Below, piece by piece: positions 1 to 64,000 of a stretch of 64,000 nt of DNA (its first letter is position 1; every line of letters starts with the position of its first letter). Position numbers and translations under genes: made by a program. This stretch comes from Serratia marcescens (GTDB lineage Bacteria; Pseudomonadota; Gammaproteobacteria; Enterobacterales; Enterobacteriaceae): contig NZ_VFMJ01000001.1 of the NCBI RefSeq assembly GCF_006715005.1, positions 4,030,001 to 4,094,000 of the forward strand, written 5' to 3'. Under the pieces are notes generated by a model, which worked only from the letters and a program-made list of their open reading frames with translations, was not told the origin of the DNA and ran no database searches.

Positions 1-220
1 AGTTGTAAGCGACCGTGATTGGATCTTCGACGTCCAATACAGCGCTGACCTGGTGGCTGACATCAGCGCAATCATCAACATTGATGCCGTTATCACTATC
101 AATATAGATGCGGAGCGTCGATTGGCGCGCACGAATGAATTCGATGCCTACAAGCTCAAAGCCCAACGCTTCTACGGGTGCCGAAAGCATCTCTGTTAAC
201 TGTTGCTCTAATGTGGACAA
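1..220 (-). CDS. rimP: Ribosome maturation factor RimP (3' part missing)
   Basis: N-terminal 73 residues of RimP, the cytoplasmic factor that helps mature the 30S subunit; the rest lies beyond the left edge. The translation starts with [11 protein letters not shown] and continues through [11 protein letters not shown] and [18 protein letters not shown], the family's first alpha/beta domain. The start is taken as TTG at 218-220, preceded by a strong GGGGGTGGG ribosome-binding site; E. coli rimP also uses a rare start, as I recall. It follows metY in the classic metY-rimP-nusA-infB order, with two intrinsic terminators in the leader, so expression of the downstream nusA operon probably depends on readthrough or a promoter after them. 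Confidence 0.93.
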
Positions 221-237
221 GCCCACCCCCAAGACAT

Positions 238-260
238 AAAAAAAGGGCTAAATAGCCCAG
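238..260 (-). terminator. Leader terminator just upstream of rimP
   Basis: On the minus strand a GGGCTA/TAGCCC stem with a tight loop (245-258) is followed by seven T residues. It lies about 20 bases before the rimP ribosome-binding site, second of two tandem terminators between metY and rimP. Confidence 0.75.
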
Positions 261-280
261 TGATTCTGTTGCCAAATAAC

Positions 281-304
281 AAAAAACCCCGAAAAATCGG
301 GGCT
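281..304 (-). terminator. metY terminator
   Basis: Minus-strand hairpin CCCCGA-AAAA-TCGGGG (287-302) followed by six T residues. First of two terminators between metY and rimP. Confidence 0.85.
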
Positions 305-437
305 TTATGCAACTGGACCCTGTTTGCCGCTAGGCGGCCTCGGTACAACTTTCGAGCAAGTGTCATTTTCAAATGTTGATCGAGAAAAGCGGGTTTCAAT
401 CGAAAAGTGTATTTGAAAATAAACACTTAAAGGAAAG

Positions 438-514
<77 letters not shown>

Positions 515-530
515 TCCGAAAACGTGGCAA

Positions 531-559
531 ATACTACGCCGATAATCGCAAAATTGCAA
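531..559 (-). promoter_or_regulatory. metY promoter
   Basis: Minus-strand -35 TTGCAA (554-559), a 17-base spacer and -10 TAGTAT (531-536). The start point would fall just before the metY 5' end at 514, with no other gene between. Confidence 0.75.
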
Positions 560-574
560 GTTATCTCTGGGATT

Positions 575-661
575 TGGTACCGAGGATGGGACTCGAACCC
601 ACAAGCCCGTTAGGGCACTACCACCTCAAGGTAGCGTGTCTACCAATTCCACCACCTCGGT
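575..661 (-). tRNA. leuU: tRNA-Leu (GAG anticodon)
   Basis: 87-nt class II tRNA with a long variable arm and encoded CCA. The anticodon GAG reads from plus positions 625-627 in loop TTGAGGT. The first acceptor pair is A1-U72, where the E. coli gene, from memory, has G1-U72. It lies 70 bases downstream of secG with no promoter or terminator that I can see between them, so it is probably processed from the secG-leuU transcript. Confidence 0.97.
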
Positions 662-731
662 ACTGATTCTTACTGCTAACGGCCGTTGTTCTTTCGAGTT
701 CACAACCACCGTTTTCAAACTTTGTTGCGGC

Positions 732-1067
732 TTATTGCGGGATATCGCTGCTCGGCTTGGCAGGTGCTGCCGGCGCGGTTGTCTGCTCAGTTTTCACTGG
801 CTGACCCAGGTTTTCCCACTCGCTGCCTTTCTTGCTTTGGTTGCTGCTGAGGTTGCCCAGAATCAGGCTGATGACGAAGAACAGCGTCGCCAGCACAGCA
901 GTCATGCGGGTCATAAAGTTACCGGAACCACTCGAACCGAACAACGTGCCTGATGCACCTGCTCCGAAAGAGGCTCCCATATCAGCGCCTTTACCTTGCT
1001 GCAGCATAATCAGAGCGACCAGCCCGATTGAGATCAGCAGGAAAATTACCAGAAGAGCTTCGTACAT
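732..1067 (-). CDS. secG: Protein-export membrane protein SecG
   Basis: 111-residue inner-membrane subunit of the SecYEG translocon. Two hydrophobic helices are visible (about residues 3-22 and 52-72), separated by the conserved cytoplasmic segment LQQGKGADMGASFGAG. The C-terminal tail is rich in Pro, Ala, Lys and Thr as in relatives. Length matches the family (about 110). leuU follows on the same strand. A 220-base gap separates it from glmM upstream. Confidence 0.97.
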   Translation of the reverse strand: MYEALLVIFLLISIGLVALIMLQQGKGADMGASFGAGASGTLFGSSGSGNFMTRMTAVLATLFFVISLILGNLSSNQSKKGSEWENLGQPVKTEQTTAPAAPAKPSSDIPQ

Positions 1068-1287
1068 AGTAGTACCCGTATCCTTGCGGCCTCACCGCAT
1101 GCCAAATGCTTCACACTCATCAAGCAGGCGTTTTTACAAACTGCCTACTGAAGCGGGTGTGAATACTAACCAAAGCCGCCAACCCGCGCAAGGGCAATTT
1201 GCTGCCGCCGGCGCGTTTGCGGAAAAAAACGCCAACAATCATCTATTCGGGCTCAGCGATGCCAAGCCCGATGGCTAACTGTCTGTT

Positions 1288-2625
1288 TTAACCTGCTGAT
1301 TTCACCGCATCGGCGATGCGATGCGCCAGCGCGGTCACCTGCTGCTCGTCCTCGCCTTCCACCATCACGCGGATCAGCGGCTCGGTGCCCGATTTACGCA
1401 GCAGCACCCGGCCACGGCCGGCCAGTTCGGTTTCCACCTGCTCGGTGACCTTACGCACCGCTTCAGACTCCAGCGGATTATGCTCGCCGGCGAAGCGGAC
1501 GTTGACCAGGATCTGCGGCAGCAGCTTCATGCCGCTGCACAGGTCATGCAGGCTCATGTGGTTGCGCACCATGGCGGTCAGCACCTGCAACCCGGCCACG
1601 ATGCCGTCGCCGGTGGTGGTTTTGTCCAGCAGGATCACATGGCCCGAGTTTTCCGCACCGATGCGCCAGCCCAGCTCCTGCAGCTTCTCCAGCACGTAAC
1701 GGTCGCCCACTTTGGCACGAGCGAACGGAATGCCCAGCTGTTTCAGCGCCAGCTCCAGCCCCATATTGCTCATCAGGGTGCCGACCGCGCCGCCGCGCAG
1801 CTGCCCCTGACGCAGGCCTTCGCGGGCGATGATGTACAGGATCTGATCGCCGTCCACCTTGTTGCCCAGGTGGTCCACCATCATCACGCGGTCGCCGTCG
1901 CCGTCGAACGCCAGGCCAACGTGCGCTTTTTCCTTCAGTACGCGCTCCTGCAGCTGACGCACGTCGGTGGCACCACATTTTTCGTTGATGTTCATGCCGT
2001 CCGGCTCAACGCCGATGGCGATCACCGTGGCGCCCAGCTCGCGCAGCACGCTCGGCGCGATGTGGTAAGTCGCCCCGTTGGCGCAATCGACCACGATTTT
2101 CAGCCCCTTCAGGCTCAGCTCGCTCGGGAAGGTGCCTTTGCAGAATTCGATGTAGCGGCCGGCGGCGTCGATGATGCGGCTGGCTTTACCCAGCTCGGCG
2201 GACTCCACGCAGGTCAGCGGCTTTTCCATCTCGGCTTCAATCGCTTCTTCGACGTTGTCCGGCAGCTTGGCGCCGTCGATCGAGAAGAATTTGATGCCGT
2301 TGTCATAGAACGGGTTATGCGAAGCGGAAATGACAATGCCCGCCTCGGCGCGGAAGGTGCGCGTCAGATAAGCCACCGCCGGGGTGGGCATCGGCCCGGT
2401 GAAGGAAGCGGACAATCCAGCGGCCGCCAGGCCGGCTTCCAGAGCGGACTCCAGCATATAGCCGGAGATGCGCGTATCCTTACCGATGATGATCTTGCGG
2501 GAACCGTGACGCGCCAGCACTTTACCGGCCGCCCAGCCCAGCTTCAGCACGAAGTCCGGCGTGATGGGGCTGTCCCCGACCTTGCCACGGATGCCGTCGG
2601 TGCCAAAATATTTGCGCTCGCTCAT
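1288..2625 (-). CDS. glmM: Phosphoglucosamine mutase GlmM
   Basis: Converts glucosamine-6-phosphate to glucosamine-1-phosphate, feeding UDP-GlcNAc for peptidoglycan and LPS. 445 residues from the [14 protein letters not shown] start, the family length; the frame stays open 31 codons further up, but that stretch overlaps folP and lacks family similarity. Visible motifs are the phosphoserine loop [12 protein letters not shown] with Ser102, the metal-binding loop AFDGDGDR, and the C-terminal phosphate-binding [12 protein letters not shown]. It lies 4 bases after folP, so the two are surely co-transcribed; ftsH sits upstream behind a terminator. Confidence 0.98.
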
Positions 2626-2629
2626 GTCT

Positions 2630-3466
2630 CTACTGTCCCTTAGCTGAAAGTGTTGCCTCGACGACACGCATCGCCTCGACGGTTTCTTTAACGTCATGCA
2701 CTCTGACAATCTGCGCACCCTGCATCGCCGCGATCACCGCGCAGGCCACGCTGCCGATAATCCGTTGATCCGGCGGCACGTTCAGCAGTTGTCCAATCAT
2801 CGATTTGCGCGACATGCCGACCAACAGCGGCAAACCAAAACGATGAAACTCCGACAACCGTGCCAGAAGCTGATAGTTGTGCGCCAAATTTTTACCGAAA
2901 CCGAAGCCTGGGTCGAGCAGCAATTTCTGATTTGTTATCCCCGCCTCGTTACAGCGCTGAATATGATGCTCGAAAAACGCCTGAACATCGGCAATCAGGT
3001 CATCGTAGTGCGGCGCCTGTTGCATGGTGCGCGGCTGCCCTTGCATATGCATCAGGCAGACCGGCAGACCGCTTTCCGCCGCCGCCGTCAGAGCACCCGG
3101 CTCCTGCAGCGAACGAATGTCGTTGATCAGATGTGCGCCGGCGTGTGCCGATTCGCGGATCACGCCCGCTTTCGAGGTATCGACCGAGATGAAGACTTCA
3201 AAACGCTGCGCCAGCGCTTCCACCACCGGCACGACCCGCTCAAGCTCTTCCTCTTCGCTCACCTCCGCCGCCCCCGGCCTTGTCGATTCACCGCCGATAT
3301 CGATCATCGTGGCACCGGCCGAAATCAGCGCATGCGCGTGCAGCAGCGCCTGGTTCAGCGTGTTGTGGCGGCCGCCGTCGGAAAACGAATCCGGCGTCAC
3401 GTTGAGGATACCCATCACCTGCGGATAGGAGAGGTTGAGCGTCATGTCGCGCACGGTTAACTGCAT
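2630..3466 (-). CDS. folP: Dihydropteroate synthase
   Basis: 278-residue TIM-barrel enzyme joining p-aminobenzoate to dihydropterin pyrophosphate in folate synthesis; the sulfonamide target. The signature [14 protein letters not shown] (about residues 19-32), the loop GGESTRPGA and the C-terminal RVHDV segment are present. Length fits the family. It heads folP-glmM, downstream of ftsH and its terminator. Confidence 0.98.
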
Positions 3467-3509
3467 GGTTGGTCCACCTTACTGTTGCCTGGTTCACTGC
3501 CCGCCGGGC

Positions 3510-3537
3510 AAAAAAAAACCCCGGCGTACCGGGGTTT
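3510..3537 (-). terminator. ftsH terminator
   Basis: Minus-strand hairpin AACCCCGG-TACG-CCGGGGTT (about 3516-3537) followed by nine T residues. It separates ftsH from folP, so folP-glmM needs readthrough or a promoter of its own. Confidence 0.85.
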
Positions 3538-3558
3538 GATGTTATTACACAGCCGCTG

Positions 3559-5490
3559 TTACTTGTCGAGCTGTTCGGACATGGTGTTGCCCGGCGTTGG
3601 GGTGCGCGGCTCATCTACCGGCGTCGGGGCTTTCGGGGTGCCGCCGTTGTCGGAGCTGTTGCCTTTGTTCGCATCGTCCCAACCTGCCGGCGGACGCACG
3701 TCTTTGCGGTTCATCAGATCGTCGATCTGCGGCGCATCGATGGTTTCATACTTCATCAGCGCATCCTTCATCGAATGCAGGATGTCCATGTTTTCCATCA
3801 ACAGCGAACGAGCACGCGTGTAGTTACGTTCGATCAGCGACTTCACTTCCTGGTCGATGATACGCGCGGTTTCATCCGACATGTGCTTCGCCTTGGCCAC
3901 GGAACGGCCCAGGAACACTTCGCCCTCTTCTTCCGCATACAGCAGCGGCCCCAGCTTCTCGGAGAAGCCCCACTGGGTCACCATGTTGCGGGCGATGGAG
4001 GTCGCCACTTTGATGTCGTTCGACGCACCGGTAGAGACTTTTTCCGGCCCGTAGATGATCTCTTCCGCCAGTCGGCCGCCGTACAGGGTGGATATTTGGC
4101 TCTCCAGCTTCTGACGGCTGGCGCTGATCGCATCCCCTTCCGGCAGGAAGAAGGTCACGCCGAGCGCGCGTCCGCGAGGAATGATCGTCACCTTGTGTAC
4201 CGGATCGTGTTCAGGAACCAGGCGGCCGATGATGGCGTGGCCCGCTTCGTGATACGCGGTCGACTCTTTCTGCGCTTCGGTCATCACCATGGAGCGACGT
4301 TCCGCACCCATCATGATCTTGTCTTTGGCTTTCTCGAACTCCACCATCGACACCACGCGCTTGTTGCCGCGGGCGGCGAACAGCGCCGCTTCGTTGACCA
4401 GGTTAGCCAGGTCGGCACCGGAGAAGCCCGGCGTACCGCGCGCAATGACGGAGGCGTCGATGTCAGCAGCCAACGGCACGCGGCGCATGTGCACCTTCAG
4501 GATTTGCTCACGGCCACGCACATCCGGCAGCCCGACCACGACCTGACGGTCGAAGCGGCCCGGGCGCAGCAGCGCAGGGTCAAGCACGTCCGGACGGTTG
4601 GTGGCCGCGATGACGATGATGCCCTCGTTGCCTTCAAAACCGTCCATCTCAACCAGCATCTGGTTCAGGGTCTGCTCGCGCTCATCGTGACCGCCACCCA
4701 GGCCGGCGCCACGCTGGCGACCGACGGCGTCGATTTCATCGATGAAGATGATGCACGGCGCGGCTTTCTTCGCTTGTTCGAACATGTCGCGCACGCGGGA
4801 TGCACCCACGCCGACGAACATTTCGACGAAGTCGGAACCGGAAATGGTGAAGAACGGTACCTTCGCTTCGCCGGCGATCGCTTTCGCCAACAGCGTTTTA
4901 CCGGTCCCCGGCGGGCCAACCATCAGCACGCCTTTCGGGATCTTGCCGCCCAGCTTCTGGAAACGGCTCGGTTCGCGCAGGTATTCCACCAGTTCACTCA
5001 CCTCTTCTTTCGCTTCGTCACAACCGGCGACATCGGCGAAAGTGGTCTTGATCTGGTCTTCCGTCAGCATGCGGGCCTTGCTCTTGCCGAAGGACATCGC
5101 GCCCTTGCCGCCGCCGCCCTGCATTTGCCGCATAAAGAAGATCCAGACCCCGATCAGCAACAGCATCGGGAACCAGGAGATAAAGATAGAAGCCAGCAGG
5201 CTCGGCTCTTCAGGCGGCTCGCCGACAACTTTCACATTCTTCGTTAACAACGTATCCAGCAACTTAGGATCGTTGACAGGGATGTAGGTCGTGTATTTGT
5301 TACTGTCTTTCTTGGTAACGTTAATTTCACGTCCGTTGATTCGCGCTTCGCGAACCTGGTCTTGGGTCAGTTCGGACATGAAGGTAGAGTAATCCACCCT
5401 ACGGCCATTCGACTCGCTGGGCCCAAAGCTCTGGAATACAGACATCAACACTACCGCGATGACTAACCAGAGAATTAGGTTTTTCGCCAT
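3559..5490 (-). CDS. ftsH: ATP-dependent zinc metalloprotease FtsH
   Basis: Membrane-anchored AAA+ protease that degrades LpxC, sigma-32, SecY and other targets. 643 residues from MAKNLILW. In order: membrane helix 1 (about 5-24), periplasmic domain, helix 2 (about 98-118), Walker A GPPGTGKT, Walker [11 protein letters not shown], second region of homology ending RPGRFDRQ, and zinc site HEAGH (about 414-418). A TTG at 5497-5499 in the same frame would add three residues; I prefer the ATG because the mature family begins there. rlmE is 56 bases upstream, the usual rlmE-ftsH operon. Its modulators HflK/HflC are encoded at 51-53 kb. Confidence 0.98.
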
Positions 5491-5546
5491 GTCACTCAAG
5501 GGATTAACCTCATCTTACAACTGTGTTAACAAACAGCGTTAGGGTA

Positions 5547-6176
5547 CTACAGTTTGCGCCCTGTCGCTACAATGTACACTTCGCGCGAACGGGCGCGGGA
5601 AGCGTCTGGCTTACGAATCTTAACCTTCGTAAACAGGGAGCGAATTTCCCGTAGGTACTCGTCAAAGCCATCTCCCTGGAACACCTTCACCAGGAAACTT
5701 CCGCCTGGTGCGAGGACATCACGACACATATCCAGCGCCAACTCCACCAGATACATCGACCTTGGAATATCGACCGCCGGGGTGCCACTCATATTCGGGG
5801 CCATATCGGACATGACCACCTGAACCTTACTCTCACCTACTCGTTCCAACAGCGCCTTCAGCACCAGTTCATCACGAAAATCGCCCTGAAGGAAATCGAC
5901 GCCAACGATAGGATCCATTGGCAAAATATCACAGGCGATGATGCGCCCGGTACCGCCGATTTGGGTGACCACATACTGCGACCAGCCGCCCGGTGCGGCG
6001 CCGAGATCAACCACGGTCATGCCCGGTTTGAACAGTTTGTCGCTCTGCTGTATTTCATCAAGTTTAAACCAGGCACGGGAACGCAGTCCCTTTTTCTGCG
6101 CCTGCTGTACATATTTATCGCTAAAGTGTTCTTGTAACCAGCGACTGGAGCTAGCCGAACGCTTTTTATTAGCCAT
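5547..6176 (-). CDS. rlmE: 23S rRNA 2'-O-methyltransferase RlmE (FtsJ)
   Basis: Methylates the ribose of U2552 in 23S rRNA, a late 50S assembly step. 209 residues from [15 protein letters not shown], the E. coli length; an in-frame TTG would add four residues. The SAM-binding motif [13 protein letters not shown] and catalytic segments MSDMAPN and FLVKVFQG are present. First gene of rlmE-ftsH and divergent from yhbY across 143 bases. Confidence 0.98.
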
Positions 6177-6253
6177 CTCGTTTTCCAACTATCATAAAAA
6201 GAGTCTTATGTCAGGGTCGCTGCTCACGTAGACTCACACCGGTGAAGACCGAT

Positions 6254-6283
6254 TTGGTGATATACATGAGATGGCGGTAGAAT
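6254..6283 (+). promoter_or_regulatory. Probable yhbY promoter
   Basis: -35-like TTGGTG (6254-6259), an 18-base spacer and -10 TAGAAT (6278-6283), followed by a 36-base leader before yhbY. Confidence 0.5.
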
Positions 6284-6319
6284 GTACCGTTTTCAATCCC
6301 AACTTAAGCAAAAAAGACA

Positions 6320-6613
6320 ATGAATCTGAATAATAAACAAAAACAGCACCTGAAAGGCCTGGCGCATCCGTTAAAACCGGTGGTGATGCTGGGCAATAAC
6401 GGTCTTACCGAAGGGGTGCTGGCTGAAATTGAACAGGCTCTGGAGCATCATGAGCTGATCAAGGTGAAAATCGCCGCTGAAGATCGCGAAACCAAAACCC
6501 TGATCGCCGACGCTATCGTGCGTGAAACGGGCGCCTGCAATGTGCAAGTTATCGGCAGTACGCTTATTCTTTACCGCCCGTCGAAAGAGCGCAAGATCAG
6601 TCTACCGCGTTAA
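6320..6613 (+). CDS. yhbY: CRM-domain ribosome assembly RNA-binding protein YhbY
   Basis: 97-residue single CRM-domain protein that associates with 50S precursors. The sequence matches E. coli YhbY nearly end to end (LTEGVLAEIEQALEHHELIKVKI and the C-terminal YRPSKERKISLPR), with the GNNG form of the GxxG RNA-binding loop near residues 25-28. It is monocistronic, divergent from rlmE and convergent with greA. Confidence 0.97.
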   Translation: MNLNNKQKQHLKGLAHPLKPVVMLGNNGLTEGVLAEIEQALEHHELIKVKIAAEDRETKTLIADAIVRETGACNVQVIGSTLILYRPSKERKISLPR

Positions 6614-6655
6614 TAACCATCAGGTTAACGAAAAGGTGCCATGCGCCTGACGAAG

Positions 6656-6683
6656 ATAAAAGGCCGCTTGCGGCCTTTTTCCT
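6656..6683 (+). terminator. yhbY/greA bidirectional terminator
   Basis: AAAAGGCCGC-TT-GCGGCCTTTTT is a near-symmetric hairpin with T runs on both strands, between two convergent genes. Confidence 0.85.
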
Positions 6684-6725
6684 ATCTTTACAAAACGTTG
6701 GCGCATTAATGACCAACGGCCTCGA

Positions 6726-7202
6726 TCAGAGATACTCGACCTTCAGGATCTCGTATTCCACGTCGCCGCCGGGGGTTTTGATCACCACCACGTCGTCTTG
6801 CTCTTTGCCGATCAGGCCGCGCGCCATCGGCGAGTTTACCGAAATCAGATTTTTCTTGAAATCGGCCTCGTCGTCGCCAACGATGCGGTAAGTCACTTCT
6901 TCTTCACTGTCCAGATTCATCACCGATACGGTGGCGCCGAAGATCACCCGGCCGGTGTTCGGCATCTTGGTGATATCGATCACCTGAGCATTGGACAGCT
7001 TGGCTTCGATTTCCTGAATGCGGCCTTCGCAGAAACCCTGCTGTTCGCGGGCGGCGTGGTACTCGGCATTCTCTTTCAAATCGCCGTGCTCACGGGCGTC
7101 AGCGATATCCGCAATGATTTTCGGGCGGCGCACGCTTTTCAGATATTCGAGCTCTTCGCGCAGTTTTTCAGCGCCAAACAAGGTCATCGGAATTTGGTTC
7201 AT
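6726..7202 (-). CDS. greA: Transcription elongation factor GreA
   Basis: 158-residue factor that rescues backtracked RNA polymerase by stimulating transcript cleavage. It has the N-terminal coiled coil (about 1-75) with the acidic tip near [18 protein letters not shown] and the FKBP-like C-terminal domain ([25 protein letters not shown]). Length is that of the E. coli protein. The 256-base gap upstream is shared with dacB. Confidence 0.98.
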
Positions 7203-7458
7203 CGTATAAATACCTCTAAATCTTTCCTGTTCAAATAACCGTCATCCTGACGTATTCGTATGAAAACACGGTTGGCATACCGCCACCCGCCTCCAGGCGA
7301 CAAACAAAAGAAACCTGACTCGGAACGAGGCCCAAGCCAAGATTGGTTTTGCATTTTGATGCGCATTTTAGCCTAGAGTTCCTTGAGGGTCATCGTTTAC
7401 TTTTTCCCTGATTGCACCGTAGTATGACGGCACGTTATCCAGCTGTTATCCCGAGATT

Positions 7459-8892
7459 ATGCGTTTTTCACGAATTGTCAGTGCATTGGCTTGCGCATTT
7501 GTTCTGAATGCGAATGCGGCCCCGGTTGAAGAGTACACACAATATCTGCCTGATGGGGCCAACCTTGCCCTGGTCGTTCAGAAAATCGGTGCCGGCGCGC
7601 CGACGATCGATTATCACTCTCAGCAGATGGCGCTGCCGGCCAGTACCCAAAAAGTGCTGACGGCGCTGGCGGCCTTGCTGCAACTCGGGCCCGATTACCG
7701 TTTCACCACCACGCTGGAGAGCCAGGGCGATATCCGCGATGGCGTGCTGCGCGGCAACCTGATCGCCCGCTTCAGCGGCGATCCGACCTTCAAGCGCCAG
7801 AGCCTGCGCAATATGGTAGCCGTCCTGAAGAAACAGGGCGTGCGCCAAATCAGCGGCGACGTCCTGGTCGATACCTCGGTCTTCGCCAGCCATGACAAAG
7901 CGCCCGGCTGGCCGTGGAACGATCTGACACAGTGCTTCAGCGCGCCACCGGCCGCCGCCATCGTCGATCGCAACTGTTTCTCGGTCTCGCTGTACAGCGC
8001 GCCGAATCCGGGCGACATGGCGTTTATCCGCGTCGCCTCCTATTATCCGGTCAATATGTTTAGCCAGGTGCGCACCCTGGCGCGCGGTTCAGCAGACGCG
8101 CAGTACTGCGAGCTGGACGTGGTGCCGGGCGAGCTGAACCGCTTTACCCTGACCGGCTGCCTGACGCAGCGCAGCGAACCGCTGCCGTTGGCCTTCGCCA
8201 TCCAGGACGGTGCCAGCTACGCGGGTGCCATCCTGAAAGACGAACTGACCCAGGCCGGCATCCAGATCGATGGGCACTTGAAGCGCCAGACGCGCCCTGG
8301 CATCACCGGCACGGTGATCGCGCAAACCCAGTCGGCGCCGCTGCACGATCTGTTGAAGATCATGCTGAAGAAATCGGACAACATGATCGCCGACACCGTC
8401 TTCCGCACCATCGGCCACGAACGCTTCGGCGTGCCGGGCACCTGGCGAGCGGGTTCCGATGCGGTGCGGCAGGTGCTGCGCCAGAAGGCCGGCATCGATC
8501 TGGGTAATACCATCATCGCCGACGGCTCCGGTCTGTCGCGCCACAACCTGCTGGCGCCGGCGACCATGATGCAGGCGCTGCAGTACATCGCTCAGCACGA
8601 TAACGAGCTGAACTTCATCTCGATGCTGCCGCTGTCCGGCTATGACGGTACCCTGCGTTACCGCGGCGGCCTGCATGAAGCCGGCGTCGACGGCAAAGTG
8701 TCGGCCAAGACCGGCGCGCTGCAGGGCGTCTACAACCTGGCGGGCTTCATCACCACCGCCAGCGGCCAGCGCATGGCCTTCGTGCAGTATCTCTCCGGCT
8801 ACGCCGTGCCGCCGGAAGATCAGAAACAGCGCCGCGCCCCGCTGGTGCGCTTCGAAAGCCGCCTGTATCGGGATATTTACCAAAACAACTGA
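7459..8892 (+). CDS. dacB: D-alanyl-D-alanine carboxypeptidase/endopeptidase PBP4
   Basis: 477-residue periplasmic penicillin-binding protein that trims and opens peptidoglycan cross-links. It has a signal peptide (about 1-20, ending ANA), the serine motif ASTQK with Ser62 and Lys65, the SDN motif in LKKSDNMIAD and the KTG motif in SAKTGALQG. Length equals the E. coli protein. It sits between greA and the pmrA/pmrB pair, 8 bases before pmrA, so it may be co-transcribed with that system. Confidence 0.97.
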   Translation: MRFSRIVSALACAFVLNANAAPVEEYTQYLPDGANLALVVQKIGAGAPTIDYHSQQMALPASTQKVLTALAALLQLGPDYRFTTTLESQGDIRDGVLRGNLIARFSGDPTFKRQSLRNMVAVLKKQGVRQISGDVLVDTSVFASHDKAPGWPWNDLTQCFSAPPAAAIVDRNCFSVSLYSAPNPGDMAFIRVASYYPVNMFSQVRTLARGSADAQYCELDVVPGELNRFTLTGCLTQRSEPLPLAFAIQDGASYAGAILKDELTQAGIQIDGHLKRQTRPGITGTVIAQTQSAPLHDLLKIMLKKSDNMIADTVFRTIGHERFGVPGTWRAGSDAVRQVLRQKAGIDLGNTIIADGSGLSRHNLLAPATMMQALQYIAQHDNELNFISMLPLSGYDGTLRYRGGLHEAGVDGKVSAKTGALQGVYNLAGFITTASGQRMAFVQYLSGYAVPPEDQKQRRAPLVRFESRLYRDIYQNN

Positions 8893-8900
8893 GGATCGTC

Positions 8901-9563
8901 ATGAAGCTGTTGGTCGTTGAGGATGATGAACTGCTGCAACAGGGGCTGGCGCTGGCGCTGACCGGCGAAGGTTACGTCTGCGACTGCGCCGCCACGGCGG
9001 CGGAGGCCAACAGCCTGCTCATCACCAGTCAATACAGCATGGTGATCCTGGATCTCGGTCTGCCGGACATGGACGGCGCCGCGCTGCTGCGGCAGTGGCG
9101 CCGCCAGCAGATCGATCTGCCGGTGCTGATCCTGACTGCCCGCGACGCCCTGGAAGATCGCGTCGATGGATTGGACGCCGGCGCCGACGACTACCTGGTC
9201 AAACCCTTCGCGTTGGTCGAACTGCAGGCGCGCGTGCGCGCCCTTCTGCGGCGCTACCAGGGCCACAGCGACAATCTGATGCAGGTGGATGACCTGCAGC
9301 TGAACCTCTCGAGCCAGCAGGTCTACCTGCAGCAGCAGCCGGTGGAGGTCACGCCGAAAGAGTTTGCCATTCTGGCGCGTCTTATCATGCGTGCCGGGCA
9401 AACGGTAAACCGTGAACTCCTGCAGCAGGATCTCTACACCTGGCAGGACGACTTGGGTTCCAACACGCTGGAAGTACACATCCACAACCTGCGCCGCAAA
9501 CTGGGCAAGGATCGTATCCGCACCGTGCGCGGCATCGGCTACCGCCTGGAACCCTCGTCATGA
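8901..9563 (+). CDS. basR: Response regulator PmrA (BasR)
   Basis: 220-residue OmpR-family regulator. It has an N-terminal receiver with the phospho-acceptor Asp51 in VILDLGLPDMDG and Lys in YLVKPFAL, and a C-terminal winged helix (TPKEFAILARLI, NTLEVHIHNLRRKLG, VRGIGYRL). The receiver segment LPVLILTARD..ADDYLVKPFAL is almost identical to PmrA, which turns on lipid A modification and polymyxin resistance in relatives. The stop overlaps the sensor start by 4 bases. The partner gene eptA, adjacent in E. coli, is not here. Confidence 0.9.
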   Translation: MKLLVVEDDELLQQGLALALTGEGYVCDCAATAAEANSLLITSQYSMVILDLGLPDMDGAALLRQWRRQQIDLPVLILTARDALEDRVDGLDAGADDYLVKPFALVELQARVRALLRRYQGHSDNLMQVDDLQLNLSSQQVYLQQQPVEVTPKEFAILARLIMRAGQTVNRELLQQDLYTWQDDLGSNTLEVHIHNLRRKLGKDRIRTVRGIGYRLEPSS

Positions 9564-10621
9564 TCAGCATGCGCCGCCGCCTGCTGCTGATGCTGGCGCT
9601 GATCCTGCTGGTCACGCAACTCATCAGCGCCTTCTGGCTGTGGCACGAAAGCCAGGAGCAGATCAGCTTCCTGGTGGACGAAACGCTGTCCGCCAAAGTG
9701 CGTACCGAACGCGTCGATACCGAGATCGCCGAGGCCATCGCGTCGCTGCTGGCGCCTTCGCTGATCATGATGATCGTCACGCTGCTGGCGTCATTTTGGG
9801 CCATCAGCTGGATCATCCGCCCGCTCAACCAATTGCAGCAACGGCTGGAAAAACGCTCTGCCGATAACCTGACGCCGCTGCCAATCACCAGCGACAGCCA
9901 GGAAATGGTGGCGGTCACCAATGCACTCAATCAGCTGTTTTCACGGCTGGATAACACCATTCAACAGGAACGCCTGTTCACCGCCGACGCCGCCCATGAG
10001 CTGCGCACGCCGCTGGCCGGCATCCGCCTGCACCTGGAACTGATGGAAAAGCAGGGCGTCAAGGGCAGCCAGGCGCTGATCGCCCGCATCGATCAGCTAA
10101 TGCACACCGTCGAGCAGTTGCTGATGCTGTCGCGCGCCGGGCAAGACTTCGCCAGCGGCCATTACCAGCATTTCGATTGGGTGGCCGATGTGATTCAGCC
10201 GCTGCAGGAAGAACTCGGCGAAATGACCGCCCAACGCGGACAGACGCTGGATTGGCAATTGCCGGCCGTCGCCGCAGTGAACGGCGATCCGGTGCTGCTG
10301 CGGTTGCTGCTGCGCAACCTGGTCGAAAACGCTCACCGTTACGGCCCGGAAGGCGGTGCGATACAGGTGCGGTTAACGTCGCAAGACAGCGGCTATCTGC
10401 TGCAGGTCATCGACGATGGCCCTGGGATCAAGGAAGAGATGGTTGGGGAACTGACGCAGGCGTTTCGCCGCATGGATCAACGCTACGGCGGCAGCGGACT
10501 GGGCCTGAATATCGTGATCCGCATCGCGCAGCTGCACCAGGGGCGATTGACGCTGGAAAACCGCCGCGATGCGCGCGGCCTGAACGCCCAGTGCTGGTTG
10601 CCGGAAAAGGCGCTCAAATAA
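9560..10621 (+). CDS. basS: Sensor histidine kinase PmrB (BasS)
   Basis: 353-residue inner-membrane kinase. Helix 1 (about 8-27), a short periplasmic stretch of some 35 residues starting WLWHESQEQ, helix 2 (about 64-86), HAMP-like linker, His146 in the HELRTPLAG box, and an ATPase domain with N box NLVENAHRY and G boxes DDGPGIKEE and GGSGLGLNIV. WLWHES and the ADNLTP segment match PmrB of E. coli. The short sensor loop suits detection of Fe3+ or mild acid, which I infer from the family. Confidence 0.9.
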   Translation: MISMRRRLLLMLALILLVTQLISAFWLWHESQEQISFLVDETLSAKVRTERVDTEIAEAIASLLAPSLIMMIVTLLASFWAISWIIRPLNQLQQRLEKRSADNLTPLPITSDSQEMVAVTNALNQLFSRLDNTIQQERLFTADAAHELRTPLAGIRLHLELMEKQGVKGSQALIARIDQLMHTVEQLLMLSRAGQDFASGHYQHFDWVADVIQPLQEELGEMTAQRGQTLDWQLPAVAAVNGDPVLLRLLLRNLVENAHRYGPEGGAIQVRLTSQDSGYLLQVIDDGPGIKEEMVGELTQAFRRMDQRYGGSGLGLNIVIRIAQLHQGRLTLENRRDARGLNAQCWLPEKALK

Positions 10622-10622
10622 C

Positions 10623-10649
10623 AAGGGCCCAGCATTGCTGAGCCCTTTA
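10623..10649. terminator. basS/obgE convergent terminator
   Basis: AGGGCCCAGCA-TTG-CTGAGCCCTTT forms a hairpin between convergent basS and obgE. T tracts are short on both sides, so it is a moderate terminator at best. Confidence 0.55.
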
Positions 10650-10657
10650 TCACCGAA

Positions 10658-11830
<1,173 letters not shown>

Positions 11831-11846
11831 TTACCGTCTCCGTAAA

Positions 11847-12818
11847 TCATTCACCGGGCTGCTTCAAAGGAGCAACCTGGGGGGGTTCTGCCCGTCGCGG
11901 CCACCACCGGTGACCAATTGCGGAAAACATGGCGCCCGCCACGACCACAAACGCGCCAACATAGCCGACGATATTCAACGTCGGTGCGGCGAATGCCTGG
12001 GGCCAGGCCAACGCCAATAAATCTGAAAACAGCAGGGTAAACAGCGGGGTCAGCGTCACCAACGCGCTCACCTGCGCCGCCTGCCAGCGCGCCATCGCTT
12101 CGGCCAACGCGCCGTAGCCGATCAGCGTGTTGGCGCCGCAAAACAGCAGGCATGCCAATTGCCAGCCGCTAAGCTGGAAAATCACCTCAGGTTTGGCCAG
12201 AGGGAACAACGCTATCGCACATAAAGTGTACAACATAACCAGGATCTGCGGCGAAGCCAGTCGGCGCAGCAATACCTTCTGCGCCACGCCGTAGCTCACC
12301 CAGACCATCGCCGCACATACGCCCAACATGACGCCCAGCGTGTAGTCCGTCAGCCGGGTGAAGATCTCTATCAGACTGACGTTGAAAAACAGCATCAGCC
12401 CGCAAATCAGCATCAGGGCGCCAATAACCTGGGTGATGCGCATGCGTTCTTTTAAAATCAGCACGCTGGCGAACATCATGCCCACCGGCGACAGCTGGCC
12501 AATCACCTGCGACGCCGTCGGGCTCAGGTATTGCAGCGAGGAGCTGAAGAAGACAAAGTTGCCCAACAGCCCCGCCGTCGCGATCGCCAACAGCAGCAGC
12601 CAGCGCGGCTGGCGGAACATCGTCAGCGGCGGCAGCTTGCCGCGCACCGCGAGGATCACGCCCAAACCGATGGCGGCCATGGTAAAGCGATACCAGACGA
12701 CGGTAAACGGCTCCATCACCGTCAACACTTCTTTCATTGCGATCGGCAACGCGCCCCAGCAAACCGCCGTGGTTAACGCCAGGGAAATGCCAACGCCGAC
12801 CTGCTGCTTCGTATCCAT
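11847..12818 (-). CDS. yhbE: EamA/DMT family inner-membrane transporter (YhbE)
   Basis: 323-residue protein with ten predicted membrane helices in two EamA repeats, nearly collinear with E. coli YhbE (GYGALAEAMARWQAAQVSA is characteristic). Substrate unknown. I chose the ATG at 12816-12818 because similarity to YhbE begins there and a GGTG ribosome site precedes it; the frame stays open 13 codons further. A terminator separates it from rpmA, but it probably shares that transcript by readthrough. Confidence 0.92.
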   Translation of the reverse strand: MDTKQQVGVGISLALTTAVCWGALPIAMKEVLTVMEPFTVVWYRFTMAAIGLGVILAVRGKLPPLTMFRQPRWLLLLAIATAGLLGNFVFFSSSLQYLSPTASQVIGQLSPVGMMFASVLILKERMRITQVIGALMLICGLMLFFNVSLIEIFTRLTDYTLGVMLGVCAAMVWVSYGVAQKVLLRRLASPQILVMLYTLCAIALFPLAKPEVIFQLSGWQLACLLFCGANTLIGYGALAEAMARWQAAQVSALVTLTPLFTLLFSDLLALAWPQAFAAPTLNIVGYVGAFVVVAGAMFSAIGHRWWPRRAEPPQVAPLKQPGE

Positions 12819-12867
12819 ATCACCATCGCCAACGCTGACGAGCCTGTTCCCAGGCAACCCATAAATG

Positions 12868-12897
12868 TAAAAAGCCCCGCAACGAATTGCGGGGCTT
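12868..12897 (-). terminator. rpmA terminator
   Basis: Minus-strand hairpin AAGCCCCGCAA-TTCG-TTGCGGGGCTT (12872-12897) followed by five T residues, downstream of rpmA. Confidence 0.8.
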
Positions 12898-12923
12898 ACA
12901 TCTATTTCGTAAGGCTCGAAAAA

Positions 12924-13193
<270 letters not shown>

Positions 13194-13198
13194 CTAAC

Positions 13199-13567
<369 letters not shown>

Positions 13568-13583
13568 TCACAATAGGGCGCGA

Positions 13584-13612
13584 ATTCTACGCAAAAAAGC
13601 AGCGCATGACAA
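13584..13612 (-). promoter_or_regulatory. rplU promoter
   Basis: Minus-strand -35 TTGTCA (13607-13612), 17-base spacer, -10 TAGAAT (13584-13589) and a GC-rich discriminator (TCGCGCCC), as expected for a ribosomal-protein promoter under stringent control. Confidence 0.8.
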
Positions 13613-13672
13613 GAGCAGAATAAGACCAGAAGGAGAAAAAAGAAGAAAAAAAGCGCAGTTTCTTTCGTGGCG

Positions 13673-13700
13673 TTTATCTGAACCGTTTTTCAAGTACAAT
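13673..13700 (+). promoter_or_regulatory. Probable ispB promoter
   Basis: -35-like TTTATC (13673-13678), 16-base spacer and -10 TACAAT (13695-13700), 80 bases before the ispB start and divergent from the rplU promoter. Confidence 0.45.
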
Positions 13701-13780
13701 CATAGGGACAGTTACCGCCATGTACCGATGTGAGCAGCGATCTCAACGCGGTGAAGAGAAACACAGCTGAAAAAAATACA

Positions 13781-14752
13781 ATGAACCTAGATCAAATTAC
13801 CGAGTTAACCGCGCAAGATATGGCGGCCGTGAACGCAACAATTCTCGAACAGCTGAATTCCGATGTCACGCTCATCAATCAGCTTGGGTATTACATTATC
13901 AGCGGTGGCGGTAAGCGCATCCGGCCGATGATCGCCGTCCTGGCGGCGCGGGCGTTGGGCTATGAAGGCAACAAGCACGTCACCGTTGCCGCCCTGATCG
14001 AATTCATTCATACCGCCACGCTGTTGCATGACGACGTCGTCGACGAATCGGACATGCGCCGCGGCAAAGCCACCGCCAACGCGGCGTTCGGCAACGCCGC
14101 CAGCGTACTGGTCGGCGACTTTATCTATACCCGCGCCTTCCAGATGATGACCAGTCTGGAATCCCTGCGCGTGCTGGCGCTGATGTCGGAGGCGGTCAAC
14201 GTCATCGCCGAAGGCGAAGTGCTGCAGTTGATGAACGTGCACGATCCCGACATCAGCGAAGAAAGCTATATGCGGGTGATCTACAGCAAAACCGCCCGTC
14301 TGTTTGAAGCGGCGGCGCAATCGTCGGCGATCCTGTCCGGTGCCAGCACCGAACAGGAGCAGGCGTTGCAAGACTATGGCCGCTACCTCGGCACCGCTTT
14401 CCAGCTGATCGACGATCTGCTCGACTACAGCGCCGACGGCAGCACCCTGGGCAAAAACACCGGCGACGATCTGAACGAAGGGAAACCGACCCTGCCGCTG
14501 CTGCACGCGATGCACAACGGCGACGACGCGCAGCGCGACATGATCCGCAGTGCGATTGAGCAAGGCAACGGTCGTCATCTGTTGGAGCCGGTACTGCAGG
14601 CGATGCAGCAATGCGGTTCGCTGGAGTACACCCGCAAACGCGCTGAAGAAGAAGCCGACAAGGCGATCGCCGCGCTGCGGGTCTTGCCGGTATCGGAGCA
14701 TCGCACGGCGCTGGAAGGCCTGGCCCACCTGGCGGTGCAACGCGATTTTTAA
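13781..14752 (+). CDS. ispB: Octaprenyl diphosphate synthase
   Basis: 323-residue trans-prenyltransferase that builds the C40 side chain of ubiquinone and menaquinone. The first aspartate-rich motif is HDDVVDESD and the second DDLLDYSAD; GGGKRIRP and GDFIYTRAFQMM are also conserved. The ATG at 13781 gives the E. coli length; the frame is open 17 codons further but that part is unlike the family and overlaps the promoter region. Followed by a short AAGAAA/TTTCTT hairpin and a GGCCCGCG/CGCGGGCC hairpin. Confidence 0.97.
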   Translation: MNLDQITELTAQDMAAVNATILEQLNSDVTLINQLGYYIISGGGKRIRPMIAVLAARALGYEGNKHVTVAALIEFIHTATLLHDDVVDESDMRRGKATANAAFGNAASVLVGDFIYTRAFQMMTSLESLRVLALMSEAVNVIAEGEVLQLMNVHDPDISEESYMRVIYSKTARLFEAAAQSSAILSGASTEQEQALQDYGRYLGTAFQLIDDLLDYSADGSTLGKNTGDDLNEGKPTLPLLHAMHNGDDAQRDMIRSAIEQGNGRHLLEPVLQAMQQCGSLEYTRKRAEEEADKAIAALRVLPVSEHRTALEGLAHLAVQRDF

Positions 14753-14779
14753 GAAAGTTAATTTTCTTAAAAACCATCA

Positions 14780-14799
14780 GGCCCGCGCACGCGGGCCTG
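14780..14799 (+). terminator. Hairpin between convergent ispB and the Mu-c-like gene
   Basis: AGGCCCGCG-CA-CGCGGGCCT is a perfect inverted repeat without a good T tract. It lies between the ispB stop and the end of the opposing gene, and may act with the weaker AAGAAA/TTTCTT hairpin at 14752-14770. Confidence 0.45.
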
Positions 14800-14800
14800 C

Positions 14801-15166
14801 CTAGGTATTGCTCTCTTCGTCAATGCGCGCCAACAGGCCGCCAATCCCTTCCCGCATCAGGAAAGCCACCATTTTCTCGCGCTCGCTCTCCGTCAAATGG
14901 TAGTAATACTCGATCCAGACCGCCAACGGATCCTGACGCTCAACGTCATATGCCGCCCCGTCTTCCTTCAGCACCAGCAGATTACGCACGTCTGAAGGCA
15001 GGCTGTCGATGTGGTACTCCAACGCTTTTCCCTGCACGCCTTTACGCCTGCGGCTGATCCAGCCTTCGCGCCGGGCCATCAGATTGATTCCCTGTGGTGA
15101 GGAAGGTAATCCTGCGATGCCTGTCAGTTCCTTGGCGGCAAACCACTCGTTTTTCATAGCCATCAT
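14801..15166 (-). CDS. Phage Mu repressor c-like DNA-binding protein
   Basis: 121-residue protein. The first 60 residues (KNEWFAAKELTGIAGLP..GINLMARREGW..RRRKGVQGKALEYHIDSLP) match the winged-helix N-terminal DNA-binding domain shared by phage Mu repressor c and MuA transposase; the order W-(x)n-GLP-(x)n-A(x)3GW-(x)2R(x)2GVxG(x)A(x)EY(x)3S(x)P is the same as in Mu c, as I recall it. The rest (SEREKMVAFLMREGIGGLLARI) is short and helical; the long tail of Mu c is missing and there is no DDE nuclease domain, so this is a regulator and not a transposase. It lies divergent from the Ner-like gene sfsB, exactly as c and ner lie in Mu. Start could be any of three close ATGs. Confidence 0.8.
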   Translation of the reverse strand: MMAMKNEWFAAKELTGIAGLPSSPQGINLMARREGWISRRRKGVQGKALEYHIDSLPSDVRNLLVLKEDGAAYDVERQDPLAVWIEYYYHLTESEREKMVAFLMREGIGGLLARIDEESNT

Positions 15167-15225
15167 CTCTGGGCAATAGTGGGCAAAGTCATTTTTGGAA
15201 ATTACTTGGGTATTTTTTTAGAAAT

Positions 15226-15305
15226 TTAGTGGTATTCTGGTTTCCGAATAAGCGATTCACGTTGTGCAAACGCCTAACCTTGACCCGTTAGTTATACCAC
15301 TAACG
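15226..15305. promoter_or_regulatory. Operator-like repeats between c-like gene and sfsB
   Basis: The 10-mer TTAGTGGTAT at 15226-15235 recurs inverted as ATACCACTAA at 15294-15303. The second copy is part of a perfect palindrome with arms CGTTAGT (15286-15292) and ACTAACG (15299-15305) around a 6-base centre. A TTGACC (15280-15285) abuts the palindrome. The arrangement suggests binding sites for one or both flanking Mu-type regulators. Confidence 0.5.
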
Positions 15306-15337
15306 CAACTTTGGCTAATCAGAAAAGGAATGTAAAC

Positions 15338-15598
15338 ATGAATTCAAGGAACCCAGATTGGCATCCGGCAGATATCATCGCGGCGCTACGCAAACAGGGC
15401 ACCACGCTGGCAGCAGTGTCGCGCAAGGCCGGATTAAGCTCATCAACGCTGGCCAACGCACTGTCGCGCCCGTGGCCAAAGGGGGAATGGCTGATCGCCG
15501 AAGCGATAGGCGTCCACCCTTCGGAGATATGGCCAAGCCGCTATTACGATCCCCGCAGCGATTGCCTGCTGGATCGCAAGGCACGCATCAAATCGTGA
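15338..15598 (+). CDS. sfsB: Ner-like DNA-binding transcriptional regulator SfsB (Nlp)
   Basis: 86 residues. DWHPADIIAALRKQGTTL followed by SSSTLANALSRPWPKGEW and IWPSRY is the full Ner fold: a lambda-repressor-type helix-turn-helix as in phage Mu Ner. E. coli SfsB (Nlp) can increase maltose gene expression in cya mutants. The ATG at 15338 has an AAGGA site 10 bases upstream; a TTG further up would add 9 residues without similarity. It sits beside ispB as in E. coli, but here it faces a Mu c-like gene. Confidence 0.92.
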   Translation: MNSRNPDWHPADIIAALRKQGTTLAAVSRKAGLSSSTLANALSRPWPKGEWLIAEAIGVHPSEIWPSRYYDPRSDCLLDRKARIKS

Positions 15599-15608
15599 AC
15601 GCGGGGCA

Positions 15609-15641
15609 AAAAAAAACCGCCGGAACAGGCGTCCGGCGGCG
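15609..15641 (-). terminator. mdh terminator
   Basis: Minus-strand hairpin CCGCCGGA-loop-TCCGGCGG (15617-15639) followed by nine T residues, 25 bases beyond the mdh stop. Confidence 0.85.
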
Positions 15642-15666
15642 TTTATCGGCTGACTATCGGCAACGA

Positions 15667-17540
<1,874 letters not shown>

Positions 17541-17943
17541 AACCTGGCGCTAACAAAGTGCGGCTGTAGCCCGCACTTTGTTAGCGCTTCTTTAACCCTC
17601 GCGTTACCTTTCCTACCTTCAAGCGCGTTTAACACTGCTTTTCTATTCCTCAACAACACATTTCCATGACATCTCCATGTAACCAGCAGTACCCACTGTG
17701 ATCTTCCGCACTTTTGGTCAAAATCACTTACCTCATTGAAATCACATAAATTTAACATCAAAAGATCGTTTTATGAGCGTTTTTTATTCCTTACGGTTAT
17801 AAAAAATAAGGATCATGAGGTTAAAGTTTCACTAGCAACTGTTAGCGAACTATTAATTTTTCGCGTTACTAGCTGTATACTCATTTTCGTGAACTGAATC
17901 ACAGTTCGTTGGAACTGATAAAAGAATACGATGAGGTGAGATG
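17541..17943. other. argR-yhcN intergenic region
   Basis: 403 bases. It starts with the long argR terminator. The rest is AT-rich and holds no open frame that I can support. A -10-like TATACT near 17875-17880 and a GAACTG/CAGTTC hairpin at 17890-17906 precede the yhcN ribosome site and may form its promoter and leader. Confidence 0.5.
17547..17595 (+). terminator. argR terminator
   Basis: Perfect 17-bp stem (17547-17563 with 17571-17587) around a 7-base loop, followed by TTCTTTAA. Unusually long for an intrinsic terminator. Confidence 0.8.
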
Positions 17944-18207
17944 ATGAAAATTAAAACTACCGTTGCAACCCTGAGCGTTCTGTCCATGCTTTCATTTGGT
18001 GCATTCGCAGCACAATCTGTTGACGCAACTCAAGCCGCAAAACTGCAGCCGGCCGGTGTGATCACCGTAAGCGGCGTCGCCGCTGCGCCTTCCGACATTC
18101 GTCAGGCGCTGTCCGACAAAGCTGACGCCAAAGGGGCGACCGCCTACCGCGTGATCGAAGCGCGCAATGACGGCAACTTCCACGCGACCGCTGAAATCTA
18201 CAAATAA
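17944..18207 (+). CDS. yhcN: YhcN-type DUF1471 periplasmic protein (copy 1)
   Basis: 87-residue secreted protein: signal peptide about 1-22 ending AFA, then one DUF1471 (YhcN/BhsA/McbA) domain with ITVSGVAAAPSDIRQALSDKAD and the closing ATAYRVIEAR..HATAEIYK. Relatives respond to peroxide, acid and biofilm growth, but no biochemical activity is established. GAGG at 17933-17936 fits the ATG at 17944 better than the one at 17941. Next to argR as in E. coli. An extra copy follows 120 bases downstream. Confidence 0.9.
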   Translation: MKIKTTVATLSVLSMLSFGAFAAQSVDATQAAKLQPAGVITVSGVAAAPSDIRQALSDKADAKGATAYRVIEARNDGNFHATAEIYK

Positions 18208-18327
18208 GTAACGGCATTACCCGGCAACGGGCAATACCTCTCTGGAATCAAACGCTGTCATAACGGCCTTCAAGAATAAAAATCGCTGCCAAGCCCTTCC
18301 AGGCTGTTATGACCAAGGATCGCTATC

Positions 18328-18591
18328 ATGAACATGAAAACTACGCTTGCTGCACTCGGTTTGCTGTCTGTCATCTCCTTCGGCGCGTCTGCCGCCCAGT
18401 TAGTGACTAACGATCAGACCGCCAACCTGCAATCTATCGGTACCATTACCGTCAGCGGTATCGACGGGGCGCCGACCGACATTCGCCAGGCGTTGTCTGA
18501 GAAAGCCGACGCGAAAGGCGCAACCGCCTACCGCGTGATCGAAGCGCGTAATGAAGGCAACTACCACGCCACCGCCGAGATTTACAAATAA
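18328..18591 (+). CDS. YhcN-type DUF1471 periplasmic protein (copy 2)
   Basis: 87 residues, 62 identical to the upstream YhcN copy by my hand alignment. The signal peptide and linker have diverged while the DUF1471 C-terminal half is almost unchanged (DIRQALSEKADAKGATAYRV and HATAEIYK). AAGGA precedes the ATG by 8 bases. Likely a tandem duplication; shared terminator downstream. Confidence 0.9.
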   Translation: MNMKTTLAALGLLSVISFGASAAQLVTNDQTANLQSIGTITVSGIDGAPTDIRQALSEKADAKGATAYRVIEARNEGNYHATAEIYK

Positions 18592-18707
18592 CAACTCTGG
18601 GAACGGCTTTGCAGAGCTGATTACCCTCGTCACTGCCACTGCCGAGTTCTGACGCAAACGCCGATTTCCCAGAGACCCTCTCGTCGTCCTATCCGACGAA
18701 CCCCGTT

Positions 18708-18732
18708 GCCCTCGCTCGCGAGGGCTTTTTTA
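18708..18732 (+). terminator. Terminator of the yhcN pair
   Basis: GCCCTCGC-TC-GCGAGGGC followed by six T residues. Confidence 0.85.
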
Positions 18733-18738
18733 CGCCCA

Positions 18739-18764
18739 TAAAAAAGGCCGCGAATGCGGCCCTT
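18739..18764 (-). terminator. mpl terminator
   Basis: Minus-strand GGGCCGC-ATTC-GCGGCC followed by six T residues, downstream of mpl. Confidence 0.8.
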
Positions 18765-18787
18765 GATGTGACTAATGCGGTTAACGA

Positions 18788-20167
18788 TCAGTAGGTGACT
18801 TTCGGTTCCTGCTTTTTCGCCAGCGCGTCCAGCAGGCGATCGTGAATGCCGCCGAAGCCGCCGTTGCTCATCACCAGAATGTGATCGCCCGGCTGTGCGG
18901 TTTTCACCACCATGTCCACCAGCGTGTCGAGATCCGCGCTCCAGTGCGCCGGCTGCACGCAGGCATCCGCCACTTCCGCCACCTGCCACGGAATGTGGTG
19001 CGGCTGGAACAGGAACACTTCGTCGGCACGGCCGAGCGAAGGCGCCAGATCGTTTTTGCTGATGCCCATTTTCATGGTGTTGGAGCGCGGTTCCAGCACC
19101 GCCAGAATACGCGCCGTGCCGCCGACCTTGCCGCGCAGCGCGGCCAGGGTGGCGAGGATCGCCGTCGGGTGGTGTGCGAAGTCGTCGTACACCGTGACGC
19201 CGTTGGCTTCGCCACGCAGTTCCAGGCGGCGGCGGGCGTTGATGAAATCGCCCAACGCGCGGCAGGCGTCCGCCGGCTGAACGCCGACGTGGCGGGTAGC
19301 GGCGATGGCCATCAGGCCGTTATGCATGTTGTGCTCGCCCACCAGCGCCCAGTTCACTTCGCCGACCTGTTCGCCGTCGAGGAACACCGCGTAATGGCTG
19401 GCGTCCGGCGTCAGCTTCTGCGCGCGCCAGGTGCCCTCTTCCCCCACCAGCTCCTGCTCGCTCCAGCAGCCCATCGCCATCACCTGTTTCAGGTGGCTGT
19501 CGTTGTCCGGCAGGATGATCTTGCCTTTGCCCGGCACCAGACGCACCAGGTGGTGGAACTGTTTCTGGATGGCTTTCAGATCGTCGAAGATATCGGCGTG
19601 GTCGAACTCCAGGTTATTCATGATCAGCGTGCGCGGGCTGTAATGCACGAACTTGGAGCGCTTGTCGAAGAACGCGCAGTCATACTCGTCGGCCTCGATC
19701 ACGAAGAACGGGCTGCCGCCGAGGCGCGCCGATACGTCGAAGTTACCGGGCACGCCGCCGATGACGAAGCCGGGCTGGTAACCGCAGGCCTCGAGGATCC
19801 AGGTCGCCATGCCGGCGGTGGTGGTTTTGCCGTGGGTGCCGGCGACCGCCAGTACCCAACGATCGCGCAACACGGCGTCGTGCAGCCACTGCGGGCCGGA
19901 AACGTAAGGGATGCCACGCTCCAGCACCGCCTCCACGCACGGGTTGCCGCGCGTCATGGCGTTGCCGATGATCACCAGATCCGGCGCCGGATCCAGCTGG
20001 GCTGGATCATAACCCTGAATAAGATCGATCCCCTGGTTCTCCAGCAGCGTGCTCATCGGCGGATAGACGTTGGCGTCCGAACCGGTGACGTCATGCCCCA
20101 ATGAGCGTGCCAGCATCGCTAACCCGCCCATAAAGGTGCCACAGATCCCAAGAATGTGAATGCGCAT
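18788..20167 (-). CDS. mpl: UDP-MurNAc:L-Ala-gamma-D-Glu-meso-DAP ligase
   Basis: 459-residue Mur-ligase family enzyme that recycles murein tripeptide by joining it to UDP-MurNAc. Start MRIHILGICGTFMGG carries the N-terminal nucleotide-binding fold; the ATP P-loop is AVAGTHGKTTTAG; DDFAHHPTAI is the conserved C-terminal motif. The frame is open upstream, but that overlaps the divergent fbp promoter region and has no similarity. Divergent from fbp, as in E. coli. Confidence 0.97.
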   Translation of the reverse strand: MRIHILGICGTFMGGLAMLARSLGHDVTGSDANVYPPMSTLLENQGIDLIQGYDPAQLDPAPDLVIIGNAMTRGNPCVEAVLERGIPYVSGPQWLHDAVLRDRWVLAVAGTHGKTTTAGMATWILEACGYQPGFVIGGVPGNFDVSARLGGSPFFVIEADEYDCAFFDKRSKFVHYSPRTLIMNNLEFDHADIFDDLKAIQKQFHHLVRLVPGKGKIILPDNDSHLKQVMAMGCWSEQELVGEEGTWRAQKLTPDASHYAVFLDGEQVGEVNWALVGEHNMHNGLMAIAATRHVGVQPADACRALGDFINARRRLELRGEANGVTVYDDFAHHPTAILATLAALRGKVGGTARILAVLEPRSNTMKMGISKNDLAPSLGRADEVFLFQPHHIPWQVAEVADACVQPAHWSADLDTLVDMVVKTAQPGDHILVMSNGGFGGIHDRLLDALAKKQEPKVTY

Positions 20168-20336
20168 AGGTTTCTCATGTGAGTGCATCGAATGTCGGCA
20201 TATTCTAACGCTCAGAATCGTCCAGAAGAAATGGATTTGCCTATGAATGGCGCGCATCTTTGGGCTACACTGCACGCGAAAACGTTGGCGGTTTGTTAAC
20301 AGGCCGCTATCCATCCGTAGATTCAGGGATTGTGTC

Positions 20337-21341
20337 ATGAAAACGTTAGGCGAATTTATCGTCGAGAAACAGCACGACTTCTCGCACGCCACCGGCGAGC
20401 TGACTGCGTTACTTTCTGCCATTAAACTGGGCGCCAAAATCATCCACCGCGACATCAACAAGGCCGGCCTGGTTGATATTCTGGGAACCAGCGGGGTGTC
20501 CAACGTACAGGGCGAAGTTCAGATGAAACTGGACCTGTACGCGAACGAAAAACTGAAAGCGGCGTTGAAAGCGCGTGGTGAAGTTGCGGGTATCGCTTCC
20601 GAAGAAGAAGATGAAATCGTGATATTCGACGGCGAGCGAGCTGAAAATGCCAAGTATGTCGTATTGATGGATCCGTTGGACGGTTCGTCCAACATCGATG
20701 TCAACGTCTCGGTCGGTACGATTTTCTCTATCTACCGTCGCATCACACCGGTCGGCACGCCGGTGACCGAGGAAGACTTCCTGCAGCCGGGCAGCGCCCA
20801 GGTCGCAGCGGGTTATGTGGTTTACGGTTCGTCCACCATGCTGGTGTACACCACCGGTTACGGCGTCCACGCCTTCACTTACGATCCGTCTCTGGGCGTG
20901 TTCTGTCTCTCTCATGAGAAAGTGCGCTTCCCGGCGAGCGGCAACATGTATTCCATCAACGAAGGCAACTACATCAAGTTCCCTCTCGGCGTGAAGAAAT
21001 ACATCAAGTACTGCCAGGAGCAGGATGAAGCGACGCAGCGCCCTTATACCTCGCGCTACATCGGTTCTCTGGTGGCGGATTTCCACCGCAACCTGCTGAA
21101 AGGCGGCATCTACATCTACCCAAGCACCGCCAGCCACCCGCAAGGCAAGCTGCGCCTGCTGTACGAATGCAACCCGATGGCGTTCCTGGCCGAACAGGCC
21201 GGCGGTAAAGCCAGCGACGGCAAAAACCGCATTCTGGACATCACGCCGGTGAAACTGCACCAGCGCGCGCCATTCTTCGTCGGCACCAAGTCGATGGTAG
21301 AAGACGCAGAACGCTTCATCGCCGAAAACCCGGACGAGTAA
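20337..21341 (+). CDS. fbp: Fructose-1,6-bisphosphatase class I
   Basis: 334-residue gluconeogenic enzyme. The metal and phosphate site [11 protein letters not shown] and the AMP-site region near the N-terminus are conserved, as is [19 protein letters not shown]. The ATG at 20337 starts [12 protein letters not shown], the family N-terminus; 30 open codons upstream are unlike the family. Followed by a symmetric hairpin shared with the chemoreceptor gene. Confidence 0.98.
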
Positions 21342-21353
21342 CGCGTTCTTTGC

Positions 21354-21380
21354 AAGGGTTCGGCGCCTTGCCGAACCCTT
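21354..21380. terminator. fbp/chemoreceptor convergent hairpin
   Basis: Perfect 11-bp stem AAGGGTTCGGC / GCCGAACCCTT with a 5-base loop. T tracts are poor on both strands, but it lies between two convergent stop codons. Confidence 0.6.
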
Positions 21381-21386
21381 ATCGCC

Positions 21387-22940
21387 TTACAGCTTGAACG
21401 CCGCCATGCTCTGCGCCAGCAGCTGAGCCTGATCTTCCAGCGAGCGCGTCGCCGCCGCCGACTCCTCCACCAGCGCCGCATTCTGCTGCGCCACCTGATC
21501 CATCTGCGCCACCGCCAGGTTGACCTGTTCGATACCGCTGCTTTGTTCGCGCGTCGCCGCCGAGATCTCACGCATCAACGCCGTCACCCGGCCCACTTCA
21601 CCGGTGATGCCGCTCATGGTCTGCGCCGCCGACTCCACCATCTGTTCGCCTTCCTGCACCCGGTTCTGCGACGCTTCGATCAGCCCTTTGATCTCTTTCG
21701 CTGACTGGGCGCTGCGCTGCGCCAGACTGCGCACTTCACCGGCCACCACCGCAAAACCACGCCCTTGCTCGCCGGCGCGCGCCGCTTCCACCGCCGCGTT
21801 CAGCGCCAGGATATTGGTCTGGAAGGCGATGCCGTCCATCACGCTGATGATGTCGGCGATGCGGCGCGAACTGTCGGTGATCGCCTGCATCTTGCTCATC
21901 ACCTGGCTGACCACGTCGCTGCCCTGGTTGGCGATATCGGACACGCTCAGCGCCAGTTGGTTGGCCTGCTCGCAGTTCTCGGCGTTCATTTTCACCGTCG
22001 AGGTCAGCTGTTCCATGCTGGCGGCGGTCTCTTCCAGCGACGCAGCCGATTCTTCGGTACGCTGCGCCAGATGCAGGTTACCGGCCGCCAGTTCGCGTGA
22101 ACCGGTGTCGATCTGGCTGCTGGCATCGCGCACTTTGCTGACCGAACTGGCCAACGCCTGCTGCATACGCTGCATCGCCCGTACCAGGCGGCCCATTTCG
22201 GTATCGCCCTCACCGCGGATCTCATGGGTCAGATCGCCGCCGGCGATATGTTCCAGCTGCGCGATGGACTCGTCCAACGGGCGCAGAATGATCACGCGCA
22301 GCGCGAACCAAGCCAGCACCGCCAGCAGCACGCTGAGCAGGCCCGCCACCACGATCAGCGAGATCTTGGTGCTGGCGTTGTTTTCCGCGTCATACACCTG
22401 CTGTGCGCCGAGCTTCATCGCGAAGCTGCGGAAATCGCTGAGATCCTTTTCAAACGCGATGCTCAACGCAGAGATACGGGTCTCCTGAATATGGTAATAC
22501 TCATCGATTTTGCCGGCTTTGATGGCGGCGGCCATCGGCTTCACGCCCTGTTCCAGATAGGCGCGATAGCTGTTTTGCAGGCGATTGGAGAGTTCGCGGC
22601 CGCGATCGGTTACGGTGCCGACGCCGACAAAGCGCGCCATTTCCTTGTTCGACTGCTCGAGGTAACCGTAGATGCGGCCCACGGTGGCATCGGACACATC
22701 GATCTGGCCGATCTCCCGTTGGCGCACCGCCAACGAAGCGGCGGTTCGGGCGCGCAGCGTCAGGTTGGAGCTGTTGGCCAGCGAGCCCAGCTCTTCACCG
22801 AGGATCTGGTTTAGGGTATGGATCGAGCGCGATCCTTCGTTAATCGCGTTGACGCCAATAACGCTGACCATGATCAGCAGCATGGTCATCAGGCTCAGCA
22901 GGGCGATCAGCCCAGCCTTCACCGTAATCTTTTTTAGCAT
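21387..22940 (-). CDS. Methyl-accepting chemotaxis protein (Tar/Tsr type)
   Basis: 517-residue chemoreceptor: helix 1 (about 8-30), periplasmic four-helix TarH-like domain, helix 2 (about 192-212), HAMP linker (about 214-266) and a cytoplasmic signalling domain whose tip reads [22 protein letters not shown] and [17 protein letters not shown]. It ends at SMAAFKL, without the 30-40 residue tail and NWETF pentapeptide that tether CheR/CheB in Tar and Tsr, so its adaptation probably relies on other receptors. It stands alone, between fbp and ppa, where E. coli has the ytfQRT sugar transporter genes. Ligand unknown. Confidence 0.93.
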
Positions 22941-23151
22941 GAGTTCTTCCCGGCTTCAGAATAGTGAGATCAGACGTAGTAGGGGTGGCAAAACGCGGAG
23001 CCAGCTTTGCTGGCTCATTATTGTTTGTTGAAGTTATCGGCAGGCGGAGGCAAAACTTCATGCCGCGGCGGGATTAATCTGGAAATTATCCCTGTGCCGG
23101 CACGCTGGGTTTTCAACGATGAAAAGGGCAGGAAATCGCAAAAGAGTCCGC

Positions 23152-23157
23152 TATAAT
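23152..23157 (+). promoter_or_regulatory. ppa promoter -10 element
   Basis: Perfect TATAAT 43 bases before the ppa start. No good -35 lies at the expected spacing, so only the -10 is called. Confidence 0.5.
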
Positions 23158-23200
23158 AGCCGCCACTCCATTTCTGGTTTGATGATTAAAGGAAACCGAC

Positions 23201-23731
23201 ATGAGCTTGAATCTGGTCCCTGCTGGCAAAGACCTGCCGGAAGACATCTACGTAGTAATCGAAATCCCGGCCAACGCCGATCCAATCAAATACGAAATCG
23301 ACAAAGAAACCGGCGCGCTGTTCGTTGACCGTTTCATGTCCACCGCGATGTTCTACCCGTGCAACTACGGTTACATCAACCACACCCTGTCTCTAGACGG
23401 TGATCCGGTTGACGTGCTGGTCCCAACCCCATACCCGCTGCAGCCGGGCTCCGTGATCCGCTGCCGTCCGGTTGGCGTGCTGAAGATGACCGACGAAGCC
23501 GGTGAAGACGCCAAGCTGGTTGCGGTACCGCACAGCAAGCTGACCAAAGAGTACGATCACGTGAAAGACGTGAACGACCTGCCGGAACTGCTGAAAGCCC
23601 AGATCGCTCACTTCTTCGAGCACTACAAAGATCTGGAAAAAGGCAAATGGGTGAAAGTGGAAGGCTGGGCAGACGCTGCCGCAGCTAAAGCGGAAATCAT
23701 CGCCTCGTTCGAACGCGCTGCCAAGAAGTAA
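23201..23731 (+). CDS. ppa: Inorganic pyrophosphatase
   Basis: 176-residue family I enzyme hydrolysing pyrophosphate. The metal-binding signature DGDPVDVLV and the substrate-binding KYEIDKETG and CNYGYINHT are conserved; almost identical to E. coli Ppa apart from the N-terminus and C-terminus. Strong AAGGAAA site before the ATG. Confidence 0.99.
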
Positions 23732-23751
23732 TTCCTGCCGCCGTCCGATGA

Positions 23752-23785
23752 AAAAACACCGCTCATTGAGCGGTGTTTTTTTTCT
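23752..23785. terminator. ppa/ytfP bidirectional terminator
   Basis: ACACCGCTCA-T-TGAGCGGTGT with T runs of eight (plus) and six (minus), between convergent genes. Confidence 0.88.
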
Positions 23786-24132
23786 TACTGTTCGTCGAGA
23801 CGCTTCAGCCAGTCACCGCTGGTAATTCGCGGGTAACCGTCCACGCTGTGTTTGTACAGGTAGATCCACGCACTCCCATAAGGCGTCTGAATCAGCTCGC
23901 GCTTATAGTCCTTGGTGTTGCTTTTCAGTTCGTCCAGCTCTGCCAGAATCGATGAGTTAATACGATACACTTCGCAATGTATCGTGCCCTCTCCAGGGAT
24001 CGCCGCCGGGTAATGGCCCAGATTATAAATCTGATAGCCTTCGAGCTCGTGCTCGCCGAGCCATTGGGCGTTGGTCATCCAATGGCTGTTTCCCTGTTTG
24101 CGCCGTAAACTGCCGTAGACAATTATTCGCAT
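23785..24132 (-). CDS. ytfP: Gamma-glutamylcyclotransferase-fold protein YtfP
   Basis: 115-residue AIG2/GGCT-like protein. YGSLRRKQGNSHWM carries the phosphate-binding YGSLR loop; LGHYPAAIPGEGTIHCEVYRI and the acidic catalytic-type residue in LAELDELK follow. Small-molecule role not known for this family member. It ends the tamA-tamB-ytfP operon, 2 bases after tamB. Confidence 0.95.
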   Translation of the reverse strand: MRIIVYGSLRRKQGNSHWMTNAQWLGEHELEGYQIYNLGHYPAAIPGEGTIHCEVYRINSSILAELDELKSNTKDYKRELIQTPYGSAWIYLYKHSVDGYPRITSGDWLKRLDEQ

Positions 24133-24134
24133 CG

Positions 24135-27100
24135 CTAAAACTCAAACTGATAGAGCAAATCTAATGCCTGGTCGAGACCAGACACCGCTTCAAGATACAA
24201 CTTAGGCATCAGACGATAACGCAACGTCAGCGTGGCCAGCGAGTCGAAAATGCCCACCCCATATTTTACTTGTAAGCCTGGGAGGACATAGCCGCTCACG
24301 ACAACCTGGGAATTGTCGCCAACCCCTTGAGTGTCCAGAGCCAAATTACTCACGCCGAATGCCTCGCCGATTTTACCCACAAGTTGACCACTTTGTGCAA
24401 CCCCCATGCCGATTAACATCGACGTCATGGCGTTGCCGTCGGCGCCGGAGCTGTTCAAGCCCTGGCCGCGCAGCAGATAAGACAAGGCTTCCTGTTGCGA
24501 TTTGGCCGGATCGGAGAACACTTCCAGCTTCGGTGCATCCGCCAGACCGGTCACACGCACGCCGGCGGTCACATCGTCCTCGGTGGATTCCGGGTTGCGG
24601 ATCGCTTCGATATTGAGCAGCGGCTGATCCGGCGGGCCGGAGAACATCAGCTGCCCTTTACGCACGATCAAATCCTGACCATAAGCATGGAAGCGACCGG
24701 AAGGGATGTCAATCTGGCCATTGAGGCCCAACCCTTTCTTGTCCTGCACCACCTTCAGATCGCCCTTCAAGCGGGCTTTCAGGCCAAAGGCGTCCAGCCG
24801 CACGTCGTTGCCGACGTGGATCATCAGGTTGCTGTTGATTGGGATCGAGGCGGTCTTCGGTTGAATCGGCTTCAGCTGGTCGTCCAGCATCACCTCATCG
24901 GAAGAGACGCCCACCGCGCTTTCCGGCAGTTCCTGCACCGTGATGCGCGCCCAGGGAATGTCGACCTTGCCGTTGAGCGAGAACAACTGCGGCGTGGCTT
25001 CGAACACCAGATCCGGCGACACGTCGATGCGGATCATCGGCGGTACCGTCACCCGCAGCTTGTCGCCCTTGGCGGCAATGCGCGCACGCCAGGCGTTGAT
25101 GTCACGCCAGTCGGCATCGCCCGCCAGATTCAGTTGGCCGCGGGTGGTGCTGAGCAGCCCCTCCAGCGTCGAGGTCATGCCGTTGAAATTCACCGCCAGC
25201 CGCGCGTCGGTCATATCGAACGGCATCCAGTGCCCCTGTACCTTCGCCCGATCCAACGCCAGACGCCCGAACACCAGCGGCTTCTGCGCGCTGCCGCCCA
25301 GACGCAGGTTGGCGTTCAGCATGCCCGCCGCGCTTTCGCCCTTCATCAGCGCCGGGTTGATCAGCGCCAGCGAGATGTTGGTGATATTGACGTTGCCGCT
25401 GATGGTGCGCCGCACCTGCGGATCCGCCACCTGGATATTGCCGTCGAACTGGCCGTTGTTGGTCAGTTTGATTCGCCAGTCGGCCTGCGCGCGGCCGTTG
25501 TTCAGGCCGGCGTTGAGGGTCAGCGTATCGAAAGCGATCGGCAGCGCGTTGCCCTGCACCTGCTGTACCACCTTGACGCCGTTGCCGGCCAGCGTGACTT
25601 TCGCCTCCGGCAGCGCGCCGCCCGGTTTCCAGCTGACGTCGGCCCGGCCGGTGAACACACCGCTCAGGGCGGTTTCAGGGCCGAGGAACGGCTTGATCAT
25701 CGCCAGGTCGAACCGGTTAAGCACCACGCTGGCCTGGCCGCTCTGGCCCGCTTCAATGGTCTTAGGCACGCACAGCTCGGCGTTCGGGTTCAGCCAACAG
25801 TGCGGCCCGACGCTGATTTTCTGCTCGGTGTTCAGGTAGTCCAGCGCGATGGCGCGCGTCAGGCGCCACTCCCCTACCGGCGTATCGAAGCGGGTGTTGT
25901 TCAGATTACCGCGCCAGCGCTGCTGCTGGCGATCGAAGCTGCCCTGCAGCGCCAGCTGGCCGGAGACCGGCTTGCCGTCGATCTTCAGCTGCAGCTGGTG
26001 CTGTTTCTCGCTGCCTTTGGCGTCGAGGGTCAGCAGGCTGACCTCCAGCGCGTCCTGCTTCAGCTGTTCGACGCGTACCGCCAACTGCCCCTGGATCTGA
26101 TCCGTGGAGCGCACATCACCGTCTATTTTCACGCGGTTGATACGCAGCGCCTGCCACTGCAAGCCGGAAGCGGTCAAATCCGCCAGCAGCTGCGGCGCCT
26201 GCAGATTGCCACGCAGCTTCAACAGCCCTTTGGCGGTGCCACCGAGGCCCGGCAGCGCGCCGTCCAGACGCGGCGCGTCGATGTTGGCGTCCAGGTTCCA
26301 GCTTTTCTCGTCCAGCTGCCCTTTGACGTTCAGTTGATTGCGCCCCAGCGCCAGATCGATGCCGGGGATTTTCCACTGCCCGGCGGCGTTGCCGCTCAGC
26401 GTGCCGCGCGCCGTGACCTTGTTCTGCTTCACGTTGCCGTCCAGCTGCAATACCGGCACTTGCAGCTGCCAGCTACCGCCGTGCAGGCTGCCGCGCGTGG
26501 TGATCTTGCCATCCAGCTTCGCCGGCCATTCCGGCCACTGCTTGGCGGTATTGATGCCGCTCAGCGTCAATTGCGAGGTCCAGCTGATGGCCTTGCTCCA
26601 GTCCACCAGCGCGGTAAGATCGGTATTGCCCTGCAGCGCCGCCAGGCGCAGGCGCTCCAGCTTGAACTGCTCGACGTTGCCTTTGCCGTCCAGCGTCAGC
26701 ACCGCTGGCGGCAGATCCTGGCCTTTCAGATTGGCGCGCGTCGATAGCGCGTAATCGGTCGCCTTGCCGTTAAAGCGCAGGCGGAAGTCATTGACCTGGT
26801 ACTGCGCCTCGCCGCTCAGCGGCCATTTCAGCTGCTTGCTCTGCAGCGTCAGCGCCAGCGGCAGGCCGGCTTCGGCCAGCCGGGTTTGCACATCGAGCTG
26901 GGCGCCGACCGGGCCGGACAGGTTCAGCGCCACCTTCAGCTCGTCACGCAGCCCGCCGCCGATGTTCAGCTTCACCTTCTCGCCCTTCAGCGGTTCGATG
27001 TTCAGCGCGCTGTTGGCGGTCAGGGCCACCGGCCAGTCGCCGGTCAGGGTCGCCTGCCCCTGCACCGACAACGTGCCCTGAGGCGACTTCACGTCGAAGT

Positions 27101-27953
27101 TGTCCAACTGGATATGCTGATCCTGCGTGCTAGCCTGCAGCAACAGGCTCGTGATCAGCACGTCGGTATCGCCGGTCAAGCGCAGCTGCTCACCGCTGAT
27201 CTCTTTGACGGTGATATCCAGCGGCAGGCGGATGTCCGGCAGATCCGGCAACAGCGGTTTGGCGAACAGTTCCTTCAGCGTTTCGCCCAGCGGCTTCTCT
27301 TCCGGCGGCGGTGCCGGCTTCGCCGCGTCGGTAACCTGCTCGCCGACCTTTTTCGCCACCTCGACCGCCGGTTGCACCGCTTCCGGCAACGGGTTTTGCG
27401 GCGTTTTCGGCAAGGCGATCAGCAGCGAGCCGATCTTGGTCGGCATCAGCGTCAGCGCGCGTTCTTGCCACTGCGCGCCGGTGCGGAACTCAGCCAGAGA
27501 AATGGCGGTATCGTCGACGGTGACCTTGACGTTGTTCAACGCCAGCAGACGCAGGGTGATCGGATAAGGCGTGCTGAGATTGGTGGTCGGCTCACTGCTC
27601 TCCTCCACCGGCGCGGAAGGCGCCATCTCTTTGGTGTTCACCGCCACGTCCACATCCTGGGCGGTCAAGGCATTGACGCACAGCGAACTGCGTTTAAAGC
27701 AGGACAGATCAAGGGACAGATGGAACTGCCCGGCGTTGACCGTCACGCCCGGCATCTGATACTTCACGCCCTTCAGCGTCAGATCGCGCCAGCCGCCGCT
27801 GACGCCGGCGATCTCCAGCCCCGGCACCCAGCGCGCCGCGCCGTTGATGACCATATGCAAACCGGTGGTGGTGCCTATCAGGAAGGCCAACCCGCCGATC
27901 AGCAACAGCAGAACGACCAGAAATCCGAGACAAATCTTTTTAACCAGGCTCAT
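24135..27953 (-). CDS. tamB: Translocation and assembly module subunit TamB
   Basis: 1272-residue AsmA-like protein anchored in the inner membrane by one N-terminal helix (about 8-28) and spanning the periplasm as a beta-taco. The body is repeated beta-strand segments; the C-terminal DUF490 domain ends in LLYQFEF, an outer-membrane-type terminal strand that docks to TamA. Works with TamA in assembly of outer-membrane proteins and in phospholipid transport to the outer membrane. Start overlaps the tamA stop by 4 bases. Similar in size to the E. coli protein (1259). Confidence 0.97.
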
Positions 27954-29686
27954 AGTTCAGGCCCCAAACCGATGTAGAACTGCATCCCGTGGGTGTCCTT
28001 GTCCCCCACGGGCGCGGCGATATCCAGCTTCACCGGCCCCACCGGCGACTGCCAGCGCACGCCGACGCCGGCGCCGGTCTTGAAGTTGCTCTTCTTGATA
28101 TCGTTCACCGCTTCACCGGAGTCGACGAACATCGCCCCCCACCACTTGCCGGTCACGTTGTATTGGTACTCCAGCGATCCGGTCAGCATCTTGGAGGCGC
28201 CGGTCAGCTTGCCGTCGTCATCGCGCGGCGAAATGTCTTTGTACTTGTAGCCGCGAATGCTGCGGTCACCGCCGGCGAAGAAGCGCAGATCCGGCGGCAC
28301 CTTGTCGAAGTCGTTGGTTTCAATCCAGCCCACCTGGCCGCGCGCCACGAAACGGTGCTTGTCGGCCAGCGTGCGGATCCAGACGTTCTGCGCCTGCATC
28401 AGCGCGAAGTCCACGCCGGAACCCCAGGTGGTGTCGGACACGTCGATGGAGTAGCGCTGGCTGTCGCCCCAGGTCGGCATCAGGCCGCCGCGCGAGCGGG
28501 TGCGGTTGAAGCTGACGCCGGGGTACAACAGCATCGTGGTGTTGCTGACGTTACCCTGGGTAAAGTTATCCCAGCGCCAGGTCAGGTTGATCGCCCGCTG
28601 CCAGCCGCTGGAGAGATCCCAGTTGCGCGAGGCCACCACTTTGGAGGTGACGGACTTGGTGTCGTTAAGATTGACGTTCTTGAGGCCGCCCTGCAGCAGG
28701 TAATACTGCTCCAGCGGATTCTTCAGTAACGGGATCTTGTAGGTCAGATCCAGCTGCTGCTCCGGCGCCGACACGCTGGCGCTGGTTTCCAGGCTGTGAC
28801 CGCGATCGTTGAGCCAGGGCTTTTTCCAGGTGCCTTTCACCCGCGGGCCGACGTCGGTGGAGTAACCGATACCGGTTTCGACGGTGTTGCGCGTGCGCGG
28901 CGTCACCAGCGCGTCCAACGGCAAAATCTTGTTCTCTTTGGCATCGTTGAAATCAGGGGACACCACCACCGAGTTGAACCAGTTGGTGGCGGACAAACGG
29001 CGGTTCAGCTCGGCCAAATCCTCCGAACTGTAGTAATCCCCCTGATGAAAGGGCACCAGATTTTGCAGATAGTCTTCGCGGATTTGCGAACCGGTGAATT
29101 TCACCTTGCCGAAGCGGTAACGTTCGCCGCTGTTGAAATCGATATCCCAAAACGCCTTGTGCAGATCTTCGGCCACGCCGAGCTGGCTTTTGGTCATGTC
29201 GGCATCGAAGTAGCCTTTGCGCAGCGCCAGGCCGGTGAGCGAGCCTTTGAAACTGTCATACTTGCCGTGGTTGAGGATCTCGCCGATGGTCGGCCGGTCC
29301 TTCTTTACCAGCGCCAGGTAGTCCTCATCGGTCTTCGCGCCGCCTTCCAGCACGATGTTGGCGCCGGCGATACGCACCGGTTCGCCCGGATTGACCTTGG
29401 CGTGCAGCACCGGGCGCGACATCCCCGGCCGGTCGTCCAGCGTAAACTCGATGGTCGGCTGGTAATAGCCGAGCGCGCGCAGCCCCTGGCGCACCGCCTC
29501 ATCCACCCGCGCGCGGAAGCGACCGTCGGTGCCGACCTCTTCAGGCGTGATCGACGACAGCCGCACCCGGACGTTTTTTTCCAACTCTCCGCTTAACCCC
29601 TCCACCTGCAGCCGCACGTTCGCCGCATAGGCTGCAGGTGCCGCAAGCAACACAGATATCAAGCACATGACCGGGTACTTTGGCAC
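27950..29686 (-). CDS. tamA: Translocation and assembly module subunit TamA
   Basis: 578-residue outer-membrane Omp85-family protein: signal peptide (about 1-21, ending AYA), three POTRA domains (about 22-265) and a 16-strand barrel with the family hallmark [16 protein letters not shown] and the end strand FYIGLGPEL. The start codon is GTG at 29684-29686. Divergent from msrA; first gene of tamA-tamB-ytfP. Confidence 0.97.
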
Positions 29687-29972
29687 GTGTTCTCCTTATT
29701 GATTTTACTTTCCTGTTATGGTGTTCGCTCCGGGGCCAGGGCAGACTCCGCGCTATCATGACGGCAGCCCTCTTCAACCTTGTTCCGGACGCCGCCCGCC
29801 GCGCTTTACCACCGCCGCGCAACAGGCGAATTCTTCACTTTTGGCGCTCAAAATACTGCGTTAAGCTTATACAAAATCCAACTTGCCGCTTATTGTGGGC
29901 AAAGACGCGGTGAGATACAACCGAACCGCCGCCATGTAGGGTCAATTCTTACTGTGACAACAGGAGTCAACC

Positions 29973-30614
29973 GTGGTGCCATTTTTTGATAAATCACAAA
30001 CCGTCGATAAGGCAAGCGCGCTGCCTGGCCGCACCACGCCAATGCCTGTCGCAACGCTCAACGTGGTCACCGAACACTCGATGACCCAGGTGCCGGCAGG
30101 CATGGAGGTGGCGATCTTCGCCATGGGCTGTTTCTGGGGCGTTGAGCGTCTGTTCTGGCAGCAGCCGGGCGTCTACAGCACCGCCGCCGGCTACAGCGGC
30201 GGCTATACGCCGAACCCGACCTACCGCGAAGTGTGCAGCGGCCAGACTGGCCACGCCGAAGTGGTGCGCGTGGTGTTCGATCCGCAGGTCGTCAGCTACA
30301 AACAGCTGCTGCAGGTGTTCTGGGAAAATCACGATCCGGCGCAGGGCATGCGCCAGGGCGGCGACGTCGGCACGCAGTACCGCTCGGCGATTTATGCGCT
30401 GAGCCCAGAGCAGCAGGCCGAGGCGGAGAGCAGCCTGCAGCGCTTCCAGCAGGCGATGGACGCGGCGGGCGACAAGCGCGTCATCACCACCGAAATCGCG
30501 CCGGCGCTGCCGTTCTATTATGCGGAAGACGACCATCAGCAGTACCTGTTCAAAAACCCGGAAGGCTACTGCGGGCTGGGCGGCATCGGCGTTTGCCTGC
30601 CACCGCAGGGCTGA
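29973..30614 (+). CDS. msrA: Peptide methionine sulfoxide reductase MsrA
   Basis: 213 residues. The catalytic motif [13 protein letters not shown] has Cys52; recycling cysteines lie in the C-terminal [13 protein letters not shown]. Repairs S-epimer methionine sulfoxide in proteins. The start is GTG at 29973, preceded by ACAGGAG. Protein begins MPFFDKSQ, close to E. coli MSLFDKK. Divergent from tamA. Confidence 0.97.
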
Positions 30615-30668
30615 TCCGATGCCGGCCGGCGGCACTTTTTTAACCGCTGGCGGCCCCTGTGGGGCAAC

Positions 30669-30700
30669 TGCTATACTATGCGGGCCGCTTCTGCGGCCCG
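30669..30700 (+). promoter_or_regulatory. Probable ytfL promoter and 5' hairpin
   Basis: Extended -10 TGCTATACT (30669-30677) followed at once by a perfect 8-bp hairpin CGGGCCGC-TTCT-GCGGCCCG (30681-30700) that would sit at the very 5' end of a leader of about 110 bases before ytfL. Confidence 0.5.
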
Positions 30701-30794
30701 ATAGCTTCTCTTCTGGTTGTTATCGCTGCTTTTTTTACTATGTACTACCCTTCCTCAAGAGCGCCGGCATCCCGTCGGCACGTATGGATAGATT

Positions 30795-32126
30795 ATGTTA
30801 AACAGTATTTTACTGATTCTTTTTCTGATCGCGGTGAGTGCGTTTTTCTCACTGTCGGAAATCTCTCTGGCCGCCTCGCGCAAGATCAAACTGAAGCTGA
30901 TGGCGGACGAAGGCAACATCAACGCCGCCAGAGTGCTTAAACTGCAAGAAACCCCAGGCATCTTCTTCACCGTGGTGCAGATCGGCCTGAACGCCGTGGC
31001 CATCCTCGGCGGTATCGTCGGCGACGCGGCTTTCTCCCCCACCTTCAAGGTGTTGTTCGATCGCTTCCTGTCGCCCGAACTGGCGGAACAGGTCAGCTTT
31101 ATCTGCTCCTTCGTGCTGGTGACCAGCCTGTTTATCCTGTTCGCCGATTTGACCCCGAAGCGCATCGGTATGATTGCACCAGAGACGGTCGCCGTCCGGA
31201 TCATCAACCCGATGCGTTTCTCCATCATGATCTTCCGCCCACTGGTGTGGTTCTTCAACGGCATGGCCAACCTGATCTTCCGCATGTTCAAGCTGCCGAT
31301 GGTGCGTAAGGACGACATCACCTCCGATGACATCTACGCGGTGGTGGAAGCCGGCGCCCTGGCGGGCGTGCTGCGCAAGCAGGAGCACGAACTGATTGAA
31401 AACGTGTTCGAACTGGAATCGCGCACCGTGCCGTCGTCGATGACCTCGCGCGAAAGCGTGGTGTACTTCGATCTGCGCGAAAGCGAAGAGAGCATCAAGG
31501 AGAAGGTCTCGACCCATCCGCATTCCAAATTCCTGGTGTGCGACGGCCATATCGATCAGGTGGTCGGCTACGTCGATTCCAAAGACCTGCTGAACCGCGT
31601 GCTGGGCAACCAGAGCCTGGTGCTGAGCAGCGGCGTGCAGATCCGCTCGGCGCTGATTGTGCCGGATACGCTGACGCTGTCCGAAGCGCTGGAAAGCTTC
31701 AAAACCGCCGGCGAAGACTTCGCGGTGATCCTCAATGAATATGCGTTGGTGGTGGGCATCATCACCCTTAACGACGTGATGACCACGCTGATGGGCGATC
31801 TGGTCGGCCAGGGCCAGGAAGAGCAGATCGTGGCGCGCGACGAAAGCTCATGGCTGATTGAGGGCGGCACGCCGATCGACGACGTGATGCGCGTGCTGGA
31901 CATCGATGAGTTCCCGCAGGCCGGCAACTACGAGACCATCGGCGGCTTTATGATGTATATGCTGCGCAAGATCCCGAAACGTACCGACTTCGTCAAATAC
32001 GCCGGCTACAAGTTCGAAGTGGTGGATATCGACAGCTACAAGATAGACCAGCTGCTGGTCACCCGGCTGAGCGACAAACCGGCGGCGGTGCTGCCGAAAG
32101 CCCCGGAAGACACCCCGGCGGCTTGA
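30795..32126 (+). CDS. paeA: CNNM/CorC-family transporter YtfL (PaeA)
   Basis: 443-residue inner-membrane protein: DUF21/CNNM membrane domain with helices about 1-20, 60-80, 98-118 and 133-155, then a CBS pair (about 205-330) and a CorC/HlyC C-terminal domain. E. coli YtfL has been reported as a polyamine (cadaverine/putrescine) exporter, PaeA; the function here is by orthology. Monocistronic, with a possible structured leader and a strong terminator. Confidence 0.92.
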   Translation: MLNSILLILFLIAVSAFFSLSEISLAASRKIKLKLMADEGNINAARVLKLQETPGIFFTVVQIGLNAVAILGGIVGDAAFSPTFKVLFDRFLSPELAEQVSFICSFVLVTSLFILFADLTPKRIGMIAPETVAVRIINPMRFSIMIFRPLVWFFNGMANLIFRMFKLPMVRKDDITSDDIYAVVEAGALAGVLRKQEHELIENVFELESRTVPSSMTSRESVVYFDLRESEESIKEKVSTHPHSKFLVCDGHIDQVVGYVDSKDLLNRVLGNQSLVLSSGVQIRSALIVPDTLTLSEALESFKTAGEDFAVILNEYALVVGIITLNDVMTTLMGDLVGQGQEEQIVARDESSWLIEGGTPIDDVMRVLDIDEFPQAGNYETIGGFMMYMLRKIPKRTDFVKYAGYKFEVVDIDSYKIDQLLVTRLSDKPAAVLPKAPEDTPAA

Positions 32127-32147
32127 CGGCAGCCGGCAAAAACATCA

Positions 32148-32176
32148 GCGGCCCCATCGGGGCCGCATTTTTTTTT
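32148..32176 (+). terminator. ytfL terminator
   Basis: GCGGCCCC-ATC-GGGGCCGC followed by A and nine T residues. Confidence 0.9.
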
Positions 32177-32194
32177 ACCGCTGTCAGCGAGGTG

Positions 32195-32401
32195 TTACCC
32201 CATCTCGGTCTGCAACAGCAGCACCTGACGGTTCACTTCAGACATCACGCTGAAATGGCGCTTGTCGCGAATCTTCGGCGGCAGGATTTTCCCCTCGTCG
32301 AATTCAAATGCGCCCACGTCCTTGATATACAGCCTTCCGCGAAACAGAGTCTTAACGTACTTTGCCACTTTCAAAGGGTTATAACGCTGGAAGATTCTCA
32401 T
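32195..32401 (-). CDS. ytfK: Stringent-response modulator YtfK
   Basis: 68 residues, nearly collinear with E. coli YtfK ([44 protein letters not shown]). E. coli YtfK binds SpoT and raises (p)ppGpp during phosphate and fatty-acid starvation. The ATG at 32401 has GGGAGGAG upstream and gives the E. coli length; the frame stays open 25 codons further. Confidence 0.93.
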
Positions 32402-32731
32402 TCTTTTACGCTCCTCCCGTTGATCCATGCGCTCAGCGAGCCGCCAAAGGTGGCAGCCTCGAAATTCAGAACGCAACTTGATTGCATGTAGTAGACCCAG
32501 TAAAGACCAGAACGTTCACTTCTGCCCGGATATCTACGCTGGATTTACACTTTTTGACAGAATTGTATATGATAATTTATAGCGTTTTCAGTATATCCCT
32601 TCAAAATCTGATGATTAGCGAACCAAGGGAAAATCTGCGATCCGGTTAACAGGACAGACCTCTTATCACATCCTATGCTTTAGGCTGTCGAAGTGCTGTC
32701 GCACAAATTTCACTCATTACAAGGAGAAAGC
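32402..32731. other. ytfK-ytfJ divergent regulatory region
   Basis: 330 bases, AT-rich in the middle. Toward ytfJ there is a -35 TTGACA (32554-32559), a 17-base spacer and TTATAG (32577-32582). I see no clear Pho box. No open frame with support. Confidence 0.5.
32554..32582 (+). promoter_or_regulatory. Probable ytfJ promoter
   Basis: Consensus -35 TTGACA, 17-base spacer and -10 TTATAG, giving a leader of about 140 bases before ytfJ. Confidence 0.55.
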
Positions 32732-33289
32732 ATGAAAACAAGTCGCATGCTGATGGTATCCCTGCTGCTCGCCCCGCTTTTCGCTTCCGCGCACAACTTC
32801 CAGCTCCAGCAGCGCGTAGCGCCGGTCGGCGTCAGCGACAAAGGAGAGCTCAATTACGCTGACGGTAATTTTAGCTACCAGAACTGGAACAGCGCGCAGC
32901 TCAGTGGAAAAGTGCGAGTGATACAACATATTGCCGGCCGCAGCTCCGCCAAAGACATGAACGACCCACTGATCGAAGCGATCAAGAAGGCGAAGCTACC
33001 ACACGATCGTTACCAAACGACGACAATCGTCAACACCGACGATGCCCTGATGGGCACCGCGATGTTCGTGCGCAGCAGCATTGAGGACAGCAAGAAGGAG
33101 TTCCCGTGGTCGCAGTTTATCGTCGACAGCGACGGCAACGTGCGTAAGGCCTGGGATCTGCAGCCGAAAGGCTCAGCTATTGTGGTGCTGGATAAGCAAG
33201 GGCGCATTCAGTTCGCCAAAGACGGCGCGCTGACGCCGGAAGAGGTGCAGCAGGTGATGTCCAAGCTGCACCAGCTGTTGGCGAACTAA
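32732..33289 (+). CDS. ytfJ: YtfJ family periplasmic protein
   Basis: 185 residues with a signal peptide (about 1-20, MKTSRMLMVSLLLAPLFASA). The mature part has a thioredoxin-like layout (SGKVRVIQHIAGRSSAKDMNDPL, VLDKQGRIQFAKDGALTPEEVQQV) but no CxxC, so it is not an obvious redox enzyme. AAGGAG lies 8 bases before the ATG. Function unknown. Convergent with cysQ. Confidence 0.92.
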   Translation: MKTSRMLMVSLLLAPLFASAHNFQLQQRVAPVGVSDKGELNYADGNFSYQNWNSAQLSGKVRVIQHIAGRSSAKDMNDPLIEAIKKAKLPHDRYQTTTIVNTDDALMGTAMFVRSSIEDSKKEFPWSQFIVDSDGNVRKAWDLQPKGSAIVVLDKQGRIQFAKDGALTPEEVQQVMSKLHQLLAN

Positions 33290-33290
33290 C

Positions 33291-34031
33291 TCAGAACAGC
33301 GACACCCGGAAGCCGGGGTTGAGGAAAGATTCACGCGGTGTATAGAGCAACGGCTTGCCCTGCCAATCGTGAATTTGCGCCCCGGCGGCCACCGCCACCG
33401 CATGCCCTGCTGCGGTATCCCAAATGTTGGTCGGCCCGAAGCGCGGATAGAGCTGCGCTTTGCCTTCCGCCACCAGGCAGAACTTCAGCGAGGAGCCGAC
33501 GGACACGGTCTGGTGCTCACCCAACTGCTGCAGATAGTCTTTCAGCTCGTCGTCGATATGCGACCGGCTCACCACCACCAGCGGCGGATGCGCGTTGCTG
33601 ACGCCGATCGCCTGCCGCACGCCCTTCTCTTCTTTCCATGCCTTGCCGCGCTCTGCCAGATACAGCACGTCGATCGCCGGGGCATACACCACGCCCATCA
33701 CCGCCTGCCCGTCTTCAATCAGGGCGATATTGACCGTGAACTCGCCGTTGCGGTGCAAAAACTCTTTGGTGCCGTCCAACGGATCGACCAACCAGTAGCG
33801 CGTCCAGTTGCGGCGCTCTTCCCACGCCGGCGGATCCTCTTCCGACAGCAGCGGCACCTCCGGCGTCAGGGCCGCCAGGCCGCGCTTGATGATGTGATGC
33901 GCAGCCAGATCGGCCGCCGTCACCGGTGAGTCATCTTTTTTCTGTGCGACATCAAGCGGTTGTTCACCGTCGTACACCGCCATGATCGCCGCTCCCGCCT
34001 CGCGGGACAGTTGGCAAATTCGCTCTAACAT
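33291..34031 (-). CDS. cysQ: 3'(2'),5'-bisphosphate nucleotidase CysQ
   Basis: 246-residue inositol-monophosphatase-fold enzyme that hydrolyses 3'-phosphoadenosine-5'-phosphate to AMP, clearing a by-product of sulfate assimilation. Metal ligands are visible in [16 protein letters not shown] and [11 protein letters not shown]. The second of two adjacent ATGs (34029-34031) has GAGG at a good distance and gives the E. coli length. Divergent from cpdB, another phosphoadenosine-clearing enzyme. Confidence 0.97.
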
Positions 34032-34196
34032 CATGCACCTCAACTCTGCATCTCCGTGGGAAATTTCCCTCTGTCTCTGCTAGCAGACTAGTTTTTTTTA
34101 CGCCGAATATCCATCTCAACCGGCTAACCCCCGGGAATTCCTCAGATCTTGTTGGGCACAACTGTGAACTTCCCCGCGTTACCTGCTCCCGTTTTC

Positions 34197-34223
34197 TGCC
34201 ACACTTCACAGTTTACTGTGGCA
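34197..34223. promoter_or_regulatory. Inverted repeat between cysQ and cpdB
   Basis: Perfect 7-bp arms TGCCACA (34197-34203) and TGTGGCA (34217-34223) around 13 bases, about 60 bases before cpdB. Candidate operator of unknown regulator; only loosely CRP-like. Confidence 0.35.
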
Positions 34224-34284
34224 AGCAGTGTTAATTACATTTCCCTCTGCGATAACACTCGAATAATGGAATGGAGAGACCCCA

Positions 34285-36237
34285 ATGATGAAGCATCCAC
34301 TGACGCTGTCCGCGCTTGCGCTGCTGGTATGCGCCTCGGCGCAGGCGGCCACCGTCGACCTGCGCGTGCTGGAAACCACCGACCTGCACAGCAACATGAT
34401 GGACTTCGATTATTACAAGGACACGCCGACCGACAAGTTCGGCCTGGTGCGCACCGCCAGCCTGATCCAACAGGCGCGCCAGCAGGCCGCCAACGCGGTG
34501 TTGGTGGACAACGGCGACATCATTCAGGGCAGCCCGCTCGGCGACTACATGGCGGCCAAGGGGCTGAAACCGGGCGACGTGCACCCGGTCTATAAGGCGA
34601 TGAACACGCTGGATTATGTGGTCGGCAACATCGGCAACCATGAGTTCAACTACGGGCTGGACTACCTGAAAAACGCCATCGCCGGCGCCAAATTCCCGTA
34701 CATCAACGCCAACGTCATCGACGCCAAAACGCAAAAACCGCTGTTTACGCCGTATATCATTGTCGATACGCCGGTGAAAGACCGCGACGGCAAGGCGCAT
34801 ACGCTGCGCATCGGCTACATCGGCTTCGTGCCGCCGCAGATCCTGGTGTGGGACAAGGCCAACCTGCAGGGCAAGGTGACGGTGGACGACATCACCGCCA
34901 CCGCCAAACGCTACGTGCCGGAAATGCGTAAACAGGGCGCCGATCTGGTGGTGGCGATCCCGCATTCCGGGCTGTCCAGCGAGCCTTACAAGGCAATGGC
35001 GGAGAACTCGGTCTACTACCTCAGCCAGGTACCGGGCATCGACGCCATCATGTTCGGTCACGCCCATGCGGTGTTCCCGAGCAAGGACTTCGCCAACATC
35101 AAAGGCGCGGATATCGATAAGGGCCTGCTGAACGGCGTACCGGCGGTGATGCCAGGACAATGGGGCGATCATCTCGGCGTGGTCGATCTGCAGCTCAACA
35201 ACGATGGTGGCAGCTGGAAAGTGACCGCTGCCAAAGCGGAAGCACGGCCGATCTACGACAAAGAGAACAAGAAATCGCTGGCGGCTGAGGACGCCGCGCT
35301 GGTGAAGGTGTTGGCGGACGATCACAAGGGCACGCGCGAGTTCGTCAGCCAGCCGATCGGCAAATCCGACGGCAACATGTACAGCTACCTGGCGCTGGTG
35401 CAGGACGATCCGACGGTGCAGATCGTCAACAATGCGCAGAAGGCCTACGTCGAACATTACATCCAGGGCGACCCGGATCTGGCCGATCTGCCGGTGCTGT
35501 CGGCGGCGGCGCCGTTCAAAGTCGGCGGCCGCAAGAACGATCCGGCCAGCTTCGTCGAAGTGGAAAAGGGCCAGCTCACCTTCCGCAACGCCGCCGATCT
35601 CTATCTCTACCCCAATACGCTGGTGGTGGTGAAGGCCAGCGGCAAAGAGGTGAAAGAGTGGCTGGAGTGTTCCGCCGGCCAATTCAACCAGATCGACGTC
35701 AACAGCGCCAAACCGCAAGGTTTGATCAACTGGGACGGTTTCCGCACCTATAACTTCGACGTGATCGACGGCGTCAACTACCAGATCGACGTCAGCCAAC
35801 CGGCGCGCTACGACGGCGAATGCCAGCTGATCAACGAGAAGGCGGAGCGTATCAAGCGGCTGACCTTCAACGGCAAGCCGATCGATCCGAACGCCACCTT
35901 CCTGGTCGCCACCAACAACTACCGTGCCTACGGCGGCAAGTTTGCCGGCACCGGCGACCAACATATCGCTTTCGCTTCGCCGGATGAAAACCGCTCGGTG
36001 CTGGCGGCCTACATCAGCGCCGAAACCCAGCGCCACGGCGCAGTGCATCCGCAGGCAGACAACAACTGGCGTTTGGCGACCTTCAGCAGCAAGCAGCCGC
36101 TGGATATCCGCTTCGAGACCTCGCCATCGGACAAAGCGACGGCGTTTATCAAAGAGCACGCCCAATACCCAATGACCGCCGAAGGCCATGACCGCATCGG
36201 TTTCGCGGTCTATCGCATCGATTTAAGCGCGAAATAA
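34285..36237 (+). CDS. cpdB: 2',3'-cyclic-nucleotide 2'-phosphodiesterase/3'-nucleotidase
   Basis: 650-residue periplasmic enzyme. Signal peptide about 1-22 (ending AQA), metallophosphoesterase domain with [24 protein letters not shown] and FGHAHAVF metal-ligand motifs, then a 5'-nucleotidase C-terminal substrate domain ([10 protein letters not shown]). Breaks down 2',3'-cyclic nucleotides from RNA for salvage. Same size as in E. coli. Followed by a GC-rich hairpin. Confidence 0.97.
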
Positions 36238-36243
36238 TCGCCA

Positions 36244-36264
36244 GGCCGGGGCAATCCCCCGGCC
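36244..36264 (+). terminator. Probable cpdB terminator
   Basis: GGCCGGGG-CAAT-CCCCCGGCC hairpin with only a broken T tract after it. Confidence 0.45.
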
Positions 36265-36296
36265 ATCTCCTCTATTTTCCCGCTGGCGCGCCCTTT

Positions 36297-36319
36297 AAAT
36301 TGTATTTAAAATGCATGTT
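36297..36319. promoter_or_regulatory. NsrR operator upstream of ytfE
   Basis: Half sites ATTGTATTT (36299-36307) and AAATGCATG (36309-36317) around a central A fit the enterobacterial NsrR motif of two AANATGCATTT-type arms; 8 of 11 positions are symmetric. It ends 31 bases before the ytfE start. The repressor gene nsrR is at 48965-49390. Confidence 0.75.
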
Positions 36320-36350
36320 ATAAAATTCCTTCGTTTAAAGAGGCACTACC

Positions 36351-37016
36351 ATGGATTACCGCAATCAATCCCTTGGCGCGCTCGCTATCGCCATTCCCCG
36401 GGCATCACGTCTGTTTCGCCAGCATCAGCTGGATTTCTGCTGCGGCGGTCGGCAATCGCTGGCACGCGCCGCCGAGCGCAAAGGGCTGGACATCGACCAG
36501 TTGGAGAACGCGCTGGCCGCACTCGCCGCCGCGCCGGAGCAAAGCCGGGACTGGCGCACGGCGCCGCTCGATGAGGTGATCGACTACATTCTGCCGCGCT
36601 TTCATCAGCGGCACCGCGAACAGTTGGCCGAACTGGTGCTGATGGCGGAAAAAGTCGAACGCGTGCACGGCGACAAACCCACCTGTCCGCGCGGACTGGC
36701 GAAGCAGTTGAACCTGATCCGCCTGGATCTGGAGAATCACATGATGAAAGAGGAGCAGATCCTGTTCCCGCTGATCAAACAGGGCATGGGGCCGCAGGCC
36801 GCCGGACCGATCTCGGTGATGGAACATGAGCATGACGAGGCGGGTGAACAACTGGAGGTGGTGAAGTTCCTCACCGATAACGTGACGCCACCGGAGGGCG
36901 CCTGCACCACCTGGCGGGCGCTGTACAACGGCATCGACGAGTTCATCGGCGATCTGATGGAACACATCAGCCTGGAAAACAATCTGCTGTTCCCGCGCGC
37001 GCTACGCGGCGCATAA
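36351..37016 (+). CDS. ytfE: Iron-sulfur cluster repair di-iron protein YtfE (RIC)
   Basis: 221-residue repair-of-iron-centres protein acting after nitrosative or oxidative damage. The N-terminal ScdA-like segment has [15 protein letters not shown]; the hemerythrin-like bundle supplies His and Glu ligands ([46 protein letters not shown]). An NsrR operator lies upstream. Convergent with fklB. Confidence 0.97.
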
Positions 37017-37040
37017 AATAAGGGCGCCACGAAGGCGCCC
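37014..37040 (-). terminator. fklB terminator
   Basis: Minus-strand GGGCGCC-TTCGT-GGCGCCC followed by TTATTTTA. It lies between convergent ytfE and fklB. Confidence 0.7.
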
Positions 37041-37059
37041 AGAGCAATCCTCGGGGGGA

Positions 37060-37680
37060 TTACAGGATTTCCAGCAGCTCGACGTCGAACACCAGCGCGC
37101 TGAACGGCGGGATGGACGCGCCTGCGCCACGTTCGCCGTAGGCCAGGTTGTGCGGGATATACAGCTGCCATTTGGAACCAACCGGCATCAGGGTCAGCGC
37201 TTCGATCCAGCCTGGGATCACGCCGCTGACCGGGAATTCTGCCGGCTGGCCGCGCTCGACCGAGCTGTCGAACACGTCACCGTTGATCAGACGACCGGTA
37301 TAGTGCACACGCACGCGATCCTGACGGGACGGGATTGGGCCGTTGCCCTGCTCCAGCACGGAGAACTGCAGGCCAGACTCGGTCAGCGTCACGTCGTCGC
37401 GCTTAGCGTTGTCGTCCAGGAATTTCTGGCCTTCAACGGCCATCGCCTGCTGACGCTCGCGGCGCACCGCATCCGCACGCTCGTGGATTTCACGCAGCGC
37501 ACGGTGCACCACGTCTACCGGAACCGCCGGGGCATTCCCTTCCAGCGCGTCGCGCAGACCCGCCAGCAAAGCTTCCGGTTGCAAACCTTCCAGCCCGGAC
37601 TCTTGCAGCTGCTGGCCGACCTGTAAACCAATCCCGTAACTTGCTTGCGCTTCAACGCTGTCAAAAGAAGGGGTTGTCAT
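37060..37680 (-). CDS. fklB: FKBP-type peptidyl-prolyl isomerase FklB (FKBP22)
   Basis: 206 residues: helical dimerisation domain (about 1-90) and FKBP domain ([56 protein letters not shown]). No signal peptide, so cytoplasmic, as FklB. The ATG at 37680 gives the E. coli length and sits behind AAGGAAAA; 18 open codons upstream are ignored. Confidence 0.96.
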
Positions 37681-37845
37681 GGGGTTTTCCTTAAGTCTGT
37701 AAAAAGTCGAAAGCGCAGCATAACAGCGCGTCAATGCCGGGTAAAATCTTGTGTGGAGAATGATGACTTTTGTCGTAGAAAAAGAAACAATAACCTTCTG
37801 TTAACGCCCGCAGCCGCAAACCCCGGCCCTGCCGCTCAGCCGCCT

Positions 37846-37874
37846 TTCACTTCAATCAGTTAGCGGGCTATACT
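37846..37874 (+). promoter_or_regulatory. Probable ytfB promoter
   Basis: -35 TTCACT (37846-37851), 17-base spacer, -10 TATACT (37869-37874), 73 bases before ytfB. Confidence 0.55.
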
Positions 37875-37947
37875 GAAAGCAGGATATCGGGCAGGCGACG
37901 CGTTTGTCGCGCCGCGCTAATTACTACGCCGTCGAAGAGAGGTCACC

Positions 37948-38619
37948 ATGGGCAGAATCGCGCCCAGGAGAAGGAAAACCACCCGCATCTACCAGCCGCT
38001 GCTGCGCACCTGGCTGAACGTCAGCCAGCGCCTGAAACCGGGCGCCGCACCCACGTCTGAAGGCGCGGAACCGCCATCGGAGCCACCGCCGGCCAACGAC
38101 AAAATGCAGCAGGTCAAAGCGCTGCTGGCCAAAGTCTGGCATCTGCCGGACGGTTTCCATTGGATGGAGCCGCTGCCCTACTTTCACCGCCGCTGGGTGC
38201 TGATCTTCGGCATCATCCTGCTGTTGGCGTTGCTGTGGCCCTACTCGCCCGAAAGACAGCCGTTCCCGGTTTCCCAACAGGAAACCAGCGTGCCGCTGCA
38301 GGCCGATCTGCAAAACGGCGGCGGCGCCACGTCTACCAACGAACCGACGCCGGCGGGCAACTGGCAGCGTTATCAGATCCAGCCCGGCCAGACGCTGGCC
38401 CAGCTGTTTCGCGACAACAATCTGCCGGTGAATGAAGTGTTCGCCATGGCGCAGGTGGAAGGCGGCGACAAGCCGCTGAGCAACATGAAAGCCGGCCAGG
38501 AAGTGCGTATCGAACGCGACGCCAACGGCGTGATTAACGCGCTGTCGGTCACCACGGTGGACAACAGCCAGGCGCTGTTCCGCCGCCAGGCCGACGGCAG
38601 CTACCGCCGGGAACGTTAA
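37948..38619 (+). CDS. ytfB: OapA-family cell-division-associated protein YtfB
   Basis: 223 residues: cytoplasmic N-terminus rich in basic residues, the OapA N-terminal segment (ALLAKVWHLPDGFHWMEPLPYFHRR), one helix (about 83-99), then a periplasmic LysM-like OapA domain (RYQIQPGQTLAQLFRDNNLPVNEVFAMAQVEGG). E. coli YtfB binds glycan at the septum. The first 50 residues are longer and more basic/Pro-rich than in E. coli. Convergent with the DUF488 gene, 3 bases apart. Confidence 0.9.
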   Translation: MGRIAPRRRKTTRIYQPLLRTWLNVSQRLKPGAAPTSEGAEPPSEPPPANDKMQQVKALLAKVWHLPDGFHWMEPLPYFHRRWVLIFGIILLLALLWPYSPERQPFPVSQQETSVPLQADLQNGGGATSTNEPTPAGNWQRYQIQPGQTLAQLFRDNNLPVNEVFAMAQVEGGDKPLSNMKAGQEVRIERDANGVINALSVTTVDNSQALFRRQADGSYRRER

Positions 38620-38622
38620 TCC

Positions 38623-38976
38623 CTACAGCTGCGCCAGCAGAAACTCGCGCAGCACCACGCCCTGGTTGTGCTCGGTATCTTTGCTGCCATACAGCAGCGT
38701 CAGCGCTTGCCCCTGCCGTAACAGCGCCACCAGCGGCTGCCAGGCGTCGTTGGCCGCCAGCTGTTGGCGGTAGCGCTCCTCGAAGACCGCCCACTGGTCG
38801 GTATGCTGATGGAACCACTTGCGCAGTTCGTCATCCGGCGCCACCTGTTTCAGCCACTGGACGCCCGCTAGCCGCTCCTTGCTGATGCCGCGCGGCCATA
38901 GCCGGTCTATCAGATAACAATGTTCCGGCGCCGGCGCGCTGAAATCGTAAACCCGCTGTAGCGTAATCTTTGCCAT
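38623..38976 (-). CDS. DUF488 family protein (YeaO-like)
   Basis: 117 residues with the DUF488 pattern YLIDRLWPRGISKERL near the start and LTLLYGSKDTEHNQGVVLREFL near the end. Family proteins are small and soluble; no activity is established. It stands upstream of nothing obvious on its strand and is convergent with ytfB, between ytfB and rplI. A GGAGAG site precedes the ATG. Confidence 0.85.
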   Translation of the reverse strand: MAKITLQRVYDFSAPAPEHCYLIDRLWPRGISKERLAGVQWLKQVAPDDELRKWFHQHTDQWAVFEERYRQQLAANDAWQPLVALLRQGQALTLLYGSKDTEHNQGVVLREFLLAQL

Positions 38977-39037
38977 CGCTCGCTCTCCTTTTTATCTCGT
39001 CTTCAAGCGTAGCGCGTTTTGCCGGGCGCAGAAAAGC

Positions 39038-39064
39038 AAAACGCCAGCGCGAGGCTGGCGTTTT
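39038..39064 (-). terminator. rplI terminator
   Basis: Minus-strand AAAACGCCAGC-CTCGC-GCTGGCGTTTT, ending the rpsF-priB-rpsR-rplI operon. Confidence 0.8.
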
Positions 39065-39087
39065 AACCGGGTTAACAGCAGCGTAAA

Positions 39088-39552
<465 letters not shown>

Positions 39553-39579
39553 TCAAAGTCGTTAATGGACAGTGGCCGA

Positions 39580-40129
<550 letters not shown>

Positions 40130-40137
40130 GGCGGCAA

Positions 40138-40615
<478 letters not shown>

Positions 40616-40635
40616 CGGCTGAAAAATGACGCGTA

Positions 40636-40664
40636 ATCATACTGACGCAGGGCGGGAAACTCAA
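40636..40664 (-). promoter_or_regulatory. rpsF operon promoter
   Basis: Minus-strand -35 TTGAGT (40659-40664), 17-base spacer, -10 TATGAT (40636-40641). The leader would be about 90 bases. Confidence 0.75.
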
Positions 40665-40990
40665 GGACTGCGTGGGTTTTATTCGCGTTAATGCGAGGCG
40701 CTATGGGAAATAGCACGATTTGCTCGTGGGTGAACCTATGTACGCCGATCCATCGGTTTCAAAAATCTTTCAATGAAATCAGAGTTGAGTCACAAATCTA
40801 TTTCACTTTTTTTGAAAGAGGTCATCAAAAGCCCCCGCTTTTTAATCCGCCGCAACGGACTAAAATTAACCATATCCGCCGCAGACAGCGCGACGAAAAA
40901 GATTTCAGATTATTCAATGCAGATAAATGACTTTTTGCCGCAGCGACATTCGCTGTCAGGCAGTAACGGCAAAGGGTTAAGAGAGGCACT

Positions 40991-41257
40991 ATGAAACGCA
41001 TCATTCTAGCAACGGCGCTGGCCGCCCTGTTCTCCGCCAACGTAATGGCCGCGACGGAGATCACGTCGCACCAGGCCGATCAACGCCAGAGCGTCGGCTT
41101 CGTCACCCTGAACCAGAACGTGGTTTCGCCGGATGACGCCAGCAGCCAGGTCAGCAAAATCGCCGACCAACGCGGCGCAAGCTCTTATCGCATCATCGCC
41201 CTGCACGAACCGGGCGACAACAGCACGATGCACGTCAGCGCCGAGCTGTACCGCTAA
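40991..41257 (+). CDS. yjfY: DUF1471 periplasmic protein YjfY
   Basis: 88 residues: signal peptide (about 1-20, ending VMA) and a DUF1471 domain (SVGFVTLNQNVVSPDDASSQVSKIAD, GASSYRIIALHEPGDNSTMHVSAELYR). It matches E. coli YjfY in place (divergent from rpsF) and in the EPG..N.MH.SA..YR ending. Physiological role unknown; the family is stress-linked. Confidence 0.87.
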   Translation: MKRIILATALAALFSANVMAATEITSHQADQRQSVGFVTLNQNVVSPDDASSQVSKIADQRGASSYRIIALHEPGDNSTMHVSAELYR

Positions 41258-41356
41258 AAAGACGCGCCGCACCAGGGAAATCCCCAGGGCTTCATCAGAA
41301 AGCCCGTTCAGTCCTCGCCGGAGCGCCGCCCGTTGGGCGCTCCATTTTCTCACCCT

Positions 41357-41719
41357 TCACAGCTTGAGCAAGGCCGGCATGCTGAACGCCTTGCCCGGAT
41401 TATGCAATTGCAGCGCCATCTGCAGATAATTTGTCCGCGTTTGCAGCAGTTCGGCGCTTCCCGTCAGGGTCGCCCGCTGCTCGAAGGAGAGCGTACCGGC
41501 CGCCGCGGTGTGAGTGGCCGCCGTTTTCGGCACGAAGGCAAACAGCGCCGTCATGTTTTGCACCGTCTGCGCGGTGATACGCGACAGCGGATTCGCCTTG
41601 TTTTGTCGCGCCTTGCCGTCGGCTGCCCCCAGCATCTCGCTGAAGGCCGCTGAGTTCAGTTCGGCGCGCGCTTTCATCGTTCCCATTAAACCGGCCGTAC
41701 TGCCGATGTTTTTTATCAT
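41357..41719 (-). CDS. Hypothetical protein, unrecognised
   Basis: 120 residues, MIKNIGSTAGLMGTMKARAELNSAAFSEMLG then NPLSRITAQTVQNMTALFAFVPKT and a long helix (LSFEQRATLTGSAELLQTRTNYLQMALQL) near the end. No signal peptide, membrane helix or cysteine. The look (small, helical, Ala/Thr/Gln-rich, with a C-terminal helical hairpin) recalls type III secretion inner-rod proteins, but I cannot support that and no secretion genes are nearby. AGGAG and AGAGGG lie before the ATG and base use is like its neighbours, so I believe it is a real gene. It occupies the place of the ula genes of E. coli. Confidence 0.6.
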   Translation of the reverse strand: MIKNIGSTAGLMGTMKARAELNSAAFSEMLGAADGKARQNKANPLSRITAQTVQNMTALFAFVPKTAATHTAAAGTLSFEQRATLTGSAELLQTRTNYLQMALQLHNPGKAFSMPALLKL

Positions 41720-41843
41720 GCCCTCTGCTCCTTGCTGCCCTGAAAGAATTCAAGCAGACATTCTCCCCCTTCATTCAGCCAAACGATGGCCGAAACAGCC
41801 CGCACAGAGCGGTGCAATTCCCTGCATCGCGCACGGAAACACA

Positions 41844-42596
41844 CTACAACTCGCGGCGGAAAAAGTCGGCCGTGGCAGACAGCGCCAGCGGCGTGATGCG
41901 GTGTTTCACCCCCGGTTCGATGAGCGACGTCAAGCGGCCATCCGCGCCTTGCTGCCGCAACTCGGCCGCCAAACGCAGGCTGTCTGTCGCCGGCACCACG
42001 TCGTCCGTCTCGCCGTGCCACAGCAGCAGCGGCCGCCCGGCAATCGTCTCCAAACGCCCTTCCAGCTCATACTCCGCCAATACGGCGGTGCGCGCCGCAA
42101 ACGCCGCCGGCGAGAGCGCCTCGCCCTCTTCGCCCAACGGCGGATACAGCGTTTGCGCCAGCGAACGGTAATAGCCGGAACCCATCAGGCTGGCGGCCGC
42201 CCGGATCCACGGGAAACGCGCGAAGGCGCCCAGCGCGGTCATGCCGCCCATAGAGGCGCCGGCGACGCCGATACGCCCGTCGGCAATCAGGCCGAGCCGC
42301 TCGAAATGCGCCTTGATCTGCGGCAGCTCGTCGATATTGCTGCGCAGGATCTCCCAAAACGAGGCCAGACGCCGCGCCTCATCGCCGTCGAACCGCTCGC
42401 CGTGCCGATCGGCATCCGGCAATACCACCCGAAAACCAACGCGCGCCAGCGCATAGGCGAAGTAGGCGTACACCTCTTTCGACGAGGTATAGCCATGGCA
42501 GAAGAACACCGTCGGCAAGGGCCGGTGATAGTGCCCGGCGGGAACGGCATGGATCACCGCAATATCGCCCACCCGCTCGTCATGAATTTCGATCAT
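41844..42596 (-). CDS. yjfP: Alpha/beta-hydrolase esterase YjfP
   Basis: 250 residues. The oxyanion-side HGYTSSKEVYAYF, nucleophile elbow GVAGASMGGMTALG (Ser near 117), aspartate in LLLWHGETDDVVP and His in GVKHRITP complete a hydrolase triad. E. coli YjfP hydrolyses short acyl esters. The ATG at 42594-42596 gives the E. coli length; 12 open codons upstream lack similarity. Confidence 0.93.
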   Translation of the reverse strand: MIEIHDERVGDIAVIHAVPAGHYHRPLPTVFFCHGYTSSKEVYAYFAYALARVGFRVVLPDADRHGERFDGDEARRLASFWEILRSNIDELPQIKAHFERLGLIADGRIGVAGASMGGMTALGAFARFPWIRAAASLMGSGYYRSLAQTLYPPLGEEGEALSPAAFAARTAVLAEYELEGRLETIAGRPLLLWHGETDDVVPATDSLRLAAELRQQGADGRLTSLIEPGVKHRITPLALSATADFFRREL

Positions 42597-42723
42597 CCGT
42601 TCATCCTCAACCCACCTGTTGGCATTCATCATGACAAACTTGCGCCAGCCAGCGTTAGCTCAATCTGTTCCAGCTTATATTGCGTTACACTGAAGCCATC
42701 GTACCGGCACTTTCGAGGTCACC

Positions 42724-43032
42724 ATGACGCTAGTCCGCACACTCATCGCCCTGACGCTGGCCGCACAGCTTTCCGCCTGCGGCATCATGACCACCACGCC
42801 GAAACCGCCGCCGCCGCCCACCGCACAGGCGCAGGAGATCGTCCGCGCGCAGACCGCCGAGCTGGTGAAAATCGGTACCGTCACCGCCGTAGTGCGCGGC
42901 AGCCCGATGGACGTGGAAGCGGAGATTCAGCGCAAGGCCACCGCCGCCGGCGCCCGGTATTACGTGATCATCATGAACAGCGAAACCATCGTGCCGGGCC
43001 AATGGTATTCCCAGGCGATCCTGTATCGGTAA
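42724..43032 (+). CDS. bsmA: Biofilm peroxide-resistance lipoprotein BsmA
   Basis: 102 residues with a lipobox (LSAC, Cys at about 19), a Pro-rich linker (PKPPPPPTAQAQ) and a DUF1471 domain (KIGTVTAVVRGSPMDVEAEIQRKATAAGARYYVI, VPGQWYSQAILYR). E. coli BsmA (YjfO) affects peroxide stress survival in biofilms. Divergent from yjfP; yjfN follows after 123 bases. Confidence 0.9.
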   Translation: MTLVRTLIALTLAAQLSACGIMTTTPKPPPPPTAQAQEIVRAQTAELVKIGTVTAVVRGSPMDVEAEIQRKATAAGARYYVIIMNSETIVPGQWYSQAILYR

Positions 43033-43155
43033 GGCGGGGATTTTTTAAGCAGATTTACACTGCCTTTGCACAGGCTGAAGTAGGGTGTTGCACACTGGCG
43101 GACAGCATGCCGCATGTTGCGGGTGTCGATTCAGGATCTGACGAAGGGGAACGCT

Positions 43156-43431
43156 ATGAAACGCTCCACCGCACTCACCTCCCTCCTGCTTTCAGTAGGG
43201 CTGCTCAGCACCGGCGCACAGTCCGCCGAGCTGGCGCCCGCCGATCGCGTGACGCCGCTCAGTGAAATCGCCGAGATCACCTTTAACGATCTGCCCGGTT
43301 CACCGCAGGAGGCGGAGCAGGCCATCGCCCGCACCGCCGGCCAACACGGCGCCAGCTATTACCGCATCCTGCGGATGGAAGAGCAGGCGCACCCGCTTGG
43401 CTGGCGCGCCTCGGCCATCTTATACCTTTAG
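43156..43431 (+). CDS. yjfN: DUF1471 periplasmic protein YjfN
   Basis: 91 residues: signal peptide (about 1-23, ending QSA) and a DUF1471 domain (LSEIAEITFNDLPGSPQEAEQAI, HGASYYRILRMEEQ..GWRASAILYL). E. coli YjfN is reported to activate the periplasmic protease DegP. The ATG at 43156 has AAGGGGA upstream. Its TAG stop overlaps the stop of the opposing yjfL gene. Confidence 0.88.
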   Translation: MKRSTALTSLLLSVGLLSTGAQSAELAPADRVTPLSEIAEITFNDLPGSPQEAEQAIARTAGQHGASYYRILRMEEQAHPLGWRASAILYL

Positions 43432-43832
43432 TAGCTCATGCAAGCCGCATTCAACACGCCGCCGCTGACGCAGACGCCCCCCAGGAAAATCCCGGCGGCC
43501 AGGTGGTTCGCTTCGATCTTGTCGCTGATGCGCGGCATGTAAATCTTCACTGCCGCGAACAGCAAGAGTTGCACCACCAGCGCCACTACGCCCCACAGCA
43601 GGTAATCCAGCAGGCTGATCGAGTTGATCGCCGCGCTGGCCAACGGGATCACATACCCCAGGCAGGCACCGATGAAAGCAAAGGCGGCGGATTGATTATC
43701 GGCCTTGATCAGCGCCCATTCGTCGTGTGGGGTGATGCGGGTATAGACGAACAGAAACACCAAAATCATGGCGAAACCGCTGAAGAAATAAGAGGCGAAC
43801 GCCGCCAACGCGCTGAGAATATCCATGTGCAT
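43428..43832 (-). CDS. yjfL: DUF350 inner-membrane protein YjfL
   Basis: 134 residues with four predicted helices (about 5-30, 50-72, 78-100, 112-132). It matches E. coli YjfL (YVIPLASAAINSISLLDY, AAVKIYMPRISDKI, NAACMSY end). Function unknown. aidB is 60 bases upstream on the same strand. Confidence 0.92.
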   Translation of the reverse strand: MHMDILSALAAFASYFFSGFAMILVFLFVYTRITPHDEWALIKADNQSAAFAFIGACLGYVIPLASAAINSISLLDYLLWGVVALVVQLLLFAAVKIYMPRISDKIEANHLAAGIFLGGVCVSGGVLNAACMSY

Positions 43833-43892
43833 TTTCCTGTCAGAGTGAGGCTGAATTAAAAAGGTTTTCGCCGCCGCGCGCCACCCTTTTCC

Positions 43893-45521
43893 CTAACCGC
43901 CGATAGCGCGATTCAACAGCAGTTCGCACACTTCGGCCGACAGCAGGCTCTCACCACGATGATCCAGCGTCAGGTGGCACCAGGCGTCGGCTATCTGCGG
44001 GCTGGCGTGCTGCAGCAGCTGCGCGGCGCAGCACAGGTCGAACAGCTGCTGGGTCAGCAGCCGCCCCATCTCTTCACGCGGTTGCCGGGCACGCTGCTGC
44101 CACTGCCGCCAGGCGTGATCGAACAACCGATTCTGGCCGCGCACCGGCTGCAGCTCGAACTGCAGCATCTCGAGCGCGCCCGGCAGTTTGTGCAAGCTGC
44201 GCAACACGTCCAGACACATGATGTTGCCGGAACCTTCCCAGATGCTGTTGACCGGCATCTCGCGATACAGGCGCGGCAGCTCGCTCTCTTCGCAGTAGCC
44301 GATACCGCCCAGCACCTCCATCGCCTCGGCGATGAACGGCATGCCCTGGCGACAGATACTGTATTTGGCCGCCGGGGTCAGCAGACGGCTGTAGATCAGC
44401 TCACCTTCATTGCTGCGGCTTTCCCAGGCGCGGGCCAGCCGGAACAGCAACGCGGTATGCCCTTCCAGCCGCAGCGCCATGCGCGCCAGAACCTGGCGCA
44501 TCAGCGGCTGTTCGATCAAGAGCTTGCCGAACGCCTGCCGCTGCAACGCATGATACAGCGCCACCGACAACCCGCGGCGCATCAGGCCGTGGCTGCCGAG
44601 CGAGCAGTCGAAACGGGTCAGGCCGCCCATCTTCAGGATATGCCGCACGCCGTCACCCTCATCCCCCAACAGCCAGGCGGTGGCGTCCTGAAACTCCACT
44701 TCGCTGCTGGCGTTGGAGCGGTTGCCCAGCTTGTCTTTCAACCGCTCCAGGCGAATGGCGTTGCGGCTGCCGTCCGGCAAAATGCGTGGCAGGAAGAAAC
44801 AGGACAACCCGCCTTCGGCCTGCGCCAGCACCAGGTGCGCATCGCTCTGCGGCACCGAGAAGAACCACTTGTGCCCCACCAGCCGGTAGGCTTCCCCTGG
44901 CCCGCGCGCGCCGAGCGGCGCGGCGGTGGTGGTATTGCTCAAAACGTCGGAGCCGCCCTGCTTCTCCGTCATGCCCATGCCGATCAGCAGGCCACGCTTT
45001 TGCCCGCCCGGCAACAGGTGAGCGTCATAACGATCCGACAGCAGCGGCGTCAGCCAGGAGCGAAACTCGGCCGGCAACGCCTGCAGCAACAGCGGCGTGG
45101 CGCCGAAGGTCATGGTCACCGGGCACAGCGTGCCTGCCTCGACCTGCGCATGCAGCATAAAGCGCGCGGCGCGTGCCACGAAGGAACCGATGCGCGCATC
45201 CTCCTGCCAGGGCAGGTTGTGCACCCGGTTGGCGATCAGCCCCTGCATCAGGATATGCCAGGCGGGGTGAAAGCGAACGTCGTCCAGCCGCTGACCGGTG
45301 GCGTCGTAGCGCAACAGTTCCGGCGGGTTGGCGTTAGCCAGCCGACCCAATTCCAGCGACTCCTGAGTGCCGAGCTGCTGGCCCAGCGAGGCCAACACCT
45401 CGGCGTCCCAGCCGCCCTGCTCGCGCTGCAACGCTTCGCGCAGCGGCGTATCGGAGAGAAACAGGTTGCTGTTGCCCAGCGGCTTGGGTTGGTTAAAAAC
45501 GGTGTGCGTAGTCCAGACCAT
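43893..45521 (-). CDS. aidB: Acyl-CoA-dehydrogenase-like DNA alkylation protein AidB
   Basis: 542-residue flavoprotein of the acyl-CoA dehydrogenase superfamily (MGMTEKQGGSD, GHKWFFSVPQSDAHLVLA, VLGGIGYCEESELPRLYREMPVNSIWEGSGNIMCLD), with the C-terminal basic DNA-binding domain that AidB uses to protect DNA from alkylation. E. coli length 541. In E. coli Ada and RpoS control it; no convincing Ada box is visible here. Confidence 0.96.
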   Translation of the reverse strand: MVWTTHTVFNQPKPLGNSNLFLSDTPLREALQREQGGWDAEVLASLGQQLGTQESLELGRLANANPPELLRYDATGQRLDDVRFHPAWHILMQGLIANRVHNLPWQEDARIGSFVARAARFMLHAQVEAGTLCPVTMTFGATPLLLQALPAEFRSWLTPLLSDRYDAHLLPGGQKRGLLIGMGMTEKQGGSDVLSNTTTAAPLGARGPGEAYRLVGHKWFFSVPQSDAHLVLAQAEGGLSCFFLPRILPDGSRNAIRLERLKDKLGNRSNASSEVEFQDATAWLLGDEGDGVRHILKMGGLTRFDCSLGSHGLMRRGLSVALYHALQRQAFGKLLIEQPLMRQVLARMALRLEGHTALLFRLARAWESRSNEGELIYSRLLTPAAKYSICRQGMPFIAEAMEVLGGIGYCEESELPRLYREMPVNSIWEGSGNIMCLDVLRSLHKLPGALEMLQFELQPVRGQNRLFDHAWRQWQQRARQPREEMGRLLTQQLFDLCCAAQLLQHASPQIADAWCHLTLDHRGESLLSAEVCELLLNRAIGG

Positions 45522-45608
45522 GAGAGTGCTCCCTGAAAAAAGCGTCAGGGGTAAGTATGGTCGGCGCAGAGATTTCTGCCGAAGGCGGGATCACAAGAGG
45601 GGGAATTA

Positions 45609-45629
45609 ACGGGGGCACAGGGCCCCCGT
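45609..45629 (-). terminator. Probable rlmB terminator
   Basis: ACGGGGGC-loop-GCCCCCGT, an 8-bp stem 9 bases beyond the rlmB stop, without a T tract. Confidence 0.4.
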
Positions 45630-45637
45630 CAGGAGAA

Positions 45638-46369
45638 TCAGCCGCGCTGACGCACCGCTTCGAACAGGCAGATGCCGGTGGCGACCGACACGTTCAGCGA
45701 AGAGACGGTGCCGGCCATCGGGATGCTGATCAGCTCGTCGCAGTGTTCACGGGTCAGGCGACGCATGCCTTCGCCTTCCGCGCCCATCACCAGCGCCATC
45801 GGGCCGGTCATTTTGCTCTGATACAGCGTATGGTCGGCTTCGCCGGCGGTGCCCACCACCCAGACATTCATCTCTTGCAGCAGACGCAGCGTGCGCGCCA
45901 GGTTGGTCACGCGGATCAACGGCACGTTTTCGGCGGCGCCGCAGGCCACTTTCTTGGCGGTGGCGTTCAGTTGGGCTGAACGGTCGCGTGGCACGATCAC
46001 CGCGTGCACGCCGGCAGCGTCGGCGCTGCGCAGGCAGGCACCGAGGTTATGCGGGTCGGTCACGCCGTCCAGCACCAGCAGGAACGGGGTCGCCACGCTT
46101 TCCAGCAGGCTCGGCAGATCGTTCTCCTGATACTGACGCCCTTCGCGCACCCGGGCGATGATCCCCTGGTGCACCGCGCCTTCAACCTTGTCATCCAGCC
46201 ATTGGCGGTTCGCCACCTGAATAACGATGCCGGTCGCTTCCAGCTCGGCGATCAGCGGTTGCAGGCGGCGATCTTCGCGGCCTTTCAGGATAAACACTTC
46301 CAGGAAGCGTTGCGGGTCGCGCTCTAACAGGGCTTTGACGGCGTGGATGCCGTAAATAATTTCGCTCAT
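45638..46369 (-). CDS. rlmB: 23S rRNA (guanosine-2251-2'-O)-methyltransferase RlmB
   Basis: 243-residue SpoU-class knot enzyme that methylates Gm2251 in the P loop. N-terminal substrate-binding domain (about 1-75) and knot motifs [41 protein letters not shown] and [14 protein letters not shown]. Downstream of rnr, in the order nsrR-rnr-rlmB of E. coli. Confidence 0.98.
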
Positions 46370-46430
46370 GATGCTCTTTTAAATTCGTGCGGCCGGCGAT
46401 AACCGGCCGATGGTAACGATGTGCGGCAGG

Positions 46431-48905
46431 TTAAGCCTGCTCGGCACCTTTCTTCTTGGCTGCGCGTTTGGCTTTGGTCGCCGCCGCGATTTTCCGCGTT
46501 TTGTCGGACGCTTTCTTGGCTTTCTTCTTCGCCTTCTTCACGTTGTCCGCGGGCTTGGCGTCATCCTGCTTGCGGAAGGCGCTGTCCGGTTCGAAGTTAG
46601 CCGGCGGTTTGCCGCCGCGGCGCTTGCCGCGCCCCGCGTTGCCGCTGTCGCGCAGCGTGCGCTGGCCGCCCTTCTTGGCGCGATCGCGCTCGGTTTTGCC
46701 TTCACCGCGCGCTTTGCGGGTGCTGGATACCAACGCGAAGTCGATCTTGCGCTCGTCCATATGCACCGCATCCACGCGGATCTCCACCGTATCCCCCAGG
46801 CGATAGACCGTGCCGGAAGACTCGCCGATCAGGCGCTGGCCGATATTATCGTAGCGATAGTAATCATTATCCAGCGTTGATACGTGCACCAGCCCGTCGA
46901 TGAACAGATCGTTCAGGCGCACGAAGAAGCCGAAGCCGGTCACGCTGGAGATGATGCCGCTGAACACTTCACCGACGTGATCCTGCATGAAGTCGCACTT
47001 CAGCCAGTCGGCGACGTTGCGCGTCGCTTCGTCCGCGCGGCGCTCGGTCATCGAACAGTGCTCGCCCAGCTGCAGCATCTCTTCGAATTCGCTGTGCCAG
47101 CCGCCGGTCGGCGTCCAGCGCTCTTTCGGCTCGCCGTGTTCTTTAGCCAGCTGGTATTTGATCGCACGGTGAAGCGCCAGATCCGGATAACGGCGGATCG
47201 GCGAGGTGAAGTGGCCGTAAGACGCTAGCGCCAGGCCGAAGTGGCCGCGGTTTTCCGGATCGTAAATCGCCTGCTTCATCGAACGCAGCAGCATGGTTTG
47301 CAGCATTTCGTGGTCAGGGCGCTCGGACACTTCATCCATCAACACCGCATAGTCCTTCGGCTGCGGCTTGTTGCCGCCGCCCAGCGTCAGCCCCAGCTCG
47401 CTCAGCACGCTGCGCAGCGCAGAGATGTGGTCGTCGCTCGGACGATCGTGCACGCGGTACAGCGCCGGCTCGTTGCGTTTCTCGACGAAGCGCGCGGCCG
47501 CCACGTTGGCCATGATCATGCACTCTTCGATCAGCTTGTGGGCGTCGTTGCGCACCGTCGGCTCCACGCGCTCGATGCGGCGTTCGGCGTTGAAGATGAA
47601 CTTGGCTTCTTCGGTTTCAAACGCGATGCCGCCGCGCTCGGCGCGCGCCTTATCCAGCACCTTGTACATGGCGTGCAGCTCTTCCAGGTGCTTGACCAGC
47701 GGGTGGTAATGCTCGCGCAGCTCCTGATCGCCCTGCAGAATGTGCCACACCTTGTTGTAGGTCAGGCGGGCGTGAGAGCTCATCACCGCCTCGTAGAATT
47801 TGGCCGTGGACAGGCGCCCCTGGGCGGAGATGGTCATCTCGCACACCATGCACAGGCGATCGACCTGTGGGTTCAGCGAGCACAGCCCGTTGGACAGCAC
47901 TTCCGGCAGCATCGGGATCACCTGCGACGGGAAATACACCGAGTTGCCGCGGCTGCGCGCTTCGTCGTCCAGCGCGGTGCGCGGGCGCACGTAGTAACTG
48001 ACGTCGGCGATCGCGACCCACAGGCGCCAGCCGCCGCCGCGCTTTTTCTCGCAGTATACGGCGTCATCGAAGTCGCGTGCGTCTTCACCGTCGATGGTGA
48101 CCAACGGCAGCTTGCGCAGATCGACGCGGCCCTTCTTGGCCGCTTCCGGCACCTGCTCGCTGAGATCGGCCACCTGCTTTTCCACCTGCGGCGGCCAGGT
48201 ATGCGGGATCTCATGGGTGCGCAGCGCGATATCCACCGCCATGCTGGTGCCCATCTTGTCGCCGAGGATCTCGACGATCTTGCCGACCGCCTTGGTGCGA
48301 CGGGTCGGACGCTGAGTCAGCTCCACCACCACCATAAAGCCCATGCGTGCGCCGCTGACGCTGTCCGCCGGGATCAGAATATCGAAGCTCAGACGGCTGT
48401 CGTCCGGCACCACGAAGCCGGTACCGGCGTCCATGAAGAAGCGGCCGACAATCTGGCTGGTTTTCGGCACCAACACGCGCACGATGCGCGCTTCGCGGCG
48501 CCCTTTGCGGTCTGCGCCCAAGGCCTGCGCCAGCACCACGTCACCGTGGATCGCCATTTTCATCTGTTCGGCAGACAGGTACAGATCGTCTTTGCTGCCT
48601 TCAACGCGCAGGAAGCCGTAGCCGTCGCGGTGGCCGATCACCGTGCCGCGCAGCAGATCCAAACGTTCCGGCAGCGCGTAGCACTGGCGGCGGGTGAACA
48701 CTAACTGGCCATCGCGCTCCATGGCGCGCAGGCGGCGGCGCAGCGCTTCCAGCTGCTCTTCACCGCTGAGGCCCAGTTCGTTGCCCAGTTCTTCGCGGCT
48801 GGCCGGCGTTTCTCGTTTCGCCAAATGGGCCAGGATATATTCACGGCTGGGGATGGGGGATTCGTATTTTTCTGCTTCTCGTTCCAGGAATGGATCTTGT
48901 GACAT
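46431..48905 (-). CDS. rnr: Exoribonuclease R
   Basis: 824-residue processive 3'-5' exonuclease able to unwind structured RNA. Helix-turn-helix-like N-terminus, two cold-shock domains ([30 protein letters not shown]), RNB catalytic domain with aspartates in [16 protein letters not shown], an S1 domain ([20 protein letters not shown]) and a Lys/Ala-rich tail. Slightly longer than E. coli (813). Follows nsrR by 59 bases. Confidence 0.97.
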
Positions 48906-48964
48906 TGCGGTTCCTCCGTTGTCATCAGCAGGATGACGTTGAGCCTTGTCTTCTCAACGTCGTT

Positions 48965-49390
48965 TTATTCGACAAGCAATAGCTTGTAGAGCGGCGGATT
49001 GTCTTCGACCATGTCGGCCAACGTATGCTTATCCAGCTCTTCAAGGAAATTCTGTACGCCCTGTTGGAGCACCTGCTTCAATCGGCAGGCAGGGGTGATG
49101 TGGCAAAAATCGCTGCTGCAGTTAACCAGCGCAAGCGGCTCCAACGCCCGCACCACGTCGCCGAGGCGAATGCTCTCGGCCGGTTTGCCCAAACGGATGC
49201 CGCCATGCTTGCCGCGCACCGCCGTGACAAAACCTACCCGGCTCAACTGATTGATGATCTTCACCATATGGTTACGAGACACGCCATAAACCTCGGTCAC
49301 TTCCGAGATACTGGTCATTTTGTCCTGCGGCAACGAGGCCATATAGATCAACGCCCGCAGGCCATAATCAGTAAAACTTGTTAACTGCAC
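48965..49390 (-). CDS. nsrR: Nitric-oxide-sensing repressor NsrR
   Basis: 141-residue Rrf2-family repressor. Cys91, Cys96 and Cys102 ([12 protein letters not shown]) and Asp8 are the four ligands of its [4Fe-4S] cluster, which NO destroys to relieve repression. Winged helix near residues 28-60. The start is GTG (49388-49390) behind AGAGGTAAG. It heads nsrR-rnr-rlmB. One clear target, ytfE, lies in this window. Confidence 0.97.
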
Positions 49391-49401
49391 ATCTTACCTC
49401 T

Positions 49402-49448
49402 GGGTATCATTTTACCCGTCTGATACGCCGCTTTTCGGCGCTATTCAA
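49402..49448 (-). promoter_or_regulatory. nsrR promoter with overlapping inverted repeat
   Basis: Minus-strand -35 TTGAAT (49443-49448), 17-base spacer and -10 TATCAG (49420-49425). Just beyond the start point GGGTA-6-TACCC (49402-49417) forms an inverted repeat that could bind a regulator. It does not look like the NsrR motif. Confidence 0.5.
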
Positions 49449-49576
49449 AAGATTACTCATTGGATAATAAACCAGCCGGAGAGTTCGTCGCTAATTATTT
49501 AGCGAATCCCGCGCCCTAAGGCGGGTTTATGAAAGGATTTTTTGACGTGAAACCGCAATCGGAGGGAGTCAGGATA

Positions 49577-49606
49577 AAAACAAACCGGGACTCGCCCGGT
49601 TTGTTT
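49577..49606 (-). terminator. purA terminator
   Basis: Minus-strand AAACAAACCGGG-CGAGT-CCCGGTTTGTTTTT, just beyond purA. Confidence 0.85.
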
Positions 49607-49623
49607 ACTGCCGCAAAGCCTGA

Positions 49624-50925
<1,302 letters not shown>

Positions 50926-50952
50926 TCAAAATCACCGATTGCTTAAAAATGG

Positions 50953-50981
50953 ATTCTACCACCGTAATTTTCGATTTTCAG
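50953..50981 (-). promoter_or_regulatory. Probable purA promoter
   Basis: Minus-strand -35 CTGAAA (50976-50981), 17-base spacer and -10 TAGAAT (50953-50958), 30 bases before the purA start. I cannot see a convincing PurR box. Confidence 0.55.
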
Positions 50982-51020
50982 CACTTTTAGCATACGATTG
51001 CATAAATTTTGGGCTAGACT

Positions 51021-51221
51021 TTAAAGACCCGTGCGGCCGCTCAACATGTAGTAGATCACGCAGCCCGCAACCACTATTCCACCGCCAAATCGCCGCAGCG
51101 TCGCGTCCGGCAACTGCGACATCGCCACAATCATTTTGCGCCAGGCCTGCGGAAACAGCATCGGCCCTAATCCTTCCAGTACCAGAACCAGCCCGAGCGC
51201 CAGCCAAATCGTTGAGTTCAT
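51021..51221 (-). CDS. yjeT: DUF2065 membrane protein YjeT
   Basis: 66 residues with two helices (about 4-22 and 45-62) and the family signature LVLEGLGPMLFPQAWRKM. Function unknown; it lies between hflC and purA as in E. coli. Confidence 0.93.
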   Translation of the reverse strand: MNSTIWLALGLVLVLEGLGPMLFPQAWRKMIVAMSQLPDATLRRFGGGIVVAGCVIYYMLSGRTGL

Positions 51222-51242
51222 GCATCCCCCAAAAACGAGAAA

Positions 51243-51264
51243 GGGCCCGCGTAAACGGGCCCTC
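51243..51264 (-). terminator. hflC terminator
   Basis: Minus-strand AGGGCCCG-TTTACG-CGGGCCCT followed by TTCTCGTTTTT. It would end most hflX-hflK-hflC transcripts before yjeT. Confidence 0.6.
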
Positions 51265-51282
51265 GGTCAGATTGCCTGCCGC

Positions 51283-52287
51283 TTATTTGCGCAGGGTATC
51301 AGGCGACTTCATGTAGCGGAAGAAATCGCTGTCCGGGCTCAGTACCAGCACGTCCTGGTTGTCCTTGAAGCTGGCTTCATAGGCACGCAGGCTGCGGATA
51401 AAGGCATAGAAGTCCGGATCCTGGCTGAACGCGTTGGCGAACAGTTTAGCCGCTTCGGCATCGCCTTCACCGCGGGTGATACGCGCCTGACGCTCGGCTT
51501 CCGCCAGGGTACGAGTCACTTCGTAGTCCGCGCTGGCGCGCAGCTTCTCGGCTTCTTCCTGGCCCTGCGAGCGCAGACGACGGGCTACCGCTTCACGCTC
51601 GGCGCGCATACGCTGGTAGATGGCGTCGGAGACTTCGGCCGGCAGGTTGATCTGCTTGATACGCACGTCGATCACTTCGATGCCCAACGCCGCCATGCTG
51701 TTCGGGTTCACCTGTGGCTGTTTGCCGGTGGTTTCCCGCTCAACGCGCGCCGCTGCAGAAGCGATAGCGTCATCGGCTTCGGTGGTCGCCACTTCTTCGC
51801 CGTCACCCACGGTGCCGGTGTTCAGCGCGTCACGCACGTCAGACATCAGCTTGCCGCGCGAGTCGGTCACGATGTCTTTCACGTCCAGGCGGCCGATTTC
51901 GGAACGCAGACGGTCGCTGAACTTGCGTTTCAGCAGCACTTCGGCCTGGGAGACGTCGCCGCCGCCGGTCGCCAGATAGTAACGGCTGAAGTCGCTGATA
52001 CGCCACTTCAGATAGGAATCGACGATCAGGTCTTTCTTCTCGCTGGTCACGAAGCGATCGGCCTGGTTATCCATGGTCTGAATACGCGCATCCAGGTTCT
52101 TCACGGTCTCGATGAACGGGATCTTGAGGTGCAGACCCGGCGCATACACCAGCGGCTTGTTTTCACCGTCGCGCAGAACCTTGCCGAAGCGCAGCACGAT
52201 GCCGCGCTGGCCTTCCTGCACCACGAACAGCGAAGCGTACAGCACCACCAGCACCGCGAGGACAATAACTACAAAAGACTTACGCAT
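51283..52287 (-). CDS. hflC: FtsH modulator HflC
   Basis: 334-residue SPFH/band-7 protein with an N-terminal membrane anchor (about 4-22) facing the periplasm. It forms with HflK the large cage that encloses and controls FtsH. LYASLFVVQEGQRGIVLRFG and the coiled-coil AEREAVARRLRSQGQEEAEKLRA are typical. 3 bases after hflK. Confidence 0.98.
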   Translation of the reverse strand: MRKSFVVIVLAVLVVLYASLFVVQEGQRGIVLRFGKVLRDGENKPLVYAPGLHLKIPFIETVKNLDARIQTMDNQADRFVTSEKKDLIVDSYLKWRISDFSRYYLATGGGDVSQAEVLLKRKFSDRLRSEIGRLDVKDIVTDSRGKLMSDVRDALNTGTVGDGEEVATTEADDAIASAAARVERETTGKQPQVNPNSMAALGIEVIDVRIKQINLPAEVSDAIYQRMRAEREAVARRLRSQGQEEAEKLRASADYEVTRTLAEAERQARITRGEGDAEAAKLFANAFSQDPDFYAFIRSLRAYEASFKDNQDVLVLSPDSDFFRYMKSPDTLRK

Positions 52288-52290
52288 TGA

Positions 52291-53541
52291 TTACTCTCTC
52301 CCTACGCGAGTGGTGTCGTCACGCTGCGCATTCGCCCGGCGCTGATCCATAATCGAACCGCCGCTGGTACGCGGAGCGCTGCTGTTGGCAGCCGGCGCAG
52401 GATTCGGATTGAGGCGAATCAGGCTGGTATCCTTGTTGCCGCTCTCCGGCGCCGCGCCTTGACCGCGCAGCATCTGATCCAGCGGCAGCACCATCAGGTT
52501 GTTGCCTTTGTCGCTCACCAACACCTTACGGGTATGGCCCAGCACTTTTTCCATGGTTTCGATATACAGACGCTCGCGGGTGATCTGCGGAGCGGACTTG
52601 TATTCCGGCAACAGCTTGGCAAAGCGCGCCACCTCACCCTGAGCTTCCAGGACGGTACGGTCTTTATAAGCCTTGGAGTCTTCCAGCAGACGCTGCGCCT
52701 GGCCGTTCGCACGCGGCTGAACTTCGTTGGCGTAAGCTTCCGCTTCACGGATGTATTGCTGCTCGTTCTCACGCGCGGCGATCGCATCGTCGAACGACGC
52801 CTTCACCTCTTCCGGTGGACGCGCCGCCTGGAAGTTGACGTCCAGCAGCGTGATGCCCATGTTGTAAGGACGAATGGTCTCTTCCAGCATGCGCTGCGTA
52901 TCGTTACGCACCACGGTACGGCCTTCGGTCAGGATGCGGTCCATCGAGTATTTGCCGATCACGCCGCGCAGGGCGCTGTCGGTCGCCTGGCTCAGGCTGT
53001 CGTCGGCATTGACGACGCTGAACAGGTACGCTTCCGGGTTGGTCACGCGGTACTGCACGTTCATTTCCACGCGCACCACGTTCTCATCGGAGGTCAGCAT
53101 CACGCCGGACGCCGCCAGCTCACGCACGGATTCCACGTTCACCGGACGCACGTCGTCGATGAAGGTCGGCTTCCAGTTCAGGCCCGGCTGCACCAGGTGG
53201 CTGAACTTGCCGAAACGCGTCACGACGCCGCGCTCGGCTTCCTTGATGGTGTAGAAGCCACTGGCGGCCCAGATCACCACCACGGCAACCGCCGCGATAC
53301 CGATAATGCGGCCGCTGAAGCCCGGACCAGAGGTGCCGGTGCCGCCGCTATTGCTGTTGGAGCCCTTGCCCCCGCCGAAACCGCTCAATTTCTTGCTCAG
53401 TTTGCGGAAGATATCGTCCAAATCAGGTGGCCCTTGATCACGACCGCCTTTGTTGTTACCGCCAGAGTTGCCGCCATTGTTATTGCTGCTCCCCCACGGG
53501 TCGCGGTCCTGTCCGTTATTACCGGGCTGATTCCACGCCAT
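52291..53541 (-). CDS. hflK: FtsH modulator HflK
   Basis: 416 residues: Gly/Asn-rich cytoplasmic N-terminus (about 1-78), one helix (about 79-100), SPFH domain (FYTIKEAERGVVTRFGKF) and a long coiled-coil, then a disordered Pro/Ser tail. Partner of HflC; both in E. coli control lambda CII stability through FtsH, encoded at 3559-5490 in this window. Confidence 0.98.
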   Translation of the reverse strand: MAWNQPGNNGQDRDPWGSSNNNGGNSGGNNKGGRDQGPPDLDDIFRKLSKKLSGFGGGKGSNSNSGGTGTSGPGFSGRIIGIAAVAVVVIWAASGFYTIKEAERGVVTRFGKFSHLVQPGLNWKPTFIDDVRPVNVESVRELAASGVMLTSDENVVRVEMNVQYRVTNPEAYLFSVVNADDSLSQATDSALRGVIGKYSMDRILTEGRTVVRNDTQRMLEETIRPYNMGITLLDVNFQAARPPEEVKASFDDAIAARENEQQYIREAEAYANEVQPRANGQAQRLLEDSKAYKDRTVLEAQGEVARFAKLLPEYKSAPQITRERLYIETMEKVLGHTRKVLVSDKGNNLMVLPLDQMLRGQGAAPESGNKDTSLIRLNPNPAPAANSSAPRTSGGSIMDQRRANAQRDDTTRVGRE

Positions 53542-53609
53542 GTTTTAGCTCCATATTCTGTGATTGGGTACTTCAGGCTTTCGCGAAGCATAAATGTAAC
53601 AGGATATGA

Positions 53610-54890
53610 TCATACGATAAAGTCAATCAGGTCCTGTTCTTGCTTGCAGAGACGACGCCATTCGACGATCGGCATTCGCACCACCACGCCAATGCTGCCG
53701 TCCTCTTCGTTCCACTCTTTTTCAATCGCCTGAAGCTGGTAAAAACGGCTGCGAAGACGGCCTGCCCGTGGCGGTAAGCGCAATTCGTAATGCGCGATCT
53801 CCCCCGATAAGCGCTCCGTCAACGCCTGATACAGCAACGGAATACCCTCTCCGCTGGCGGCGGACAGCCACACCCGGATCGGCAGGTTTTCGTCGTTGCG
53901 GTCGATACGCGGCACAAAATCGTCCAGCATATCTATTTTGTTCATCACTAACAGTGTAGGGATTTCATCCGAGTCTATCTCCGCCAGCACGGTGTTCACC
54001 GCTTCGATGTTCTCATCGACGCGCGGATCTGCGGCATCGATGACGTGCAGCAGCAGAGATGCCTGGCGCGTTTCCTGCAGCGTCGCCTTGAAGGCGGCCA
54101 CCAGATCGTGCGGCAGGTGCCGGATAAAGCCTACGGTATCCGCCAACACGGTATCCCCCACGTCCGGCACGTCAATGCGCCGCAACGTAGGATCCAGGGT
54201 GGCAAATAGCTGGTCCGCCGCATACACCTCGGCAGACGTTATTCGGTTAAACAGGGTGGATTTGCCGGCGTTGGTGTAGCCCACCAGCGATACGGTCGGC
54301 ACATCGGCGCGGGTCCGCGCGCGTCTGCCTTGTTCACGCTGCTTTTCTACCCGCTCCAGGCGGCGCAGAATCAAGCTGATGCGATCGCGTAACAGGCGAC
54401 GGTCGGTCTCAAGCTGGGTTTCCCCCGGCCCACGCAGGCCAATCCCCCCTTTTTGCCGCTCCAGGTGCGTCCAGCCGCGTACCAGACGCGTGGCGATGTG
54501 ACGCAGCTGCGCCAGCTCCACCTGCAGCTTACCTTCATGGGTGCGGGCACGCTGGGCGAAGATGTCTAAAATCAGCCCGGTGCGATCGATCACCCGGCAT
54601 TCGCACAGGCGCTCGAGGTTTCTTTCCTGCGCCGGGGAAAGGGAATGATCAAACAGGACAACAGACGCGCCGCTGGCTTTCACCGCATCTGCAATTTCTT
54701 CGGCCTTTCCTTCGCCGACAAAGTACTTCGGATGCGGGGCTTTGCGGCTACCAGTCACCACTTGCAAAGCTTCGACACCGGCTGAGGAGACCAACGATTC
54801 GAACTCGTTGAGGTCTTCCGTATCTTTGTCTTGCGAGAAATAGATATGAACCAGTACGGCCTGCTCACCGGCTTCATAACGGTCAAACAA
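53610..54890 (-). CDS. hflX: Ribosome-splitting GTPase HflX
   Basis: 426 residues: N-terminal HflX domain ([34 protein letters not shown]), coiled coil ([23 protein letters not shown]), then a G domain with [18 protein letters not shown] and MNKIDM. Splits stalled 70S ribosomes in heat stress. The start is TTG (54888-54890), as in E. coli, with GAGAGG upstream. Confidence 0.97.
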
Positions 54891-54988
54891 GCGTGCAACC
54901 TCTCAAACGGACACTCACCGTGAGTTTGGGGGACATAAACAGCCCGCGGCTGCTTATGCTCCCCGTCATGGTTGACTTGCAACGCGCT

Positions 54989-55309
<321 letters not shown>

Positions 55310-55411
55310 TTATTTGCTTGTTGTTTGTAACTAAGAACCTGTCGGCTCTAAAATAAACGACGTAAAAAATTTGCGCGCTGAATACTCAGCAATTGTACAC
55401 AATCACCCAAC

Positions 55412-56353
55412 CTATGCACTAACAACCTGTGTCACCGAGTCCAAAGCCTCTCCCGGCTTTTCACTGTCCAACCAATGGACCGACTCCCAACCCCGTAACC
55501 AGGTCATCTGACGTTTAGCCAACTGACGTGTTGCGCAAATACCACGATAAACCATCTCATCGTAACTAATTTCACCAGACAAATATGACCACATCTGGCG
55601 GTAACCGACACAGCGAATGGAGGGCAAGTCCGTATGCAAATCACCCCGTGCGAAAAGTGCACGCGCTTCCGTCTCAAAACCCGCCGCCAACATTTGATGG
55701 TACCGCAGCTCGATGCGTTGATGGATCAACTCACGGCTGGTCGGCGCTATCGCAAATTGGTGAACTTGATACGGTAACGATTCACCCGAAATTTGAGTCA
55801 GTTCCGTTAAAGTTTTACCCGAAATAAAAAAAACTTCCAGTGCTCTAGACAGTCTCTGCGGATCATTCGGATGAATTCTCACTGCCGCGACGGGATCGAT
55901 CGCCTGTAACTGACGGTGCAACGCCTCCCAACCCTGCTCCGCCGCTTGCCGTTCAATGCGCTCGCGCACTGCGGGATCGGCGGACGGCAGCGGCGACAAT
56001 CCTTCCAGCAACGCCTTAAAATACAACATGGTGCCGCCCACCAACAGCGGAATACGGCCGGCGGCGGTGATGTCGGCCATCTCTTTCAGCGCGTCAGCGC
56101 GAAACTCCGCTGCCGAGTAGGCTTCGGCGGGATCGCGGATATCGATCAGCCGATGCGGCGCCTGCGCCAATTCTTCGGCGCTTGGCTTGGCGGTGCCGAT
56201 ATCCATGCCGCGATAAATCAGCGCGGAATCGACGCTGATCAGTTCCACCGGCAGGCGTTCGCGCAGCGCGATCGCCAGCGCGGTCTTGCCCGAGGCGGTC
56301 GGCCCCATAATGAAAATAGCCGGGGGACGTGATGTCATTTCAGTTTCAGTCAT
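55412..56353 (-). CDS. miaA: tRNA dimethylallyltransferase MiaA
   Basis: 313-residue enzyme that prenylates A37 of tRNAs reading U-starting codons. The P-loop [14 protein letters not shown], catalytic [19 protein letters not shown] and [22 protein letters not shown] are conserved. The ATG at 56351-56353 overlaps the end of mutL by 8 bases, which favours it over the longer open frame. Confidence 0.97.
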
Positions 56354-58229
56354 GCTTGAGGGCCACCAGTGCGGCCTGTAAATCAACGGGTTGTAAAAGT
56401 CCGCTCGGTGGCGACTTGACCAGCTGCGGGCAAAGTCGTTCAACGTCGGTCAGCAATTGTATCGCTTGCGAGGTGTTCCACTGTTCATGTTCGCTGCCAA
56501 GACGACGAGCGAGCCAGGTGGCCAACACCGCGGGCGACATCTCCTGATGTTCGGCCAGATAGCCTAACAGTTCAGGTATCAGTTTTTGTAAATTTTGTTG
56601 GCGTAATGGTAAAGGCACTGCGCGCAGCGTCACACGGCCGTGATCCGTCTGCAGATCCAGCCCCATCGCCGCCAACAGCGTCTGATGCCGCGCGATGGCC
56701 GCTGCTTCACGCTTATCCAACGTCAGCTTGATCGGAATCAGCAGCGGCTGCGGCCGCAGCCCTTCCGCCGGCGGATTGAGCTGCGCCTGGCGCAGCCAGC
56801 GTTCCGCCACCGTCAGGTTGAGCAACGCCGGCTGCTGGCGCTGTTCAAGCAACGCGTAGCACGGCGGATGAATCATCAGCACCCGGCCAAAACTGTGCTG
56901 GCCGCTCGCCAACGGCGTTTCCGCTGCGGCTTTCGCCGGCGGGAACAGCGGTGGCTTGCTCGACACTTCCGGCGCGGCCTCTTCCTGCGGCTCGGCGGCG
57001 GGCCGCATCAGTTTCCCGTACAGCTCGCCTTCGCGTTTCTGATAACCGCCCGCCGCTTGCCAGCCCTGCTGGGGGGCGCGCTCGCGGGCGACGCCGGCCG
57101 GTGGCGGCGTTTCGCGACGCGGCGCAGGCTGAGAAAAATGGTTGCCGCCGGCGGCGACGCGGTTTTCCGGCTGCCAGACCGGCGCCGGCGCTTCGTCAGG
57201 CGTTTCCGCCAGCGGCAACGCCGGCGTCTGGCCGGCCTGTTGCAGCACGGTGGTTACCGCCTGGTAGATAAAATCGTGCACCAGCCGCGCCTGATGGAAA
57301 CGCACCTCGTGCTTGGCGGGATGAACGTTGACGTCCACCTGGTGCGGATCGACCTCCAGATACAGCACGTAAGCGGGCTGCTGATCGTCCTTCAGCTGAT
57401 CCTGATAGGCCTGACGAATGGCGTGATTGATCAAGCGATCGCGCATCATGCGACAGTTGACGTAGCAGTACTGCATTTCACCCAGCTGGCGCGCCCCGGC
57501 CGGATCCGCCACCCAGCCGCGGATGCTCAGATCGCCGTGTTGCCAGTCGATATTCAGCGCATGCTGCAAAAACGCCGGGCCGCAGATGCTGCCCAAACGG
57601 CGCTCGTGCTGGCTCTCTTCTTTCGCCGCCCGGTACTGGCGGATCAGTTTGCCGTTGTGGCTGAGGTTGATCGCCACATCGAAACGCGCCAGCGCGATGC
57701 GCCGTACCACTTCATCGATATGGCCAAATTCGGTTTTCTCGGTGCGCATGAACTTGCGGCGCGCCGGGGTGTTGTAAAACAGATCCAGCACTTCCAGCGT
57801 GCTACCGACCGGATGCGCGGCGGGTTTGACCGTCACCGCCTGCTCGCGCCCTTCGGCATAGGCTTGCCACGCCTCGCTTTGCTCGGCGGTGCGCGACGTC
57901 AGGGTCAAACGGGAAACCGAGCTGATACTGGCCAGCGCTTCGCCGCGAAAACCGAGGCTGACGATCGCTTCCAGGTCATCGAGCGTGCTGATTTTACTGG
58001 TGGCGTGCCGCGCCAGCGCCAGCGCCAAATCGTCCTTGCCGATGCCGCAGCCGTTGTCGCGAATGCGGATCAGCTTGGCGCCGCCGCGTTCAATGTCGAT
58101 ATCGATGCGCGTTGCGCCGGCGTCCAGACTGTTTTCCACCAGCTCTTTGACGACCGACGCGGGGCGTTCAACCACCTCTCCGGCGGCGATCTGGTTGGCG
58201 AGCTGTGGCGGTAACACCTGGATAGGCAT
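56346..58229 (-). CDS. mutL: DNA mismatch repair protein MutL
   Basis: 627 residues. GHKL ATPase N-terminus ([36 protein letters not shown]), a Pro/Ala-rich linker (about 335-435) and a C-terminal dimerisation domain. The DQHA metal motif of endonuclease-type MutL is absent, as in MutH-using enterobacteria. Overlaps miaA; 22 bases after amiB. Confidence 0.98.
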
Positions 58230-58251
58230 GCTGACTCCTGTAGCGGTGGCG

Positions 58252-60048
58252 CTAGGCCTGCGGAATGGTCAGCGTCCGATCCAGCGGCGCGACGTCCGAC
58301 TTCAGATTATTGACCCGTTTCAGATCGCCGACGCTAACCCCGTAGCGGGAAGCGATGGAGGACAGCGTATCCCCGCGGGCCACTTTATGTTTAGACGGCT
58401 TCTTCGCCGGCGTTTTCGCCTTGGCGACGGCGGTGACGGCGGCGGTTTTCCCCGCCGGCACCTTCAGACGTTGCCCGACCCACACGCCGTCTTTTTTCAG
58501 TTTGTTCAGATCCCGCAGCGCCGCCATGGTCGTGCCGTAGCTGTCGGCGATGCCGGACAGCGTCTCCGCCCGTTTCACCACGTGGATCTGAGTCTTGCCG
58601 CTTACGCTGCGGCTCGCGCCGGCCGAGCTCACGATAGGCTCCGGCTGGCGCACGTCTGGTGTTGAGGTGTTAACCGCCGCTGCGACGTCCAGCGGTCGGT
58701 TTTCCACCTTTGGGTCGGCTTGCAACGGATGCGCCAGGAAGTAGCTGCGCAGGCCGTTATGAATGGCCTTGGCAATCTTCTCCTGATACGCGCTACTGCC
58801 CAGCAGCCGCTCCTCCGTGCTATTACTGATAAATCCGGTTTCCACCAGCAGCGAGGGGATATCCGGCGAGCGCAGCACGCCCAGACTCGCGTGTTCAGGC
58901 CGGCGTTTATGCAACGATCCGACGCTCTGCAGCTGCTGCAGCACCTTCACCGCCACATCGTACCCGACGCGTTGCGAGTGGCCGAACTGCAGATCCAGCA
59001 CCGCCTGGCTCAGATAAGGATCGGCCTGGCTGTTGGCCAGCAGATCGCCGGCGCCGCCGAGCAGCTCGGACTGCTTCTCATGCTGTTCCAGCCAGCCGGC
59101 CATTTCGCTGTTGGCGCGGCGGTTAGACAGCACCCAGACGGAAGCCCCGCTGGCGCTGCGGTTTGGCGCGGCATCGGCGTGGATGGAGACCAGCACGTTG
59201 GCACCCTGTTTGCGCGCCACGTCGGAACGCCCCATCACCGAGATGAAGTAGTCGCCGTTACGCGTCAGCACCGGTTTGAACTGCGGATCGGCGTCCAGCA
59301 TCGCCTGCAGGCGGCGCGCGATGGCGATGGTGACATTCTTTTCTTTCAGCCCGCTCGGGCCAATGGCGCCCGGATCCTGGCCGCCGTGGCCGGCGTCAAT
59401 CGCCACCACCACCCGATCGCCGGAACCGGCGGAAACGCGGCTGCTGCGCGGCGTGACCTCTGTAGCGGTGCCTGCGACCACGGTCTGTTTATTGGTAAAG
59501 GGATTCGATCCGGTCGGCGCTTTGCGCAGCGGCGGCTCCGGCGCTTCACGCACTGCGACCGGCGCCTGACGCGGTGGCTGGCTGACCGTGGCCGGCGCAG
59601 GCGTTTGCACCGGCGCCTTGCGCACCACCGTATTGGCACTGCCTTCGGCCGTAATGGTGAACACCACGGTATGCACGTTGCCGTTCTGGCGGGTGGAGAC
59701 GCGGGTTTTGGCGCGCTGGGTCAGATCAAACACCAGGCGAACGCTCTGAGCGTCTTTCGGCGCGCTGGAGCGAATGCTTTTTACCAGGTTTTGGCCGCTG
59801 AAATTGAGCGGCAGGCCGCCGACCTTGCCCTTCTGGTTAACGTCCAGCACCACGCGATCCGGGCCGTGCAGCGGGAAAAATGCGTAGTCCGGCGGGCCAT
59901 TGAAGCTCACCGACACCGTCGCTTCACGCTGGGCGTTGGACACTTTGATATCGGACAGCGAGGATGCCGCCAGCGCGTTCAGCGCGCCGAGCGGCCCCAG
60001 CACGGCGATCAGCATGATGACCGCAAATTTTTTCAACACGTGCGTCAT
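58252..60048 (-). CDS. amiB: N-acetylmuramoyl-L-alanine amidase AmiB with two LysM repeats
   Basis: 598-residue periplasmic daughter-cell-separating amidase. Signal peptide about 1-28, AMIN domain (about 33-130), linker, Amidase_3 domain with zinc ligands in [21 protein letters not shown] and [12 protein letters not shown], then two LysM repeats at about 488-533 ([17 protein letters not shown]) and 553-598 ([17 protein letters not shown]). E. coli AmiB (445 residues) lacks the LysM part. I chose the ATG at 60046-60048, 7 bases after tsaE, over one overlapping tsaE. Confidence 0.95.
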
Positions 60049-60055
60049 TGCAGCA

Positions 60056-60526
60056 TCATCCCTGTGATCCATGAATGCGGTCTAACAGCTGGCTGCCGTA
60101 AGCGGAAATCGCCTCGATCTTCGCCTCTCGCCCCTCGCCCTGATAGCGAAGATGCAGCGCCAGATCCGGCTCCGGCAGCACGCCGGTACCCTGCTGCGGC
60201 CATTCGACCAGGCAGATGGCGTCTTGCGCGAAATAATCGCGAATGCCCATGAATTCAAGCTCTTCCGGATCGGCCAGGCGATACAGATCGAAGTGATACA
60301 CCGCCAGCGGCTGCAAGGCATAGGGCTCCACCAACGTGTAGGTCGGGCTTTTGACGTTGCCCTGATGCCCCAACGCCTGCAGGAAGCCACGGCTGAAGGT
60401 GGTTTTACCGGCGCCCAGGTCGCCGTAGAGATAGATGACGCTGGCGCGATCGCAGGCCTTGGCCAAAGTGGTGCCCAAAGCGACAGTCGCTGCCTCGTCC
60501 GGCAGAGGTAAAACGAGTTCTTTCAT
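60056..60526 (-). CDS. tsaE: tRNA t6A biosynthesis ATPase TsaE
   Basis: 156 residues. P-loop [20 protein letters not shown] and the conserved [12 protein letters not shown] and [17 protein letters not shown]. Works with TsaB, TsaC and TsaD to make threonylcarbamoyl-adenosine. 10 bases after nnr and 7 before amiB. Confidence 0.97.
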
Positions 60527-60536
60527 TCGATAAAGT

Positions 60537-62051
60537 CTATTTTGCCCACTCAGGGTTAACGAAATGAAGGATGTCCGGCAGTAAATCGGTCGCCAACATG
60601 CCTCTTGTTCCTTGTCTTTCCGCTACGCGATCGCCGGCCGCGCCGTGTACGACGCAGCCCGCACAGGCGGCATCATACAGCGGGAGCTTTTGCGCCAGCA
60701 AACCGCCGATGATCCCCGACAGCACATCGCCCATGCCGCCGGAGGCCATACCGGCGTTGCCGACGTCGGCGATCGCCATCTGCCCCTGCTCATCGGCGAT
60801 CAGCGTACCGGCGCCTTTCAGCACCGCCACGCCGCCGTAGCGCGCCGTCAGCTTGCGCACGGCAAGTAAGCGATCACTCTCGATGTCAGCAGTGCTGCAG
60901 CTCAACAGCCGCGCCGCCTCTCCAGGATGCGGAGTCATCACGCGATTCTGCCGTTTCTCGGGATTTAATGCCAGCAAGTTCAGCGCATCGGCGTCCCACA
61001 AGGCCGGTTTATCGCTGGTTTGCAGCACGTTCAAGGCGTTTTTGCCCCATTCAGCCTGGCCCAGCCCCGGGCCAATCACCAGCACATCCGCCCACTGCAT
61101 CGCCTGCCGCAGCGTCGCCTCGTCCAGCGCCTGCGCCATCAGCTCCGGCCGGGCCGCCAGCAGCGGTGCGACGTGCTCAATGTGAGTAAGCACTCGCACC
61201 AATCCCGCCCCGCTGCGCAGCGCCGCTTCCGCCGCCATGCGAATGGCGCCGCCGAATCCGCGGTCGCCACCCACCAACAGCAGGCGGCCATGCTCGCCCT
61301 TATGGGCGCAGGGGCGGCGCGGATGCAGCCAGCGCGGCAACGCCTCGGCGGTAAGCCGCTGAATCTGCTCCGGTTGCTTCGCCAGCCACCCCGATAAGCC
61401 TAGCGCATTCTGATGAAGTTGCCCGACCCAGTCGCGTGCCTGCCCGGTCAGCAATCCCGGTTTGAGGCCGATGAACGTGACGGTGTGCGCAGCGCGCACG
61501 GCCGCGCCCGGCACCGCGCCGCTTTCCGCCAGCAGGCCGGACGGGATATCGAGCGCGACCACCGGCGCCGAATGGCGGTTGGCGGCCTCGATCAGCGCGT
61601 CATAAGGCGCACGCGGCGCGCTGCCCAGGCCAGTGCCTAACAGGCCGTCGATAATCAGAGAGACAGAGGCCGGCCAGCGGCTGTTCGCCGGCAGAATATC
61701 ACCGCCGGCAGCCAGCCAGGCCTCGCGGGCAGCTGCGGCTTCCGGCGGCAAAGGCCGTGCACCTTCGCAGGCGATCAGCGTCACCTGCAGGCCCGCCGCC
61801 TTCGCCAGGCGCGCCACCACATAGCCGTCGCCGCCGTTGTTGCCATGGCCGCACAGCACCAGCCAATGGTCGCGGGACGGGTACGCGTTGCGCGCCAATG
61901 CGTAGGCCGCCTGACCAGCGCGCTGCATCAAATCGTAAAGAGAAAGACCGAGCGAGGCCGCCGCCGCGGGTTCCGAACAACGGATCCAATCCGCAGGCCA
62001 AACAGAGTGTGGTAAACTGTCAGCGTATGCTTTTTCACTGTGGCCCGTCAT
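60537..62051 (-). CDS. nnr: Bifunctional NAD(P)H-hydrate epimerase/dehydratase Nnr
   Basis: 504 residues: N-terminal epimerase (Yje[20 protein letters not shown]) and C-terminal ADP/ATP-dependent dehydratase ([42 protein letters not shown]). Repairs damaged NAD(P)H. Its start codon (62049-62051) shares two bases with the start codon of the divergent queG. First gene of nnr-tsaE-amiB-mutL-miaA-hfq. Confidence 0.96.
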
Positions 62052-63189
62052 GACGCACCCCCTCGATCTCCATCAACTCGCCCAACATATCAAGCAATGG
62101 GGGCAATCGCTAGGATTCCAACAGGTTGGCATCTGTGATACCGACCTGAGTCTCGAAGAGCCGAAACTGCAGGCCTGGCTCGATAAACAGTACCACGGCG
62201 AGATGGAATGGATGGCGCGCCACGGCATGCTGCGCGCACGCCCTCACGAACTGTTGCCGGGCACGCTGCGGGTGATCAGCGTGCGCATGAACTACCTGCC
62301 GGCCAAGGCGGCCTTTGCCAGTACCTTGCAAAATCCGCAGCTGGGTTACGTCAGCCGCTACGCGCTGGGGCGCGACTACCACAAACTGTTGCGCCAGCGC
62401 CTGAAAAAGCTGGGCGATCAGATCCAGGAATACTGCGGCGAACTGAATTTCCGCCCTTTTGTCGATTCTGCACCGGTGATGGAGCGCGCGCTGGCCGCCA
62501 AGGCGGGCATCGGCTGGGTTGGTAAACACTCACTAATTCTCAACCGTGAAGCCGGGTCGTGGTTTTTCCTCGGCGAGTTACTGATCGATTTGCCGCTGCC
62601 GGTGGATCAGCCGCAGGAAGAGCAGTGCGGCCGCTGCGTCGCCTGCATCACCACCTGCCCGACCGGCGCCATCGTCGCCCCCTATACCGTCGACGCCCGG
62701 CGCTGCATCTCCTACCTGACCATCGAGTTGGAAGGCGCGATCCCGGAGGAATTCCGGCCGCTGCTCGGCAACCGCATCTACGGCTGCGACGACTGCCAGC
62801 TGATCTGCCCGTGGAACCGCTTTTCGCAGCTCACCGACGAAGACGATTTCAGCCCCCGCGCCGCGCTGCATGCGCCGCAGCTGCTCGATCTGTTCAACTG
62901 GACGGAAGAAAAATTTCTGCGCATCACCGAAGGCTCGGCAATACGCCGCATCGGCCACCTGCGCTGGCTGCGCAATATCGCCGTGGCGCTGGGCAATGCG
63001 CCCTATGGGGACGGCATTGTGCTCGCGCTGCGCGCGCGATTGGGCCAGGACGCCATGCTGGACGAACATATCCACTGGGCGCTGGCGCAACAGCTCGCCC
63101 GCCGCGAAGCACAGAGCATCGAGGTGCAGACGACGCAGAAAAAACGACTGATACGGGCTGTGGAAAAAGGTTTGCCGAGGGACGCCTGA
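62050..63189 (+). CDS. queG: Epoxyqueuosine reductase QueG
   Basis: 379-residue cobalamin and iron-sulfur enzyme for the last step of queuosine synthesis in tRNA. Two [4Fe-4S] motifs: CGRCVACITTCPTG with the following CISY, and CDDCQLICPWNRF. The C-terminal HEAT-like region binds tRNA. Divergent from nnr with overlapping start codons, so each gene's upstream signals lie in the other. Confidence 0.97.
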   Translation: MTHPLDLHQLAQHIKQWGQSLGFQQVGICDTDLSLEEPKLQAWLDKQYHGEMEWMARHGMLRARPHELLPGTLRVISVRMNYLPAKAAFASTLQNPQLGYVSRYALGRDYHKLLRQRLKKLGDQIQEYCGELNFRPFVDSAPVMERALAAKAGIGWVGKHSLILNREAGSWFFLGELLIDLPLPVDQPQEEQCGRCVACITTCPTGAIVAPYTVDARRCISYLTIELEGAIPEEFRPLLGNRIYGCDDCQLICPWNRFSQLTDEDDFSPRAALHAPQLLDLFNWTEEKFLRITEGSAIRRIGHLRWLRNIAVALGNAPYGDGIVLALRARLGQDAMLDEHIHWALAQQLARREAQSIEVQTTQKKRLIRAVEKGLPRDA

Positions 63190-63229
63190 CGGCGTGCGCC
63201 GCGCAGCCATCTCAGCGGATGCCTCACTC

Positions 63230-63407
63230 TGTGGATTTGTGCATAAAAATAAAAACACGTTGTCTTTCAACTGCAACAAAAAGAGCAAGTGATCGGCATA
63301 ACGTTTTGGGATAAATAAATAGACTTATAAATCAAATAGATAAATATTTAATTTGTATGACGTTGATTTTTCAGGCAGGCGGGTTTATGTACAGAGGCTG
63401 TGGATAA
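63230..63407. promoter_or_regulatory. datA: DnaA-box cluster with IHF-like sites (datA-like)
   Basis: A box TGTGCATAA (63238-63246) and a box TGTGGATAA (63399-63407) are perfect matches to TTATNCACA read on the other strand. Weaker boxes are TGTGGATTT (63230-63238) and TTATGTACA (63385-63393, one mismatch). Between them AATCAA-4-ATA (63330-63342) and TAT-4-TTGATT (63356-63368) each miss the IHF consensus by one base. E. coli datA lies in the same gap beside queG and the glycine tRNAs and has DnaA boxes flanking an IHF site. Confidence 0.65.
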
Positions 63408-63447
63408 CTCTGTTCACAACGTTTTTACCAGGTATGTAAAACGGGAC

Positions 63448-63472
63448 AAAAACCCGCGCCGGATAAGGCGTT
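63448..63472 (-). terminator. Terminator of the tRNA-Gly operon
   Basis: Minus-strand CGCC-TTATCC-GGCG, CGGG, then five T residues, about 30 bases beyond the last tRNA. The stem resembles half of an E. coli REP element. Confidence 0.5.
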
Positions 63473-63500
63473 GGATTTGAGTTTGAAACGAAGAGAAAAT

Positions 63501-63576
<76 letters not shown>

Positions 63577-63630
63577 ATTGAGATGCTTTTGGCATCCGGC
63601 CACCAAACACTGGCGTGACCTTTGAATTTT

Positions 63631-63706
63631 TGGAGCGGGAAACGAGGCTCGAACTCGCGACCTCAACCTTGGCAAGGTTGCGCTCTACCAACTGAGCTAT
63701 TCCCGC
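63631..63706 (-). tRNA. glyX: tRNA-Gly (GCC anticodon), second copy, variant
   Basis: 76-nt tRNA with encoded CCA, same acceptor, D stem and anticodon as its neighbours. It differs at A26 to G, at pair 28-42 (G-C to A-U), at 44 (G to A) and at 60 (U to C). The pair change keeps the anticodon stem, so the gene should be functional. Confidence 0.97.
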
Positions 63707-63772
63707 GTCGCATAGGTACTGCTTGATACTGCTTTATTTATTCATCATGCCGCATCGCGACATTGTTGAATT

Positions 63773-63848
<76 letters not shown>

Positions 63849-63901
63849 CCGGCGTATCGATGGTGGAACGTTACGAAATTCTTCATCGGTACGGGGTGCG
63901 C

Positions 63902-63929
63902 ATTATACGAGAAATCCTTTTTGTCGCAA
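63902..63929 (-). promoter_or_regulatory. tRNA-Gly operon promoter
   Basis: Minus-strand -35 TTGCGA (63924-63929), 16-base spacer, perfect -10 TATAAT (63902-63907), and a GC-rich discriminator (GCGCACCCCG) that marks growth-rate and ppGpp control of stable RNA promoters. Confidence 0.85.
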
Positions 63930-64000
63930 GCCCCTGAAAGCAAAAAAACGCGATTTTTGTTTGATTGCCGATTAAAGCGCCAGATTGGCGAATTAAGCGG

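Follow-up and report, generated by a model that had tools for sequence, protein, structure and literature searches.

Between ispB and mdh on the chromosome of Serratia marcescens, two short genes of phage type lie back to back over a common spacer, which raises the question of whether a viral decision switch has here become part of the host. A preliminary description had proposed that the decision module of a Mu-like phage was kept at this place as a host circuit, and the conservation of the pair as a divergent unit across genera supports this proposal. We consider it probable that sfsB and the second reading frame, which we call X, once served a Mu-type transposable phage as its c/ner decision module and now form a chromosomal toggle with promoters that face each other. 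In the window, by which we mean the whole stretch of 64,000 nucleotides that was analysed, the two reading frames were confirmed to diverge from one spacer of 171 bp, with the following layout:

14778-14799, minus strand: terminator-like hairpin directly after X, towards ispB (hairpin scan)
14801-15166, minus strand: X, open reading frame of 121 codons, c-type repressor homologue (reading frame list, domain profiles, similarity to phage c, AlphaFold model)
15167-15337, no strand: shared control spacer, 171 bp (spacer alignments)
15338-15598, plus strand: sfsB, Ner-type regulator of 86 aa (PF13693, Ner and EnrR structures, place beside ispB)
15616-15640, minus strand: terminator-like hairpin between sfsB and mdh (hairpin scan)

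The two hairpins compare with 1.2 expected for the region, and no structured RNA was matched at the Rfam gathering threshold between 14000 and 16700.

The 121-residue frame had been described as carrying a Mu-type winged helix, and the profile search on which that reading had been staked beforehand found the domain well above its cut-off (PF02316, HTH_Tnp_Mu_1, 52.9 bits against 23.3). The YfeC-like profile PF07037 is matched as well (39.6 bits, cut-off 22.9), and no NCBIfam model is matched at E≤1. The winged helix occupies approximately residues 8-68 and is followed by C-terminal helices at 80-90 and 93-120; judged from its relatives, the protein probably starts at Met-2 or Met-4, which gives 118-120 aa. 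By sequence, the solved relatives of X are Mu A (1tns, E 2.4e-11) and Mu c (1g4d, E 3.3e-8), and when an AlphaFold model built on 28 sequences (pLDDT 82, pTM 0.49) was compared with the PDB, just 1tns (Mu A) and 1qpm (Mu c) among 418 matches at E≤10 reached E≤0.001. The similarity to phage repressors extends beyond the winged helix: the PhiR68_1 repressor is 38% identical across X residues 4-120, D108 c is 34% identical over 125 columns (X residues 1-115), and the match to phrog_7148 spans residues 1-118. As judged from these alignments, X is a homologue of the Mu-type c repressors over its whole length. This refines the preliminary description, which had named a Mu c/MuA-type domain: the alternative that X is a fragment of MuA is rejected, because X aligns with phage c in its C-terminal part too. 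An anti-phage defence system was also considered and rejected, with no PADLOC match at E≤0.01.

The neighbouring protein, for which we took the ATG at 15338 as the start (the reading frame list has an upstream TTG at 15311), is Ner-like as had been claimed. It matches PF13693 (HTH_35) with 126.8 bits against a cut-off of 25, and by sequence its PDB matches are EnrR (7f9h, E 1.4e-20) and Ner (1neq, E 2.2e-20). The idea needs refinement here as well, as an earlier report already describes the co-option of Ner as SfsB and the complementation of sfsB by ner (PMC8987985). The score against the NCBIfam SfsB equivalog NF007670 is 127 bits, below the cut-off of 150 bits, and we use the name SfsB because of the place beside ispB as in Escherichia coli, not because of this model. 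The E. coli protein, SfsB (Nlp), shares the place beside ispB and the PF13693 domain but is without a divergent partner: the order in K-12 is ispB-sfsB-murA, without X, in line with what had been stated at the outset. EnrR of Edwardsiella and ner of Photorhabdus temperata are likewise host regulators of the Ner family, and the available portions of the reports on them mention no c-type partner. A literature search of open-licence papers found neither a c-type partner of sfsB nor the intact, conserved pair described. SfsB-type genes can be numerous, with eleven matches in one genome of genus g11 (G286) and seven in another (G177).

In the window genome, PF02316 matches only X and a 69% identical paralogue, X2, both short frames (138 and 119 aa), and PF13693 gives a single match. 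We therefore see neither MuA nor a Mu-like prophage genome-wide by these two profiles, which extends the earlier remark that MuA is absent from the neighbourhood of the pair.

Is the pair more than a chance neighbourhood? When 295 genomes of the order were searched with X, 58 matched at E≤1e-4, and 26 of these have a full-length X, defined as a best match of at least 100 residues and more than 60 bits. An SfsB-type gene lies divergently beside the full-length X in 25 of the 26: eight in f1, the family of the window, 16 in f27 and one in f5, two other families of the order. The sole exception is G022, from the further family f22, which has X without SfsB; of the remaining 32 genomes, 12 have YfeC-like genes and the others shorter matches of the phage c or MuA kind. 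The pair adjoins ispB in f1 and f5 and is found at proQ-prc in f27, and it is thus a unit kept together at two host loci. In all 16 f27 loci (L012-L017 and L019-L028) the arrangement is sfsB<>X-proQ-prc, with X directly upstream of proQ and prc (gene names from reading of the sequences), and X may therefore share a transcript there with the RNA chaperone ProQ. Named genomes gave 160 loci with X, and the best 80 of these include 68 in which a divergent sfsB stands beside X at ispB, from Serratia, Yersinia, Photorhabdus, Xenorhabdus, Providencia, Edaphovirga, Fukatsuia and some metagenome-assembled genomes; of the 12 left over, eleven are X2, the paralogue in Serratia, and one ends at a contig edge. 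The random and separate placement in relatives that would have spoken against the proposal is accordingly not what is seen. Tandem second copies of X occur in, among others, Photorhabdus, Xenorhabdus, Providencia, Yersinia ruckeri, Y. nurmii, Y. pekkanenii, S. rubidaea and S. silvae.

If X and SfsB control each other, the DNA between them should carry the signals. The candidate elements in the spacer of the window are:

15192-15203, plus strand: TTTTTGGAAATT, first RGAAA element (GGAAA at 15197-15201), candidate X site (spacer comparison)
15215-15226, plus strand: TTTTTAGAAATT, second RGAAA element (AGAAA at 15220-15224), 23 bp after the first (spacer comparison)
15230-15238, plus strand: TGGTATTCT, predicted extended -10 of the sfsB promoter (TGNTANNNT pattern at a constant place)
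15241-15245, plus strand: TTTCC, right arm of the RGAAA...TTTC dyad (dyad pattern count)
15287-15304, no strand: GTTAGTTATACCACTAAC palindrome, candidate SfsB operator (most conserved stretch of the spacer)
15291-15299, minus strand: TGGTATAAC, predicted extended -10 of the X promoter, within the palindrome (sequence; TG(G/A)TATA at X2)

Among 26 aligned spacers, the palindrome is the 18-column stretch with the highest conservation (1.76 bits per column, where the mean is 0.91), and the part with AGAAA and TGGTA is the second most conserved stretch. For a full tally we took all 103 ispB-side f1 loci with both genes, which yielded 76 distinct short spacers of 150-187 bp, all except one of 169-187 bp, and five long ones. 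Both the TGNTANNNT extended -10 pattern facing sfsB and the palindrome pattern are present in 75 of the 76 short spacers; the one short spacer without an exact form of either is from S. microhaemolytica (L101). The spacings are nearly constant, with 10-11 bp from the last RGAAA to the sfsB -10 in 70/76, 10-11 bp from this -10 to TTTC in 64/76 and 57-58 bp from it to the palindrome in 71/76. The second RGAAA element is the left arm of a dyad around the sfsB -10, RGAAA N14-17 TTTC, which occurs in 66/76 short spacers and has 16 bp between its arms in the window; in a count of 73 distinct spacers it was found in 65, compared with a mean of 0.9 and a maximum of 4 in 200 shuffling trials, to which no probability is attached since the spacers are related. 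In the window taken by itself, inverted repeats are not above shuffles (P 0.17). A sigma-70 scan that includes the -35 element finds no promoter in the spacer, and the -10 patterns are loose, so that it is their fixed place that speaks for them. The palindrome is absent from the five long spacers (511-682 bp; 0/5), from the single f5 spacer (0/1) and, as the GTTAGT palindrome, from the 16 distinct f27 spacers (0/16). The f27 spacers all carry the sfsB-facing -10 pattern (16/16) and a loose X-facing -10 (16/16), and the last RGAAA lies 8 bp before the sfsB-side -10 in 15/16.

On the strength of these conserved and constantly spaced promoter- and operator-like elements, we infer that X and SfsB regulate each other. 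The predicted sfsB promoter (-10 at 15230, plus strand) and the predicted X promoter on the minus strand face each other, which with putative start points would give leaders that share about 40 bp. X would repress sfsB by binding the RGAAA sites together with the dyad of RGAAA and TTTC on either side of the sfsB -10, and SfsB would repress X by binding the palindrome in which the X -10 lies. The outcome would be a double-negative, autoregulated toggle resembling Pe/Pc of Mu, and such a circuit might be bistable. In Serratia the toggle may also reach the orphan X2, which carries an X-type promoter.

The X2 loci and the loci that lack X allow these elements to be considered separately. In all 12 Serratia loci inspected, X2 is flanked by a GGDEF/EAL-type gene and an alkA-like gene (names from reading of the sequences; the former matches partially in L077, L078 and L080), and sfsB is not beside it. 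Upstream of X2 the palindrome is kept at 14-16 of 16 positions in 12/12, 92-103 bp before the start, together with the X-facing TG(G/A)TATA (12/12), whereas the sfsB-facing -10 is found in 0/12, a lone pattern match in L077 being far upstream. That a copy without sfsB should keep the palindrome and the X -10 and be without the sfsB -10 supports the toggle. The RGAAA/TTTC dyad is present at 6/12 X2 loci with arms 16 or 17 bp apart, and we count the six copies without it against the toggle. At three X-less loci of genus g6, the order RGAA-RGAAA-TGnTAT-TTTCC persists at sfsB and the palindrome is missing; there the -10 follows the last RGAAA by 9-10 bp and TTTCC follows the -10 by 19-20 bp, compared with 10-11 bp in the pair spacers, and this difference in spacing also weighs against the toggle. 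At the nine remaining ispB loci without X, no RGAA/TTTCC array of this kind is visible by eye, which likewise counts against the toggle. Taken with the X2 loci, this pattern would fit, without proving it, an assignment of RGAAA/TTTC as a site of X or YfeC and of the palindrome as part of the X promoter.

Across 30 Serratia genomes, the palindrome with at most one mismatch was found at 43 sites in 29 genomes (13 for the reversed control), and 42 of the 43, which are related by descent, precede X or one of its paralogues by approximately 90-125 bp. The one site away from X-family genes is at G320:C1:1118672-1118687. When up to three mismatches were allowed, the window genome gave 21 sites, compared with 45 of the reversed control; because the control is the commoner, only X and X2 stand out in this genome. 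In each of eight other genomes the control had more matches than the pattern, so that the scan says little there. As a general SfsB site the palindrome is unsupported: the DNA before sfsB agrees with it at no more than 10-12 of 18 positions at 12 X-less ispB loci, and at 11-13 at three further SfsB-type loci elsewhere.

These observations bear most directly on a one-way circuit, in which X binds both the palindrome and the RGAAA dyad, autoregulates and represses sfsB, and SfsB acts on distant genes only. Since the palindrome vanishes together with X, X could itself bind it; that it accompanies X-family genes, is present at X2 with no neighbouring sfsB and is poorly matched at the 12 X-less ispB loci would all be accounted for. 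However, Ner-type proteins bind inverted repeats such as the one before D108 ner, and the palindrome, which overlaps the X -10, sits about where that repeat precedes ner in D108. Furthermore, the motif of YfeC is TTC-rich, unlike GTTAGT. We regard a one-way circuit as a possible but rather unlikely account, and continue to favour a toggle in which each protein represses the other.

The comparison with phages addresses where the toggle came from. In D108, as here, a Mu-type winged-helix repressor is divergent from Ner, over a spacer of 185 bp (199 bp in PhiR68_1). An inverted repeat, CCGTGAGCTAC/GTAGCTCACGG, ends approximately 24 bp before ner of D108 with the loop TATAAA read towards c, and PhiR68_1 has a similar repeat at the matching place without TATA; the Serratia palindrome lies at about the position of the D108 repeat. 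The RGAAA/TTTC elements and the TGNTANNNT pattern are both missing from D108, and the agreement is therefore one of layout, not of sequence. The operator and -10 sequences of Mu and D108 differ from those of the Serratia pair, which is chromosomal and is accompanied by no A, B or other phage gene; D108 c has 174 aa compared with 121 in X, which lacks about the last 50 residues. It has been reported that the Pc and Pe promoters of Mu and B3 are divergent or overlapping (PMC3820752, PMC9936078). In four other Mu-like phages, the repressor that faces Ner is annotated as one of another type, so that the c/ner combination is one particular type. No phage donor of X was found among 50,697 phage records, in which the best match is 38% identical. 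Seven IMG/VR contigs encode relatives of X, none of them a clear phage donor: by their neighbours, L272 and L273 have MuA as well as c and ner, L268 and L269 look chromosomal and have proQ-prc, L267 resembles the chromosomal loci with its sfsB and two copies of X, and the neighbours of L270 and L271 gave no assignment. We suggest that the pair descends from a phage rather than from an ancestor shared with phages, and that the rest of the phage would have been lost after capture.

A second known relative of X is YfeC of E. coli. YfeC/YfeD share a similar winged helix and a C-terminal motif with X; YfeC is 34% identical to X over 96 aa and set apart from it in the tree, and its gene stands beside gltX with no Ner neighbour, whereas X adjoins sfsB. 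In the available part of the work on its binding sites, YfeC recognizes TTC-rich inverted repeats 6 nt apart (PMC8464067), compared with the 14-17 bp between the arms of the RGAAA/TTTC dyad, a difference that also counts against the toggle. The bit scores of X are 78.6 and 58.9 with phage c and 45.1 with YfeC, and a branch with a support of 100 separates 14 Yfe rows from X plus phage c, in trees built on few columns, where branches are long and many forks are open. As far as these scores and trees indicate, YfeC is a more distant, chromosomal relative of X than phage c. An E. coli YfeC query matched 12 of 23 f1 genomes at E≤1e-29, exactly the 12 YfeC-like genomes without X; of the eight with X, four matched weakly, at X itself, and four not at all, and three genomes of 1.0-1.2 Mb have neither gene. 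X and E. coli-type YfeC are thus mutually exclusive in f1 (8 versus 12), which in such related genomes may reflect a single evolutionary change. sfsB is beside ispB in 10 of the 12 YfeC genomes, and in G208 and G218 the best-matching locus is elsewhere.

The presence of sfsB alone at ispB in other genomes of the family would be expected if sfsB had settled there first and a YfeC-type gene had landed beside it later, the likeness to Mu being convergent, and the weak trees leave the order of events unfixed. However, a divergent pair with a spacer of similar length also occurs at proQ-prc in f27 and beside ispB in f5, X scores higher against phage c than against YfeC, and the branch of support 100, though long, parts YfeC from X and phage c. 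We therefore think it improbable that the pair was assembled independently, and retain the capture of a phage module as the origin of the toggle.

X was matched in 30/30 Serratia genomes, and in 28 of them the best match is without a stop; the exceptions are G322, in which X has one stop, and G321, in which it is in pieces. For 15 Serratia loci, omega was estimated by NG86 from 105 possible pairs, with undefined dS or dS ≤0.05 dropped, and the medians are low for both genes, 0.10 for X (102 pairs) and 0.057 for sfsB (76 pairs), values that are rough as the median dS (1.18 and 1.34) is near saturation. The corresponding medians for neighbouring genes are 0.043 for ispB (105 pairs), 0.031 for mdh (105), 0.021 for argR (91) and 0.044 for rplU (88). 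While both genes are of phage type and degraded copies occur in small or symbiont genomes (G321, G322, L085), it is very improbable that the pair is a functionless, decaying relic of a Mu-like prophage, given stop-free copies of X with an omega of about 0.1, conserved control elements, the occurrence in several genera and no other Mu-type gene in the genome by PF02316 or PF13693. Serratia symbiotica L085, which like G321 and G322 is a reduced genome, has sfsB and mdh in pieces.

It is known that hosts take over single phage regulators, SfsB among them. Here, a two-gene decision circuit and its control DNA have apparently been kept as a unit in several genera and at two loci, so that a viral decision switch now appears to be an ordinary part of a bacterial chromosome, of which E. 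coli kept just half in place. SfsB and YfeC of E. coli are poorly understood regulators, for which the pair supplies a partner and candidate sites, and it provides a testable switch in bacteria whose Ner-type proteins are already tied to phenotypic switching. In Photorhabdus temperata, a Ner-type gene affects form switching, as cited in the consulted part of PMC7905540. The same part of that paper describes XreR1/XreR2 of Photorhabdus luminescens, two phage-type regulators with a proposed epigenetic switch, of which XreR2 is Ner-like; both are, however, XRE-type, are clustered with a ccdAB-like operon and are other proteins than X and SfsB (PMC7905540). More speculatively, and with a good deal less confidence than we place in the toggle itself, the ancestor of these Enterobacterales might have possessed the whole c/ner toggle, which E. 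coli-type lineages would then have split, YfeC being the displaced or substituted repressor half and SfsB the anti-repressor half, the two still communicating in trans. Where the pair is intact, it could act as a heritable bistable switch that sets population states, for example the primary and secondary forms of Photorhabdus.

Elsewhere in the window, at 17941-18207 and 18328-18591, two adjacent genes encode proteins of 88 and 87 aa with signal-like starts, which by eye resemble tandem duplicates.
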